From the NCBI GenBank assembly GCA_030697365.1, contig JAUYQH010000083.1, positions 1 through 51,148 on the forward strand: a stretch of 51,148 bases of DNA, given 5' to 3'. Below the pieces are notes generated by a model. That model did no database searches. It was not told the DNA's origin and worked only from the letters and a program-made list of their open reading frames with translations. This stretch comes from Novosphingobium sp. Lineage in GTDB: Bacteria > Pseudomonadota > Alphaproteobacteria > Sphingomonadales > Sphingomonadaceae. The translations under genes and the position numbers were made by a program. Shown here piece after piece: positions 1 through 51,148 of the stretch (its first letter is position 1; each line of letters opens with the position of its first letter).

Positions 1-546
1 GGAGACGATCGTCGATTCAAGCCCTGCTGCACAGCTTCCGCCGTCGAGGACCAGCGGCATCCCAAGCGATGCGGCAACGTGCGCCGGTTCGGTGGGGCTG
101 ATCCCACCGCTGCGATTGGCCGAGGGGGCCGCCAGGGGGAACTCGCAGCGATCGAGCAGTGCGCGCACCAGCGGGTGCGCGGGGCAGCGCAGTGCCACGG
201 TACCCAGTCCGGCGGTCACCGCCGGAGCCAGACCGCAACCGACTCGAAGCGGCAGGACCATCGTCAGCGCCCCGGGCCAGAGCTTTTCCGCAAGGGATTC
301 AGCGCGTTCGTCGGTTTCGGCGAGTGCCTGCGCCGCTGAGAAATTGGAGACGTGGACGATCAGCGGGTTGAACGAGGGTCGCCCCTTGGCGCGATAAATC
401 GCGGCCACCGCGTCATCGCGGTCGGCGCGCGCAGCGAGGCCATAGACCGTCTCGGTCGGCACCGCGACCAGACCCCCGTCGCGCAGGATCGCGACGGCAT
501 CGCCGAGCGCCTCTTCGCCCGCAATCCGGGGAGTTGTCCCATCCAC
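1..546 (-). CDS. tsaC: Sua5/YciO/YrdC-type L-threonylcarbamoyladenylate synthase, 3' end outside window
   Basis: The enzyme makes threonylcarbamoyl-AMP from threonine, bicarbonate and ATP in the cytoplasm, the first step of the t6A37 modification of ANN-decoding tRNAs. The minus strand reads as an open YrdC domain: VPTETVYGLAA near residue 29, AKGRPSFNPLIVHV, LWPGALTMVL and APSANRSGGISPT, all family hallmarks. The frame stays open to base 1, so the C-terminus is missing and it cannot be told whether the extra Sua5 domain follows. The start is taken as GTG at 546; an in-frame TTG a few codons upstream is the alternative. It diverges from the acyl-CoA dehydrogenase gene with only about 45 bases between them. 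Confidence 0.88.
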   Translation of the reverse strand, partial: MDGTTPRIAGEEALGDAVAILRDGGLVAVPTETVYGLAARADRDDAVAAIYRAKGRPSFNPLIVHVSNFSAAQALAETDERAESLAEKLWPGALTMVLPLRVGCGLAPAVTAGLGTVALRCPAHPLVRALLDRCEFPLAAPSANRSGGISPTEPAHVAASLGMPLVLDGGSCAAGLESTIVS

Positions 547-591
547 GGCGGCGGCTATACGCAAGCCGCATCCGCCGACAAGGAAAAGCGT

Positions 592-2319
592 ATGGCCTTC
601 ACTGCTCCAACCGCCGACCAGCTGCTCGCACTCGAAGCCTGCGCAGGAATTGAAGAGCTCGCCACGCACGATCGCTTTGCCGCGGCGAGCGCCGATGTGG
701 TCCAGGCAATTGCGGAGGGGATCGGGGCTTTCGCAAAAGGCGAATGGGCTCCGCTCAACCGGCTGGGCGATACCGAAGGGGCAACGCTCGCCAACGGTGC
801 GGTGACCCTACCCGCAGGGTACCGCGCGGCCTATCGCGATTTCGTCGAGCAAGGCTGGAACTCGATCTCGGGGCCCGAGGAGTTCGGCGGGCAGGGGCTG
901 CCGTTCAGCCTGGCGACTTGCGTGCTCGAGACTTGCGGCACCGCCAACATGGGGTTCACGCTGCTGCCGATCCTGACCGTAGGCGCGATCGAGGCGATCC
1001 ACCACCACGGCAGCGAGGCGCAGAAGGAGCTCTATCTGCCCAGGCTGGTCAGCGGCGAATGGTCGGGGACGATGAACCTGACCGAGCCGCAGGCGGGCAG
1101 CGATGTGGGCGCGTTGCGAACGGCCGCCACGCCGATCGCGGACGGCGAACACGCGGGCAAGTATCGCATCGCCGGGACCAAGATCTTCATCACCTTCGGC
1201 GAGCACGACTGCGCCGATAACATCGTCCACCTCGTCCTCGCCCGGACCCCGGGCGCGCCTGCGGGTACGCGGGGGATATCGCTGTTCATCGTCCCCAAGC
1301 TGCTGGTCGCAGCGGATGGCGCACTGGGCGCGCGCAACGACCTGCGCTGCGTGGGGATCGAGCACAAGCTGGGGATCAACGCCTCGCCGACCTGCACGAT
1401 GAGCTATGGCGATGGCGGTGAGTGCATCGGCGAGCTGATCGGGCGCGAGAACGAAGGCCTCAAGGCGATGTTCACGATGATGAACTCCGCCCGGATCAAC
1501 GTCGGCAGCCAAGGCGTCCAGATCGCCGAGCGAGCGCTCCAGGCGGCGCAAGGCTATGCCCGCGACCGGGTGCAGTCGGCGCGCGCGGGATCGGCGGACA
1601 AGGCCCCGGTGGCGATCGTCGAGCACCCCGATGTCCGGCGGATGCTGCTGCGGATGCGCGCGCTCACCGAAGGCGCGCGGGCTCTGCTCTACTACACCGC
1701 GGGGCAGGTCGATCGCGGCGCGCTGGGCGCTGAAGCCGCACAGAAGCGCGCCGACTGTCTGGTCCCGCTGATCAAGGCGTGGGGCAGCGACATCGGGGTC
1801 GAGGTCGCCAGCCTGGGGGTTCAGATCCACGGGGGGATGGGGTTCATCGAGGAGACCGGTGCCGCGCAGCACTATCGCGACGCACGGATCGCTCCGATCT
1901 ACGAAGGCACCAACGGCATTCAGGCCGCCGATCTGGTCACCCGCAAGCTCGGCTACGAGTGCGGCGACGTGCTGCGCGCGCTGTTCGCCGATGTCGCACG
2001 CGAAACGGGCGGTGAGCTGGCCGCACTGGCACAGGATTGCCGCGAGGTGACCGACTGGATGGTCGGCGCCTCGCTCGACGACCGGCTGGCGGGCAGCGTC
2101 CCGTTCCTGGCTATGGCCGCGACCGCAGTGGCGGGGTGGCAGCTCCAGCGCCAAGCCGCCGTGGCCGCCGTGGCCGCCGGCGCGCTGGCAGTCTCGAAGC
2201 CCGTGGTCGCACGGTATTTCGCCGAGCATCTTGCCGCCGAGGCGCGCGGACTCAAGCGCGCGGCGATGGCGGGCGGAGAATTGCTCTATGCGCTCGACGC
2301 CGAGGCACTGGCCAGGTGA
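592..2319 (+). CDS. acyl-CoA dehydrogenase, long (~575 aa) class with C-terminal extension
   Basis: A FAD-dependent enzyme that alpha,beta-dehydrogenates an acyl-CoA thioester. The substrate cannot be told from sequence. The start is the ATG at 592 (MAFTAPTADQ), behind AAGGA at 580-584; the frame is open further upstream but that part overlaps the divergent tsaC gene. Visible family signatures are MNLTEPQAGSDVGAL in the middle beta-domain, the GGMGFIEETGAAQHYRDARI stretch and YEGTNGIQAADLV, where the Glu sits at the usual catalytic-base position. At 575 residues it is far longer than the 380-residue dehydrogenases and carries the extra C-terminal helical domain typical of the FadE/DmdC-like group. 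The next gene starts inside its stop codon. Confidence 0.9.
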   Translation: MAFTAPTADQLLALEACAGIEELATHDRFAAASADVVQAIAEGIGAFAKGEWAPLNRLGDTEGATLANGAVTLPAGYRAAYRDFVEQGWNSISGPEEFGGQGLPFSLATCVLETCGTANMGFTLLPILTVGAIEAIHHHGSEAQKELYLPRLVSGEWSGTMNLTEPQAGSDVGALRTAATPIADGEHAGKYRIAGTKIFITFGEHDCADNIVHLVLARTPGAPAGTRGISLFIVPKLLVAADGALGARNDLRCVGIEHKLGINASPTCTMSYGDGGECIGELIGRENEGLKAMFTMMNSARINVGSQGVQIAERALQAAQGYARDRVQSARAGSADKAPVAIVEHPDVRRMLLRMRALTEGARALLYYTAGQVDRGALGAEAAQKRADCLVPLIKAWGSDIGVEVASLGVQIHGGMGFIEETGAAQHYRDARIAPIYEGTNGIQAADLVTRKLGYECGDVLRALFADVARETGGELAALAQDCREVTDWMVGASLDDRLAGSVPFLAMAATAVAGWQLQRQAAVAAVAAGALAVSKPVVARYFAEHLAAEARGLKRAAMAGGELLYALDAEALAR

Positions 2320-3137
2320 GCGACCCGCTCGAGCGGATCGCCGCTGCGCTCGAGCGGCTCGCCCCGCCGGCACCGCCCGCGACCAACTGGGACGCGCATC
2401 CGGGCTATGTATGGGACCACGCCGGGGTCCGCGCGGTGCCGCTGATCGATGCGCCGCCGCTGGCGCTGCTCAAGGGGATCGACGCGCAGAAGGAAGCGGT
2501 GTCGGGTAACGTGACGCGGCTCGCAAACGGCGCGGCGGCGCACGATATGCTGCTGTGGGGGGCAAGGGGCATGGGCAAGTCGGCGCTGCTGCGCGCCGCT
2601 GTCGCCGCCACCCAGGCCCAGCGTCCCGGCGCGCTGGCGCTGGTCCAGGCCGCGCCCGACGCGCTCGCCAGCCTGCCCGCGCTGTTCACCGCGCTACGCA
2701 ACAGCGAGCGGCGCTTTCTGGTATTCCTCGACGATCTGGGGTTCGAGAGCGGGGATGCGCTCGAGGCGCGACACTTGCGCAGCTGGCTTGAGGGCGGGGT
2801 CGAGGCGCGCCCTGGCAACGTCCGCCTTGCCGTCACGAGCAATCGCCGTGCGATCCTAGAGCGCCATACGGCCGAGCAGGACGATCCCATCAACCCGCGC
2901 GATGCGGTCGACGACAAGCTCGCCCTGGCCGACCGCTTCGGGCTGAGCCTGGGCTTCCACGCGTGCAGCCAGGAAGACTACCTGGTCATCGTCGCCGGCT
3001 ATGCCGATGCCGCAGGCCTCGCATGGACCGAAGGCGACGCGCTCGAATGGTCGAAGCGCCGCGGTAGCCGCTCGGGTCGGGTGGCGTGGCAGTTCGTCAC
3101 CGAACTCGCGGGGCGGGCGGGGAAGCCGCTCGTCTGA
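2316..3137 (+). CDS. DUF815-family AAA ATPase
   Basis: A predicted cytoplasmic P-loop ATPase of 273 residues. Walker A is GARGMGKSALL (residues 82-92) and the Walker B strand is FLVFLDD (134-140), followed by a sensor-like AVTSNRR segment. This layout, with a helical N-terminus and a short ATPase core, matches DUF815 proteins, whose cellular role is not established. The start is GTG at 2316, overlapping the dehydrogenase TGA by four bases (GTGA), which suggests translational coupling. It converges on the sorbosone-dehydrogenase-like gene with only three bases between the stops. Confidence 0.85.
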   Translation: MSDPLERIAAALERLAPPAPPATNWDAHPGYVWDHAGVRAVPLIDAPPLALLKGIDAQKEAVSGNVTRLANGAAAHDMLLWGARGMGKSALLRAAVAATQAQRPGALALVQAAPDALASLPALFTALRNSERRFLVFLDDLGFESGDALEARHLRSWLEGGVEARPGNVRLAVTSNRRAILERHTAEQDDPINPRDAVDDKLALADRFGLSLGFHACSQEDYLVIVAGYADAAGLAWTEGDALEWSKRRGSRSGRVAWQFVTELAGRAGKPLV

Positions 3138-3140
3138 TGT

Positions 3141-4598
3141 TCAGTTCTTGAACACCCCGGAAGGCGCGGCGATCTCACCTGTGAGGCTGTCGGGCAATTC
3201 GACCCGATCGCCGGTCGCGGTCGATTGGACCGCAGCAATCGGCGCGGACCGTGTGGCCCCCGGCGCCACCACCCGCCAGATCGCCCCGCCGGTGTCGTCG
3301 CTGACCAGCAGTGCCCCATCCTTGGCCCAGGCCACCCACACCGGTCGGCCATGCGCGCGATCGCCTTTGGCGAGGAACCCGGTAAGCACCGGCACCGGCG
3401 GCTGTGGCAGATCGTTGCCGCGTGCGTCGAACGCGACGAAAACGACGTCGTAACCGCTGAGCGGCTTGCGGTTCCACGAACCGTGGCGGGCGATGAACGC
3501 GCCGTTGGCGAACTTCGGCCCGAGCAAGTTGCCACCCTTGGCGAACACCAGCCCGAGCGGAGCGGTGTGGCTGCCCAGCGCGTATTCGGGTCTGCGGATA
3601 TAGTTGAGCGTGTACATGGGTGCGGGCTCCTCGACCCGCATGTCGAGGTTGTCCTTCCAGTAGATCCACGGCCAGCCATAGTGCGCGCCGAATGGCACGT
3701 TGGTCAGGTAGTCAGGGACCAGGTCCGAACCGAGCATGTCGCGCTCGTTGACCACGGTCCACAACTCGCCCGAGGCCGGGCTCCAGTCCATCCCGTTGGG
3801 GTTGCGCAGCCCACTGGCGTAGATGCGGTGCGACTTCTTGGCGAAATCGTACTCGTGGATCGCGGCGCGGCCCTTCTCCTTGTCGATTCCCTTCTCCGCG
3901 ATATTCGACGCTGAGCCGACCGCGATGTAAAGCTGGGCGCCGTCGGGCGAGAGCAGCAGGTTGCGCGCCCAGTGGTTGCCGTTGTCGGGCAGGTCCATCA
4001 GCTTGACCGGATCACCGGTCAGCGTGGTGTCGCCCACCTTGAACGGAAATGAGAGCACCGCATCGGTATTGGCGATCAGCAGCTGCGATCCCTCTGGCGT
4101 CTCGCGCAAGGCCATCCCGTGCGGCGACTTGAGCCCCGACCGGAACAGGATCTTCTGTTCGGCCACGCCGTCGCCGTCGCCGTCGCGCAGCAGCTGGATG
4201 CGATCGGGCGAAGGCCCACCCGCGCCGACCTTCTTCATCAGCCAGTTCATCACGATGCCGGTGACGCCCTTGGCCGGACGCGGCTGGCTGTTGGTTTCGG
4301 CAACCAGCACGTCGCCATTGGGGAGTACAAGGATGGTCCTGGGATGATCGAGCCCCATCGCGAAGCGGCTGACCGAAAGCCCCGGGGCGGAGACCGGCGC
4401 CTCGCCCTGCTTCCAGCCGATCGGGTCGGCGGTAACGATCGTGGGTATCGTTTCGGGGTCGGGCTTGTCGAGCGTCGGACGCGGGCCGGAGAGTTGAGCA
4501 ACGGCATAGTCGGCTGTATCAGGGCGGGTGACGATCCACAGCGCGAGCGCCCCGACGACGACGATCCCGAGTATCCAGAGTGCGATCTTGCGCAGCAT
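3141..4598 (-). CDS. PQQ-dependent sugar dehydrogenase / L-sorbosone dehydrogenase-like protein
   Basis: A 485-residue protein with one N-terminal membrane helix (residues about 5-24) and a long six-bladed beta-propeller of the glucose/sorbosone dehydrogenase superfamily, so it should face the periplasm anchored to the inner membrane. Motifs include LDHPRTILVLPNGDVLVAET near the start of the propeller, SGLRNPNGMDWSP with the conserved Arg-Asn-Pro-Asn, ERDMLGSDLVPDYLTNV and HGSWNRKPLSGYDVVFV. In this family such motifs line the PQQ and substrate pocket; the true substrate is unknown. The ATG at 4598 is chosen because AGGA lies a few bases upstream and the hydrophobic helix follows directly. 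Confidence 0.87.
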   Translation of the reverse strand: MLRKIALWILGIVVVGALALWIVTRPDTADYAVAQLSGPRPTLDKPDPETIPTIVTADPIGWKQGEAPVSAPGLSVSRFAMGLDHPRTILVLPNGDVLVAETNSQPRPAKGVTGIVMNWLMKKVGAGGPSPDRIQLLRDGDGDGVAEQKILFRSGLKSPHGMALRETPEGSQLLIANTDAVLSFPFKVGDTTLTGDPVKLMDLPDNGNHWARNLLLSPDGAQLYIAVGSASNIAEKGIDKEKGRAAIHEYDFAKKSHRIYASGLRNPNGMDWSPASGELWTVVNERDMLGSDLVPDYLTNVPFGAHYGWPWIYWKDNLDMRVEEPAPMYTLNYIRRPEYALGSHTAPLGLVFAKGGNLLGPKFANGAFIARHGSWNRKPLSGYDVVFVAFDARGNDLPQPPVPVLTGFLAKGDRAHGRPVWVAWAKDGALLVSDDTGGAIWRVVAPGATRSAPIAAVQSTATGDRVELPDSLTGEIAAPSGVFKN

Positions 4599-4695
4599 TG
4601 CGATCCTGTTCCCTTGTTCGCGACCAGACCTAAGCGCGACGCATCTCTGCCGCAACAGCCTTGCTCACGCGCAGACCCGCTCCTAGCAAGCGGGG

Positions 4696-5181
4696 ATGTA
4701 CGAATTTGCCCCGACCGCCGACCTCCCCAAGGCCGAGATCTATCGCGAGCTGGCTGCCGCCGCCGAGGCGCTGACCGCAGGCGAGCCCGACGGAGTCGCC
4801 AACATGGCCAATGTCGCCGCGCTGATCTGGCAGTTCGTACCCCGGCTCAACTGGGCGGGGTTCTACCGCGCGCAAGGGCGTGAGCTGGTGCTCGGTCCGT
4901 TCGTGGGAAAGCCGGCCTGCATCCGCATCGCGTTCGGCCAGGGCGTGTGCGGGGCGGCCGCCGCATCGGGTGAGACCCAACTGGTGGCCGACGTTCATGC
5001 CTTTCCCGGCCACATCGCATGCGACGCCGCCAGCCGCTCCGAGCTGGTGGTGCCGGTGCTGCGCGGTGGCCGCACCGTGATCGCGGTGATCGATCTCGAC
5101 AGTCCCGAGCCGGGCCGTTTCGACGCCGACGATGCGCGCGGGATCGAGGCATTGGCCGCACTGGTCGCGCCGCGCATCTAG
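4696..5181 (+). CDS. msrC: GAF-domain free methionine-(R)-sulfoxide reductase
   Basis: Reduces free methionine-R-sulfoxide in the cytoplasm, taking electrons from the thioredoxin system. The 161-residue product is a single GAF domain. The three cysteines needed by E. coli fRMsr are all present with identical spacing: Cys75 in GKPAC, Cys85 in GVCGAAA and Cys109 in HIACD. The order LIWQFVPRLNWAGFYR, then VLGPFVGKPACIRIAFGQGVCG, is characteristic. The start is ATG at 4696, diverging from the sorbosone-dehydrogenase-like gene with about 97 bases of shared upstream DNA. Confidence 0.93.
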   Translation: MYEFAPTADLPKAEIYRELAAAAEALTAGEPDGVANMANVAALIWQFVPRLNWAGFYRAQGRELVLGPFVGKPACIRIAFGQGVCGAAAASGETQLVADVHAFPGHIACDAASRSELVVPVLRGGRTVIAVIDLDSPEPGRFDADDARGIEALAALVAPRI

Positions 5182-5189
5182 GCCCGAAT

Positions 5190-5213
5190 TGGGACACCAC
5201 ACCAGTCGTCCCA
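5190..5213. repeat. short inverted repeat after msrC
   Basis: TGGGAC (5190-5195) and GTCCCA (5208-5213) form a 6-base stem with a 12-base loop, nine bases after the msrC stop. No T-tract follows, so it is at best a weak stem-loop and not a convincing intrinsic terminator. Confidence 0.3.
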
Positions 5214-5214
5214 T

Positions 5215-5282
5215 GGCGACACTTGGCGTGCCGCGGGTTGCGATGGTAGCCAACGGGTAAAGCGCGGCGTCATAGTGTCGCC
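5215..5282. repeat. 9-bp perfect inverted repeat upstream of the glycine-zipper gene
   Basis: GGCGACACT at 5215-5223 and AGTGTCGCC at 5274-5282 are exact reverse complements separated by 50 bases. The pair fills the gap between msrC and the glycine-zipper gene and could be a spaced regulator site or a hairpin in the leader. No function can be assigned. Confidence 0.35.
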
Positions 5283-5303
5283 GCAGGACAGGGGATACGT
5301 CCG

Positions 5304-5927
5304 ATGCGCGCCACCATCATCGTCAAGGGGATCGGGCTGGCTCTCGCCATCACGGCTACCCCGGCGCTCGCCCGCCAGGAGAACCGTGCGGGATATCCGG
5401 CCTACCCGGCCTCATACATGCCTCCGGTCCAGGCGGCGTTCCCGGTCGACCGTGCGCTGGCCGAGCGTTGCGGGCTAGGCGCCGGCTCGGTCCGCCAGCA
5501 CATGCTCCCCGCCGCCTATTACGATGACCGCGGCGGCGGCCGCGGCGACGGATTGGAAGGAGCGCTGATCGGCGGCGTGGTCGGGGGACTTCTCGGCAAT
5601 CGCGTTGCAGGGCGCGGCGACCGCACGGTCGGCTCGGTGGCCGGGGCAGCCGTTGGTGCCATCGCCGGTGCGGCGATCGATCGCGCCCGGGATGAGGGTC
5701 GCGCACCGCCGCCGGGCTACGACACGCCCGTCGCCTATGAGGACGAATGCGACGCCGTGCTCCCGCCTGGCTATATGCTGGTCTCGGTTCCCGGCGGCCA
5801 GGAATGCCGCGACGAAGTGGTGACGCGCGAGGAATGGGTGCCCGAGTATGTCACCATACCCAATCGCACCACCATCCAGCGCGCCCCGCCCCGCAACCGG
5901 CGGGCCAGGCCGCGCCTGGGTAACTGA
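5304..5927 (+). CDS. glycine-zipper 2TM domain envelope protein
   Basis: A 207-residue exported protein. The N-terminus is a signal peptide (IIVKGIGLALAITATPALA, cleavage probably after residue 23). The middle holds a glycine zipper, GALIGGVVGGLLGNRVAGRG then VGSVAGAAVGAIAGAAIDRA, typical of small outer-membrane or periplasmic proteins related to the SlyB/Rcc01698 class. Cysteines near residues 56, 149 and 168 could form disulphides. The C-terminus is basic and proline-rich. It converges on the following acyl-CoA dehydrogenase gene. The family is often linked to envelope integrity, but no specific role is visible here. Confidence 0.8.
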   Translation: MRATIIVKGIGLALAITATPALARQENRAGYPAYPASYMPPVQAAFPVDRALAERCGLGAGSVRQHMLPAAYYDDRGGGRGDGLEGALIGGVVGGLLGNRVAGRGDRTVGSVAGAAVGAIAGAAIDRARDEGRAPPPGYDTPVAYEDECDAVLPPGYMLVSVPGGQECRDEVVTREEWVPEYVTIPNRTTIQRAPPRNRRARPRLGN

Positions 5928-5949
5928 TCCGCGCGGGCATCTGAAAAGC

Positions 5950-7104
5950 CTAGAGCTTCCGCCCGATCAGTTCCTTCATGATCTCGTTGGTGCCGCCGAA
6001 GATTCGCGTTACCCGCGCCGCGCGCCAGGCGCGGGCAAGCGGGTACTCGTTCATGTAGCCCGCCCCGCCGTGGAGTTGGAGGCACTTGTCCATCACCTCC
6101 CACTGGAGCTCGGTGTGCCACAGCTTGGCCGCCGCGCCCTCCTCGGGAGTCAGCTCTTTTCGCAGCAACCGCGCCAGCGCCCAGTCGAGGTGCGCCCAGC
6201 CGACCTGGAGCTTGGACTTGAGGTCGGCAAGGGTGAAGCGGGTGTTCTGGAAATCGATCACCGGCTTGCCGAACGCCTTGCGCTCGCGGGTGAATTCGAC
6301 CGTATCGTCGAACGCGCGCTGGGCGCTGGCCTGCGCGCTGACCGCGATCGACAGGCGCTCCTGCGGCAGCTCGCTCATCAGGTAGATGAAGCCCTTGCCT
6401 TCTTCGCCCAGGCAGTTGGTAATCGGCACGCGCACGTCCTCGAAGAACAGTTCGCTGGTGTCGGCCTCGTCCTGGCCGATCTTGTCGAGGTTGCGCCCGC
6501 GCTTGAAGCCTTCGCGGTTGGCTTCCACGAGGATGATCGAAACGCCCTTCCACTTGGGTTCGATTTCGGTGTCGGTCTTGGCGCAGACCAGGATCAGGTC
6601 GGCGTTCTGGCCATTGGTGATGTAGGTCTTGGAGCCGTTGATGACGTAGTGGTTTCCGTCCTTCTTCGCGGTGGTGCGGATGCCCTGAAGGTCGGACCCG
6701 GTGCCCGGCTCGGTCATCGCGATCGCAGTGATCACCTCGCCCGCGACCATCCGCGGCAGCCACTCGCGCTTCTGCTCCTCGCTGCCGTAGCTGACGAGAT
6801 AGTTGGTGACGATGTCCGACTGGAGCGAGAACCCGGTGGTCGCGCGGCCGTAGTAGGCGCTCTCCTCATCGACGATCGCGTTGTAGCCGAAGTCGAGCCC
6901 CAGACCGCCGTAGGCTTCGGGCACCGTCGGGCAGAGCATCCCCAGTTCGCCCGCCTTGGGCCAGATTTCGCGCGGGACGATCCCGTTCTCGGCCCATTCG
7001 GCAGCGTATGGCGCGACTTCCTTCTGGAGGAACTGGCGCACGGTCTGACGGAATGCCTCGTGATCCTCGGTATAGGCGGTACGAGCGAGCGAATCGAGCG
7101 ACAT
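5950..7104 (-). CDS. acyl-CoA dehydrogenase, LCAD/IVD-like class
   Basis: A 384-residue flavoprotein that desaturates acyl-CoA thioesters. AMTEPGTGSDLQGIR (about 129-143) and YITNGQNADL are the FAD/substrate signatures. At the MCAD catalytic position it has FGGTNEIM, with Gly instead of Glu. As in LCAD and isovaleryl-CoA dehydrogenase, the Glu of LPQERL (Glu249) is then expected to be the base; this is inferred from the family pattern. The start is ATG at 7104 behind a purine-rich GGGAAGGGA. A near-perfect 18-base palindrome lies 72 bases upstream and is a likely operator for this gene. Confidence 0.92.
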   Translation of the reverse strand: MSLDSLARTAYTEDHEAFRQTVRQFLQKEVAPYAAEWAENGIVPREIWPKAGELGMLCPTVPEAYGGLGLDFGYNAIVDEESAYYGRATTGFSLQSDIVTNYLVSYGSEEQKREWLPRMVAGEVITAIAMTEPGTGSDLQGIRTTAKKDGNHYVINGSKTYITNGQNADLILVCAKTDTEIEPKWKGVSIILVEANREGFKRGRNLDKIGQDEADTSELFFEDVRVPITNCLGEEGKGFIYLMSELPQERLSIAVSAQASAQRAFDDTVEFTRERKAFGKPVIDFQNTRFTLADLKSKLQVGWAHLDWALARLLRKELTPEEGAAAKLWHTELQWEVMDKCLQLHGGAGYMNEYPLARAWRAARVTRIFGGTNEIMKELIGRKL

Positions 7105-7175
7105 GGCTATCCCTTCCCAGAGGCATGTTGGAAAGCGCCGGGTTTGGCGACGGGTTTGGCCGCGGTCAATGCCAA

Positions 7176-7193
7176 TTTAATCGATCGGTTAAA
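7176..7193. promoter_or_regulatory. 18-bp palindrome, putative TetR-type operator
   Basis: TTTAATCGATCGGTTAAA reads as two 9-base half sites that match in 8 of 9 positions (TTTAATCGA against TTTAACCGA). It stands in the 125-base gap between the pilus usher stop and the start of the leftward acyl-CoA dehydrogenase, 72 bases before its ATG. Size, symmetry and central CGATCG fit operators of TetR/FadR-like regulators that often control acyl-CoA dehydrogenases. No regulator gene is adjacent, so the binding protein is unknown. Confidence 0.5.
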
Positions 7194-7229
7194 CCAGAGG
7201 CTTCGGACAAGTCGCGCCGCGCAACTTAC

Positions 7230-9707
7230 TTACTTGCGTTTGCGCGATGCGAAGCCGCCGCCACGGCGCTGGTCGTGCCCGGCCGGTTCGGTGTCGGCCT
7301 GCGCGATCACCTCCCGCATTGCGACCCGGCAGTCGAATTCGGGCAGTTCATCCCCCACCGATCCCAAAGCCGGCAGGTCGATATCGGCGACACAGAAGGA
7401 GCCGCCGGGACCGGACACCGCCAGCTGCCGGTCGCTGCCTCCCGCGTTGAAATCGACCACGCCGTCGAACCCGGACATCAGTTGCTCGCCCGAAGGCAGC
7501 GCCTGGAGGATCGTGCCCGGGGCGAGCGGCTGCCCGTCGGGTCCGGCGATACGAATCTGGCGGGGGACGAAGCGGACCACGTCGAGCATGACCAGTCCGA
7601 CCGCGCGGCGCGGTACTGTGATCCGTTTGCGCGTATCGCGCGCTAGCGCGTCGGCGGGAAGCTTGTCGGCATCGATATCGAACGTGATCGGAACTTGCGC
7701 GGGGATGTTTTCAACCAGCAGCAGGCCCTTTCTGGCGGTAACCCCGGCGGGCCGGTTCTCGCGCATGATGGTTATCCCATCGATGGTGCCGGTGCGGACC
7801 AGCGCATAGCTGCCGCCGGTCTGGTTGCGCGCGAATACCGCGCCTCCGGCGGCGAGGATCGAGCCGCGTGCGTTGAGCCGGCCCCCCAGGTTCGAGCGGA
7901 CCCGCTCCGCCTGGACCTCGAGCCGCCCGTATTCGCTGCGCCACGCGAGGCTGCCCGAAGTGCGGTTGCCCGCGCCGAACACGCGGTCGAAGGCATAACC
8001 CAGCGTCTCGCCCTCCGCATCGCGCTTGGAAAAGCTCGTCGCGCCGATGGTCGGGCTTTTGCTGCCGCCGTTGACCGTCGCCTGAAAGTTGCGCCCCCCG
8101 CCCAGTTGCATCGAAAGCCCCGCAAACCCCGTAAAGGCGCGAGTCTCGCCGCGGCGATAGCCGACCGAGGTGAACAGATCGAAGTTTCGCGCGAGCGAAG
8201 TGCGGAACGAAGCATTGGCGAGGTCGCTTTCGCGCTCCAGACGGGGGTAGCGCGAATCGAAACGGCGTTGCTGGCGGGTTGCCGAGAGCTGGATTTGCGC
8301 CTTGCGCCCGAGGTCGAAGCCAAGTTGCGCCGTGTATTGTCGCGCCGGAACCGGGTCGCCGAGTTTGCTGGCAGCGTCGCGATAGCCCGAACTGGGCAGA
8401 ATAGCCCCGATTCGGCCCGAAATCAGCCTTCCCGAGGACTCCAGCCCGACATTCAGGAGGGTTCCGCTGTCACCCCGCGCCCAATCGCGGCTGTAGCGCG
8501 CCTCGAGCGTTGCGAGCGCAACTCCGCCCAATACGACATCGCCCCGGGCCCCAGCATTGGCGAGACCCGAGGTCCATTCGGCGGTACCCTCGACCGTCAC
8601 GCGCGAGGACAACCCGCGCCGGAAATATGCACTGGCGGCGAGGGGTCCGTAGTCCATGCTGCGGACCCCGAATCGTCGTCGGACGAACCCGGCGTTGACC
8701 GCAAACTCGCTCAAGTTGCGCGTCAGCAAGTTGCGCGAGACATAAAAGCGCGCGTTCTGAATGACTTCGCGCCCGAGCGAATCGCGCACGATCACCGAAA
8801 CCTCGCCACGTCCCGCCGAAACGGGGACGTTGCGCACGGTAAATTCGCCCGGCTGGACTTCGCCCAGCTTGTAGCGCTGGTCGCCGTTGATCAGGTCGAT
8901 CCCGGTGGGGACCGCAACTTGCCCGGTAAAGCTGGGCAGTGGGCTCGTGACGAGATCGGGGCGCAAGCTGTAGTCCGACGCGATCTGCAAGCCGCCCATC
9001 CGCAACGCGCGCTGGCTTTGTCCGCCCGCGGAAATGAAATCGCCCGCGGTTGCGGTGAGGCGTTGCGCCGGGAACAGCACCTGAACCTGGCTATCGAGCC
9101 GCAATACCGGGCTCGATCCACTGCTCGAGAGCTGAAATCCACCGGTAATTGCGGTATTTCCGCGCACCAATGCCGCCTCGATGAGTCCGGCCGCGCCGGT
9201 GCGGCCGCGCGCGTAAGTTCCGGTTAGGTCGTAATCGACCCGCAGCGCGGTCAGCGGGGCAGAATCCCCGTCCATCCGCGGCGGAGCGGACAGGTCGATC
9301 AGGTTGCCCGCGTCGCTCTTCCGGAAAAGCTGGATTTCTAAGCGCTGGTGGACCGAATCGAAGCGCCATTTGGCGAGCTTGAGCGAAGCCAGCGAAACCA
9401 TTCCCTGGCTCGAATCCGGAATCGGAAGCCCGGCGACGCGCGCGCCGTCGGCATCGATCACCAGATCGCCACCACGCCAGGCGAGCTCGACCAGCCGCGA
9501 GCGGGTGTCGCCATCGATCGCAATCTCGCTGAGGCCAGGACCATCGGCTTGCGCGACGCTCTGGGCGGTCATGCCTTTGGGCAGGGCGAACGGGTCCGAT
9601 TGCGCGTGGGCGGGGTGTCCGCCGGCCAAGGCCGCGCCGAGCGCGGCTAGCGCAAGGAGCCGTTCAGCCGCAGGTCGGGGTCGCCTGAACATTGGCCGTC
9701 TGGCCAT
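7230..9707 (-). CDS. fimbrial outer-membrane usher (CsuD/FimD-like)
   Basis: The outer-membrane pore and assembly platform of a chaperone-usher pilus. About 825 residues, with a signal peptide ending near HPAHAQ and an N-terminal domain. The beta-barrel region is rich in alternating aromatic/small strands (YKLGEVQPGEFTVRNVPVSA, VSVIVRDSLGREV, with conserved GLREV/VR-type usher motifs). The C-terminal domain has VNFNAGG- and CVADIDLP-like ends. At about 825 residues it fits the usual 780-870. The start is uncertain: ATG at 9707 or 9692, both inside the chaperone gene (overlap 44 or 29 bases), and neither has a clear ribosome site. It is the last gene of the pilus operon; no adhesin gene follows. 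Confidence 0.88.
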   Translation of the reverse strand: MARRPMFRRPRPAAERLLALAALGAALAGGHPAHAQSDPFALPKGMTAQSVAQADGPGLSEIAIDGDTRSRLVELAWRGGDLVIDADGARVAGLPIPDSSQGMVSLASLKLAKWRFDSVHQRLEIQLFRKSDAGNLIDLSAPPRMDGDSAPLTALRVDYDLTGTYARGRTGAAGLIEAALVRGNTAITGGFQLSSSGSSPVLRLDSQVQVLFPAQRLTATAGDFISAGGQSQRALRMGGLQIASDYSLRPDLVTSPLPSFTGQVAVPTGIDLINGDQRYKLGEVQPGEFTVRNVPVSAGRGEVSVIVRDSLGREVIQNARFYVSRNLLTRNLSEFAVNAGFVRRRFGVRSMDYGPLAASAYFRRGLSSRVTVEGTAEWTSGLANAGARGDVVLGGVALATLEARYSRDWARGDSGTLLNVGLESSGRLISGRIGAILPSSGYRDAASKLGDPVPARQYTAQLGFDLGRKAQIQLSATRQQRRFDSRYPRLERESDLANASFRTSLARNFDLFTSVGYRRGETRAFTGFAGLSMQLGGGRNFQATVNGGSKSPTIGATSFSKRDAEGETLGYAFDRVFGAGNRTSGSLAWRSEYGRLEVQAERVRSNLGGRLNARGSILAAGGAVFARNQTGGSYALVRTGTIDGITIMRENRPAGVTARKGLLLVENIPAQVPITFDIDADKLPADALARDTRKRITVPRRAVGLVMLDVVRFVPRQIRIAGPDGQPLAPGTILQALPSGEQLMSGFDGVVDFNAGGSDRQLAVSGPGGSFCVADIDLPALGSVGDELPEFDCRVAMREVIAQADTEPAGHDQRRGGGFASRKRK

Positions 9708-10425
9708 CGACTTGCGCGGTGATATTCACCGGTCCGAGCGAACAGCCATCCGTGACAGGCCAGGCGATGGTGGAGTTGCCCTGGACGTAACGCAACGAGT
9801 TGCGCTGAACCGACACCGCCTTGCCCGCTGCGGTCTTCACCTCCATCGAGATGATCCGGGCGGTGGAGCCTCCGGTGTTGACAGCTTCGACACGGTCGGC
9901 AGTCAGCCGCCAGTTCAGATTGGCCGGCGCGGCCTTATCACGGTCGAAGAAGACCGGGACGGTGAAGCGGATGCGCGCTTCGGCCTGGCCGGCCTGCGCA
10001 AGCGTTGGGTCGGGCAACTGGTCGATGGCGAGGCGGAAGCGCTTCTCACCAGGCGAGGCCGCACCGACGCGGATCAGCCGCACGATCTGGCTGGCGCCGG
10101 CCGGAATGGCAATTATAGAAGGTGAGATGGTGAGCGCGCTGCTGGGGGCGAACTGGTCTTCACCGCCATCCTGGCTCCAGGCGAACAGCCGGGCCTGGAC
10201 CGGAACTGCGCGTTCCGAGGTATTGGTCAGCATCAACGTCGCGCTGGACTTGCCGGCATCGAGCTCGAGCCGCAGGGGCGCGATGTTCAGCCGGGCTGCG
10301 TTGAGCGCCAGAGGCGCGGGAGCGGCCGTCTCGTCGGCATGGACCGCGGGTACAGCCGCGGCCAGGAATGACCCGCCTGCCAGTATCAGGGCGATGTGGC
10401 GCGGTGAAATGGCAGGTCGGGTCAT
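9664..10425 (-). CDS. periplasmic pilus chaperone (PapD/CsuC-like)
   Basis: A 253-residue exported chaperone that folds pilin subunits by donor-strand complementation and delivers them to the usher. A signal peptide precedes ADETAAP. The first immunoglobulin-like domain starts near LNIAPLRLELDAGKSSATL; VRLIRVGA and the FRLAIDQLPDP strand match the PapD-family signature, and the second domain ends at QATPTCG. The last cysteine probably pairs with the one in DGCSLGPVNI. The start ATG at 10425 has GGAGA about eight bases upstream. It lies between the pilin and usher genes and overlaps the usher start. Confidence 0.9.
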   Translation of the reverse strand: MTRPAISPRHIALILAGGSFLAAAVPAVHADETAAPAPLALNAARLNIAPLRLELDAGKSSATLMLTNTSERAVPVQARLFAWSQDGGEDQFAPSSALTISPSIIAIPAGASQIVRLIRVGAASPGEKRFRLAIDQLPDPTLAQAGQAEARIRFTVPVFFDRDKAAPANLNWRLTADRVEAVNTGGSTARIISMEVKTAAGKAVSVQRNSLRYVQGNSTIAWPVTDGCSLGPVNITAQVDGQTANVQATPTCG

Positions 10426-10443
10426 TCAGGTCTCCGGTGGTTC

Positions 10444-10950
10444 TCAGAAGGTGACGGTGACCGTCACCGTGTCAGTGTAGGCGCCCGCGCCGACCGAAGT
10501 GGCCGACATCGGGATGCGGCCATAGGCGGTCAACACGACCAGACCGCTGGTGCCAGCAGTGCCCGCGTTGGTATCGGTGCCGCTGGCGCTGCCCCAGGAC
10601 GTGCTGCGCCCGGCATCGCGGTAAACGTTGTACGGGATCGTCACCGGGGTGGCTGCGCCGTTGCTGAGGTAGCGCTGGCCCGAAGCGGCGTTCAGGCCCA
10701 TGTCCAGCGCGACGTCATAAGAAGCGCCATTGGTGCAGACGAGCGAAATGGTCGAGGTGGTGTCGATGTTCGCGCCGCCGATCGCGGCGGGCGCGCCGAA
10801 CGCCATCGGCGTGGCGGCGACAGTGCACGAATTGATCACGTTGACCGATACCGGCATCGAGTTGGTCGCCGTGGCGGCCAGAGCAGGAGTCGAAGCGACG
10901 GCCGCAACGGCGGCGAGTCCAAGAAAGATCTTACGCATGGTTTTTGTCAT
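10444..10950 (-). CDS. spore coat protein U (SCPU) domain pilin, probable major subunit
   Basis: A 168-residue secreted pilin of the Csu type. The signal peptide is KIFLGLAAVAAVASTPALA and the mature protein begins near ATATNSMPVSV. The SCPU fold is visible as NSCTVAATPMAFG, the STISLVCTNGASYDVALDMG strand pair with its second cysteine, YNVYRDAGRSTSWG and the end motif YTDTVTVTVTF. The fold has a donor strand complemented by the next subunit. ATG at 10950 is used; the ATG at 10938 (MRKIF) is equally possible, and neither has a strong ribosome site. The chaperone gene follows 18 bases downstream. Confidence 0.88.
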   Translation of the reverse strand: MTKTMRKIFLGLAAVAAVASTPALAATATNSMPVSVNVINSCTVAATPMAFGAPAAIGGANIDTTSTISLVCTNGASYDVALDMGLNAASGQRYLSNGAATPVTIPYNVYRDAGRSTSWGSASGTDTNAGTAGTSGLVVLTAYGRIPMSATSVGAGAYTDTVTVTVTF

Positions 10951-11000
10951 CCCCAAAAGTCTCGGCTTCAAAGCCGCACCCTCCATGCGCTGCAATCGGT

Positions 11001-11033
11001 TGAAATTTCCCTAATGGTTTCAGAGAAATTTCA
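11001..11033. repeat. perfect inverted repeat between the two pilin genes
   Basis: TGAAATTTC (11001-11009) and GAAATTTCA (11025-11033) are exact reverse complements with a 15-base spacer; each arm also contains the self-palindrome GAAATTTC. It stands about 50 bases upstream of the first pilin ATG, in the ~220-base gap between pilin genes. It could be an operator, or a stem that separates expression of the two subunits. No other gene was found in this gap. Confidence 0.45.
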
Positions 11034-11170
11034 TCGCGGTCGGTATGAATACGTAGCCCGGTATGGTTAACATCGGGTTAGCGTGGTGATGGGATTTGTG
11101 CCGAACCAACCGCCCGGTAGGAGCGGCAGAGTGATCCGAAACTCTGAGAATGCGCGCGGGTGCGCGGGGG

Positions 11171-11668
11171 TCAGAAGGTGACGGTTACCGTCAGGGTATC
11201 ATTGTAGCCGCCTGCCTTCAGCGTCTTGACCGAGGCGACACGCCCATAGACGGTCATCAGAGAAATCCCGGTGAGCCCGGAATTTCCGCCGACGTTCCTC
11301 GCGCCGCCGGTACCCCACACCGCGCTGCGCGGAGGGTCCTTGTAGACGTCGTAGTTGATATAGGCGTTTGCCGCTGCGTTGAAGACGCGGCGGTTGATCC
11401 CGTTGGGATAAAGCCCGGTATCGATATCGACGGTGAACGCGGTGTTGGGCGGACACTTGATCGAGATGCTCGAGGTCGAATCGACGTTGGTGTTGGTCGG
11501 CACCGGGATCATAAAGATCAGCGGCGAGGCGACGACGGTGCAGCTGCTGATCGGCCTGACCGAAACGGCAATCTGGCTCGTCGCGCGCCCTGCAGCCAGA
11601 CACGGCGTAGCCAGGCAAGCGAACGCGCCCGCCACCGCCAATACCGCGCCATTGCCCAAGCCGTTCAC
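11171..11668 (-). CDS. spore coat protein U (SCPU) domain pilin, second subunit
   Basis: A 165-residue secreted SCPU-domain protein, the first gene of the leftward pilus operon. The signal peptide covers GAVLAVAGAFACLATPCLAA. The mature part shows ISSCTVVASPLIFM, STSSISIKCPPNTAFTVDID, INYDVYKDPPRSAVWG and the end strand YNDTLTVTVTF. The GTG at 11668 is preferred because GGGGAGA lies six bases upstream; an in-frame ATG at 11695 would add nine residues but has no ribosome site. It is only distantly similar to the neighbouring pilin, so it may be a minor or capping subunit. The parB gene ends about 100 bases upstream. Confidence 0.83.
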   Translation of the reverse strand: MNGLGNGAVLAVAGAFACLATPCLAAGRATSQIAVSVRPISSCTVVASPLIFMIPVPTNTNVDSTSSISIKCPPNTAFTVDIDTGLYPNGINRRVFNAAANAYINYDVYKDPPRSAVWGTGGARNVGGNSGLTGISLMTVYGRVASVKTLKAGGYNDTLTVTVTF

Positions 11669-11775
11669 TGAATTCTCCCCAGTCGGTCGGACCATATAGG
11701 GAAAATGGCTTAGGCGAAGGTTAAGGGAGCGGTCACATTATCTTCACCGCGTCCCGGTGCCGGACATTCCGCCAC

Positions 11776-12753
11776 TCAGATGCCTCCACCCGTCAGCCGC
11801 TGGCAGATCAGGTCGAGCTGATCGAGCGTGCGATAGCGGATCTTGACAGTGCCCGATCGCGGATCGGCTTCGGCGGCGATTTCCACCTTGAGCCCGAGGA
11901 AATCCTCGAGATGGCGCTGGACCGCGACGATATCGGCGTCTTCGGCGGGATCGCGCGCGGCACGCGCCTTGCGTGACGGTGCTTCGCCCTCACTGACCCC
12001 GCGCAGCGCCTTGCGGGCAAGACGCTCGGTGGCGCGCACCGACAACCCGCGTGAAACCACGTCGTGGGCTAATGCCGCGGAATCAGGAACGCTGATCAGC
12101 GCGCGGGCGTGGCCCATCTGCAACAGTCCATCCTGGAGCATCGCCTGGACTTCGGCCGGCAAGACCAGCAACCGCATGAGATTGGCGACGTGGCTACGCG
12201 ATTTGTCGACCATCCGTGCAATATCCGCCTGCGACAGGCCGTCATTCTCGTTAAGTCTCTGATATGCTGCGGCTTCCTCGATTGGATTGAGGTCCTCGCG
12301 CTGGAGGTTCTCGATCAGCGCAAGCGCGCCGACCTCCGCGTCGTCGAGCCGACGGACCAGCGCGGGAATCTCGTGGAGCCGGGCGCGTTGCGCCGCACGC
12401 CAGCGCCGCTCGCCCGCGACCAGCTGATACCGGCCCGGGCCGAGCGGGCGGACGATCACCGGCTGGATCACCCCGCGCTGGGCGATCGACGCGGCCAGCT
12501 CGTCAAGCGCGGCTTCGTCGAAATGGCGGCGCGGCTGATCGGGGTGCGGCTCGATCTCGGCAGTTGCGATCAACGCCAACCCGCCCGCTGCCGAACCGAT
12601 CACGGCCTCGACCGACTGGACCAGCGGCTCTTCGCGCCGGACTTCGCCCATCAGCGCCCCTAGCCCGCGCCCCAGCCCGCCCGGTTTGCGCTTGGCTGCC
12701 GGCTGGTTGACGGGGGCCGGCACCGACAGGCGGACGAGTTCATCGTTGCTCAT
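11776..12753 (-). CDS. parB: chromosome partitioning protein ParB
   Basis: A CTPase and DNA-binding protein that loads on parS, spreads, and is moved by ParA to segregate the newly copied origin. Of 325 residues, the N-terminus has the ParA-stimulating KRKPGGLGRGLGALMG. The CTP-binding ParB/Srx domain has IEPHPDQPRRHFD and the GERRWRAAQ box. The helix-turn-helix follows (SQADIARMVDKSRSHVANLMRL), then a C-terminal dimerisation part. The start ATG at 12753 overlaps the parA stop (ATGA). Three matching parS sites lie upstream within the same gene run. Confidence 0.97.
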   Translation of the reverse strand: MSNDELVRLSVPAPVNQPAAKRKPGGLGRGLGALMGEVRREEPLVQSVEAVIGSAAGGLALIATAEIEPHPDQPRRHFDEAALDELAASIAQRGVIQPVIVRPLGPGRYQLVAGERRWRAAQRARLHEIPALVRRLDDAEVGALALIENLQREDLNPIEEAAAYQRLNENDGLSQADIARMVDKSRSHVANLMRLLVLPAEVQAMLQDGLLQMGHARALISVPDSAALAHDVVSRGLSVRATERLARKALRGVSEGEAPSRKARAARDPAEDADIVAVQRHLEDFLGLKVEIAAEADPRSGTVKIRYRTLDQLDLICQRLTGGGI

Positions 12754-13526
12754 GCGGCGATTCTCCGTTCGGGTAGGCGCGAAATCAGCTCGCGAGCGAG
12801 CGCCATATAGGCCTGCGATCCGGCGCAGGTGTGGTCATAGACCAGCGCCGGCAGTCCGTGACTGGGCGCCTCGGACAGTCGCACGTTGCGCGGGATAACT
12901 GTCTCGAAAACCAGGTTGCCGAGGCACGAGCGCACATCGTCGGCGACTTGGTCGGTCAGGCGGTTGCGGCGATCGAACATCGTCAGCACCACTCCGACAA
13001 TGCCCAGCGCAGGATTGAACCGCTGCTGGACCTGCTCGACCGTCTTGAGCAGTTGCGACAACCCCTCGAGCGCGAAGAACTCGCATTGCAGCGGAACCAG
13101 CAGGGTATCCGCCGCGGTCAGCGCGTTGAGCGTCAGCAATCCCAGCGAGGGCGGGCAATCGATCAGACATACGTCGTGGCGCGAATCGCCGTGAAGCGCG
13201 GCCTTCAGCCGATCGGTTCGCGCCGAAACGTTGACCAATTCGACTTCGGCACCCGAAAGATCGACGGTCGAGGGAACGATATCCAGCCCGGGAATGCGCG
13301 TCGGGCGCACCGTGTCGGCGAGCGGCCGGCCATCGATCAGTAGATCGTACGTCGAAAACTCGCGTTCCTCAGCCGAAATGCCGATCCCGGTCGAGGCGTT
13401 GCCTTGAGGGTCGAGATCGACCAGCAGCGTGCGCCAGTTGGTCGCGGCGAGTGCAGTGGCGAGATTGATCGCCGTAGTCGTCTTTCCCACCCCGCCCTTT
13501 TGATTGGCGATCGCCATGCGGATCAT
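12750..13526 (-). CDS. parA: chromosome partitioning ATPase ParA
   Basis: A deviant Walker ATPase (258 residues) that binds DNA in its ATP dimer form and pulls the ParB-parS complex through the cell. The P-loop is NQKGGVGKTTTAINLATALA at the N-terminus with the signature lysine, followed by LVDLDPQGNAS and the DVCLIDCPPSLGLLTLNAL switch region. The frame is open far upstream, but ATG at 13526 gives the normal ParA N-terminus and overlaps the rsmG stop by four bases (ATGA). The mnmE-mnmG-rsmG-parA-parB order is a known alphaproteobacterial arrangement. Confidence 0.97.
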   Translation of the reverse strand: MIRMAIANQKGGVGKTTTAINLATALAATNWRTLLVDLDPQGNASTGIGISAEEREFSTYDLLIDGRPLADTVRPTRIPGLDIVPSTVDLSGAEVELVNVSARTDRLKAALHGDSRHDVCLIDCPPSLGLLTLNALTAADTLLVPLQCEFFALEGLSQLLKTVEQVQQRFNPALGIVGVVLTMFDRRNRLTDQVADDVRSCLGNLVFETVIPRNVRLSEAPSHGLPALVYDHTCAGSQAYMALARELISRLPERRIAA

Positions 13527-14173
13527 CGACGTTGCCCCCCGGCTAACCGGGGAATGCCACGACCGACGAGGATCACAGAGTCCACGTCGGTGAGGCTTTG
13601 TTCCACGTGGAACATTGCTTGGATGGGTTTGGGCATTTGCAACAGTTCCTGCCGCCCATTCCGGCCTTTCGGCAACAGCCACAACGTTTCGGGTGTGGAA
13701 AAGCGTGCGGAAAGCGCGATGAGTTGCGGTAATGGCGCAAATGCACGCGCAGAGATGGTTCCCGCACCCAAAGCAGGCAACGCTTCGAGTTTCTTCCCTG
13801 CAACAGTCACGTTGGCTAAACCGAGTTCGACAGCCGCCTGTTCGAGCCACGCAATGCGCCGAGCGCGGTTCTCGACGAGGATCACTTCGAGAGCGGGGCG
13901 GCACAAGGCGATGATGAGTCCCGGAAACCCAGCCCCACTGCCCAGATCAAGCCATGGGCCAACCGGTGTTTCACGTGAAACAAGAAGTTGCGCCGAATCC
14001 GCGAGATGTCGCACCCACACGTGCTCCATCGAGGCGGCGGAAACGAGATTCTGGCGTGCATTCTCGGCGCGCAGCAATGCGACAAGCTGGTCAAACTTCT
14101 TGAGCGTCGTGGTGTCGCAACCAAGTGCTTCCTTGAACCAGTCGCGCGCCTGGGATTCGCTGTCGAGAATCAT
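13523..14173 (-). CDS. rsmG: 16S rRNA (guanine527-N7)-methyltransferase RsmG (GidB)
   Basis: Methylates N7 of G527 in 16S rRNA using S-adenosylmethionine. The 216-residue product has the Rossmann SAM motif [30 protein letters not shown], and [15 protein letters not shown] near the C-terminal half. Two parS sites lie inside the coding sequence and encode the VSRET and FHVEQ stretches, so DNA-level selection acts on those codons too. The gene overlaps mnmG (ATGA at 14170-14173) and parA (ATGA at 13523-13526). Confidence 0.96.
13599..13614. promoter_or_regulatory. parS site 1 (inside rsmG)
   Basis: TGTTCCACGTGGAACA is a perfect 16-base palindrome matching the bacterial parS consensus (TGTTtCACGTGaAACA class; the TTCCACGTGGAA variant is common in alphaproteobacteria). 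It lies in the 3' part of rsmG, about 70 bases before the parA start. Confidence 0.92.
13967..13982. promoter_or_regulatory. parS site 2 (inside rsmG)
   Basis: TGTTTCACGTGAAACA is identical to the canonical parS core recognised by Spo0J/ParB proteins. It is a perfect 16-base palindrome in the middle of rsmG, 353 bases from site 1. Confidence 0.95.
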
Positions 14174-15999
14174 GCCGCGATGCGCTGGCGGGCATGGACC
14201 AGCAGCACCGCGAGCGCGGCAGGTGTTATCCCCCCGATCCGGCCCGCAGCACCCAGCGTAGCAGGCATGGCTTTTGCCAGACGTTCGGCCATCTCGCGCG
14301 ACAGGCCGGGGATTGCCGCATAGTCGATCGCATCGGGCAAGGGCAGCGCCTCACTCGCGCGCAAGTCGCGGAGTTCGGCGTCCTGGCGCGCCAGATAGGG
14401 CGCATAGGCCGCATCCTCCTCGATCTCCTCGACCAGAGTCGCGTCATCAGGTGTGGCTTGGCCCAGCACTTCCGAAAGCGAGACTTCAGGCAGGCGTAGC
14501 CAGTCGCGCAAGCTGCGCCGGTCTCCGGATTCGCTGGCGATGCCCAGTTCACCCGCAGTCGCATGGCGATCGAGCAGCGCTTCCCCTTTCGCCCTCGCCT
14601 CCTCGCGCCGGGCGAACCATGCGGCGCGCTCCGCGCCGATACACCCCGCGGTCAGCGCCAGCGGAGTCAACCGGGTCGAGGCGTTGTTGGCGCGCAGCCG
14701 CAGGCGATATTCGGCACGCGCGGTGAGCATGCGGTAGGGTTCGCTCACTCCGTGCAACGTGAGATCGTCTATCATCACCGCGATGTAGCTGTTGGCGCGA
14801 TCGAGCGGCGCGGCCGCCCTTCCAAGAACCCCTGCGGCGGCGTGCATCCCGGCGACCAGCCCCTGCGCGGTGGCTTCCTCGTAACCCGTGGTGCCGTTGA
14901 TCTGCCCTGCGCAATAGAGCCCCGGAATGGTGCGCAATTCAAGCGAGGGGCGCATCGCGCGCGGATCGATGTGGTCGTATTCGACCGCATAGCCGGGCAC
15001 CAAAATCTCGACCCGCTCCAGTCCGTCCATCGTCCGCAGCATCGCCAGCTGAACGTCGGCGGGCAGCGAAGTGCTGATCCCGTTGGGATAGATCGCAGCG
15101 GTATCCAGTCCCTCGGGTTCGAGGAACACCTGATGGCTCTCGCGGTCGGCGAAGCGGTGGATCTTGTCCTCGATCGACGGACAGTAGCGCGGTCCCTGCG
15201 CACCGATGGCTCCGCTGAACATCGGAGAACGGTGGAGGTTGGCGCGAATGACGTCGTGACTGCGTGGGTTCGTCCGCGTGATCGCGCAGTGCAACTGGGG
15301 ATTGGCGCGGTGCTGGGTCAGCGGAGACATCGTCCAGGGCTCGGCGTCACTGGCCTGTTGGGGCAGACGCGCCCAGTCGATCGTCCGCCCGTCGAGCCGC
15401 GGCGGGGTGCCGGTCTTGAGCCGCGTCATTGGTAACGCCGCATCGCGCAGCTGCGCCGCGAGACGTTGCGCCCCGGCCTCGCCGATCCGACCGCCACCGA
15501 AAGTCTCCTCGCCGCGGAACATCCGCCCGCCAAGGAAGGTCCCGGTGCACAGAATCACCGAGGGTGCTGCAACCGCCGAGCCATCCCCGAGTTCGACACC
15601 GGACACCCTGCCGCCCGCGAGCTTTAGTGCGGCGACCTCGCCCGCAACGACCTCGAGCCCGGCCTGCCCCGCCAGCATCCGCTGTATTGCTGCACGAAAC
15701 AGCGTCCGGTCGGCCTGGACCCGCGGCCCCTGGACCGCGCTGCCCTTCGAGCGGTTGAGCATGCGGTAGTGGATTGCCGCGGCATCGGCGGCGCGTGCGA
15801 TCAATCCGTCGAAGGCATCGACCTCGCGCACCAGGTGCCCCTTGCCCAACCCGCCGATTGCCGGGTTGCAGCTCATCGCCCCCACCGTCGCCGGATCGAA
15901 CGTCACCAGGGCCACGTGCGCGCCCATTCGCGCAGCGACCGCCGCAGCCTCGCACCCGGCATGGCCCCCCCCCACCACAATGACATCGAATTCACGCAC
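14170..15999 (-). CDS. mnmG: tRNA uridine-5-carboxymethylaminomethyl modification enzyme MnmG (GidA)
   Basis: The FAD protein that works with MnmE to build the cmnm5 group on U34 of certain tRNAs, using NADH and methylene-tetrahydrofolate. The dinucleotide-binding motif [16 protein letters not shown] opens the protein. [31 protein letters not shown], the [21 protein letters not shown] block and the SRFGLRRL-like helical C-terminus follow the family order. The GTG at 15999 is preferred because it places the Rossmann strand at residue 4; a TTG at 16035 would add 12 residues. About 609 residues is normal. It overlaps rsmG by four bases; parS site 3 lies just upstream. Confidence 0.95.
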
Positions 16000-16043
16000 G
16001 GACGCGCCGATAAGCCAAGCGGCGACTCGCGTCAAAAGCCTGG

Positions 16044-16059
16044 TGTTCCACGTGGAACA
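16044..16059. promoter_or_regulatory. parS site 3 (between mnmE and mnmG)
   Basis: TGTTCCACGTGGAACA, a perfect 16-base palindrome identical to site 1. It directly abuts the mnmE stop codon (16060-16062) and fills most of the short mnmE-mnmG gap. Confidence 0.93.
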
Positions 16060-17340
16060 TTACTTGCCGATGCAGAAACGGCCGAACAATGCGTCGAGCA
16101 TATCCTCGGTCCCGCTCCGGCCAACGAGCCGATCGAGGGCGAGGCGTGCGAGGCGGAGATGCTCGGCGACGAGCAACGAATCGTCCGCCCGCGATGCCTC
16201 GCGCAGTGCATCATTGCATTCGTCCAGCAGGCGGTGCTGGCGTTGGCCCAGCGCGGCTTCGCCCGGCGCCGGCATCACCTTGCGTGCGGTAGCGACGAGA
16301 TCGCCGCGCAAAGCATCGAGTCCCTCGCCGGTTACCGCTGACACAGTGTGCCGCGAGCAACCGATCCGTTCGCGATCGGGGCGGTCGCATTGCGGATCGA
16401 TCTGCCAGGCCCCTGGCGGTCGCTCGCTCTCCTGACCGAGCCAGAGCACCAGATCGGCGGCACTGCTCGCGGCGCGCGCGCGGTCGATGCCGATCCGCTC
16501 GACCGGATCGTCGCTATCGGCCCGTAGCCCCGCCGTGTCGGCGAACACGAAGGGAGCCCCGTCGAGCGCCACCGGCCGCGTCAAGACGTCACGCGTGGTG
16601 CCGGGAATTGGGGTCGCTATGGCCGCATCGCTCTCGACTAAGGCATTGAATAAGGTGCTTTTCCCGGCATTTGGTGGGCCCGCGACGACGACCCGGAAGC
16701 CCTCGCGCAAGACTTCCGCACGCGGCCGCCTCAACCACGCTTCCATGTCCAGCGCCAGCTCCCCGCAGTTCGCTGCGAAGTCCGCGGGTAATCCGGCCAC
16801 GTCATCCTCATCGGCGAAATCGAGCACCGCCTCGACCGCCGCCGACAACGCCAGCACCTGGTCCCGCCAGGCTTCGACCACCCGCGAAAGTTCGCCCGAA
16901 GCCATCGCGAGCGCGCTGCGGCGCTGGAGTTCGGTTTCGGCCGCGAGCAGGTCGGCCAGCCCCTCGGCTTCGGCGAGGTCGATCCGCCCATTGGCAAAAG
17001 CGCGGCGCGTGAACGCGCCCGCTTCGGCGCGGCGCAATCCCGGCAGGCGCGACAGCGCAGCCTCGACCGCCGCAATCACCGCGCGTCCGCCGTGGAGGTG
17101 GAGTTCAGCGGTATCCTCCCCCGTCGCGGTACCCGGACCGGGCAGCCACAGCACCAGCGCGCGATCGAGCAAATTGCCGTCTGCCGGATCGCGCAGCGTG
17201 CGCGCACGGGCCTGGCGCGGCGGCGGCAAGCCACTAGCGAGCGCGGTCAACGCGGCCCCGGCTTGCGACCCGCTGATCCGCACCACCGCGATTCCCGCGG
17301 GCGCGGGCCCACTCGACAAGGCGAAGATGGTATCGTTCAT
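16060..17340 (-). CDS. mnmE: tRNA-modification GTPase MnmE (TrmE)
   Basis: Partner of MnmG in tRNA U34 modification. Of 426 residues, the N-terminal folate-binding domain begins at DTIFALSSGPAPAGIAVVRI. The inserted G domain has G1 GPPNAGKST, G2 PGTTRDV and G3 DTAGLR with the Glu of PVERIG retained. The helical C-terminus ends in the invariant FCIGK, whose Cys is essential. The G4 motif (normally NKxD) reads PQCD, so guanine recognition is degenerate; the protein is also shorter than E. coli MnmE (454). The ATG at 17340 gives the standard N-terminus. Confidence 0.95.
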   Translation of the reverse strand: MNDTIFALSSGPAPAGIAVVRISGSQAGAALTALASGLPPPRQARARTLRDPADGNLLDRALVLWLPGPGTATGEDTAELHLHGGRAVIAAVEAALSRLPGLRRAEAGAFTRRAFANGRIDLAEAEGLADLLAAETELQRRSALAMASGELSRVVEAWRDQVLALSAAVEAVLDFADEDDVAGLPADFAANCGELALDMEAWLRRPRAEVLREGFRVVVAGPPNAGKSTLFNALVESDAAIATPIPGTTRDVLTRPVALDGAPFVFADTAGLRADSDDPVERIGIDRARAASSAADLVLWLGQESERPPGAWQIDPQCDRPDRERIGCSRHTVSAVTGEGLDALRGDLVATARKVMPAPGEAALGQRQHRLLDECNDALREASRADDSLLVAEHLRLARLALDRLVGRSGTEDMLDALFGRFCIGK

Positions 17341-17374
17341 CGGGTACGTCGCGCGCCGCGGCGCGAATCTGCGC

Positions 17375-17656
17375 TCAATCGTCGCTGCGCTTGCGGCCGC
17401 CTTTGCTGGCCGCGTCGGCCATCGCCCCGAATGCGGCGGGGCCGTTTTCCATGAACTGCTGGAACAGCTTCATCCCGATCTGGCCCATCGGGGCGAGTTG
17501 CTTGGCGTAATCCTGAAGTTGGTCGACGCTCTGCACGCCTTTCATCGCCTTGGAGACCGCATCGACATAAACCGCGTTGGCCTTGCTGACGTCGGGAAAC
17601 CCCAGGAAGGTGCGCGCCTCCTCGGGGGTGCAATCGACCTCGACGTGGAACTTCAT
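17375..17656 (-). CDS. small conserved protein, DUF6489-like
   Basis: A 93-residue soluble protein beginning MKFHVEVDCTPEEARTFLGF. The middle is helical (VYVDAVSKAMKGVQSVDQLQ) and the tail is basic (SKGGRKRSDD). It resembles a small family found beside mnmE in sphingomonads (recalled as DUF6489). No function is known. The ATG at 17656 follows GGAGAG at a good distance. It lies 34 bases upstream of mnmE on the same strand and may be its operon leader gene. Confidence 0.75.
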   Translation of the reverse strand: MKFHVEVDCTPEEARTFLGFPDVSKANAVYVDAVSKAMKGVQSVDQLQDYAKQLAPMGQIGMKLFQQFMENGPAAFGAMADAASKGGRKRSDD

Positions 17657-17760
17657 GGCTGCTCTCCTGCCCTGCATCGGCAGCCTGTCACAGCCCCTTG
17701 GCAAAGTCCACGTCCCCCGACTAGGCTCGGTTCGAAGCACAGCCTGAGAGGAACTCCGCG

Positions 17761-18459
17761 ATGGGCGAGATATCCGCAATTCCCGCACTCGATGGCGACG
17801 CCACGATCCCCGCCTACGTGGTCCGGCCCCAAGACGCGCCCCGCGCTGCGATCATCGTCGTGCCCGAGATTTTCGGGGTCAACGAGGGTATCCGCCGCAA
17901 GTGCCAGGGCTGGGCAGAGCAAGGCTACCTTGCGCTCGCCCCCGATATCTTCTGGCGCTTCGCTCCGGGCGTCGAACTCGACCCCGACGTGCCCGAGCAG
18001 CTCCAGGAGGCATTCGGCTATTTCCAGCAGTACAACGCCAACGACGGGGTCAACGACATCGAGGCGGCAATCCACCATCTGCGGCGCAGCGAGGGATGCA
18101 CCAAGGTGGGACTGGTCGGCTACTGCCTGGGCGGGCGGCTCGCCTACATGTCCGCCACGCGCACCGATATTTCGGCTTCGGTCGGGTATTATGGCGTCAT
18201 GATCGACCAGATGCTCAATGAGAGCCACGCGATCGCCAACCCGTTGATGCTTCACATCCCCAGCGCCGATCACTTCGTCGGCCCCGAAGCGCAGAAGGCG
18301 ATCCACGACGGGCTGGACGGCCATCCCAAAGTCGCGCTGCACGACTATCCGGGACTCGACCACGGGTTCGCCGCCGAAATGGGCGACCGCCGCGATGAGG
18401 CCGGAGCGGCGCTGGCGGATGAACGGACCCGGGCGTTCTTCGAGCGTCATCTGGCCTGA
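17761..18459 (+). CDS. dienelactone hydrolase family protein
   Basis: An alpha/beta hydrolase of 232 residues related to carboxymethylenebutenolidase. The catalytic triad is visible as Cys122 in GYCLGG, Asp170 in PSADHF and His201 in LDHGF, with Glu36 in VPEIFG, which in this family holds the nucleophile. These are the full set for the dienelactone hydrolase type; the natural substrate in this organism is unknown. The ATG at 17761 follows GAGAGGAA. It diverges from the DUF6489-like gene and converges on the TPR/hydroxylase gene with three bases between the stops. Confidence 0.92.
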   Translation: MGEISAIPALDGDATIPAYVVRPQDAPRAAIIVVPEIFGVNEGIRRKCQGWAEQGYLALAPDIFWRFAPGVELDPDVPEQLQEAFGYFQQYNANDGVNDIEAAIHHLRRSEGCTKVGLVGYCLGGRLAYMSATRTDISASVGYYGVMIDQMLNESHAIANPLMLHIPSADHFVGPEAQKAIHDGLDGHPKVALHDYPGLDHGFAAEMGDRRDEAGAALADERTRAFFERHLA

Positions 18460-18462
18460 AGG

Positions 18463-19605
18463 TTACTCGGCAAAGTCGCCGATCGCTGCGAATATCTCGG
18501 CGAGCGCGGCGCGCTCTTCCTCGGTAATGTCGGGCCGCCAGATCTCGAACAGCAAGACGGTGCGCGATTCGTCGCCGTCGTTGCGCGCTTCGTGCTCGAT
18601 GCTGTCGTCGAACACCAGCGGCACCCCGTCGATCCATTCGCGCACCTCGTTGCCGACGCGCAATGTGCAGGCGGAAGCTGTGCGGATAGGGATGTGGCAG
18701 ATCAGGCGGGTGTTGAGCATCCCGTGGTGTGGCGCGATGTGCGTGCCGGGAAGCAGGCGCGACCAGTGCGCGATCGGCGATCGCCCGGGCATCCGCGGCA
18801 TCGGCGCATCTTCCAGCGCCTGCATCGTCGCCGGGCAACGCGCGGCATTGGCGGCGACGCGCTCACCCGCCCGCCAGAACCAGAACACGCCCCAGGACGG
18901 GTCGTCGAGCAGGGGATTGGCGGGCGCGGGCCGGCTGGGATCACGGCTGACATAGGGGTCGAACGCTCCCTCTCCGGCCTCGACCGCATCGAGCTCGGCG
19001 CGCATCTGTGGGACCAGCGCCAGCATCGGCTCGAGCCACGGGAATTCGCCGGGATCGAAGAATTGGCGTTGCGCCAGTCCGGGAAAGTAGAACACCGAAG
19101 GCTGCTGGAGGAACACTTCCTTCCTCCCCGCAAGCAGGTCGAGCGCCATCGCGATTCGCGGTGTGGGGGGCGGACCGACGCGATCGAACAGGTGCTGGGT
19201 AAAGCGCGTGCTGCTGAGCGCAATGAAGCGGCGGCCATGATCGAGCAGCGCGCCCAACGCGGGCGGGCAGCCCCCGGTGGCGGCTTCCTGGTTGAGCGCG
19301 GCCTGGAAAAAACCCGATGCGGCGCGCGAATCGCCCTCCTGTTCGAACAGCCGCGCCTTGAGCAGCAAGGCGCCGATGTCGCGCTTGTCGAGCAGCAGCC
19401 GCGAATCGAGCGCGGCGGCAGCGGCGGCGCGGTTCCCCAGCGCTTCCTCGGCGCGCGCAAGAATTTCCCAAGGCATCGCCGCAGCGGGCAGCTCGGCTGC
19501 GAGGTCCCGCAAACCTTCCGCCGCGCGCGCAAAGTCGTTCGCGCGCAGCGCCGCCACCGCCGCCTCCAGCCGGGGCAAGTGACTATCGGGGACCGCTACC
19601 CTCAC
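18463..19605 (-). CDS. TPR-like protein with C-terminal aspartyl/asparaginyl beta-hydroxylase domain
   Basis: A 380-residue protein. Residues 1-130 form alanine-rich helical repeats resembling TPRs (about 34-residue spacing). Residues about 150-380 are an aspartyl/asparaginyl beta-hydroxylase (2-oxoglutarate dioxygenase) domain. The two iron-ligand histidines are in APHHGMLN (His293) and DDSIEHEARN (His338), with Arg348 placed to bind 2-oxoglutarate. The same domain pairing (TPR plus AspH) occurs in other proteobacterial proteins. The target protein or lipid is unknown. The start is GTG at 19605, with no strong ribosome site. Confidence 0.88.
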   Translation of the reverse strand: MRVAVPDSHLPRLEAAVAALRANDFARAAEGLRDLAAELPAAAMPWEILARAEEALGNRAAAAAALDSRLLLDKRDIGALLLKARLFEQEGDSRAASGFFQAALNQEAATGGCPPALGALLDHGRRFIALSSTRFTQHLFDRVGPPPTPRIAMALDLLAGRKEVFLQQPSVFYFPGLAQRQFFDPGEFPWLEPMLALVPQMRAELDAVEAGEGAFDPYVSRDPSRPAPANPLLDDPSWGVFWFWRAGERVAANAARCPATMQALEDAPMPRMPGRSPIAHWSRLLPGTHIAPHHGMLNTRLICHIPIRTASACTLRVGNEVREWIDGVPLVFDDSIEHEARNDGDESRTVLLFEIWRPDITEEERAALAEIFAAIGDFAE

Positions 19606-19676
19606 GCTGCAGATTCGCTCGCCATTGCGGCCGCGCGGCGATAGCCTGCGCCCCGCAGCACAAGGAAGGACATTTC

Positions 19677-20078
19677 ATGCGCAACCATGGGCTGGCAGCA
19701 TGGCACCGGGTGATGGCCGAGGGCAACCCGCCCGATGAGCTGGCCAAGATTCTCGCCGATGAAGCAGTGTTCCACTCGCCTGTGGTCCACACCCCGCAAG
19801 TCGGCAAGGACAAGGTCATCGCCTATCTCGCGGCGGCCGGCCAGGTGCTCGGCGCGCCGGGCGGCCACGCCAACTTCCGCTATGTCCGCGAGCTGGTCGA
19901 CGGGCACGAGGCGTGCCTCGAATTCATCGCCGAGATCGACGGGATCGCTATCAACGGGATCGACCTGATTTCATTCGACCGAGACTGGCTGATTCGCGAC
20001 TTCAAGGTGATGGTTCGCCCCCTGAAAGCGATCGGCAAGCTGCGCGAATTGATGGCGGCTGAGTTGGAAAAGAAATGA
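19677..20078 (+). CDS. NTF2-like (SnoaL-type) protein
   Basis: A 133-residue small cone-fold protein: HRVMAEGNPPDELAKILADEAVFHSP (helix then first strand), ANFRYVRELVDGHEACLEFIAEIDGI and DLISFDRDWLIRDFKVMVRPL are typical of NTF2-like folds. Catalytic residues cannot be assigned. Start ATG at 19677 has AAGGAAGGA about six bases upstream. It diverges from the TPR/hydroxylase gene and converges on the small ATPase gene. Confidence 0.8.
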   Translation: MRNHGLAAWHRVMAEGNPPDELAKILADEAVFHSPVVHTPQVGKDKVIAYLAAAGQVLGAPGGHANFRYVRELVDGHEACLEFIAEIDGIAINGIDLISFDRDWLIRDFKVMVRPLKAIGKLRELMAAELEKK

Positions 20079-20081
20079 GTT

Positions 20082-20618
20082 TCAGGGCACCAACCGCGCC
20101 TCGACGAAATCGGCGCGTAGCTCGGGAGTGACCAACGGGAGGGCGATCGGCAGGTATCCTGCGTCCTGCCACGCTCGTCTTACCGCCTCCTCGCTAGCGA
20201 CTGCCTCGTCCCAAGTCTGAATGCGCTGTTCGTCGGGGCAAAAGATGGCGCGCCAGGCGGGTGCTACGAAGATCGGGCCAGAGTAGCGCAGCGCGGCAGC
20301 ACTCCGCGCTAGGAAGCGCGGTTTCTGAAGGCCGGACAAATCAAAGAAACCGAGACTGTCACCCATGCCGCGATCGAAGATAGACCAGGCGTCGTCATCG
20401 GGTAATGCCTCCAGATCGGCGATCTCGCGCTCGAGCATTGCTTCGCCGAATTTCGCCGCTGTCGACGCACGCAGGGCCATCCCGCCTGGTTGGCTGAGGA
20501 TGGTACGGGCGACCTCCGGGACCGTCCGCCACCCGCGTGCCGCCAGTACCTCGATCAAAGCCGTCTTGCCCGCGCCCGGGGCGCCGGTAATCACCGCCGT
20601 CCGAGGGACGACCCTCAA
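20082..20618 (-). CDS. AAA-family (AAA_28-like) ATPase
   Basis: A 178-residue P-loop protein: AVITGAPGAGKTALIEVLAARG is a clear Walker A near the N-terminus, followed by VPEVARTIL, SIFDRGMGDSLGF (the Walker B-like Asp-Arg-Gly) and a C-terminal VTPELRADFVEARL. It resembles small predicted kinases/ATPases that bind nucleotides and phosphorylate unknown substrates. The TTG at 20618 overlaps the terC stop by four bases (TTGA), which argues for translational coupling and for this start over the longer open frame inside terC. It is the last gene of the hemE-hemJ-rho-terC run. Confidence 0.78.
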   Translation of the reverse strand: MRVVPRTAVITGAPGAGKTALIEVLAARGWRTVPEVARTILSQPGGMALRASTAAKFGEAMLEREIADLEALPDDDAWSIFDRGMGDSLGFFDLSGLQKPRFLARSAAALRYSGPIFVAPAWRAIFCPDEQRIQTWDEAVASEEAVRRAWQDAGYLPIALPLVTPELRADFVEARLVP

Positions 20619-21331
20619 CCGAACAGCGTCCCCAGCCCGACCGCGGGATCGATCCAGCCGTCGTAGATCATCTTGCCCGCGACATAGACGATCACCGCAA
20701 GCCCGACGTATGCGATCCAGCGGTAGCGTTCGATGTATTTGGCGATGAGGTTGGCGGCGAGGCCCATCAGCGCGACCGCGAAGATCAGGCCAACGATCAG
20801 GATGCCGGGATGGTCGCGCGCCGCCCCGGCGACCGCGAGGACGTTGTCGAGGCTCATGCTGACGTCGGCGATCGCCACGGCCCACGCGGCCCCGGCGAAG
20901 CTCTTGGCCGGCCTCAGGCCCGAATGCTCGTCGCCGGCGATCTCTTCGGAACCGGGCGATTCGCCCGCGTGGCGCAAGTCGCGCCACATCCGCCAGGCAA
21001 CCCACACCAGCAGAAGTCCGCCGATGAAGATCAGCCCGACGATCTGCATCAGCTGGGTAACGACCAGCGCAAAGGCGATCCGCAGCACCAACGCTGCGAT
21101 GACACCGAGAAAGATGACTTTGCGGCGCTGATCGGCGGGCAGCCCCGCAGCCAGCGCGCCGACAACGATCGCGTTGTCGCCGGCCAGCACGATGTCGATC
21201 ATCAGCACCTGGAGGAACGCGGAAAACGCCGCGGGTTCGGTGATGTTCGAGAAATCGTGGACGATGCTGTCCCAGATTCCCAGCGAGGGGCCTGCGGTGG
21301 AAGCGGCAAACGAGAGAAAATCTATGATCAT
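20615..21331 (-). CDS. TerC-family membrane protein
   Basis: A 238-residue inner-membrane protein with about seven hydrophobic helices. The signatures VLMIDIVLAGDNAIVVGALAAG and AVAIADVSMSLDNVLAVAGAA carry the paired Asp-Asn residues of the TerC/YjbE family. Members are linked to tellurium resistance or to manganese and calcium export to secreted metalloenzymes; which applies here cannot be said. A loop of about 35 charged residues (ESPGSEEIAGDEHSG) faces the cytoplasm. The ATG at 21331 is 12 bases after the rho stop, so it is probably co-transcribed with rho. Confidence 0.92.
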   Translation of the reverse strand: MIIDFLSFAASTAGPSLGIWDSIVHDFSNITEPAAFSAFLQVLMIDIVLAGDNAIVVGALAAGLPADQRRKVIFLGVIAALVLRIAFALVVTQLMQIVGLIFIGGLLLVWVAWRMWRDLRHAGESPGSEEIAGDEHSGLRPAKSFAGAAWAVAIADVSMSLDNVLAVAGAARDHPGILIVGLIFAVALMGLAANLIAKYIERYRWIAYVGLAVIVYVAGKMIYDGWIDPAVGLGTLFG

Positions 21332-21343
21332 GGTGGCCAGGTC

Positions 21344-22600
21344 CTACTGGTTCATCGTCGCGAAGAAATCCTCGTTGCTCTTGGAGTCCTTCATCTTGTC
21401 GAGGAGGAATTCCATCGCATCGGTGGTTCCCATCTGCATCAGGATGCGGCGCAGCACCCACATCTTGGAGAGCTTGTCCTTCTCGACCAGCAGTTCCTCC
21501 TTGCGCGTGCCCGATTTTCCGACGTCCATCGCGGGGAAGATGCGCTTGTCGGCGACCTTGCGGTCAAGGATGATCTCGGAGTTGCCGGTGCCCTTGAACT
21601 CTTCGAAAATCACTTCGTCCATACGGCTTCCGGTATCGATCAAGGCGGTGGCGATGATCGACAACGAGCCCCCTTCCTCGATGTTCCGCGCCGCGCCGAA
21701 GAAGCGCTTGGGCCGCTGGAGCGCGTTGGCGTCGACGCCGCCGGTGAGGACTTTGCCCGACGACGGAACCACCGTGTTGTAAGCGCGGCCCAGGCGCGTG
21801 ATTGAATCGAGCAGGATCACGACATCGCGCTTGTGCTCGACCAGCCGCTTGGCCTTCTCGATTACCATCTCGGCGACCTGGACGTGGCGTGTGGCGGGCT
21901 CGTCGAAGGTCGAGGAAATGACCTCGCCCTTCACGCTGCGCTGCATGTCGGTGACCTCCTCGGGGCGCTCGTCGACCAGCAGGACGAGCAGGAACACCTC
22001 GGGGTGGTTGTCGGTGATAGCCTTGGCGATGTTCTGGAGCAGCACGGTCTTGCCGACGCGCGGCGGGGCGACGATCAGTGCGCGCTGGCCCTTGCCCTGG
22101 GGTGAAATGATATCGATCACCCGTGCCGACTTGTCCTTGACCGTGGGGTCGAGCGTATCGAGGTTGAGCTTCTCGTCGGGATAGAGCGGGGTCAGGTTAT
22201 CGAAGTTGACCCGGTGGCGGACCGCCTCTGGATCGTCGAAGTTGACCGCGATCAGTTTGGTCAGCGCGAAATAGCGTTCGCCGTCCTTGGGCGCGCGAAT
22301 CTCGCCCTCGACGGTGTCTCCGGTGCGCAGCCCGAACTTGCGGACCTGGTTCGGCGAGACGTAGATGTCGTCGGGACCAGCGAGGTAATTGGCTTGCGGG
22401 CTACGGAGGAATCCGAACCCGTCGGACAGAACCTCGATCGTCCCTTCGCCCATGATCTGCTCACCATCCTCGGCAACTTCCTTGAGGATCGCGAACATGA
22501 TGTCCTGACGGCGCATGGTCGAGGCGCCTTCGACGCCCAGTTCCTCGGCCATCTCGACGAGATCGGCCGGGGTCTTCTTCTTGAGTTCCTTGAGATGCAT
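21344..22600 (-). CDS. rho: transcription termination factor Rho
   Basis: A hexameric RNA helicase that stops transcription of untranslated RNA. It is 418 residues, the normal length without insertions. The N-terminal helical part ([20 protein letters not shown]) and OB-fold RNA site ([20 protein letters not shown]) are followed by the ATPase core: [20 protein letters not shown] (Walker A), [14 protein letters not shown] (Walker B), the [22 protein letters not shown]-loop region and VFPAMDV-like end. It lies between hemJ and terC. The 140-base gap to hemJ holds no gene. Confidence 0.97.
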
Positions 22601-22743
22601 GACGGTGTCCGAAACGTAGCGTGGAAACGGCCGGTCGAAGGTCTAGGGGCTTGGAGAAAGCGGACCAGGGACGGGGCGCGAGGCCGTCGTCCAATACCGG
22701 TAGGAGAGGCGGCCCCGATAAGGGCGCGGCGAATTCAAGTCAA

Positions 22744-23199
22744 TCAGAACGGGCGAACCACCACCATAACCACGATCAGCGCGGCGGCGATCCCGGGCAC
22801 CTCGTTGAGCAGCCGCAGGTGCTTGCCGCTAAGCTTGCGCTCGCCGCGGGCGAGCGCGGTGGCGTAACCGGCCAGCCAGACGTGATACGCGGTCAGCGCC
22901 AGGACCAGCGCGAGCTTGGCGTGGAACCAGCCTTGCCCGAACACCTGGGTGGACATCGCCAATACCAGCCCCAGCAGCCACACCAGCGCCAGCGAGGGCC
23001 AAAGAATGATCCGCAGCAGCTTGCGCTCTCTGGCGACCCACAGCGCGCTCTCTGGCGACCCGGGGGCACTTTCCTGGTGATAGACGAAATAGCGCGGGAG
23101 CATGAACAGCCCCGCCATCCAGAAAATCACGAAGATCACGTGGCCGGCCTTGAGCCAGAGATAGGTCACGGTCAGCACCCAGTCGATTGCAGTGGCCAT
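22744..23199 (-). CDS. hemJ: protoporphyrinogen IX oxidase HemJ
   Basis: Oxidises protoporphyrinogen IX to protoporphyrin IX, the penultimate step of haem synthesis, in the inner membrane. It is 151 residues with four hydrophobic helices. The family signature is WLKAGHVIFVIFWMAGLFML followed by PRYFVYH, with His20 and Arg36 at conserved positions; GQGWFHAKLALVLALTAYH carries the conserved lysine and histidine. The ATG at 23199 is chosen because it gives the standard N-terminus; the longer open frame overlaps hemE. It lies 10 bases downstream of hemE, matching its pathway role. Confidence 0.92.
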   Translation of the reverse strand: MATAIDWVLTVTYLWLKAGHVIFVIFWMAGLFMLPRYFVYHQESAPGSPESALWVARERKLLRIILWPSLALVWLLGLVLAMSTQVFGQGWFHAKLALVLALTAYHVWLAGYATALARGERKLSGKHLRLLNEVPGIAAALIVVMVVVRPF

Positions 23200-23209
23200 T
23201 GCGGCGGGG

Positions 23210-24238
23210 CTAGCACGGGCGCCAGCTGCGCACCACGCCGAGCAACTGTTCGACGTGCTCGATCGGGGTGTGCTGGCCGATTCCGTGGCCCAGGTTGAAG
23301 ACATGCGGCCGTCCGGCCAGCGCATCAAGGATGGCGCGGGCGCGGACTTCGATCATCGGTCCTCCGGCCTCGAGCAGGAGCGGGTCGAAGCAGCCCTGCA
23401 CCGGCAGCCCATCGGGCAGCTCGCGGTGCGCCCAGACCGGATCGATCGTCTCGTCGAGACCAATCGCCGAAACCCCGGTTTCGCGCGCATAAGCAGCCAA
23501 TTTCGCGCCCGCACCCTTAGGAAAGCCGATCACTGGGATGTGCGGAAAGCGCTGACGCAGCAGCGTCACCAGCCGCGCTGTGGGGGCTATCACCCAGCGT
23601 TCGAACTCAGTCGGCGCCAGGCTGCCCGACCAGCTGTCGAACAATTGCACCGCTTCCGCGCCCGCTTTGATCTGCCCGGCAAGATAGTCGAGCGTGACAT
23701 CGCCAATCGCATCGATGATTGCCTGGAACGCCGCCGGATCGCGATAGGCTAGCGCGCGCGTGGTATGATGATCCCGGCTGCCCTCGCCCGCAACCATATA
23801 GGTCGCCACGGTCCACGGGCTGCCGGCGAAGCCAAGCAGCGTGCGATCGGAACCCAGCGCGGCGCGGACCCGGCGGACGGTCTCGTAGACCGGCGCAAAC
23901 CGCTCGGGCACTGCGCGCAGATCCTCGAGCGCGCGATCGACCAGCGGCGGCGACAGCCGCGGACCTTCGCCGACCAGGAACTCAAGATTCTGGCCCATCG
24001 CGTAAGGCACGATCAGGATGTCGGAAAACAGGATCGCCCCGTCGAACCCGAAGCGACGGATCGGCTGGAGGGTGATCTCGGCCGCCGCTTCGCTATCCTC
24101 GACAAGGTTCAGGAATCCGCCCTTCTGCGCGCGCAAGGCGCGGTACTCGGGCAGATAGCGCCCCGCCTGGCGCATGAGCCAGACCGGACGCTCGGCGCGG
24201 TTGGCGCCGTTCAGGGTATCAAGCAGGAGGCCGGGCAT
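23210..24238 (-). CDS. hemE: uroporphyrinogen decarboxylase HemE
   Basis: Removes four carboxyl groups from uroporphyrinogen III to give coproporphyrinogen III. The 342-residue product has RPVWLMRQAGRYLPEYR, the family N-terminal signature with its conserved Arg residues, GFDGAILFSDILIVPYAMG with the catalytic Asp, and GFAGSPWTVATYMVAG. The C-terminus reads FNLGHGIGQHTPIEHVEQL. It is the first gene of the leftward haem-rho run and marks one side of the putative origin; the AT-rich tract at 24256-24278 lies just before its start. Confidence 0.97.
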   Translation of the reverse strand: MPGLLLDTLNGANRAERPVWLMRQAGRYLPEYRALRAQKGGFLNLVEDSEAAAEITLQPIRRFGFDGAILFSDILIVPYAMGQNLEFLVGEGPRLSPPLVDRALEDLRAVPERFAPVYETVRRVRAALGSDRTLLGFAGSPWTVATYMVAGEGSRDHHTTRALAYRDPAAFQAIIDAIGDVTLDYLAGQIKAGAEAVQLFDSWSGSLAPTEFERWVIAPTARLVTLLRQRFPHIPVIGFPKGAGAKLAAYARETGVSAIGLDETIDPVWAHRELPDGLPVQGCFDPLLLEAGGPMIEVRARAILDALAGRPHVFNLGHGIGQHTPIEHVEQLLGVVRSWRPC

Positions 24239-24568
24239 CGGGTCGTCCCTGAATCAGATTCAATTTAAAGAATATATGGATGATGGAGATAGATGGGCTG
24301 TGGATAGCGGGGACGGGCGCGCCTTGCCCGATTTGTACGTCTCGCAACAGGGGGAATCGTACGCCCCGAATCGCCTGTGGGGCCGAGTCAAAACAAAGCT
24401 GTCCCCGCTATCCCCAGCCTGTGGGAATCGCGGTCCACCTGTTGGCGGAGTTCCCTGGGGATGACTCGTTCGGGGCATGGATCCTCGCCGCGATCTTGTC
24501 CCCCGAACCGCCGACAGACTTGTGGGATGGCTTTCCACAGGCTTTGGCCTGCGCCATAGCTGGCTGCC
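24239..24568. other. oriC: putative chromosomal replication origin (oriC)
   Basis: A 330-base non-coding stretch between leftward hemE and the rightward DUF299 gene, the position of Cori in Caulobacter and of the Rickettsia origin. Visible features are: an AT tract at 24256-24278 (19 of 23 A/T, a candidate unwinding element); a DnaA-box-like TGTGGATAG at 24299-24307 (one mismatch to TTATCCACA on the other strand); weaker matches CTATCCCCA (24408-24416) and CTTTCCACA (24531-24539); and seven GANTC sites at 24251, 24257, 24354, 24368, 24385, 24425 and 24463. Small reading frames here have no supporting features. Gene polarity diverges at this point. It was not tested functionally and GC skew was not computed. 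Confidence 0.72.
24299..24307 (-). promoter_or_regulatory. DnaA box-like site
   Basis: TGTGGATAG reads CTATCCACA on the minus strand, one mismatch from the consensus TTATCCACA. It lies about 20 bases from the AT-rich tract in the putative oriC and is the best of three candidate boxes. Confidence 0.55.
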
Positions 24569-25408
24569 GTGAGCCGCATCCATCTCCACCTCCTGTCGGA
24601 TTCAACCGGCGAAACGCTGGAGATGATCGCCAAGGCGGCGCTCGCCCAGTTCGACGATGCCGAAGTGATCCGCCACTTCTGGCCGATGGTCCGTTCACAG
24701 CAGCACCTCGACCGGATCATGGCCGAAATCGCGGCGAACCCGGGGCTGGTCCTGTTTACGCTGGTCGATGGCGGAATGCGAATGCGGCTGGAAGAAAAAT
24801 GCGCAGGCTTGGGTCTGCCGGTGGTCGCCGCGCTCGATGCGGTGAACGGTGCGCTCGAGGGTTTGCTCGGCCAGCGCGCCAAGGCCCGCCCTGGGCGCCA
24901 GCACGCGATGGACGCGGCTTATTTCGCGCGGGTCGAGGCGATCCAGTTCACCATCGCCCACGACGACGGGGTCAACTGGGAGAACTGGGAAGCGGCGGAC
25001 ATCGTCCTCGCCGGGGTCTCGCGTTCGTCGAAGACGCCGACATCGATCTATCTCGCCAACCGCGGCTACAAGACCGCCAACATCCCGATCGTGGTCGAAA
25101 GCCCGCCCCCGCCCGCCTTGTTCGCTTTGCGCAAGCCGCTGGTGGTGGGGCTGACCACCGCGACCGAGCGCCTCGTCCAGGTCCGCCGCAACCGCCTGCT
25201 GTCGATCGGCCAGGCGCCCGAGACCAACTATGTCGATGCCGAACACGTCGCCCGCGAGGTCCAGTTCGCGCGGCGGATGTTCGCCGACAACGGCTGGCCG
25301 GTGATCGACGTCTCGCGCCGCTCGATCGAGGAGACCGCCGCGGCGGTGATCAACTTGTACAACGAGCGCCAGGCCGACGGCGGCGAGAGCGGGACCAAGC
25401 CGATATGA
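24569..25408 (+). CDS. ppsR: DUF299 pyruvate-phosphate-dikinase/PEP-synthase regulatory kinase-phosphotransferase
   Basis: A bifunctional regulator that phosphorylates and dephosphorylates PEP synthase or pyruvate-phosphate dikinase. It has 279 residues. The N-terminus [15 protein letters not shown] and the P-loop [11 protein letters not shown] (149-159) are diagnostic, with [14 protein letters not shown] after it. The start is GTG at 24569. The gene is the alphaproteobacterial RP001-type neighbour of oriC. Its target enzyme gene is not in the window. It overlaps maf by four bases (ATGA at 25405). Confidence 0.93.
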
Positions 25409-25989
25409 CCCTCATCCTCGCCTCCGCCAGCGCCTCGCGCAAGGCCATGCTCGAAGCCGCAGGCGTGGCGTTCGAGGTCCGCCCGGCCGATGTCGACGAG
25501 GCCGCGATCCGGCGCGAGCTGGTCGCGGTGCCGCCCGGCGAAGTCGCGATGATCCTTGCCGAGGCCAAAGCGCTGGCGGGCAGCGCCGCAGCACCCGGGC
25601 GGCTGGTGCTCGGCTCGGATTCGCTGGTCGATGTGTGTGGGCGGATATTCGGCAAACCGCACGGCCGCGACGAGGCGGCGGAGCACTTGCGGATGTTTTC
25701 GGGCCAGCCGATGCGGCTCCACAGCGCTGCGGTACTGATGCGCGATTGCGCCTGCGTGTGGCGTCATGGCGACGTGGCTACTCTGCAAGTCCGGGCACTT
25801 ACGCAGGATTTTATCGCCGCCTACCTCGACGCGGAGTGGCCCGATGTCGGCTATTGCGCGGGGGTCTTCCGGATCGAGGGGCGCGGGGTGCAGCTGTTCG
25901 AAAGCGTCGCGGGGAGTCACTTCACCGTGCTCGGGATGCCGCTTCTGCCGCTGCTCGGCGCGCTGCGCGAACAGGGCGAGATCGCGTGA
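25405..25989 (+). CDS. maf: Maf-family nucleotide pyrophosphatase
   Basis: Hydrolyses modified or non-canonical nucleoside triphosphates to monophosphates. The 194-residue product starts [19 protein letters not shown], the Maf signature binding phosphate, then [19 protein letters not shown] with the catalytic Asp region and [18 protein letters not shown] C-terminal motif [13 protein letters not shown]. The start at 25405 overlaps the ppsR stop by four bases and the stop overlaps aroE (GTGA). The substrate class (dTTP/UTP or m7GTP type) is not distinguishable by eye. Confidence 0.92.
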
Positions 25990-26846
25990 GTGGACGACCC
26001 TACGCCGAAGTCATCGGCGACCCCATCGCGCACTCCAAGTCGCCGCTGATCCACAATTTCTGGCTGGCCAAGCTGGGGATCGATGCCGAATATCGCTCGT
26101 GTCACGTGCAGGCGGACGAGCTTGAAGACTATTGCGCGAAGAGACGCGAAGATGTCGCGTGGCGAGGGTGCAACGTCACGATGCCTCACAAGCAGGCGGT
26201 CATGCCCTTGCTCTACTCGGTCGATGAACTCGCTGCTTCGGTCGGAGCGGTCAACACGATCCGTCCGGCCTTCGATCTACTCCAGGTTGGCACAAACACC
26301 GATGTCGCGGGGTTTCTCGAGCCGCTTCGCGACGACTTGGGCCAGACCCACTATTTCCGCATGGCTCGGATACTGGGCACCGGCGGAGCAGCACGGGCGA
26401 TCGTTCACGCCCTTGCCAAAGAGCATTTCGTCATCATCCTCGCCGGGCGTGACCCAGCCAAGGCCGGTGCACTGCTGGCAGAACTCGATCCCGGCGGCGA
26501 GCATCACACGGTGGATCTGGCGCATTTCGCCGTGCCCAATGACTTTGCTTTCGATGATCGCGAGGGGTGTTGCGACCTGATCGTCAATGCCAGCCCGCTG
26601 GGGATGCGCGGCCAGCCGCCGCTTGGCTTCGACTGGAGCCATGCGCCGCCGGGTGCGATCGCTTACGACATCGTCACCGACCCGGTCGAAACCAGTTTCC
26701 TCACAGCCGCGCGTGAACACGGTCATCGTACAATCGATGGACTTGCCATGCTGACTGGCCAAGCCGCCGCTGCCTTCGAGCTGTTCTTCGGCCAACCCGC
26801 CCCGCGCGAGCACGACGCCGAACTACGCGCGCTGCTTACCGCATGA
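25986..26846 (+). CDS. aroE: shikimate 5-dehydrogenase AroE
   Basis: Reduces 3-dehydroshikimate to shikimate with NADPH in aromatic amino acid synthesis. It has 286 residues. The N-terminal substrate domain carries [19 protein letters not shown] and [15 protein letters not shown] (catalytic Lys). VGAVNTIR and [11 protein letters not shown] follow, then the NADP Rossmann motif [22 protein letters not shown] and [18 protein letters not shown] close the enzyme. The start GTG at 25986 overlaps the maf stop by four bases; the stop overlaps coaE. Confidence 0.95.
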
Positions 26847-27490
26847 GCAAACCCTTCATCCTCGGCCTCACCGGCTCGATCGGGATGGGCAAGTCCGAAG
26901 TGGCGCGAATGCTCACAGAACTGGGCGTGCCGGTGTTCGATGCCGATGCCGCGGTACATGAGCTTCAGGGGCCGAACGGCGCGCTGCTCGCGCCGATCGA
27001 GCGGGCCTTCCCCGGAAGCACCGGGGCGCAAGGCGTCGATCGCCAGAAGTTGGGCGCGGCGGTGTTCGGGAATCCTGACAAGCTCCGCCTGCTCGAATCG
27101 ATTGTTCATCCCGAAGTCGCCGAGATGCGCCGCGCCTTCCTTGCCGACAATGCCGATGCGCCGCTGATCGTGTTCGACATCCCGCTGCTGTTCGAAAAGA
27201 CCGGGCAGCATGGGCTTGGTGCAGTCGCGGTGGTTTCTGCTCCCGCGGCGATGCAGCGTGAACGCGTCCTCGCGCGGCCCGGGATGACCGCCGACAAGTT
27301 CGAGAAGATCCTCGCGCTTCAGGTTCCCGATTCGGACAAACGTTCGCGCGCCGATTTCGTCATCGATACGGGAACATCACTGGCCCAAACCCGCACCCAG
27401 GTCGCCGCGCTGGTCGCGCATTTGTGCGAGAATGGGCCCTGGCCACCCTCCGAAGCAGACTTGCCAGCCGCGCCGGGTGCGCCGATATAG
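26843..27490 (+). CDS. coaE: dephospho-CoA kinase CoaE
   Basis: Phosphorylates the 3'-OH of dephospho-CoA, the last step of coenzyme A synthesis. The 215-residue product has the P-loop LGLTGSIGMGKSEVARML, VFDADAAVHEL with the catalytic Asp, and VFDIPLLFEKTG followed by the AAMQRERVLARPGMTADKF lid. It overlaps aroE by four bases (ATGA). The last 20 residues are a short acidic/proline tail outside the core. Confidence 0.95.
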   Translation: MSKPFILGLTGSIGMGKSEVARMLTELGVPVFDADAAVHELQGPNGALLAPIERAFPGSTGAQGVDRQKLGAAVFGNPDKLRLLESIVHPEVAEMRRAFLADNADAPLIVFDIPLLFEKTGQHGLGAVAVVSAPAAMQRERVLARPGMTADKFEKILALQVPDSDKRSRADFVIDTGTSLAQTRTQVAALVAHLCENGPWPPSEADLPAAPGAPI

Positions 27491-27499
27491 GGTTCAGCA

Positions 27500-28189
27500 A
27501 TGCGCGAAATCATCTTCGATACCGAAACCACCGGACTCGATCCGCAAAGCGGGGACCGGCTGGTCGAAATCGGTTGTATCGAGATGTTCAACCGGGTGCC
27601 CACGGGGCGCACATACCACGCCTATTTCAACCCCGGTCGCTCGATGCCCGCGGGGGCCGAGGCGGTTCACGGCCTGTCCGAAGTGTTTCTTTCGGACAAG
27701 CCGGTGTTTGCCGACAAGGCCGCCGAGCTGATCGAGTTCCTCGGCGAGGCGAAGCTCGTCGCGCACAACGCCGGGTTCGATTTCGGCTTCCTCAACATGG
27801 AACTCGCGCTGTGCGCGATGGACCCGGTGTGCCGCACGCGGATGATCGATACCGTCGCGCTGGCCAAAGTCCGCCACCCGGGCGCCAAGCTCAGCCTCGA
27901 CGCGCTGTGCACCCGCTATGGGATCGATCGCAGCCACCGGGTCAAACACGGCGCGCTGCTCGATGCCGAACTGCTCGCGCAGCTCTATGTCGAGCTGACC
28001 GGCGGGCGCCAGATCGGGCTGGGGCTAGTCGCCGAAGCTGCGGCCAACGATGCGCCCGTCTCCACCCTCATCGTGCGCCAGCGCCCGTTCCGCGCCCCGC
28101 GCCCCCATCAGGCGAGCGAGGACGAGCTCGCTCGCCACGCCGCTTTCGTCGCCACACTTTCCGCACCACTCTGGGTTTCGGCGAGATAA
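27500..28189 (+). CDS. dnaQ: DNA polymerase III epsilon subunit (3'-5' proofreading exonuclease)
   Basis: The proofreading exonuclease of the replicative polymerase. Of 229 residues, Exo I is FDTETTGLDPQSGDRLVEIG with the two catalytic acidic residues, Exo II is LVAHNAGFDFGFLN, and Exo III is DRSHRVKHGALLDAELLAQ with the conserved His and Asp. The C-terminal tail (about 180-229) would bind the polymerase alpha subunit. It lies nine bases after coaE, in the usual sphingomonad order. Confidence 0.94.
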   Translation: MREIIFDTETTGLDPQSGDRLVEIGCIEMFNRVPTGRTYHAYFNPGRSMPAGAEAVHGLSEVFLSDKPVFADKAAELIEFLGEAKLVAHNAGFDFGFLNMELALCAMDPVCRTRMIDTVALAKVRHPGAKLSLDALCTRYGIDRSHRVKHGALLDAELLAQLYVELTGGRQIGLGLVAEAAANDAPVSTLIVRQRPFRAPRPHQASEDELARHAAFVATLSAPLWVSAR

Positions 28190-28212
28190 CCTCCCGCCGC
28201 CCCGCAAGGAGG
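28190..28212 (+). promoter_or_regulatory. possible anti-Shine-Dalgarno hairpin ahead of hpf
   Basis: CCTCC at 28190-28194 is the exact complement of GGAGG at 28208-28212, the strong ribosome site of hpf (AAGGAGG, seven bases before the ATG). A 13-base loop would separate the arms. It could hide the ribosome site until melted, for example by temperature or a ligand; this is inference only. Confidence 0.35.
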
Positions 28213-28218
28213 CCGTCA

Positions 28219-28794
28219 ATGGAGACAAAGACCATGGATATCCGTGTTTCGGGACATCAGATCGCCACCGGCTCGGCCTTGCAGAGCCACGCCGAAGATC
28301 GCCTCACCGCGATCGTCGACAAGTATTTCGCCCGTGCGCTGTCCTCACAAGTGACGCTGGGCAAGGCGCCGCAAGGCGCGTTCCGCTGCGATATCGTCAC
28401 CCATGTCATGCAGGGGCTGATCCTCAAGGGTCACGCGATCGCGCAAGACGCCCATCAGGCGCTCGACCAGGCTGCGGACAAGATCGAGACCCAGCTGCGC
28501 CGCTACAAGCGCCGACTCAAGGATCACCACGGCCAGGCCGCGCTGGCCGCGCGGGAGGAAGAGGCCGCCTACACCGTGTTCGACGCGACCGAGGATACCG
28601 ATGACGCCGGCGATGCTCCGGTGGTGATCGCCGAGACCAAAGTCGATGTGCCCGAAGCCACCGTCAGCAACGCGGTGATGATGCTCGACTTGCGCAACAC
28701 CAATGCGCTGCTGTTCAAAAACGCTGGAACCGGGCTGCATAATATGGTCTATCGCAGGGGCGATGGCTCGATCGGCTGGGTCGAACCGCGCTGA
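28219..28794 (+). CDS. hpf: long-form ribosome hibernation promoting factor
   Basis: Binds the 30S subunit in stationary phase and dimerises 70S ribosomes into inactive 100S particles. It has 191 residues. The N-terminal S30AE domain covers about 5-105 (IRVSGHQIATGSALQ, ALDQAADKIETQLRRYKRRL). A variable linker is followed by a C-terminal dimerisation domain (AVMMLDLRNTNALLFKNA, VYRRGDGSIGWVEPR), the mark of the long form. The ATG at 28219 is set by AAGGAGG. It sits upstream of ptsN, a common proteobacterial pairing. Confidence 0.94.
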   Translation: METKTMDIRVSGHQIATGSALQSHAEDRLTAIVDKYFARALSSQVTLGKAPQGAFRCDIVTHVMQGLILKGHAIAQDAHQALDQAADKIETQLRRYKRRLKDHHGQAALAAREEEAAYTVFDATEDTDDAGDAPVVIAETKVDVPEATVSNAVMMLDLRNTNALLFKNAGTGLHNMVYRRGDGSIGWVEPR

Positions 28795-28925
28795 ACCGGC
28801 GGGGCTTGCTGCCGGAAGCTCGCTAGACCGAGGACATCCTGGGCGCGCTGCTGCGATCTCGGTCGCTGCAATCGCGTGTTTCGGATGTTGGCGGTCGTAC
28901 TCCGGCCGATTGAAGCGAAATCTCC

Positions 28926-29387
28926 ATGACACACCTATTCCTTCTCGAACCCGATGCGGTGGCCACCGTTCGCGCCATCGACAAAAGCCAGGTGCTTGGC
29001 GCACTCGCCGACCGTTTGGCTGCGGTCTATGGACTTGAGCGGAGCGAAGTGCTCGAGCGGATCGAGGAGCGCGAGCGTCTGGGCAGCACCGGCTTCGGGC
29101 GAGGGGTGGCGAGCCCGCATGCGCGCATCGCCGGGGTGACCGAACCGGTCGCGGCTTTCCTCCGCCTCGAAGCCCCGGTGGCCTTCGAGTCTGCCGACGG
29201 CATGCCGGTGAAGCTGGTGTTCGGTCTGCTTTCGCCGGAACAGGGCGGTGCTTCGCACCTACAGGCGCTCGCCGCGATCAGCCGCATGATGCGCGACGAC
29301 CGGATGCGCGCCAATCTCGAAGCTGCACCCGATGCCGAGGCGCTCTACGGCTTGCTCTGCAATGTCATCGACCGCGACGCCGCCTGA
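28926..29387 (+). CDS. ptsN: PTS IIA-like nitrogen regulatory protein PtsN (EIIA-Ntr)
   Basis: A cytoplasmic regulatory phosphotransfer protein of the nitrogen PTS branch. Of 153 residues, the phospho-accepting residue is His65 in GVASPHARI, flanked by GSTGFGRG as in EIIA-Ntr. LVFGLLSPEQGGASHLQALA matches the family C-terminal half. In other bacteria it affects potassium uptake and stress control. The ATG at 28926 follows GCGAAAT at low quality. It is separated from hpf by 131 bases and overlapped by the thioesterase gene (26 bases). Confidence 0.9.
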   Translation: MTHLFLLEPDAVATVRAIDKSQVLGALADRLAAVYGLERSEVLERIEERERLGSTGFGRGVASPHARIAGVTEPVAAFLRLEAPVAFESADGMPVKLVFGLLSPEQGGASHLQALAAISRMMRDDRMRANLEAAPDAEALYGLLCNVIDRDAA

Positions 29388-29838
29388 AACCGAGGACGGT
29401 GGCGCCGCGTTCCACTATCGCGCGCTCGAACGGCTCTACGCCGAAGCGCCGATAAACCGGCTGTTCCGCTCAGAACTGGCGATCGAGGACGCGGGTCGCG
29501 CGCGGATCGAGTTCGCGGTCACGCCAGACACCTTTCATGCGGCGGGGGCGGCGCATGGCACGATCTATTTCAAGATGCTCGACGATGCTGCGTTCTACGC
29601 CGCCAACACGCTGATCACCGACCGCTTCCTTCTGACCACCTCGTTCAACCTCCACTTCACCCGCCCGGCGCGCGAGGGCCAGGTCGTCGCGCACGGCCGC
29701 TGGATCAGCGGGCGCCGCCGTGTGCTGGTCGCCGAAGCCTGGCTGATCGATGAAGAAGGCGAAATGATCGGGCGCGGGACCGGAACCTTCATGCGCTCGC
29801 ACATCGCACTCTCGGGGCTGCCGGGCTACGCCGGATGA
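29362..29838 (+). CDS. hotdog-fold thioesterase (PaaI-like)
   Basis: A 158-residue predicted acyl-CoA thioesterase. The hotdog core is FHAAGAAHGTIYFKMLDDAAFYAAN, with the helix after HGT typical of PaaI/4HBT members, and SFNLHFTRPAREGQVVAHGRWI. The catalytic acid is probably the Asp pair of MLDDA. The substrate is unknown. The start at 29362 lies 26 bases inside the ptsN 3' end. It overlaps the DUF1491 gene by four bases (ATGA at 29835). Confidence 0.85.
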   Translation: MSSTATPPETEDGGAAFHYRALERLYAEAPINRLFRSELAIEDAGRARIEFAVTPDTFHAAGAAHGTIYFKMLDDAAFYAANTLITDRFLLTTSFNLHFTRPAREGQVVAHGRWISGRRRVLVAEAWLIDEEGEMIGRGTGTFMRSHIALSGLPGYAG

Positions 29839-30173
29839 GCGAGACCCCGCGGTTGTCCGCGCACCTCGAAGTTTCGGGCTTGATCCGGCGTGTCGCTGCC
29901 GCAGGCGGGTTCGCCGCGGTGTTGGCCAAAGGGGAACCCGATTCGGGAACAATATTGCTGATTCTCCGTGATCCGCGAAACAACCCGCGCATATTTGAGC
30001 GGATGCCGAACCCCGACGGCAGCCGTCCATGGACCCTGAATCGCACACAAGATACGGAGAAAAAACAGGAATTTGAGGATTATCTGACCCGTCGCCAGGC
30101 CCAGGATCGCGACTTGTGGATCATAGAACTGGACAGCCCGAATCCCGAACGGTTCATCCGGGATTCAAGTTAA
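29835..30173 (+). CDS. DUF1491-family protein
   Basis: A 112-residue soluble protein: LSAHLEVSGLIRRVAAAGGFAAVL, then GTILLILRDPRNNPRIFER and EDYLTRRQAQDRDLWIIELD. This order matches DUF1491, a small alphaproteobacterial family without known function. It is coupled to the thioesterase gene by a four-base overlap and ends 203 bases before sleB. Confidence 0.85.
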   Translation: MSETPRLSAHLEVSGLIRRVAAAGGFAAVLAKGEPDSGTILLILRDPRNNPRIFERMPNPDGSRPWTLNRTQDTEKKQEFEDYLTRRQAQDRDLWIIELDSPNPERFIRDSS

Positions 30174-30178
30174 CGGCG

Positions 30179-30206
30179 TTGACTCTGCTGCACCGCACAA
30201 TAATTG
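30179..30206 (+). promoter_or_regulatory. possible sigma70 promoter for the sleB-like gene
   Basis: TTGACT (30179-30184) and TAATTG (30201-30206) are 16 bases apart and resemble -35 and -10 elements. They lie in the 203-base gap before the cell-wall hydrolase. No other gene was seen in that gap. Confidence 0.3.
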
Positions 30207-30376
30207 CGGAGCTTCCAGTTTGGCGTAGGCGGCGTCTCGGGGTTTTCAGCCCTGGCGCAAGCACGCAGACGGGGAGTCGCCGGCACGGTCTCGGCGGGGT
30301 TCTGCACGATCAACGTGCAGGGGAAAGCCCGTTCATACCGTGCGCCGGGCTGCTCACCGCCCAATGCAGATAATCC

Positions 30377-31012
30377 ATGAACACCAAGCTTCGTTACGCC
30401 AGCACGATTGCCGTTGCTGCGACATTGATTACAACCCTTCTCAGCGCCGAGGGTTCCGGAGTGGCGGCCCAGCCGCTCCCCACGCAAGCCGAAATAGTCC
30501 AGGCTTCTCCTGAATTTACCAGCCAGCCTGTCGTCCAGCCGCTTCCCGCTCCCGCGGTCGAGGCACCTTCAGACAAAGTGGCTCAAACTCCGGTCGATGC
30601 CGGATCGCTCGCGCAGCTCGTTGCTGCAACCCCCACTCCCACGGACCTCTCCAACGAACTCGCCTGCCTGGCAGGCGCGGTCTATTTCGAGGCCAAGGGC
30701 GAGACGCTCGCCGGCCAGCTCGCGGTTGGTCGGGTGATCGTCGCCCGCGCCAAGTCGGGGCGCTTCCCCGCCAGCTATTGCGGTGTGGTCTACCAGCGCT
30801 CGCAGTTCTCGTTCGTTCGCGGCCAGTCGATGCCCGCGATCAACAAGTCGGGCCGCGCCTGGACCGAAGCCGCGCGGATCGCCCGAATCGCGCACGAAGG
30901 CAGCTGGAAGAGCCCGGTCGAGGGCGCCCTTTTCTTCCACGCCAAGCACGTTTCGCCGGGCTGGCGGCTGACCCGCCTCGCGCGGATCGACAACCACGTG
31001 TTCTACAGGTGA
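30377..31012 (+). CDS. cell wall hydrolase, SleB/CwlJ family
   Basis: An exported peptidoglycan hydrolase of 211 residues. A signal peptide covers about 1-30 (ending GVAAQP), then a Pro/Ala/Gln-rich linker (about 32-95). The hydrolase_2 domain follows: LACLAGAVYFEAKGETLAGQ with the catalytic Glu, AVGRVIVARAKSGRFPASYC and RGQSMPAINKSGRAWTEA, to the C-terminal IDNHVFYR. In this family it cleaves the glycan backbone. The start ATG at 30377 gives a normal signal peptide. Confidence 0.9.
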   Translation: MNTKLRYASTIAVAATLITTLLSAEGSGVAAQPLPTQAEIVQASPEFTSQPVVQPLPAPAVEAPSDKVAQTPVDAGSLAQLVAATPTPTDLSNELACLAGAVYFEAKGETLAGQLAVGRVIVARAKSGRFPASYCGVVYQRSQFSFVRGQSMPAINKSGRAWTEAARIARIAHEGSWKSPVEGALFFHAKHVSPGWRLTRLARIDNHVFYR

Positions 31013-31047
31013 CGATCGCCACGCTTTTCGCGTGACGAGAGGGGAAA

Positions 31048-31095
31048 GAGGCGGATCACGGCGGGGCTAACCCCAGTCCAGCCGCGATCCGCCTC
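31048..31095. terminator. bidirectional hairpin terminator between convergent sleB-like and xth genes
   Basis: A 15-base stem, GAGGCGGATCACGGC at 31048-31062 against GCCGCGATCCGCCTC at 31081-31095, pairs at 14 of 15 positions. The 18-base loop contains its own GGGG/CCCC hairpin. On the plus strand it is followed by GTTTATCTTC; on the minus strand by TTTCCCCTC. Both are T-rich, so it can serve both converging genes. Confidence 0.75.
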
Positions 31096-31097
31096 GT

Positions 31098-31871
31098 TTA
31101 TCTTCGCAATTCCACCCACATCGGGGCGTGATCGCTGGCTTTCTCGCGGCCGCGGTATTCCTTGTCCACGCCCGCCGCGCTTAACCGGTCGGCCAGTTCG
31201 GGCGAGAGCAGCGCGTGGTCGATACGGAAACCATGATCGCGCTGCCACGCGCCCGCCTGGTAATCCCAGAAGGTCCACACCCCGCCGCGCGGGTTGAGCG
31301 TGTCTATCGCATCGGTCCAGCCGTCGTGGAGCAGCCGCGCATAGGCATCGCGCGAATCGGGCTGCATCAGCGCATCGGCGGCCATCGCGGCGGGCGACCA
31401 GACGTCCTTGTCCTCGGGGATGACGTTGAAATCGCCGATCACCACCGCGGGAACCTCGTCGCGCCGCAATGCCCGCATCCGGGCGTGCAGCCGTTGCATC
31501 CACGCCAGCTTGTAGTCGAACTTCGGCCCCGGAACCGGGTTGCCGTTAGGCAGGTAGATGCACGCCACGCGGATCCCGAACACGTCGGCCTCGATATAGC
31601 GCGAATGCTCATCGGTGGGATCGCCGGGGAGGCCGCGCTGAATCTCGATCGGCTCGACCCCATCGGCCAGGATCGCCACGCCGTTGAAGCCCTTCTGGCC
31701 GTGCCAGATCGCGTGATAGCCGATCGCCGCGAACTCGTGGCCGGGAAAGCCCTCGTCCTGGCTCTTGATCTCCTGCAAGCAGGCGACAGCAGGCCGCGTT
31801 TCCTGGAGCCACTCGAGCAGGCGGGGGAGACGCGCCTTGACCCCGTTTATGTTGAAAGAGGCGATGCGCAC
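31098..31871 (-). CDS. xth: exodeoxyribonuclease III / AP endonuclease
   Basis: Base-excision-repair enzyme that cuts at abasic sites and trims 3' ends. Of 257 residues, it begins RIASFNINGVKARL, has ACLQEIKSQDEGFP with the metal-binding Glu, VIGDFNVIPEDKDVW with the catalytic Asp-Asn, and DHAPMWVEL at the C-terminus with the Asp-His pair. The start GTG at 31871 directly touches the erpA stop TAG (31872-31874), with no gap, so translation is probably coupled. Confidence 0.95.
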   Translation of the reverse strand: MRIASFNINGVKARLPRLLEWLQETRPAVACLQEIKSQDEGFPGHEFAAIGYHAIWHGQKGFNGVAILADGVEPIEIQRGLPGDPTDEHSRYIEADVFGIRVACIYLPNGNPVPGPKFDYKLAWMQRLHARMRALRRDEVPAVVIGDFNVIPEDKDVWSPAAMAADALMQPDSRDAYARLLHDGWTDAIDTLNPRGGVWTFWDYQAGAWQRDHGFRIDHALLSPELADRLSAAGVDKEYRGREKASDHAPMWVELRR

Positions 31872-32204
31872 CTAAACGCTGAAGCTCGATCCGCAGCCGC
31901 AGCCGCTCGCAGCCTGGGGATTGCTCACCTGAAACGCGGAACCGCCAAGCGATTCGACGTAGTCGACCACGCAGCCCGCGACGAGGTCGAGGCTCACCGG
32001 ATCGACCAGCAGCTGCACCCCATCGGTTTCGGAAATCGAATCATCGCCATCGGGCGCGTCGGCCAGTCCGAACTTGTACTGGAAGCCCGAGCAGCCGCCG
32101 CCTTTGACCGACAACCGCAGCATCGCGGGCTTGCCCTGCTTGGCGGCAATCGCCGCGACGCGTTTGGCGGCGTTCGGCGCGAGCGTGATCGGGGAGGTTT
32201 CCAT
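31872..32204 (-). CDS. erpA: A-type iron-sulfur carrier / insertion protein ErpA
   Basis: Delivers [4Fe-4S] or [2Fe-2S] clusters to apoproteins. The 110-residue product has the three invariant cysteines: Cys38 in GGGCSGF, and Cys102 and Cys104 in GCGCGSSF. The longer open frame is rejected because METSPITLAP gives the normal start; ATG at 32204. It could equally be named iscA by sequence alone. It is joined directly to xth and lies 31 bases from the CBS gene, all leftward. Confidence 0.92.
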   Translation of the reverse strand: METSPITLAPNAAKRVAAIAAKQGKPAMLRLSVKGGGCSGFQYKFGLADAPDGDDSISETDGVQLLVDPVSLDLVAGCVVDYVESLGGSAFQVSNPQAASGCGCGSSFSV

Positions 32205-32235
32205 CACTCCCAGATAGGGATGCCGAGCCTTGCGC

Positions 32236-32667
32236 TCAAGCGGTCTGAATATAGCTGCGCATCGCCTCAGCTTCGGCCTCGATCCGGTCGATCCGATACT
32301 TGACCAAGTCGCCGATCGAAACGAAGCCGACCACACGCCCGTCTCCCTCGACGGGCAGGTGGCGGATGCGGCGGCGGGTCATCAGCGCCAGCGCCTCGTC
32401 CACCGAGGTCTGCGGGGCGATCGTAATTGCCGGCGCCGTCATGACGTCGGCCACCTTGAGGCTCAGCGCTTCGGCGCCACGGCTGTGCAGGCAATAGAGC
32501 ACGTCACGTTCGGAAAAGATGCCCGCGATCTTGCCGTCGGAATCGTAGACCGGCAGCGCGCCGATCCGCCGCGTCGCGAGCATCTCCACCGCATCGGCAA
32601 ATCCGTCGTCGGTCCGGCACGACCATACCTCGGTCCCGCGCCCTGCGATAAGCCTGGCTATCGTCAT
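32236..32667 (-). CDS. CBS-domain pair protein
   Basis: A 143-residue protein with two CBS domains: DDGFADAVEMLATRRIGALPVYD and SVDEALALMTRRRIRHLPV, followed by VVGFVSIGDLVKYRID. Such stand-alone CBS proteins bind adenosyl nucleotides as an energy or redox sensor; no partner is visible. The start ATG at 32667 is preceded by AGAGGAGA. It reads leftward into erpA. Confidence 0.9.
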   Translation of the reverse strand: MTIARLIAGRGTEVWSCRTDDGFADAVEMLATRRIGALPVYDSDGKIAGIFSERDVLYCLHSRGAEALSLKVADVMTAPAITIAPQTSVDEALALMTRRRIRHLPVEGDGRVVGFVSIGDLVKYRIDRIEAEAEAMRSYIQTA

Positions 32668-32750
32668 CGCCGTCTCCTCTCGCTGGAACGGGATGATGCC
32701 ATGAATTGTCCGGCCTTGCCAGCGCCACCTCCGGCGCCCATCTGCAAGCC

Positions 32751-33044
32751 ATGACCCCGCCTTCCCCGCTCGACGACCCGCGCAATGCCGGCTTCGCCTG
32801 GGCGCGCTACAAATGGCTGATGAAGCTGATGGCGGGCATCACCCTGGCGGTTGTCGCGCTTTCCCTGGTACTGCTCCATCGCCTCAACGGCCCGGTCTCG
32901 ATCCACTTCTACATCGCCACCGGGCTGGGCATCGGCGCGGCGATGATGCTGACCGCGGCGCTGATGGGGCTGGTGTTCCTGTCGAGCGGCACCGGCCACG
33001 ACGAATCGATCGCCGACCCGCTCGAAGATGAGCATGAGCGCTAG
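32751..33044 (+). CDS. small two-helix membrane protein, unassigned
   Basis: A 97-residue protein with two hydrophobic helices ([18 protein letters not shown] and [20 protein letters not shown]) and an acidic tail ([13 protein letters not shown]). Not recognised. The start ATG at 32751 has no strong ribosome site. The 3' end overlaps the convergent ferredoxin gene by four bases (33041-33044). Confidence 0.7.
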
Positions 33045-33415
33045 GGGGAAGGCGGCACCAGCCGGAAGTCTTCCACCGGAACGCCCGCGATCAGGTGTTC
33101 CTGCACGATCCTTTCGAGCACCGGCGGGTCGCACGAATGATACCAGACGTTGTCGGGCCACACGACTGCCACCGGTCCGGCCTCGCACACCCGCAGGCAA
33201 TCGGCCTTGGTCCGCTGAACCCCGCCTTTCTCGGCCAGGCCCAGCTGTTTGAGCCGCTTCTTGAGAAACTGCCACGCTTCGAGGCCGCGCTCGCGGCCGC
33301 AGCACTTGGGTTTGGACTGGTCGCAGCACAGGAAGATGTGCCGCCGGGTTTCAAATCCGCCAAGGTTGTCGAGAACGCGCGCGGCGAGCGCGATCGATTC
33401 GGGCGGGTTCCGCAT
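33041..33415 (-). CDS. (2Fe-2S) ferredoxin, thioredoxin-like fold
   Basis: A 124-residue protein of the thioredoxin-fold 2Fe-2S class. The cluster cysteines are in [17 protein letters not shown] and, after about 35 residues, in [18 protein letters not shown]. This cysteine pattern is that of (2Fe-2S) ferredoxin domain proteins such as FeFeHyd-like electron carriers; its partner is unknown. It converges on the membrane-protein gene with a four-base overlap of stop codons. Confidence 0.85.
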
Positions 33416-33431
33416 GGTGATGTGGGGTGGT

Positions 33432-33995
33432 TTAGGCCCGCTTACCCACGATTCGGGTAATTTCCGCCGCGACCAGCCGGTCGACCATTCCCGGCAGGTT
33501 CTTCTCGAGCCACTCGGCGAGGATGGGGCGGAGCAGTTCGCGGGTCAGCCCTTCGAGCGAAGTCTCCCCCGAGCGTACGATCTGTGGACGCGCGCCGGGT
33601 TCGGCGAGCATGGCAAGCGCGGTCAGCGATTCACGGACCGACGAACGCGCGGTCTCGGCGAGCAGTGGCTCGTCGGCGGCGGTAGGGGATGTTTCGGGCT
33701 GAACCTCGGCGGTTTCGGCCACTTCGAAGGGACCCACGTCGACTTCCTCATGCTCGGCATCGAATGAAAGCGGGGCCATTTCGGCGTCGGTCAGTTCAAG
33801 CACCGGGGCCGGTCCCTCGCCCGCGAAGGCTTCATCCAAAGCGACCCGCTTGGCACGCTCTAAGCGTTCCGGAACCCCCGTGCTCTCGCGCCGACGGCGC
33901 ACCTGCTCGGCCTCGGCGCGATTGTCGCGTGCGATCACTTTCTTGATCGATTCGAGGATCTCCTCGACCGAAGGTTCGCCTGCCTGGCGCATCAT
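33432..33995 (-). CDS. popZ: DUF2497 family protein, PopZ-like polar organiser
   Basis: A 187-residue acidic, low-complexity protein. The N-terminus [18 protein letters not shown] is the characteristic PopZ/DUF2497 N-terminal helix. The middle is Glu/Ala/Pro-rich and likely disordered. The C-terminus [20 protein letters not shown] followed by [13 protein letters not shown] is the oligomerisation helix. In Caulobacter, PopZ forms a polar matrix that holds ParB-parS. The function here is inferred from this architecture. The start ATG at 33995 is used; a second Met follows directly. Confidence 0.85.
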
Positions 33996-34052
33996 GACGT
34001 CACTCCGCGTCCTGTACCCCCCGAGAGGCCGAAACCCCGCAAAGGACGTGAA

Positions 34053-35549
34053 TCATTCGGGCGGAATAGACGCGTCCTGGGGGGGTGTGTCAACGGTTCG
34101 GGTGGCCAGCGGCACAGGATCGGGGTCGAACGACCAATCCCAGATTTTCCCCTTCACCCGGCGGTAGTTAACTTCCGAATCGTAGAGCGGCCCGGCATCG
34201 AGCCCGAGATCCTCGGCTTCCGCCTTGCCCATCGCCGCGAGCAGGCTGAATCCGGCGACATAGGCATTGCGCCGTGCGGTAACTAATTGGACCTGGGCGC
34301 GGAGCAACTCCTGCTCGGCATCGAGGATATTCAGAATCGTCCGGTTGCCGACGGTGTTCTCTGCCCGCACTCCTTCAAGGCTTAGCGCGGCAGCATCGAC
34401 CGCCACCTGGTTCGTAATGATGATCGAAGATGCCGCCTGGTACGAAGACCATGCGCTGCGCACCTGGGCGATCACGTCGCGCTCAACCGCGATCTCGGTC
34501 TCATAAGTCGCTGCGGCCTGGGCCTGGGCGCGGCGTTCCTGCGCAGCGGGACGGCCGCCCTGAAAGATCGGAATCGTCGCACGGACCCCTGCCTGCGCGG
34601 TGGTCGCGGTCTGGGCAACACCGACCCCGATGTTTCCGCCCAGCGTGTCGAGGTAGTTGATATAGTCGGCATTGGTGAAGACGCTGACCCTCGGCAGGCG
34701 CCCCGACCCGGCGACCTCGATGTCATAGCCGGCGGCTTTGCTTCGCTCTTTCGCGGCGATCAGGTCGGGATTGTCGGTCAGCGCCACGGCTTCGGCGTCT
34801 TCGACTCCGGCGGGCAGCCCCGGCAGCGGCGGGGGTGGTTGGAGATCGATTGGTGGCTTGCCGACGATCTGGATATACCGTTCGCGGCTTGCGATCAGGT
34901 TGGCCTGTGCCGAGCGGGCATCGCCGCGGGCCAGCGCCAACCGCGAATTCGACTGAGCGACATCGGTGCGGGTCAGGTCGCCGATCTCGAAGCGGTCGCT
35001 CGCCGCCTTGAGGTTGACCTCGAGCACGCGGACGTTGTTGGCGGAAAGCCCGACGATCGCCTGGTCGCGCAGCACGTCCATGTAGGTGGCGACCGCCTGG
35101 GTGAACACCGAGGCCTCGGTCCCGCGCAAATCGGCCTGTCCGGCCTCGACCCGCGTCTTGGCCGCGCGCACCAAATTCCTGACCGCACCGCCCGAATAGA
35201 TCGGCACCCCCAGGTCGATCCCCGCGCCTATCAGCCGCTTGGGTGCGGTGAAATTGTTCGAGCTCTGCTTGAGGAACTCGATTCCCTGCGCATCGGCGTT
35301 GACCGAGGGCAGTCCGTCGGCGCGCGCGATCGGCACGCCTTCGTCGATCCCGCGCTGCTGCGCCCGCGCGCCGAGCAGCGTCGGGTTGGACTGGTAGGTC
35401 GCCACAAGCGCATCGCGCAGCGTATCGGGGCTGGCGGCGGCGGGCACAGCGGCCAGCGCCGCGCCGGCCAGCAGCGCCGCCTTCAGGCCGCCTGGATCGG
35501 GAAACGCGCGGCGCACTGCCTCAGAAGCTCCACTTCGCAGGCAGCGCAT
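34053..35549 (-). CDS. TolC-family outer-membrane channel protein
   Basis: The trimeric outer-membrane exit duct for type I secretion or efflux. About 498 residues: a signal-like stretch LKAALLAGAALAAVPAAAS (near residues 22-40), then two outer-membrane efflux (OEP) repeats with long helical segments (ALVATYQSNPTLLGARAQQR; AAKTRVEAGQADLRGTEASV; LLRAQVQLVTARRNAYVAGF). The substrate pump genes are not adjacent. The ATG at 35549 lies 29 bases inside the PIMT 3' end, so the two are probably one transcript. Confidence 0.9.
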   Translation of the reverse strand: MRCLRSGASEAVRRAFPDPGGLKAALLAGAALAAVPAAASPDTLRDALVATYQSNPTLLGARAQQRGIDEGVPIARADGLPSVNADAQGIEFLKQSSNNFTAPKRLIGAGIDLGVPIYSGGAVRNLVRAAKTRVEAGQADLRGTEASVFTQAVATYMDVLRDQAIVGLSANNVRVLEVNLKAASDRFEIGDLTRTDVAQSNSRLALARGDARSAQANLIASRERYIQIVGKPPIDLQPPPPLPGLPAGVEDAEAVALTDNPDLIAAKERSKAAGYDIEVAGSGRLPRVSVFTNADYINYLDTLGGNIGVGVAQTATTAQAGVRATIPIFQGGRPAAQERRAQAQAAATYETEIAVERDVIAQVRSAWSSYQAASSIIITNQVAVDAAALSLEGVRAENTVGNRTILNILDAEQELLRAQVQLVTARRNAYVAGFSLLAAMGKAEAEDLGLDAGPLYDSEVNYRRVKGKIWDWSFDPDPVPLATRTVDTPPQDASIPPE

Positions 35550-36138
35550 ATGCGGCGAGCGGAGCAAAGTCCGCTTCGCCCAGCGTCAGGAACCCGACCG
35601 CGCCCGCCGCCTTGCGCCCGGCCGCCAGCCGGGTGACGCCGCGCTCGATCAGCCCGGTGACGACCCGGCCCCCATCCGCCAGCCGTGCGGCGAGGGCATC
35701 GGGCAAATTTTCGATAGCGCCGTCGATCAGCAGCAGGGAGCAGTCCTTCCCCGCGGGGGTTTCGCCCGGCGCGATCGCTTCGAGCGTTCCCACCAGTGGT
35801 TCGATCAGCGCGGCGAGATAGCCGCTGCCGCCATCGACCAGCAGCGCGTGATCGGCCAATGTGGGGGCGGCCTCCATCAGCATCAGCCCGTGGCTCAGCG
35901 CGGGGGCGAGCACCCGTCCGCCGCCCAGTGGAACCGCGCGGTCCATGTAGGCCACTGCACGGGCGCTGGCGGGAACGAAATCTTCGCGCCGCACGCGATT
36001 GAACGCGGCGAGCACCACGGCGTCGTTGACCCCGCTCGGCCGCAACTGGCTGTCGATCATCGCGCGCCGCGCCGCGTCCATGGTTGCGGCTGGCATGGTC
36101 GCGGCGGCATCCTGCGCCGGTTCGGTCAGCACCGTCAT
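35521..36138 (-). CDS. protein-L-isoaspartate O-methyltransferase family protein
   Basis: A SAM-dependent methyltransferase of about 205 residues. AMIDSQLRPSGVNDAVVLAA and AVPLGGGRVLAPALSHGLML are N-terminal family motifs, followed by the Rossmann SAM motif ALLVDGGSGYLAALI. True PIMT methylates damaged isoaspartyl residues, but this alphaproteobacterial type next to tolC often lacks proof of that activity. The ATG at 36138 is used; an upstream in-frame start adds unrelated residues. Confidence 0.85.
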   Translation of the reverse strand: MTVLTEPAQDAAATMPAATMDAARRAMIDSQLRPSGVNDAVVLAAFNRVRREDFVPASARAVAYMDRAVPLGGGRVLAPALSHGLMLMEAAPTLADHALLVDGGSGYLAALIEPLVGTLEAIAPGETPAGKDCSLLLIDGAIENLPDALAARLADGGRVVTGLIERGVTRLAAGRKAAGAVGFLTLGEADFAPLAAYALPAKWSF

Positions 36139-36307
36139 CCTGAAAAAGACCCTCACGCGCCCCGCTGGCTTTGGCTGTATTGCACGAACAATACACCGGG
36201 GCAATCGGGGATGTATCTAAGCGAAGCCCGCGGACGCGCCAAGCGCTTCTTGGCAGCACCCGACCGGGGGGGTATGCCGTTGGTCGATGGCAGCAGGAGG
36301 GCGAGCG

Positions 36308-36796
36308 ATGGGCGAGATGGTGACGATCCGCGAGGCGGACCTGGTCGAGAGCGTGGCGGACGCGCTCCAGTACATCTCGTACTTCCACCCGATGGACTTC
36401 ATCCGTGCGCTGGGCGACGCATGGGAGCGCGAGGAGAACCCCGCGGCCAAGGATGCAATGGCGCAGGTCCTTGCCAACAGCCGGATGTGTGCCGAAGGGC
36501 ACCGCCCGATCTGTCAGGACACCGGGATCGTCAACGTCTTCCTCAAATGGGGCCAGAACTGTCGACTCGAGAGCGACAAGAGCATGCAGGAGGTCGTCGA
36601 TGAAGGCGTCCGCCGCGCCTACAACAATCCCGAGAACAAGCTGCGCGCCTCGATCGTCGCCGACCCCGCATTTACCCGCCGCAACACCCGCGACAACACC
36701 CCGTGCGTGCTCAACGTCGAATTCGTGCCGGGCAGTACCGTCAGCGTCGATGTCGCGGCCAAGGGCGGGGGCAGCGAGAACAATTCAATTTTCTAG
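36308..36796 (+). CDS. class I fumarate hydratase, N-terminal part (gene interrupted by TAG)
   Basis: The first 162 codons of an iron-sulfur (class I) fumarase, which interconverts fumarate and malate in the TCA cycle. ATG at 36308 follows AGGAGG at 36295-36300. It includes RPICQDTGIVNVFLKWG with one cluster cysteine and PCVLNVEFVPGSTVSVDVAA, and reads up to KGGGSENNSIF before the TAG at 36794-36796. The family normally has a K-rich SENKSKF here and continues. The C-terminal part follows in the same frame (36797-37834), so this is one interrupted gene, not two. The break is not at the known alpha/beta subunit boundary. Confidence 0.85.
   Translation: MGEMVTIREADLVESVADALQYISYFHPMDFIRALGDAWEREENPAAKDAMAQVLANSRMCAEGHRPICQDTGIVNVFLKWGQNCRLESDKSMQEVVDEGVRRAYNNPENKLRASIVADPAFTRRNTRDNTPCVLNVEFVPGSTVSVDVAAKGGGSENNSIF
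36782..36796 (+). other. AT-rich tract ending in an in-frame amber codon
   Basis: AATTCAATTTTCTAG has three G/C in 15 bases, in very GC-rich surroundings. It replaces the codons expected for the conserved Lys-Ser-Lys-Phe-Val/Ala stretch of class I fumarases and ends in TAG. It may be a mutation cluster or an assembly/base-calling artefact. Confidence 0.7.
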
Positions 36797-37834
36797 ATGA
36801 TGAACGCCAGCGATTCGTTCGTCGACTGGGTGCTCGAAACGATCCCCACGATGGGTGCCGGGTGGTGTCCTCCGGGCCAGATCGGCATCGGCATCGGCGG
36901 GACCGCGGAAAAGTCGCTGCTCCTCGCCAAGGAATCGCTGATGGAGGAGATCGACATCCACGAGCTCAAGGAGCGCGGGCCGCAGACCGACACCGAGAAA
37001 CTGCGGGTCGAACTCTACGACAAGATCAACGCACTGGGGATCGGCGCGCAGGGGCTGGGCGGGCTGACCACGGTGCTCGACGTCAAGATCAAGGAATGGC
37101 CGTGCCACGCCGCGGGCAAGCCGGTGGCAATGATCCCCAACTGCTCGGCCACGCGCCACGCGCACTTCACGCTCGACGGATCGGGGCCGAGCTTCCTCGA
37201 ACAACCCAACCTAGACGACTGGCCCAAGGTCGACTGGGCGCCCGACGCGGCGGCGCGGCGGGTCGATCTGGACAATTTGACGCAGGAAGAAGTGTGCAGT
37301 TGGAAGCACGGTGACCGGCTGCTGCTCAACGGCGCGATGCTCACCGGGCGCGACGCCGCGCACAAGCGGATTCAGGACATGCTGGCGAAGGGCGAGGAAC
37401 TGCCCGTCGATTTTCGCGGCCGTGCGATCTACTATGTTGGCCCGGTCGATCCGATCATGGGCGAAGTGGTCGGCCCCGCGGGTCCCACCACCGCCACCCG
37501 CATGGACAAGTTCACCGACATGATGCTCGGGCTCGGGCTGCTGGTGATGATCGGCAAGGCCGAACGCGGGCAGGGCGCAACCCAGGTCATCGCCGAGCAC
37601 AAGGTTGCCTATCTGATGGCGGTAGGCGGCGCGGCCTATCTCGTCGCGCGGGCGATCAAGGAGTCGAAGGTGGTGGGGTTCGAGGACCTCGGGATGGAGG
37701 CGATCTACGAGTTCCGGGTCAAGGACATGCCGGTGACCGTCGCAGTCGACGCCGCGGGCAACAACGTCCACCAGCTGGCGCCAATGGTGTGGAAGGAGCG
37801 GATTGCAAAGGAAGGGCTGTTGGAGAAGGCGTAG
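36797..37834 (+). CDS. class I fumarate hydratase, C-terminal part (same frame, after TAG)
   Basis: Continues the fumarase frame directly after the amber codon: ATG ATG follows the stop at once, so a restart is possible (TAGATG), but the upstream ribosome site is weak. It has 345 residues, including DWVLETIPTMGAGWCPPGQIG, PNCSATRHAHF with a cluster cysteine, HGDRLLLNGAMLTGRDAAHK (about residue 340 of the whole) and YYVGPVDPIMGEVVGPAGPT. Together the two parts (509 codons) are the usual fumarase length. Cluster cysteines and catalytic motifs look intact, so only the break is abnormal. Confidence 0.85.
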   Translation: MMNASDSFVDWVLETIPTMGAGWCPPGQIGIGIGGTAEKSLLLAKESLMEEIDIHELKERGPQTDTEKLRVELYDKINALGIGAQGLGGLTTVLDVKIKEWPCHAAGKPVAMIPNCSATRHAHFTLDGSGPSFLEQPNLDDWPKVDWAPDAAARRVDLDNLTQEEVCSWKHGDRLLLNGAMLTGRDAAHKRIQDMLAKGEELPVDFRGRAIYYVGPVDPIMGEVVGPAGPTTATRMDKFTDMMLGLGLLVMIGKAERGQGATQVIAEHKVAYLMAVGGAAYLVARAIKESKVVGFEDLGMEAIYEFRVKDMPVTVAVDAAGNNVHQLAPMVWKERIAKEGLLEKA

Positions 37835-37848
37835 CGCGCCGCACACCC

Positions 37849-40224
37849 TCAGCCTCTTAGCACCGCCCCCAGCTTCGTCGCCGCGGCTACTATGCGCTCG
37901 CTGATCGCCTTGAGTTCGGCCTCGTCGTAGCTTTTCTCGCCCGGCTGGAGCGTGACTTCGACCGCCAGCGATTTCTGCCCTTCGGGCACGCCTGCCCCGC
38001 GGAAGTCGTCGAACAGGCGCGCGCCGACGATGTTGGCCTTGTCGCTGTTGCGCACCGCGCGGACGAGATCGCCTGCGGGAAGCGCAGCCGGGACCAGGAA
38101 CGCGAAGTCGCGGATGATCGCCTGTAAAGCGGGCGGGGTATAGGCTGGGCGGGCAAAGCCGGCGGCTTTGCGCGCCGGGATCGCATCGAGGAAGAGCTCG
38201 GCCATGGCTACCGGGCCATCGAGACCGAACGCCCGCGCGATGGCGGGGTGGAGCATCCCGAAGCGCGCCAGAACGGTCTTCGGCCCAAGCCGCAGCGTCG
38301 CCGACTGCCCGGGGTGAAACTGCGCTCCAGCCTCGCCCATGACCTGGAGATTATCGACCGGGGCGCCCGCCTCGGCGAGCAACGCCAATGCTTCGGCCTT
38401 GGCGTCGTAGGCGTCAAACGATTGCGCCTTGCCGCTCGCCCAGCCGCGCGCAGCACGCTCGCCCGCCAGGACGAGTCCCAGCGTCGGACGCTCTCCATCG
38501 GACAGATAGCGCCGCCCGATCTCGAACAGCCGCACGCTTGCCGCGCCGCGATCGAGGTTGCGGCGCGTGGCGGAAAGCAGCCCGGGGAGCAGCGAGGGGC
38601 GCATGATCTTGAGGTCCTCGCTAATCGGGTTGGCAAGGCTCCACGCGCCAGCACCGAAGGCTTCGGCCTCGGCCTCGCCAATAAACGACCACGTGATCGC
38701 CTCGACGTTTCCACGCGCCGCCGCGGCCCGCCGCACGCGTCGCTCGAGCGACTGCGCGGGCGTGGCGGTGGGGTGGGCAACACCGTCTGCACGCGGCAGC
38801 GGAGTGGAAGGAACCTTGTCCAGCCCGTGGATGCGGACGACTTCCTCGACCAGGTCGGCCGCGCCGTCGATGTCGGGGCGCGAGCCGGGGGCGGTGACGA
38901 CCCAGTGCGTTTCTCCCTCGACCACCGCAAATCCCAGCGATTCCAGTATTTCGCGCTGGCGCGGTGGCGTGACGTCGACCCCGCCGAGCCGCGCGCACAG
39001 CCCAGGATCGTAGCTCACCGTGTGCTGCGCGGAGGGTGGCGCCCCGGCACGGACGATCTCCGAGGCCTCGCCGCCGCAGATTTCCAGGATCAGCGCGGTC
39101 AGCAATTCCAGCCCCGGTTCGACGAACCCTGGATCGACCCCGCGCTCGAACCGGCTGCGCGCGTCGCTGGTCAGCACCAGCGTCTGCCCGGTGCGCGCGA
39201 TTCGCGCCGGATCGAAGTAGGCGACCTCGAGCAGGACGTCGCGCGTCGTTTCCGAACAGCCTGAATGCTCGCCCCCCATGATCCCGGCGATGTCATGCAC
39301 CCCGGATTCGTCGGCGATCACGGTCATTTCGTGGTCGAGCAGGTAGTGCTTGCCGTTGAGCGCGGTCACCCCCTCGCCGTCCCTGGCGCGCCGGGCCACA
39401 ACCGCTCCCGTCAGCTTGGCCAGATCGTAGGCGTGCGCCGGACGGCCCCAGCCGAGCATCAGATAGTTGGTTATGTCGACCAGCGCCGAAATCGGCCGCT
39501 GCCCCGCGCTTTTGAGCCGGGCCTGCATCCAGTCGGGGGAGGAGCCGTTGCGGACGCCGCGTATGACCCGGCCGAAGAACGCGGGGCAGCCGTCGGGATC
39601 GTCGGTGCGGATTTCGGTCGGGCAGGGGAAGGCACCGGCAACCGGCTCGATCGCGCGCGGCCTGAGCGTGCCCAGCCCCGCCGCGGCCAGATCGCGAGCG
39701 ATGCCATGGACTCCCATGCAGTCGGGGCGGTTGGGCGTAATTGCCACGTCGAACACCGGGTCCGAACCGGCAAAGTCGGCGTAGGCCGCGCCGACCGGCG
39801 CGTCGGCCGCCAGTTCGATGATCCCTGCGTGATCGTCCCCCAACTCGAGTTCGCGGCTCGAACACATCATCCCGTTCGATTCGACCCCGCGAATCGCGCT
39901 CTTCTTGAGTTCGAAGCCGCCCGCGGGCACGATCGCGCCCGGCAGGCCGAGCACACCGATCAGACCCGCGCGCGCGTTGGGCGCGCCGCACACCACCTGG
40001 AGCGGCTGGCCGTCCCCGGCATCGACGCTCAGCACCTGCAACTTGTCGGCATTGGGATGGCGTTCGGCGGTCAACACGCGGGCAATCTTGAATCCGGCAA
40101 GCCGTGCGGCTGGATCCTCGATACCCTCTACCTCGAGCCCGATCGCAGTGAGCTTCGCGGCGATCTGCTCGATGCTGGCATCGGTATCGAGAAAGTCCTT
40201 GAGCCAGGAGAGCGAGAACTTCAT
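37849..40224 (-). CDS. pheT: phenylalanyl-tRNA synthetase beta subunit PheT
   Basis: Forms the alpha2-beta2 enzyme that charges tRNA-Phe. Of 791 residues: [21 protein letters not shown]-terminus; a tRNA-binding OB domain (about 40-150, [20 protein letters not shown]); the B3/4 editing domain (RKFDITP-like [20 protein letters not shown]); the B5 domain; the core; and the C-terminal FDX-ACB domain ending in KLGAVLRG. The start at 40224 overlaps the pheS stop by four bases (ATGA). A longer open frame upstream is inside pheS and is rejected. Confidence 0.96.
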
Positions 40225-41324
40225 GCGCGCGCTCCTACGCCTGTGGACAGCGTCGGGACGTCGAGCGCGGAGAAGCCGTAGTGCCGTAGCCAGCGCAGAT
40301 CGCCGTCGAAGAAGGCGCGCAAGTCGTCCATCGCGTACTTGAGCATCGCCAGTCGATCGACCCCGACCCCGAACGCAAAGCCTTGCCATTCGGCAGGATC
40401 GAGCCCGCAGAACTCGAGCACGCGCGGGTTGACCATGCCGCTGCCGAGCAGTTCCATCCACCCGTGCCCCGGATCGTCCCCGCTTCCGCCGAGCACGCGT
40501 CGGCCGCCGACCTCCTCCCAGCCGACATCGACTTCGACCGATGGCTCGGTAAACGGGAAATAGCTCGGCCGCAGCCGCAGGACGATGTCGTCGCGCTCGA
40601 AGAACGCCTTGAGGAACGTCTCCAGCGTCCACTTGAGGTGGCCGAGATGGATACCCTTGTCGATCACCAGCCCTTCGATCTGGTGGAACATCGGCGTGTG
40701 GGTGGCATCGCTGTCCGACCGGTATACACGACCGGGCGCGATGATCCGCACCGGCGCGCCTTGCGACACCATCGTGCGGATCTGCACCGGCGACGTATGC
40801 GTTCTGAGCAGCATCTTGCCACCCCCGGCAGCCATCTGGTCGGGGAAATAGAAGGTATCGTGCATCGCCCGCGCGGGATGCGTTTCGGGCATGTTGAGCG
40901 CGGTGAAGTTGTGCCAGTCGTCCTCGATCTCGGGTCCGGTGGCGACCGCGAAGCCCATGTCGGCAAAGATTTCGGCGAGTTCGTCCATTACCTGGCTGAC
41001 CGGATGGATCGCACCGCGGGGCGTCTCGCGGGCAGGCAGGGTGAGGTCGAGCGTCTCGGTGGCCAGGCGCTCATCGAGTGCGGCGGCTTCGAGGGCGTCC
41101 TTGCGCGCGGTGAGCGCAGCGGTCACGCCTTCGCGCGCCGCGTGAATCCGCGGGCCTTCGACCTGGCGAACTTCGGGCGGCATCGCCCCCAATGTCTTGA
41201 GCAGCGCCGATATGCTGCCCTGCTTGCCCAGCAGGGTCACGCGCAGCGCCTCGAGCGCCATCAGATCGGGCGCGGCAGCTATGCTGCGGTCGGCCTCGGC
41301 CGCCAGGGTATCGATATCGCTCAT
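40221..41324 (-). CDS. pheS: phenylalanyl-tRNA synthetase alpha subunit PheS
   Basis: The catalytic subunit of PheRS. Of 367 residues: the N-terminal coiled coil ([22 protein letters not shown]), the class II motif 2 [25 protein letters not shown] core ([18 protein letters not shown]) and motif 3 [19 protein letters not shown] at the end. It reads leftward into pheT with a four-base overlap. No leader peptide was identified upstream in the gap to the AraC gene. Confidence 0.96.
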
Positions 41325-41379
41325 AGAGATCCGTCGAACTTGCGAAAGCGCGCTTCCTAGCGGCGAAGCGGCTGCGCGA

Positions 41380-42270
41380 CTAGTCGGCGTAACGAGCTAT
41401 CGTAGGCAGGTCGATCGACTGTAGCGCGCCTGCGTCGGCCATTCGCTGGCGCATGATCGGATGGAGGATCGGGTGCGGGAGCATGGCGTACTGACGCGGC
41501 GAAAGACCCATGAACGCCTTGAAATCGCGGACGAACTGCGCCTGGTCATGATACTGCCCGTCGATCGCCCCGATCCAGTTGAGCGAGGGATCGAGCATGT
41601 AGTGCGCCAGGCTGCGCAAGAAGCGCTGGCGCCGCAGGAGCAGCTTGGGGGTGAACCCGAAATAGCGCCGGGTCAGGCGTTCGAGCGAATGCAGCGCAAC
41701 CCCGGTGCGTTCGACAAGTTCGGCCACGGTCGCCACTTGAGGGTCGAGGATGGCCTGGTGGACCCGGGCGATCGCCGCCTCACCGGGAACCGGCAGATCG
41801 GCCATCGACAGCAGATATGTGTCGATCCGCGCTGCTTCGGCGGCAGGATCTTGCCGCCCATCGAAGATCCGCCCGTGCAGCGATGCGAACGCCGCGAAAG
41901 CGGGATGGGTGGAGCCGTCCACTGTCAGATTGGCGAGCGTGCTGGCGGCATTGGGGACAAACTTTGCCCATCCCGCTGGTTGCAGGCCGATCCCCCAGAT
42001 GCGGACCTTTCCGCAGCCGAAATGGATCGCCTTGCTGGTCGGCCCGTTGGCGACGAACGGCCATTGCCTTACCAGTGGACCCGAACCCACGCTGGCCAGC
42101 GGCGGCGGCCCCTCGGTAAAGCGCATCGCAGCCCATTCGGGATGGAGGTAGTCATCGACCATCACCCCAGGCGCGGCATCGATCTCGGTCAGATAGAAGG
42201 CGGTAAAATAAGAGCGCAGCGCAGTCGACGGCTGAAAGAAATGCACCGCGATCGTGCTGCCGGACGACAT
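41380..42270 (-). CDS. AraC-family transcriptional regulator, tandem copy A
   Basis: A 296-residue regulator. The N-terminal sensing domain includes [28 protein letters not shown] and [12 protein letters not shown]. The C-terminal HTH_AraC domain is [20 protein letters not shown], then [19 protein letters not shown]. The ATG at 42270 is chosen because [14 protein letters not shown] aligns residue for residue with the MSDDCQVSVRFHQP start of the neighbour, and both then have 296 residues. An upstream TTG overlapping the neighbour stop is rejected. Ligand and targets are unknown. Confidence 0.88.
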
Positions 42271-42371
42271 ATCTTGCGACCCGTTGCTGTTTTCGGCTGA
42301 TCGTGCCGATCGTTCCGTCCAAGTTTCAAGCGGCGCCTTGGGCCGAAATGGGCCGGCGATCAAGCTGTGGC

Positions 42372-43262
42372 TCAAACCATGCGGGTCGCTGAGGGCATGT
42401 GCAGCGCCTGGACCGCGGCTCCCGCCTCTTCGAACCGGGCGCGCATGATCGCGCCGATTATCGGGTGGGGTGCGTTGGCGTATTCGCGTGGGCTCATTCC
42501 CATGAAGTGGTGGAAGTCGCGCACGAACTGGGCCTGATCATGATAGTGATCGTCGAGCGCCCCGATCCATTTGAGCGAGGGAGCGAGCATGAACTGCGAA
42601 AGGCTGCGCATGAAGCGTTGGCGGCGCAGGAGCATTTGCGGGGGAAAGCCGAAGTGACGGCGACACAGGCGCTCGAGCGTGTAGGCCGGGATTTGCGCAA
42701 GCTCGGCCATATCGGCCACGGTCGCCACATCGGAATCGACCAGCGCGGCATGGCAGGCGAGGATCCGGTTTTCGTCGGGGTGCCCGTGCTCGAGGCGAGC
42801 GGTAAAATGCTCGATGATCCGACCCAGCTCGGCGTCCGGATCGGCCCGTGGTCCAAACAGCCCATCGGCCAAGGGGGCAAATCCGGCGAACGCGGGATGA
42901 TCGTGCCCGTCGACCAGCACATTGGCCAATTCGCTGGCCGGAGCGCCGACGAACTTTGACCACCCTAGCGGAAGCAGGCCCACGCCCCACATCCGGAGGG
43001 TGCCCGCGGTGAAGCGGATGGTGGTGCTGGTCGGGCCGTGCGCGAAAAAAGCGGAGGGGGGCAACGGTGGACTGCCGGTAATTTCCGCATCCGGCAGAGC
43101 CCCGCTTGCAAAACGCAGGCCGGCCCATTCGGGATGCAAGTAGTCGACAACCCTGCCGCCGCCGGAGACGACGATATCGACCGAATAGAAACTGGTGAAA
43201 AAGGGCTGCAGCCCCTCCGGCGGCTGGTGAAACCGCACACTGACCTGGCAATCATCGCTCAC
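42372..43262 (-). CDS. AraC-family transcriptional regulator, tandem copy B
   Basis: A 296-residue paralogue of copy A, on the same strand, about 100 bases upstream of it. Matching blocks include [32 protein letters not shown] N-terminus, GVGLLPLGWSKFVGAPASEL, and the HTH region VATVADMAELAQIPAYTLER, then HFGFPPQMLLRRQRFMRSL. GTG at 43262 is used. Same length, order and placement indicate a local duplication with later divergence. Function unknown. Confidence 0.88.
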   Translation of the reverse strand: MSDDCQVSVRFHQPPEGLQPFFTSFYSVDIVVSGGGRVVDYLHPEWAGLRFASGALPDAEITGSPPLPPSAFFAHGPTSTTIRFTAGTLRMWGVGLLPLGWSKFVGAPASELANVLVDGHDHPAFAGFAPLADGLFGPRADPDAELGRIIEHFTARLEHGHPDENRILACHAALVDSDVATVADMAELAQIPAYTLERLCRRHFGFPPQMLLRRQRFMRSLSQFMLAPSLKWIGALDDHYHDQAQFVRDFHHFMGMSPREYANAPHPIIGAIMRARFEEAGAAVQALHMPSATRMV

Positions 43263-43363
43263 GCGACCTGCGCCCCCGCTTATTGCTTACTTCGCAAACC
43301 CTTGAGCAACATTAACAACTCCACAACGCAGGTAAAGCGTTTCTTTGTTGCACATGCGAAGAA

Positions 43364-43389
43364 GGGCGCCGGCTTGGTAGCCGACGCCC
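43364..43389 (-). terminator. Rho-independent terminator after rplT
   Basis: GGGCGCCGGCT (43364-43374) and AGCCGACGCCC (43379-43389) pair at 10 of 11 positions with a TGGT loop. On the minus strand the stem is followed by TTCTTCGC, a T-rich end. It lies 27 bases downstream of the rplT stop and separates the ribosomal genes from the AraC copy B gene. Confidence 0.75.
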
Positions 43390-43415
43390 TCCCGAACTTC
43401 TTCAGCCTGGTTGGA

Positions 43416-43778
43416 TCAGGCTGCGGGCAGAGCCGCCTTGGCCTGAGCGATCACCGCGGTGAACACCGCGCCTTCGTTCATCGCCAGATCGGCCATGATC
43501 TTGCGATCGAGCGTGACCCCCGCCAGCTTGGCGCCGTGGATGAACTGCGAATAGGTCAGCCCCTCGGCGCGGACCGCAGCGTTGATCCGCTGGATCCACA
43601 ACGCGCGGAACGACCGCTTCTTTACCTTGCGGTCGCGATAGGCGTACTGCCCCGCCTTCTCGACCGCTTGGCGGGCGACGCGGATGGTGTTCTTGCGGCG
43701 GCCGCGATAGCCCTTGGCCTGCTCGAGGAGATTCTTGTGCTTGGCGCGGGTGGTAACACCCCTTTTGACACGTGCCAT
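43416..43778 (-). CDS. rplT: 50S ribosomal protein L20
   Basis: A 120-residue 23S-binding ribosomal protein needed for early large-subunit assembly. [20 protein letters not shown] and [20 protein letters not shown] are highly conserved, as is [20 protein letters not shown]. It is downstream of rpmI with a 73-base gap; infC, which often precedes rpmI, is not here. The ATG at 43778 is standard. Confidence 0.98.
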
Positions 43779-43851
43779 CTGTCCATTCCTTCAGAATTTT
43801 GATTGCCGCGATTTCTGGATCGCCGGATGGCCTCATCCGACTCGAAATCGC

Positions 43852-44055
43852 TCAATTCAGCCCGTAGGGCGCCCACTTCTTGATCGTCTTCGCATCAGCG
43901 TCGGAGATCACTTCGGTGCCGCGGTTCTGGCGGATGTACTTGGCATTGTGGCTCATCAGGCGATGGCGCTTGCCGGCGACGCCATGCTTGATCTTGCCGG
44001 TGGCGGTGAGCTTGAAGCGTTTCTTGACGCCGCTCTTGGTCTTCATCTTGGGCAT
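43852..44055 (-). CDS. rpmI: 50S ribosomal protein L35
   Basis: A 67-residue basic ribosomal protein: [40 protein letters not shown] are the family blocks. ATG at 44055 is set by AGGAG seven bases upstream; an in-frame upstream start would add unrelated residues. Forms an operon with rplT. The 125-base gap upstream to the cyclotransferase-like gene holds a weak 6-base stem at 44090-44112. Confidence 0.97.
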
Positions 44056-44179
44056 TTTGGTCTCCTGTTTCGGGGACACGCAGACCGGCCCTGGCAGCCC
44101 TAGTTAGCCAGGCAGGTCATCGGATTCGTGTCGATGAAGCGCGCGCCTGTAAGGCCGGAGCGGAGCAAAGGCAAGCTAA

Positions 44180-44626
44180 TCAGCCGGGGAGAGCGCCGGC
44201 GCCGCTCACCCCGAGGTAGCTTGCAAAGTCGCCATCGTGGATGGGGACGAAACTCCCAGCGATTGCCCGGTTCCAGACATAGGCTTCGCAATTCACTTCG
44301 CGTCCGTCCGGAAGCGTGGCGGTCAAGCCGCGGCGCAAATAGTCTGACCGGGCTGGATCGCCGGGGAAGAAGCCCTCGAACGCGTCCATTTCGGCCAGTT
44401 CCGCTTCGCCGAAGTCCGGGCCTGAGCGGTGGAGCCGTCCCTTGACCATAGGCCCAGCCGGATCGGCGACCAGCACCGGATAGTGGCCGCGCGGGTCGGG
44501 GACAGCATACAAGGAGCCGCGCACGGTAGCCGGCACGCCTGCATCGAGCAGCCCGACGAGTTCGGCCATTCTCCCGCTGACCAGTCCCGGCAGCAGCACG
44601 CCATAGAAGAACAGCGCGCGAATCAA
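44180..44626 (-). CDS. gamma-glutamylcyclotransferase-like (GGCT fold) protein
   Basis: A 148-residue protein: LFFYGVLLPGLVSG is the phosphate/glutamyl-binding turn (usually YGSL/YGTL), and ELAEMDAFEGF carries the conserved catalytic-type Glu84. The fold (AIG2/GGCT-like) is found in cyclotransferases and in proteins of unknown function, so the reaction is not certain. The start is TTG at 44626, overlapping the hisN stop by four bases (TTGA); no ATG fits the conserved N-terminus. Confidence 0.8.
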   Translation of the reverse strand: MIRALFFYGVLLPGLVSGRMAELVGLLDAGVPATVRGSLYAVPDPRGHYPVLVADPAGPMVKGRLHRSGPDFGEAELAEMDAFEGFFPGDPARSDYLRRGLTATLPDGREVNCEAYVWNRAIAGSFVPIHDGDFASYLGVSGAGALPG

Positions 44627-45405
44627 TGCCCGCAGGCAAGCGCTGCCACGGCGTCTTCGAGCCGCGCCGGGTCGCCCAGCGCAAGCACATGCCCGCTCGC
44701 CCCCGGCCCCAGCGGTTCGCCAGCCCAGTCGCTCACCGATCCGCCCGCACCCTCGATCACCGGGACCAGCGCGGCCCAGTCATGGAGCTTGAGGTTCGAT
44801 TCGCAGACCACGTCGAGATGGCCCGAGGCAAGCATGGCGTAATTGTAGCAATCGCCCCCCATCACCATCCGCTTGTGATCGGTGCGCGCGGCCAGCGCCA
44901 TGAAGTGTTCGCCGTCGTGGTCATCGAAATAGTGCGGGCCGGTGGTGGCGATCGCGGCGTCGGCGAGGTCGCGACAAGCGCGGGTGCGGATCGGCTGGCC
45001 GTTGAAGGTTGTCGGTTGCCCAGCCGCGCCCAGCCAGCGTTCGCCCAGGATCGGCTGGTCGATGATCCCCAGCACCGGCCAGCCTTCGACCAACAGAGCG
45101 ATCAGCGTACCGAACAACGGCCGTCCGGCGAGGAAGGCGGTGGTCCCGTCGATCGGATCGAGCACCCACTGCCGCCCGCTAGAGCCTTCGCTGTAGCCGA
45201 ACTCCTCGCCCGCGATGCCGTCGCGCGGCACTTCGGCGACGAGAATGCGGCGCATCGCCTCTTCCGCGGCGCGGTCGGCGATCGTTACCGGTGAGGCGTC
45301 GCCCTTGCGCTCGCTGGCCAGCCCGGCGCGGAAGTGCGGGCGGATCGCCGCCCCAGCGGAATCGGCGAGGCGCCGGGCGAGCGCAATGTCGTGATCGAGA
45401 CGCAT
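44623..45405 (-). CDS. hisN: histidinol-phosphatase / inositol monophosphatase family protein
   Basis: A Mg-dependent phosphatase of 260 residues. The metal motifs are EEFG (Glu67-Glu68 region), VLDPIDGTTAFLAGRP (Asp83, Asp86) and LKLHDWAALVPVIEGAGG near the C-terminus. The HisN-type alphaproteobacterial members dephosphorylate histidinol phosphate; an inositol-phosphatase or other role cannot be excluded. The ATG at 45405 is used. It diverges from the AraC-type gene with about 100 bases between them. Confidence 0.88.
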   Translation of the reverse strand: MRLDHDIALARRLADSAGAAIRPHFRAGLASERKGDASPVTIADRAAEEAMRRILVAEVPRDGIAGEEFGYSEGSSGRQWVLDPIDGTTAFLAGRPLFGTLIALLVEGWPVLGIIDQPILGERWLGAAGQPTTFNGQPIRTRACRDLADAAIATTGPHYFDDHDGEHFMALAARTDHKRMVMGGDCYNYAMLASGHLDVVCESNLKLHDWAALVPVIEGAGGSVSDWAGEPLGPGASGHVLALGDPARLEDAVAALACGH

Positions 45406-45505
45406 ACGGGATTCGCTAGCCGAGGCCGAAGCGGCGCGCCAGTCCATCCATATGCGAACGAATGGTAGGTTGCCCGCCGCGCAAACTCGCATATCGTGCG
45501 AGCCA

Positions 45506-46492
45506 ATGAAAAACATCGGGTCGCCACCGTCCTCGGCCGGAACAGAACCGGCTGCAGCATCGCTGCTGCCGCTCAGCGGAGCGACGCGCGATGGCCAGCC
45601 GCTTTCGTTGAACCGCGCTGCGGCTATCGACATGGCGCCGTGGCTTGCGCGGATCATGGCGGCCGAAGTCAACGTTCCGTCCGCAACGACGATCCAGTGC
45701 GGGATGTTCAACGACACCGCCAATCTGCGGGTGCTGATCTCTGGACGGTGGACCGCCGACACCGCCAGCGGGACGCGCCGTTACAATCGCGACAACGAAG
45801 GTCAGGCGCTGTTCTTCGGACCCCACGCCCGGAGGATGCCCATTACCTTCGATGGCAGCTTTCGGGTGATCGGCCTGTCGTTCCGCCCCGGCGCCGAGCA
45901 CGCGATGGGGGGAATCTTGCCAACGAATTCGATGGATCGGATCTTCGATTTCGACGCGATCGTCGGCCATGGCCGGCTGGCGAGCCGGTTCGATCTGGAC
46001 GCCGGCCACGAGGCATGGGCCGATCGTTTCGAAGTGCTGCTGCGCCAGTTCATTCATCATCGCGCACCGCCGCCGCCCGATCCGGTCACGCTGGCCTTCG
46101 ACCGCTTCGCTTTCGCTTCGCCCGAGGCTCCGATTGCCGAGTTCCTGCAAGGGTTCGGGGTTACCCAGCGTACGCTACAACGGATCGTCAGGCGCGACTT
46201 CGGGATGACCCCCAAACAGGTCTTGCGCCGCGCGCGGGTGCTCGACATGGCGTCTCAACTGCTCGGCGTCACCGCGCCCGACGAAACCGAGGCGCTGGCG
46301 CTGCGGTTCTTCGACCAGAGCCATCTGATCCGCGAATTCTCCCACTACTTTGGGATGACCCCGCAACAACTCGCACGCCGCCCCAACCCTCTGCTGCGGA
46401 TTACGCTTGAAGGGCGTCAGGCGCGGCGGCTGGAAGAACTGCAGCGAATCGATCCCGCCGCGGTCAAGCCATGGCGGGCCGAACCCGCTTAG
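45506..46492 (+). CDS. AraC-family transcriptional regulator (third in window)
   Basis: A 328-residue regulator with a different N-terminal domain from the tandem pair: [19 protein letters not shown] and [16 protein letters not shown]. The C-terminal AraC HTH is [20 protein letters not shown] then [20 protein letters not shown], and [20 protein letters not shown] is the second helix-turn-helix. The ATG at 45506 is used; target genes are unknown. Its stop overlaps the convergent prs stop by four bases. Confidence 0.88.
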
Positions 46493-47424
46493 TCGAACAG
46501 GCTTGAGACTGAGCTTTCGTCTGCGATCCGCCGGATCGCCTCGCCGATCAGCGGGGCGATAGGCAGGATACGGATGCGCGACGAATCCCTGGCCGCGTCG
46601 GTTGGCAGGATGGTGTCGGTGATCACCAGTTCCTTGAGCGCCGAATTGTCGACCCGCGCCACCGCCCCGCCCGAGAGCACGCCGTGGGTGATGTAGGCCG
46701 AGACACTCGCCGCGCCGGCTTCCATGATCGCCTGCGCGGCATTGCACAGCGTTCCGCCCGAATCGATGATGTCGTCGATCAACACGCAGCTCCGCCCGCG
46801 CACGTCGCCGATGATGTTCATCACTTCGGACGAGCCCGGCTTGTCGCGGCGCTTGTCGACGATCGCCAGCGGGGCGTTGTCGAGCCGTTTGGCCAGCGCA
46901 CGGGCGCGGACCACCCCGCCGACGTCGGGCGAGACGACCATCAACTCCTGCCCGGCGGTGCGCTCCAGGATGTCCTGCGCCATCGTCGGCGCGGCATAGA
47001 GGTTGTCGGTCGGGATATCGAAGAAGCCCTGGATCTGTCCGGCGTGAAGATCGACCGCGAGCACCCGGTCGGCGCCCGCCTTGTCGATCATGTTGGCGAC
47101 CAGCTTGGCCGAGATCGGAGTGCGCGAGCCGGATTTGCGATCTTGCCGGGCATAACCGAAGTAGGGCACCACCGCGGTGATCCGGCGGGCTGACGCGCGT
47201 TTGAGTGCGTCGATGCAGATCAGTAGTTCCATCAAATTGTCGTTGGCCGGGAAGCTCGTCGACTGGACCACGAACACGTCCTCGCCCCGGACGTTCTCGT
47301 GAATTTCGACGAACACTTCCTCGTCGGCGAAGCGACGCACGCTGGCGTCGGTCAGGGTAAGCTCGAGATAGCCCGCGATTGCCCGGGCGAGCGGCAGGTT
47401 CGAATTGCCGGCCATGATCTTCAT
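46489..47424 (-). CDS. prs: ribose-phosphate pyrophosphokinase
   Basis: Makes PRPP from ribose-5-phosphate and ATP, feeding purine, pyrimidine, histidine and NAD synthesis. Of 311 residues: [40 protein letters not shown] catalytic loop ([19 protein letters not shown]), [15 protein letters not shown], and the PRPP-binding loop [17 protein letters not shown]. It converges with the AraC gene by a four-base overlap. It lies near nadE, which uses PRPP-derived precursors. Confidence 0.96.
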
Positions 47425-47514
47425 CGTGTTTCTCTCCCGCCCCGAACGCTGTTGGCCTTAGCCAGCGCGGGCGCGCGATTGCAATAAGCGGGGGCCGTAC
47501 CTATCCCCGGCTTC

Positions 47515-49182
47515 ATGCCCGACCAGCTCACCATCGTCCTTGCCCAGCTCAACCAGCGCGTCGGCGATCTTGCCGCCAATGCCCAGGCCATGCTCGACGC
47601 GCGCGACCGCCAGCGCGGCGCCGATCTGATCGTGTTCCCCGAACTCCATCTGATCGGCTATCCGCCCGAGGACCTCGTGCTCAAGCCCGCGCTGATCGAG
47701 CGCGCCGCGGCCGAACTTGAATCCCTCGCGAAGGCCACCGACGACGGCGGCCCGGCGATGTTGGTCGGCAGCGTCTTCGTGCGCGACGGGGCGCTCCACA
47801 ACGGGGTGGCGCTGCTCGACGCGGGCGCGGTCGTCGCGACGCGGTTCAAGCACGAGCTGCCCAATTACGGCACTTTCGACGAGAAGCGGCTGTTCATGCC
47901 CGGCCCCTTGCCCGAGCCGGTGATGTTCCGCGGCTGCATGCTGGGGCTGCCGATCTGCGAGGACATCTGGCACCCCGAAGTCTGCCGCCACCTTGCCGAA
48001 GCTGGCGCGGAACTGTTCATTTCGGTCAACGGCAGCCCGTATGAGATCGACAAGGACGAATTGCGGATCGACGGCGTGGCCAAGCGCCGCGCGATCGATA
48101 CCGGCACCCCGCTGATCTACCTCAACCGCGTCGGCGGGCAGGACGAGATCGTGTTCGACGGAGCCAGCTTCGTGGTCGGCCCGGAGGGTGCGGTGTGGGT
48201 CCAGTTGCCCGATTGGGAGGAGGCGGTGGTCGAGACCCGCTGGACGCGGACCCCGGTAGGCAGCGGCCACCGCTGGCGCTGCGAGCCGGGCGAGGTCCAC
48301 GATCTGGCCGGGCATCCCGAGGATATCTACTGCGCAATGGTCCTGGCGCTGCGCGACTACGTCGATACCAACCGCTTTCCCGGGGTGGTGCTTGGCCTGT
48401 CGGGCGGGATCGACAGCGCGATCTGTGCGGCGATCGCCGCCGACGCGTTGGGTCCCGACCGCGTTTGGGCGGTGATGCTGCCCAGCCGCTACACCAGCCA
48501 GGCCAGCCTCGATGACGCCACAGAATGCGCGCGGCTGATCGGTTGCCGTTACGATACGATCCCGATTCAGCCCGCGGTCGAGGCGTTCGATACGATGCTC
48601 GAAGGCAGCTTTGCCGACCGCGAAGTCGATATCACCGAGGAAAACATCCAGTCGCGGATTCGCGGGGTTACGCTGATGGCGCTCTCCAACAAGTTCGGTC
48701 CGATGCTGTTGACCACGGGCAACAAGAGCGAGATGAGCGTCGGCTACGCGACGATCTATGGCGATATGGCGGGGGGCTACAACCCGCTCAAAGATGCCTA
48801 CAAAACCACCGTGTTCCGCATTTCGGAGTGGCGCAACACAAAGCGCCCGAAGATCGGGCTGGGGCCGGACGGGCCGGTCATGCCCCGCACGATCATCGCC
48901 AAGCCGCCCTCGGCCGAACTGCGGCCCGATCAGAAGGATTCGGATTCGCTGCCGCCTTATGACGTGCTCGACGGCATCCTGCTGGGACTGGTCGAGCACG
49001 AGAAGAGTGTCGATCAGCTCGTCGCCGAGGGGTTCGAGCGGGAGACGGTGAAGCGGATCGAGCGGCTGCTTCATCTGGCCGAATACAAACGCCGCCAGGC
49101 GCCCCCGGGGGTCAAGCTGGGGATGCGCAACTTCGGCCGCGACCGGCGCTATCCGATTACGCACGCGTTCCGAAGCGGCTGA
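47515..49182 (+). CDS. nadE: glutamine-dependent NAD+ synthase
   Basis: Amidates NaAD to NAD+, using ammonia from an attached glutaminase. The 555-residue product has an N-terminal nitrilase domain (PELHLIGYPPEDLVLKPALI with catalytic Glu; FKHELPNYGTFDEKRLF with catalytic Lys; MLGLPICEDIWHPEV with catalytic Cys). The C-terminal synthetase domain has the ATP-binding VLGLSGGIDSAICAAIAADA and TTGNKSEMSVGYATIYGDMA. Length fits this fused class. Confidence 0.96.
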   Translation: MPDQLTIVLAQLNQRVGDLAANAQAMLDARDRQRGADLIVFPELHLIGYPPEDLVLKPALIERAAAELESLAKATDDGGPAMLVGSVFVRDGALHNGVALLDAGAVVATRFKHELPNYGTFDEKRLFMPGPLPEPVMFRGCMLGLPICEDIWHPEVCRHLAEAGAELFISVNGSPYEIDKDELRIDGVAKRRAIDTGTPLIYLNRVGGQDEIVFDGASFVVGPEGAVWVQLPDWEEAVVETRWTRTPVGSGHRWRCEPGEVHDLAGHPEDIYCAMVLALRDYVDTNRFPGVVLGLSGGIDSAICAAIAADALGPDRVWAVMLPSRYTSQASLDDATECARLIGCRYDTIPIQPAVEAFDTMLEGSFADREVDITEENIQSRIRGVTLMALSNKFGPMLLTTGNKSEMSVGYATIYGDMAGGYNPLKDAYKTTVFRISEWRNTKRPKIGLGPDGPVMPRTIIAKPPSAELRPDQKDSDSLPPYDVLDGILLGLVEHEKSVDQLVAEGFERETVKRIERLLHLAEYKRRQAPPGVKLGMRNFGRDRRYPITHAFRSG

Positions 49183-49200
49183 AGCGGCTCCATCAACCGG

Positions 49201-49905
49201 ATGGTAACCGATGTCGGCGATGCCTGTCGCGTGGCACCCGTTTACGTCAACGCCGACAAGTTCGTACTGGAGGGCGCGCCACCTGCGCCGCCCGAACTGT
49301 TCGCCATCGCCCGGCCCTTCGTCGATCGCGCCGTGCTGCGCTTCAAGGGTGTAAAGAGCGATGTCGAGCGTATCGCCAGCATCGTGATCAAGGCCCGCGC
49401 CGCGGGCGACCTGAGCGAGGACGCGGCACGACAGATCTGGTGGGATCGCGGCCACGTGCTGTCGAGTCCGGTGCAAAGCCGTTATCTCGAGGCGCGCCAG
49501 TTCGCACTGGTAGATAAGTACCAGCGCGCGCGGGCCGGGTTTCCCTGCTTCGACTGGCCCGATCGCCATGCCCGCGAGGCGCTCGAGGGGTTCGTCGTGG
49601 CGGGCGAGGGCGCGCTGGCGGCCGCGCTTGCGCTGGCCCACATCGAAAGAGCGATGAAATCGCTCCGGCTCGACTGGCGCGAACGGCGCCGGGGGATTCC
49701 GGCGCAGCTCTCCGCCGATCAGAAGGACATGGTGCGAGCGACCCAGGCGGCCTTGATCGCGCGCATTCCGCTGCGCAACCAGGCGATTCTGCTCGACGCC
49801 GGCGCGGCGCAGGGGTGGATCGCGGCTTATGGCACTAACGCCGAGAGGGCGGCACTGGATGCCGCTCGCGACGAAATCGAGCGCGACATCGCTCGCCATA
49901 TCTGA
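49201..49905 (+). CDS. hypothetical protein, unassigned
   Basis: A 234-residue soluble protein, not recognised. It is helix-rich, with conserved-looking PFVDRAVLRFKGVKSDVERI, DLSEDAARQIWWDRGHVL and AGFPCFDWPDRHAREALEGF. No membrane helix, no signal peptide. The ATG at 49201 is used; no clear ribosome site. It follows nadE by 18 bases and ends just before the Fur-box pair; it is probably not regulated with the next gene. Confidence 0.65.
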   Translation: MVTDVGDACRVAPVYVNADKFVLEGAPPAPPELFAIARPFVDRAVLRFKGVKSDVERIASIVIKARAAGDLSEDAARQIWWDRGHVLSSPVQSRYLEARQFALVDKYQRARAGFPCFDWPDRHAREALEGFVVAGEGALAAALALAHIERAMKSLRLDWRERRRGIPAQLSADQKDMVRATQAALIARIPLRNQAILLDAGAAQGWIAAYGTNAERAALDAARDEIERDIARHI

Positions 49906-49918
49906 CCTAGTTCGCTAT

Positions 49919-49933
49919 TGCGAATCATTCTCA
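49919..49933. promoter_or_regulatory. Fur-box-like inverted repeat 1
   Basis: TGCGAATCATTCTCA is a 7-1-7 inverted repeat: left arm TGCGAAT against TGAGAAT (reverse of ATTCTCA), six of seven matching. It fits the TGAGAAT-N-ATTCTCA Fur consensus with one mismatch. It stands 57 bases upstream of the gene at 49990. Confidence 0.65.
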
Positions 49934-49961
49934 TTGACACACGAAGCCATGCGCGACATCT

Positions 49962-49976
49962 TGAGAATCGTTCGCA
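49962..49976. promoter_or_regulatory. Fur-box-like inverted repeat 2
   Basis: TGAGAATCGTTCGCA is a second 7-1-7 inverted repeat, with centre 43 bases from that of box 1. Its reverse complement TGCGAACGATTCTCA is almost the same as box 1. It lies just ahead of the ribosome site of the gene at 49990, where binding would block initiation of transcription. Confidence 0.6.
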
Positions 49977-49989
49977 AGAGGAGCTGGCG

Positions 49990-50439
49990 ATGGCCTCCAT
50001 TCCCGATCAAACCCTGGCTGCGATGCGCACCGTTGCGCGGCTGGCGCAGCAGCCCGATTTGCGGGCTCAGTCGTTCGGCGCGGTCCACCTTGTCATGACG
50101 ATGCGGCTGCGGGCGATATTCGAACGCGCCGAGCGCGATCCCATCGCCGAACTGAGTGCGCGGCTGTGCAGCGTTCCGGCTGCCATTGCCGCGCTTGAGC
50201 TGTGCGACCAAGTCTGCGCGGTGTGGCCCGAGGCCTTCGCACTCCATCGCCCCTGCTGCGTCAAGCTCAGTCCCGACGAGCACACCCTTGCGCAGATGGC
50301 GCGCTGCGCCCGGGGCGGCGACCGCGCCGGGTTCAGCGCGGTGCTCGACGGGTTCGTCCGCATCGGCCGTCATGACAGCCTGTTCGACGCGACGGTTCGC
50401 GCACTCGCTTTGGTGCCCATCAACATCCCCCGCGGATAA
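49990..50439 (+). CDS. cysteine-rich small protein behind Fur-box pair, unassigned
   Basis: A 149-residue soluble protein with six cysteines: Cys60, Cys72 and Cys76 (LCDQVC), Cys89-Cys90 (LHRPCCVKLSPDE) and Cys106. This His-Cys-Cys stretch could bind metal or undergo redox change. From memory the layout resembles a small alphaproteobacterial DUF6628-type family, with low certainty. The ATG at 49990 is set by AGAGGAG at 49977-49983; an in-frame upstream start would include the Fur box and is rejected. Iron-regulated expression is inferred from the two boxes. Confidence 0.7.
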   Translation: MASIPDQTLAAMRTVARLAQQPDLRAQSFGAVHLVMTMRLRAIFERAERDPIAELSARLCSVPAAIAALELCDQVCAVWPEAFALHRPCCVKLSPDEHTLAQMARCARGGDRAGFSAVLDGFVRIGRHDSLFDATVRALALVPINIPRG

Positions 50440-50483
50440 GCTTCACGCTGGCGCGCCCCGGCCGCTGCGGTATACGCGCGGCC

Positions 50484-51148
50484 ATGATCGTCACCCGCTT
50501 CGCCCCCTCGCCCACCGGGCGGCTCCATGTCGGCAATATCCGCACCGCGCTGCACAACTGGATGCTGGCGAAGAAGCACGGCGGGCGGTTTCTGCTGAGG
50601 ATCGACGATACCGACGCCGGGCGCAGCCGCGAGGAGTACGTCGAGGCTATTCGCGCGGATCTCGCCTGGTTGGGGCTGCATCCCGATGGCGAGGAGCGGC
50701 AGTCCGCCCGATTCGCGCTCTACGAAACGCAATTCGCGCGGCTGGTCGAAGCGGGGCGGGTCTATCGCGCCTATGAGACCGCGCAGGAACTCGATCTCAA
50801 GCGCAAGGTCCAGCTCGGGCGCGGGTTGCCGCCGATCTACGACCGTGCCGCGCTCGCGCTGACCGACGCGGATCATGACGCCCTGTCGGCGACGGGCGTG
50901 ACGCCGCACTGGCGCTTCCGGCTCGATTCCGAAGCGCCGATCGAATGGCTCGACGGGATCCGCGGACCCCAGCATTTCGATCCGCGGCAGATGTCCGATC
51001 CGGTGGTCCGCCGCGCCGACGGATCGTGGCTGTACATGCTGCCCAGCGCGATCGACGATGTGGCGATGGGGGTGACCGACGTGTTGCGCGGCGAGGATCA
51101 CGTATCCAACACCGCCGCGCAGCTTCAGATGTTCGAAGCGCTCGGCGC
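50484..51148 (+). CDS. gltX: glutamyl-tRNA synthetase, 3' end outside window
   Basis: Charges tRNA-Glu. ATG at 50484 starts IVTRFAPSPTGRLHVGNIRT with the class I HIGH-type signature HVGN. FLLRIDDTDAGRSREEYVEA, GLPPIYDRAALAL and YMLPSAIDDVAMGVTDVLRG then HVSNTAAQ follow the family order. The frame is open to the last base, so the KMSKS half and anticodon domain are not visible. Sphingomonads often have two gltX copies; which one this is cannot be told. Confidence 0.93.
   Translation, partial: MIVTRFAPSPTGRLHVGNIRTALHNWMLAKKHGGRFLLRIDDTDAGRSREEYVEAIRADLAWLGLHPDGEERQSARFALYETQFARLVEAGRVYRAYETAQELDLKRKVQLGRGLPPIYDRAALALTDADHDALSATGVTPHWRFRLDSEAPIEWLDGIRGPQHFDPRQMSDPVVRRADGSWLYMLPSAIDDVAMGVTDVLRGEDHVSNTAAQLQMFEALG

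Follow-up and report, generated by a model that had tools for sequence, protein, structure and literature searches.

A TAG-interrupted class I fumarase frame in a Novosphingobium assembly most likely reflects a local sequence error

The window, the whole 51,148-nucleotide stretch of Novosphingobium sp. DNA analyzed here, contains at 36308-37834 (+) a 508-residue class I fumarate hydratase frame that, on translation, carries a single internal stop. The interruption of the frame by TAG was confirmed. We give a probability of about three in four to the patch of altered bases around this codon being a local sequencing or assembly (consensus) error, with the rest of the class I fumarase gene intact. 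An artefact is the most likely reading, instead of a new kind of enzyme, with a recent real allele as the main rival, and with readthrough or a split enzyme being unlikely. Local error was favored because the changes were absent from an otherwise identical protein, P0001; because they were substitutions without a change in length, confined to 35 bases, that break the only fumarase found; and because the same assembly also breaks genes of complex I (NuoL) and branched-chain amino-acid synthesis (IlvD). Of the four explanations offered by the original prediction, sequencing or assembly error was the one best supported, based on the comparison with P0001.

The positions of the fumarase pieces, the flanking genes, and the other interrupted genes are given in Table 1. 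The fumarase frame had been described as complete except for a TAG that is followed directly by ATG ATG, and both the sequence and its translation bore this out. Class I fumarate hydratase is expected to carry PF05681 and then PF05683; P0001 has both domains in full, and in the window they extend over the two pieces. The cysteines C69, C187, and C279 aligned with cysteines of the Leishmania fumarase, where we take them to be the cluster ligands; all of them were present in the window, but divided between the two pieces. Third-position GC of the two ORFs was 0.85 and 0.88, so the gene overall looks normally coding. With the TAG at codon 163, the frame does not form the one uninterrupted chain seen in Sphingomonadaceae relatives.

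Table 1. Positions of the fumarase pieces, their neighbors, and the other mid-gene TAG codons
Feature	Position	Strand	Remarks
PCMT-domain gene	35521-36204	-	upstream of fumarase
N-terminal fumarase piece	36308-36796	+	translation; 162 codons and TAG; holds C69; matches PF05681 profile positions 2-145
Patch of private bases (36784, 36789, 36790, 36794, 36806, 36818)	36784-36818	+	private versus 29 relatives; changes residues 159, 161, 163, 167, 171
In-frame TAG of fumarase	36794-36796	+	codon 163; read from the sequence
C-terminal fumarase piece	36797-37834	+	345 codons and stop; open from ATG 36797; holds C187 and C279; matches PF05681 155-269, then PF05683 1-203
Phenylalanyl-tRNA synthetase beta gene	37849-40632	-	downstream of fumarase
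NuoL, in-frame TAG after TTC	L123:18681 (contig C9)		both halves match consecutive parts of the family model
IlvD (dihydroxy-acid dehydratase), in-frame TAG after TTC	L130:1075 (contig C16)		both halves match consecutive parts of the family model
RDD-like membrane protein gene, TAG in variable loop	L131:2601 (contig C17)	-	family name assigned by eye

The sequence around the stop was compared with fumarase loci of the same genus. Thirty-six genomes were searched and 29 yielded a locus. All 29 loci read through the TAG site without interruption, with K-S-K-F-K in 28 and K-S-R-F-K in one, so that lysine occupied the TAG position in each; a comparison with relatives had been proposed as a check. 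Immediately before the TAG, the window reads N-S-I-F where the same-genus loci read K-S-K-F (28/29) or K-S-R-F (1/29). The composition of this run was judged against the fetched part of the assembly, taking the final 150 codons of each of 611 coding-like ORFs. Among 85,540 codon-aligned 15-mers, only 2 contained 12 or more A/T, which makes the AT-rich run before the TAG exceptional. The original prediction was right that an AT-rich tract altered the conserved K-S-K-F to NSIF, but not in limiting it to 12 bases: residues 167 and 171, which lie 3' of the stop, also differed from P0001 and from nearly all relatives, and the altered patch is wider (Table 1), with substitutions spread over 35 bases and the length unchanged. 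Against the genus alone, however, the patch was less distinct. Of 378 conserved residues, 36 were changed in the window and 5 of these fell in the patch, and among the 34 bases private to the window in 36584-37063, 6 lay within the 35-base patch. The lineage of the window is divergent and the patch does not stand alone in a genus-only comparison. As a separate observation, private changes at conserved residues of the frame were many up to residue 280 and nearly absent over 281-469, which could hint at a mosaic gene.

P0001 is an uninterrupted 508-residue fumarase encoded on a 6,563-base contig. It was identical to the window frame at 503 of 508 positions, and the differences were found only at 159, 161, 163 (the stop), 167, and 171, all five within 13 residues (159-171). 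Of 10 million random draws of five positions from 508, with replacement, 27 were grouped as tightly as this. The comparison with P0001 is free of the lineage noise seen in the genus comparison. A near-identical sequence without the change thus exists, as judged at the protein level only; P0001 may belong to a sister strain, or the same organism may have been assembled a second time. The same data bear on the main rival, in which a genuine, very young multi-base mutation produced the patch, and a fumarase-null allele segregates in the population beside the P0001 allele. The two pieces showed no other decay relative to P0001 at the protein level, as would be expected of a very young lesion. Such an allele would nevertheless need several substitutions crowded into 35 bases while the rest of the protein stayed unchanged, and no template for them was found in the assembly. 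We considered this alternative unlikely, although the most serious of those weighed. Two specific routes to the patch were discarded. Templated replacement or gene conversion was rejected as, with up to 2 mismatches allowed, the assembly contained no second copy of the AT-rich 16-mer, and a mobile-element scar was rejected as the window frame and P0001 are equal in length. A search of public genome contigs, where records of the own genome may be excluded, returned 0 matches to the exact 30-mer.

We further examined what a true break would cost. The assembly to which the window belongs, as contig C187, comprises 206 contigs and 4.16 Mb, with 96.43% completeness and 3.72% contamination. Searching with the C-terminal piece found no other class I fumarase in this assembly. 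The proposed search of the genome for fumC was carried out as well and gave nothing above the cut-off: two profile matches scored 47 and 45 bits versus a cut-off of 664.75. A true fumarase break would be costly, because neither a second class I fumarase nor a FumC over the cut-off was found. This lack of a backup speaks against a null allele, as does the fact that NuoL and IlvD would need to have been broken in the same lineage. In favor of such an allele, a published article states that fumarase-less mutants are viable in some bacteria (PMC10602362). FumC itself was patchy in the genus, with 50 of 99 sampled genomes (own included) passing the cut-off. Several genomes at 99-100% completeness (e.g. 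G004, G024, and G067) gave weak FumC matches only, so living on class I fumarase alone seems ordinary in Novosphingobium. A genuine break would cost the assembly the single fumarase found in it, or would mean that the enzyme is made in an unknown way.

One such way is a two-chain enzyme, in which the two pieces would be made separately by stop-restart at TAG ATG ATG and would assemble into fumarase. The ATG ATG straight after the TAG and the match of each piece to its own part of the family were consistent with it. The position of the cut, however, was not. It falls inside PF05681, between profile positions 145 and 155 of 270, instead of at the PF05681/PF05683 boundary, which upheld the earlier statement that the break is not at the known two-subunit boundary. 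The cut also parts C69 from C187 and C279, and K159, a residue shared with the Leishmania fumarase, is altered in the window. Just before ATG 36797 there was no Shine-Dalgarno-like word, leaving the restart codon without one. Nor was a split relative found among the 29 same-genus loci, every one of which reads through the site, and the best 120 of 8,000 scored database proteins were all single chains of 480-541 aa. The two-polypeptide fumarase offered by the original prediction was not supported by these results, and we regard it as extremely improbable.

A second way is readthrough, with an amber suppressor decoding the fumarase TAG as an amino acid to give the full-length enzyme. In a wider set of 109 loci (29 same-genus and 80 named), of which 108 matched the motif scan, a sense codon stood at the TAG position in 108/108. 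The residue was lysine in 74 of the 108 and variable in the others, so lysine was not universal there, while among the best 120 of 8,000 scored database proteins, P0001 included, lysine was found in 120/120. Among 40 tRNA genes found, none had a CUA anticodon; since none was called tRNA-Ile, Leu-TAA, Ala-TGC, or Val-TAC, the set is incomplete and the missing CUA tRNA is weak evidence, as a suppressor could be absent from the assembly. The stops ending the 611 coding-like ORFs were TAG in 120, TGA in 405, and TAA in 86. TAG is therefore an ordinary stop here, terminating 120 of the 611 ORFs, which speaks against suppression, and suppression would leave the four neighboring changed residues of fumarase without account. 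Taken together, these data did not support the amber suppression raised earlier, and it is very unlikely.

We further investigated whether other genes of the assembly were interrupted. A reference-free survey covered 1.67 Mb in 120 sequences, window included, and returned 4,892 stops with 60 open codons on either side, of which 29 were coding-like on both sides (11 TAG, 10 TGA, and 8 TAA). Seventeen of these were read in detail and 12 from short context. By eye, 25 of the 29 were gene junctions or shadow frames and 4 were mid-gene, all TAG: fumarase, NuoL, IlvD, and the RDD-like gene. A second filter passed 16 stops, 7 of them without a nearby start; the 7 included NuoL, IlvD, and RDD, not fumarase, and the remaining four were judged junctions or shadow frames. 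At the NuoL stop, lysine was present in 28/28 relatives. Of 253 conserved sites in NuoL only residues 349 and 351 differed, and as alanine at 349 also occurs in the closest listed protein, P0241 (AAFK being found in 2 of 120 listed proteins), the TAG is the only lesion-like change there. For IlvD, four relatives with the motif found had lysine (2) or arginine (2) at the stop, and the own assembly contained just one further IlvD-family match, a distant one (34% identity, contig C90). Neither piece of the RDD-like gene matched an NCBIfam family. The NuoL and IlvD breaks suggest an error-prone assembly.

In three of the four mid-gene cases (fumarase at 36791-36796, NuoL, and IlvD) the TAG was preceded by TTC, a pattern noticed after the fact. 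The error reading does not account for this recurrence, as random error would not predict a shared TTC. The shared TTC-TAG, together with lysine at the TAG position in NuoL (28/28) and fumarase (29/29 same-genus) and lysine or arginine (two each) in IlvD, makes a faint case for lysine-inserting readthrough. In a specific form, a lysine-inserting suppressor located in the missing part of the assembly would decode the TTC-TAG (Phe-Lys) steps of fumarase, NuoL, and IlvD. We hold this to be highly improbable; if true, a single switch at the level of translation would govern the TCA cycle, complex I, and branched-chain amino-acid synthesis. A motif-dependent error at TTCAAG was tried and rejected, as TTCTAG was not enriched (63 versus 627 TTCAAG). 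Searching the whole assembly with a pattern that required G or C at third positions, and was therefore blind to fumarase itself, gave 32 matches. All were covered, with 14 loci read, and no clear new mid-gene case emerged, with L352 scoring weakly positive on both sides.

Under local error, the preferred explanation, coverage here was probably thin, and a few poor reads, or even one, would have set the consensus. The private bases crowd into 36784-36794 and become sparser rightward (36806 and 36818), as might be left by a minus-strand read failing toward its 3' end. A review describes MEGAHIT as rescuing some coverage-1 k-mers (PMC8021871), which gives poorly covered sequence a way into contigs. 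On this reading, the bacterium would produce a normal single-chain [4Fe-4S] fumarase. Several observations weigh against error. The site lies deep within a 51-kb contig, a comparison with the genus alone does not single out the patch (6/34 private bases and 5/36 changed conserved residues), P0001 may be a separate strain and was compared as protein only, and NuoL appears changed at a single codon, not a cluster. Our search of the literature for metagenome-assembled genomes with in-frame stops or consensus errors, for clustered Illumina errors, and for an amber fumarase found nothing relevant. As a likely error, the fumarase break serves as a warning. In-frame TAG codons cut at least three conserved genes of this assembly (fumarase, NuoL, and IlvD), and claims of gene loss need read support.

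In comparison with known systems, PF05681 and PF05683 stand in the window in the same order as in the single-chain class I fumarate hydratase from Novosphingobium and relatives. Among the matches listed, the best named ones were from Novosphingobium, and the window frame was 88-92% identical to the best listed one-chain relatives other than P0001. Unlike them, it is interrupted at codon 163 and has changed residues at 159, 161, 167, and 171, and no listed relative is interrupted. The two separate open frames of the window cover the domains that two-subunit class I hydro-lyases carry on an alpha (PF05681) and a beta (PF05683) chain. In PDB 7xky, the separate chains A and B match residues 16-285 and 322-490, placing the boundary between the domains, whereas the window is cut at residue 163, inside PF05681, and shows no break between PF05681 and PF05683. 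The third comparison is with local consensus errors in fragmented draft or metagenome assemblies. The recurrence of TTC-TAG in other genes of the assembly is not accounted for by a plain consensus error. The window shares with such errors the clustered substitutions, the unchanged length, and the absence of the changes from a near-identical protein on another contig, and its assembly, with 206 contigs and 3.72% contamination, resembles fragmented drafts.
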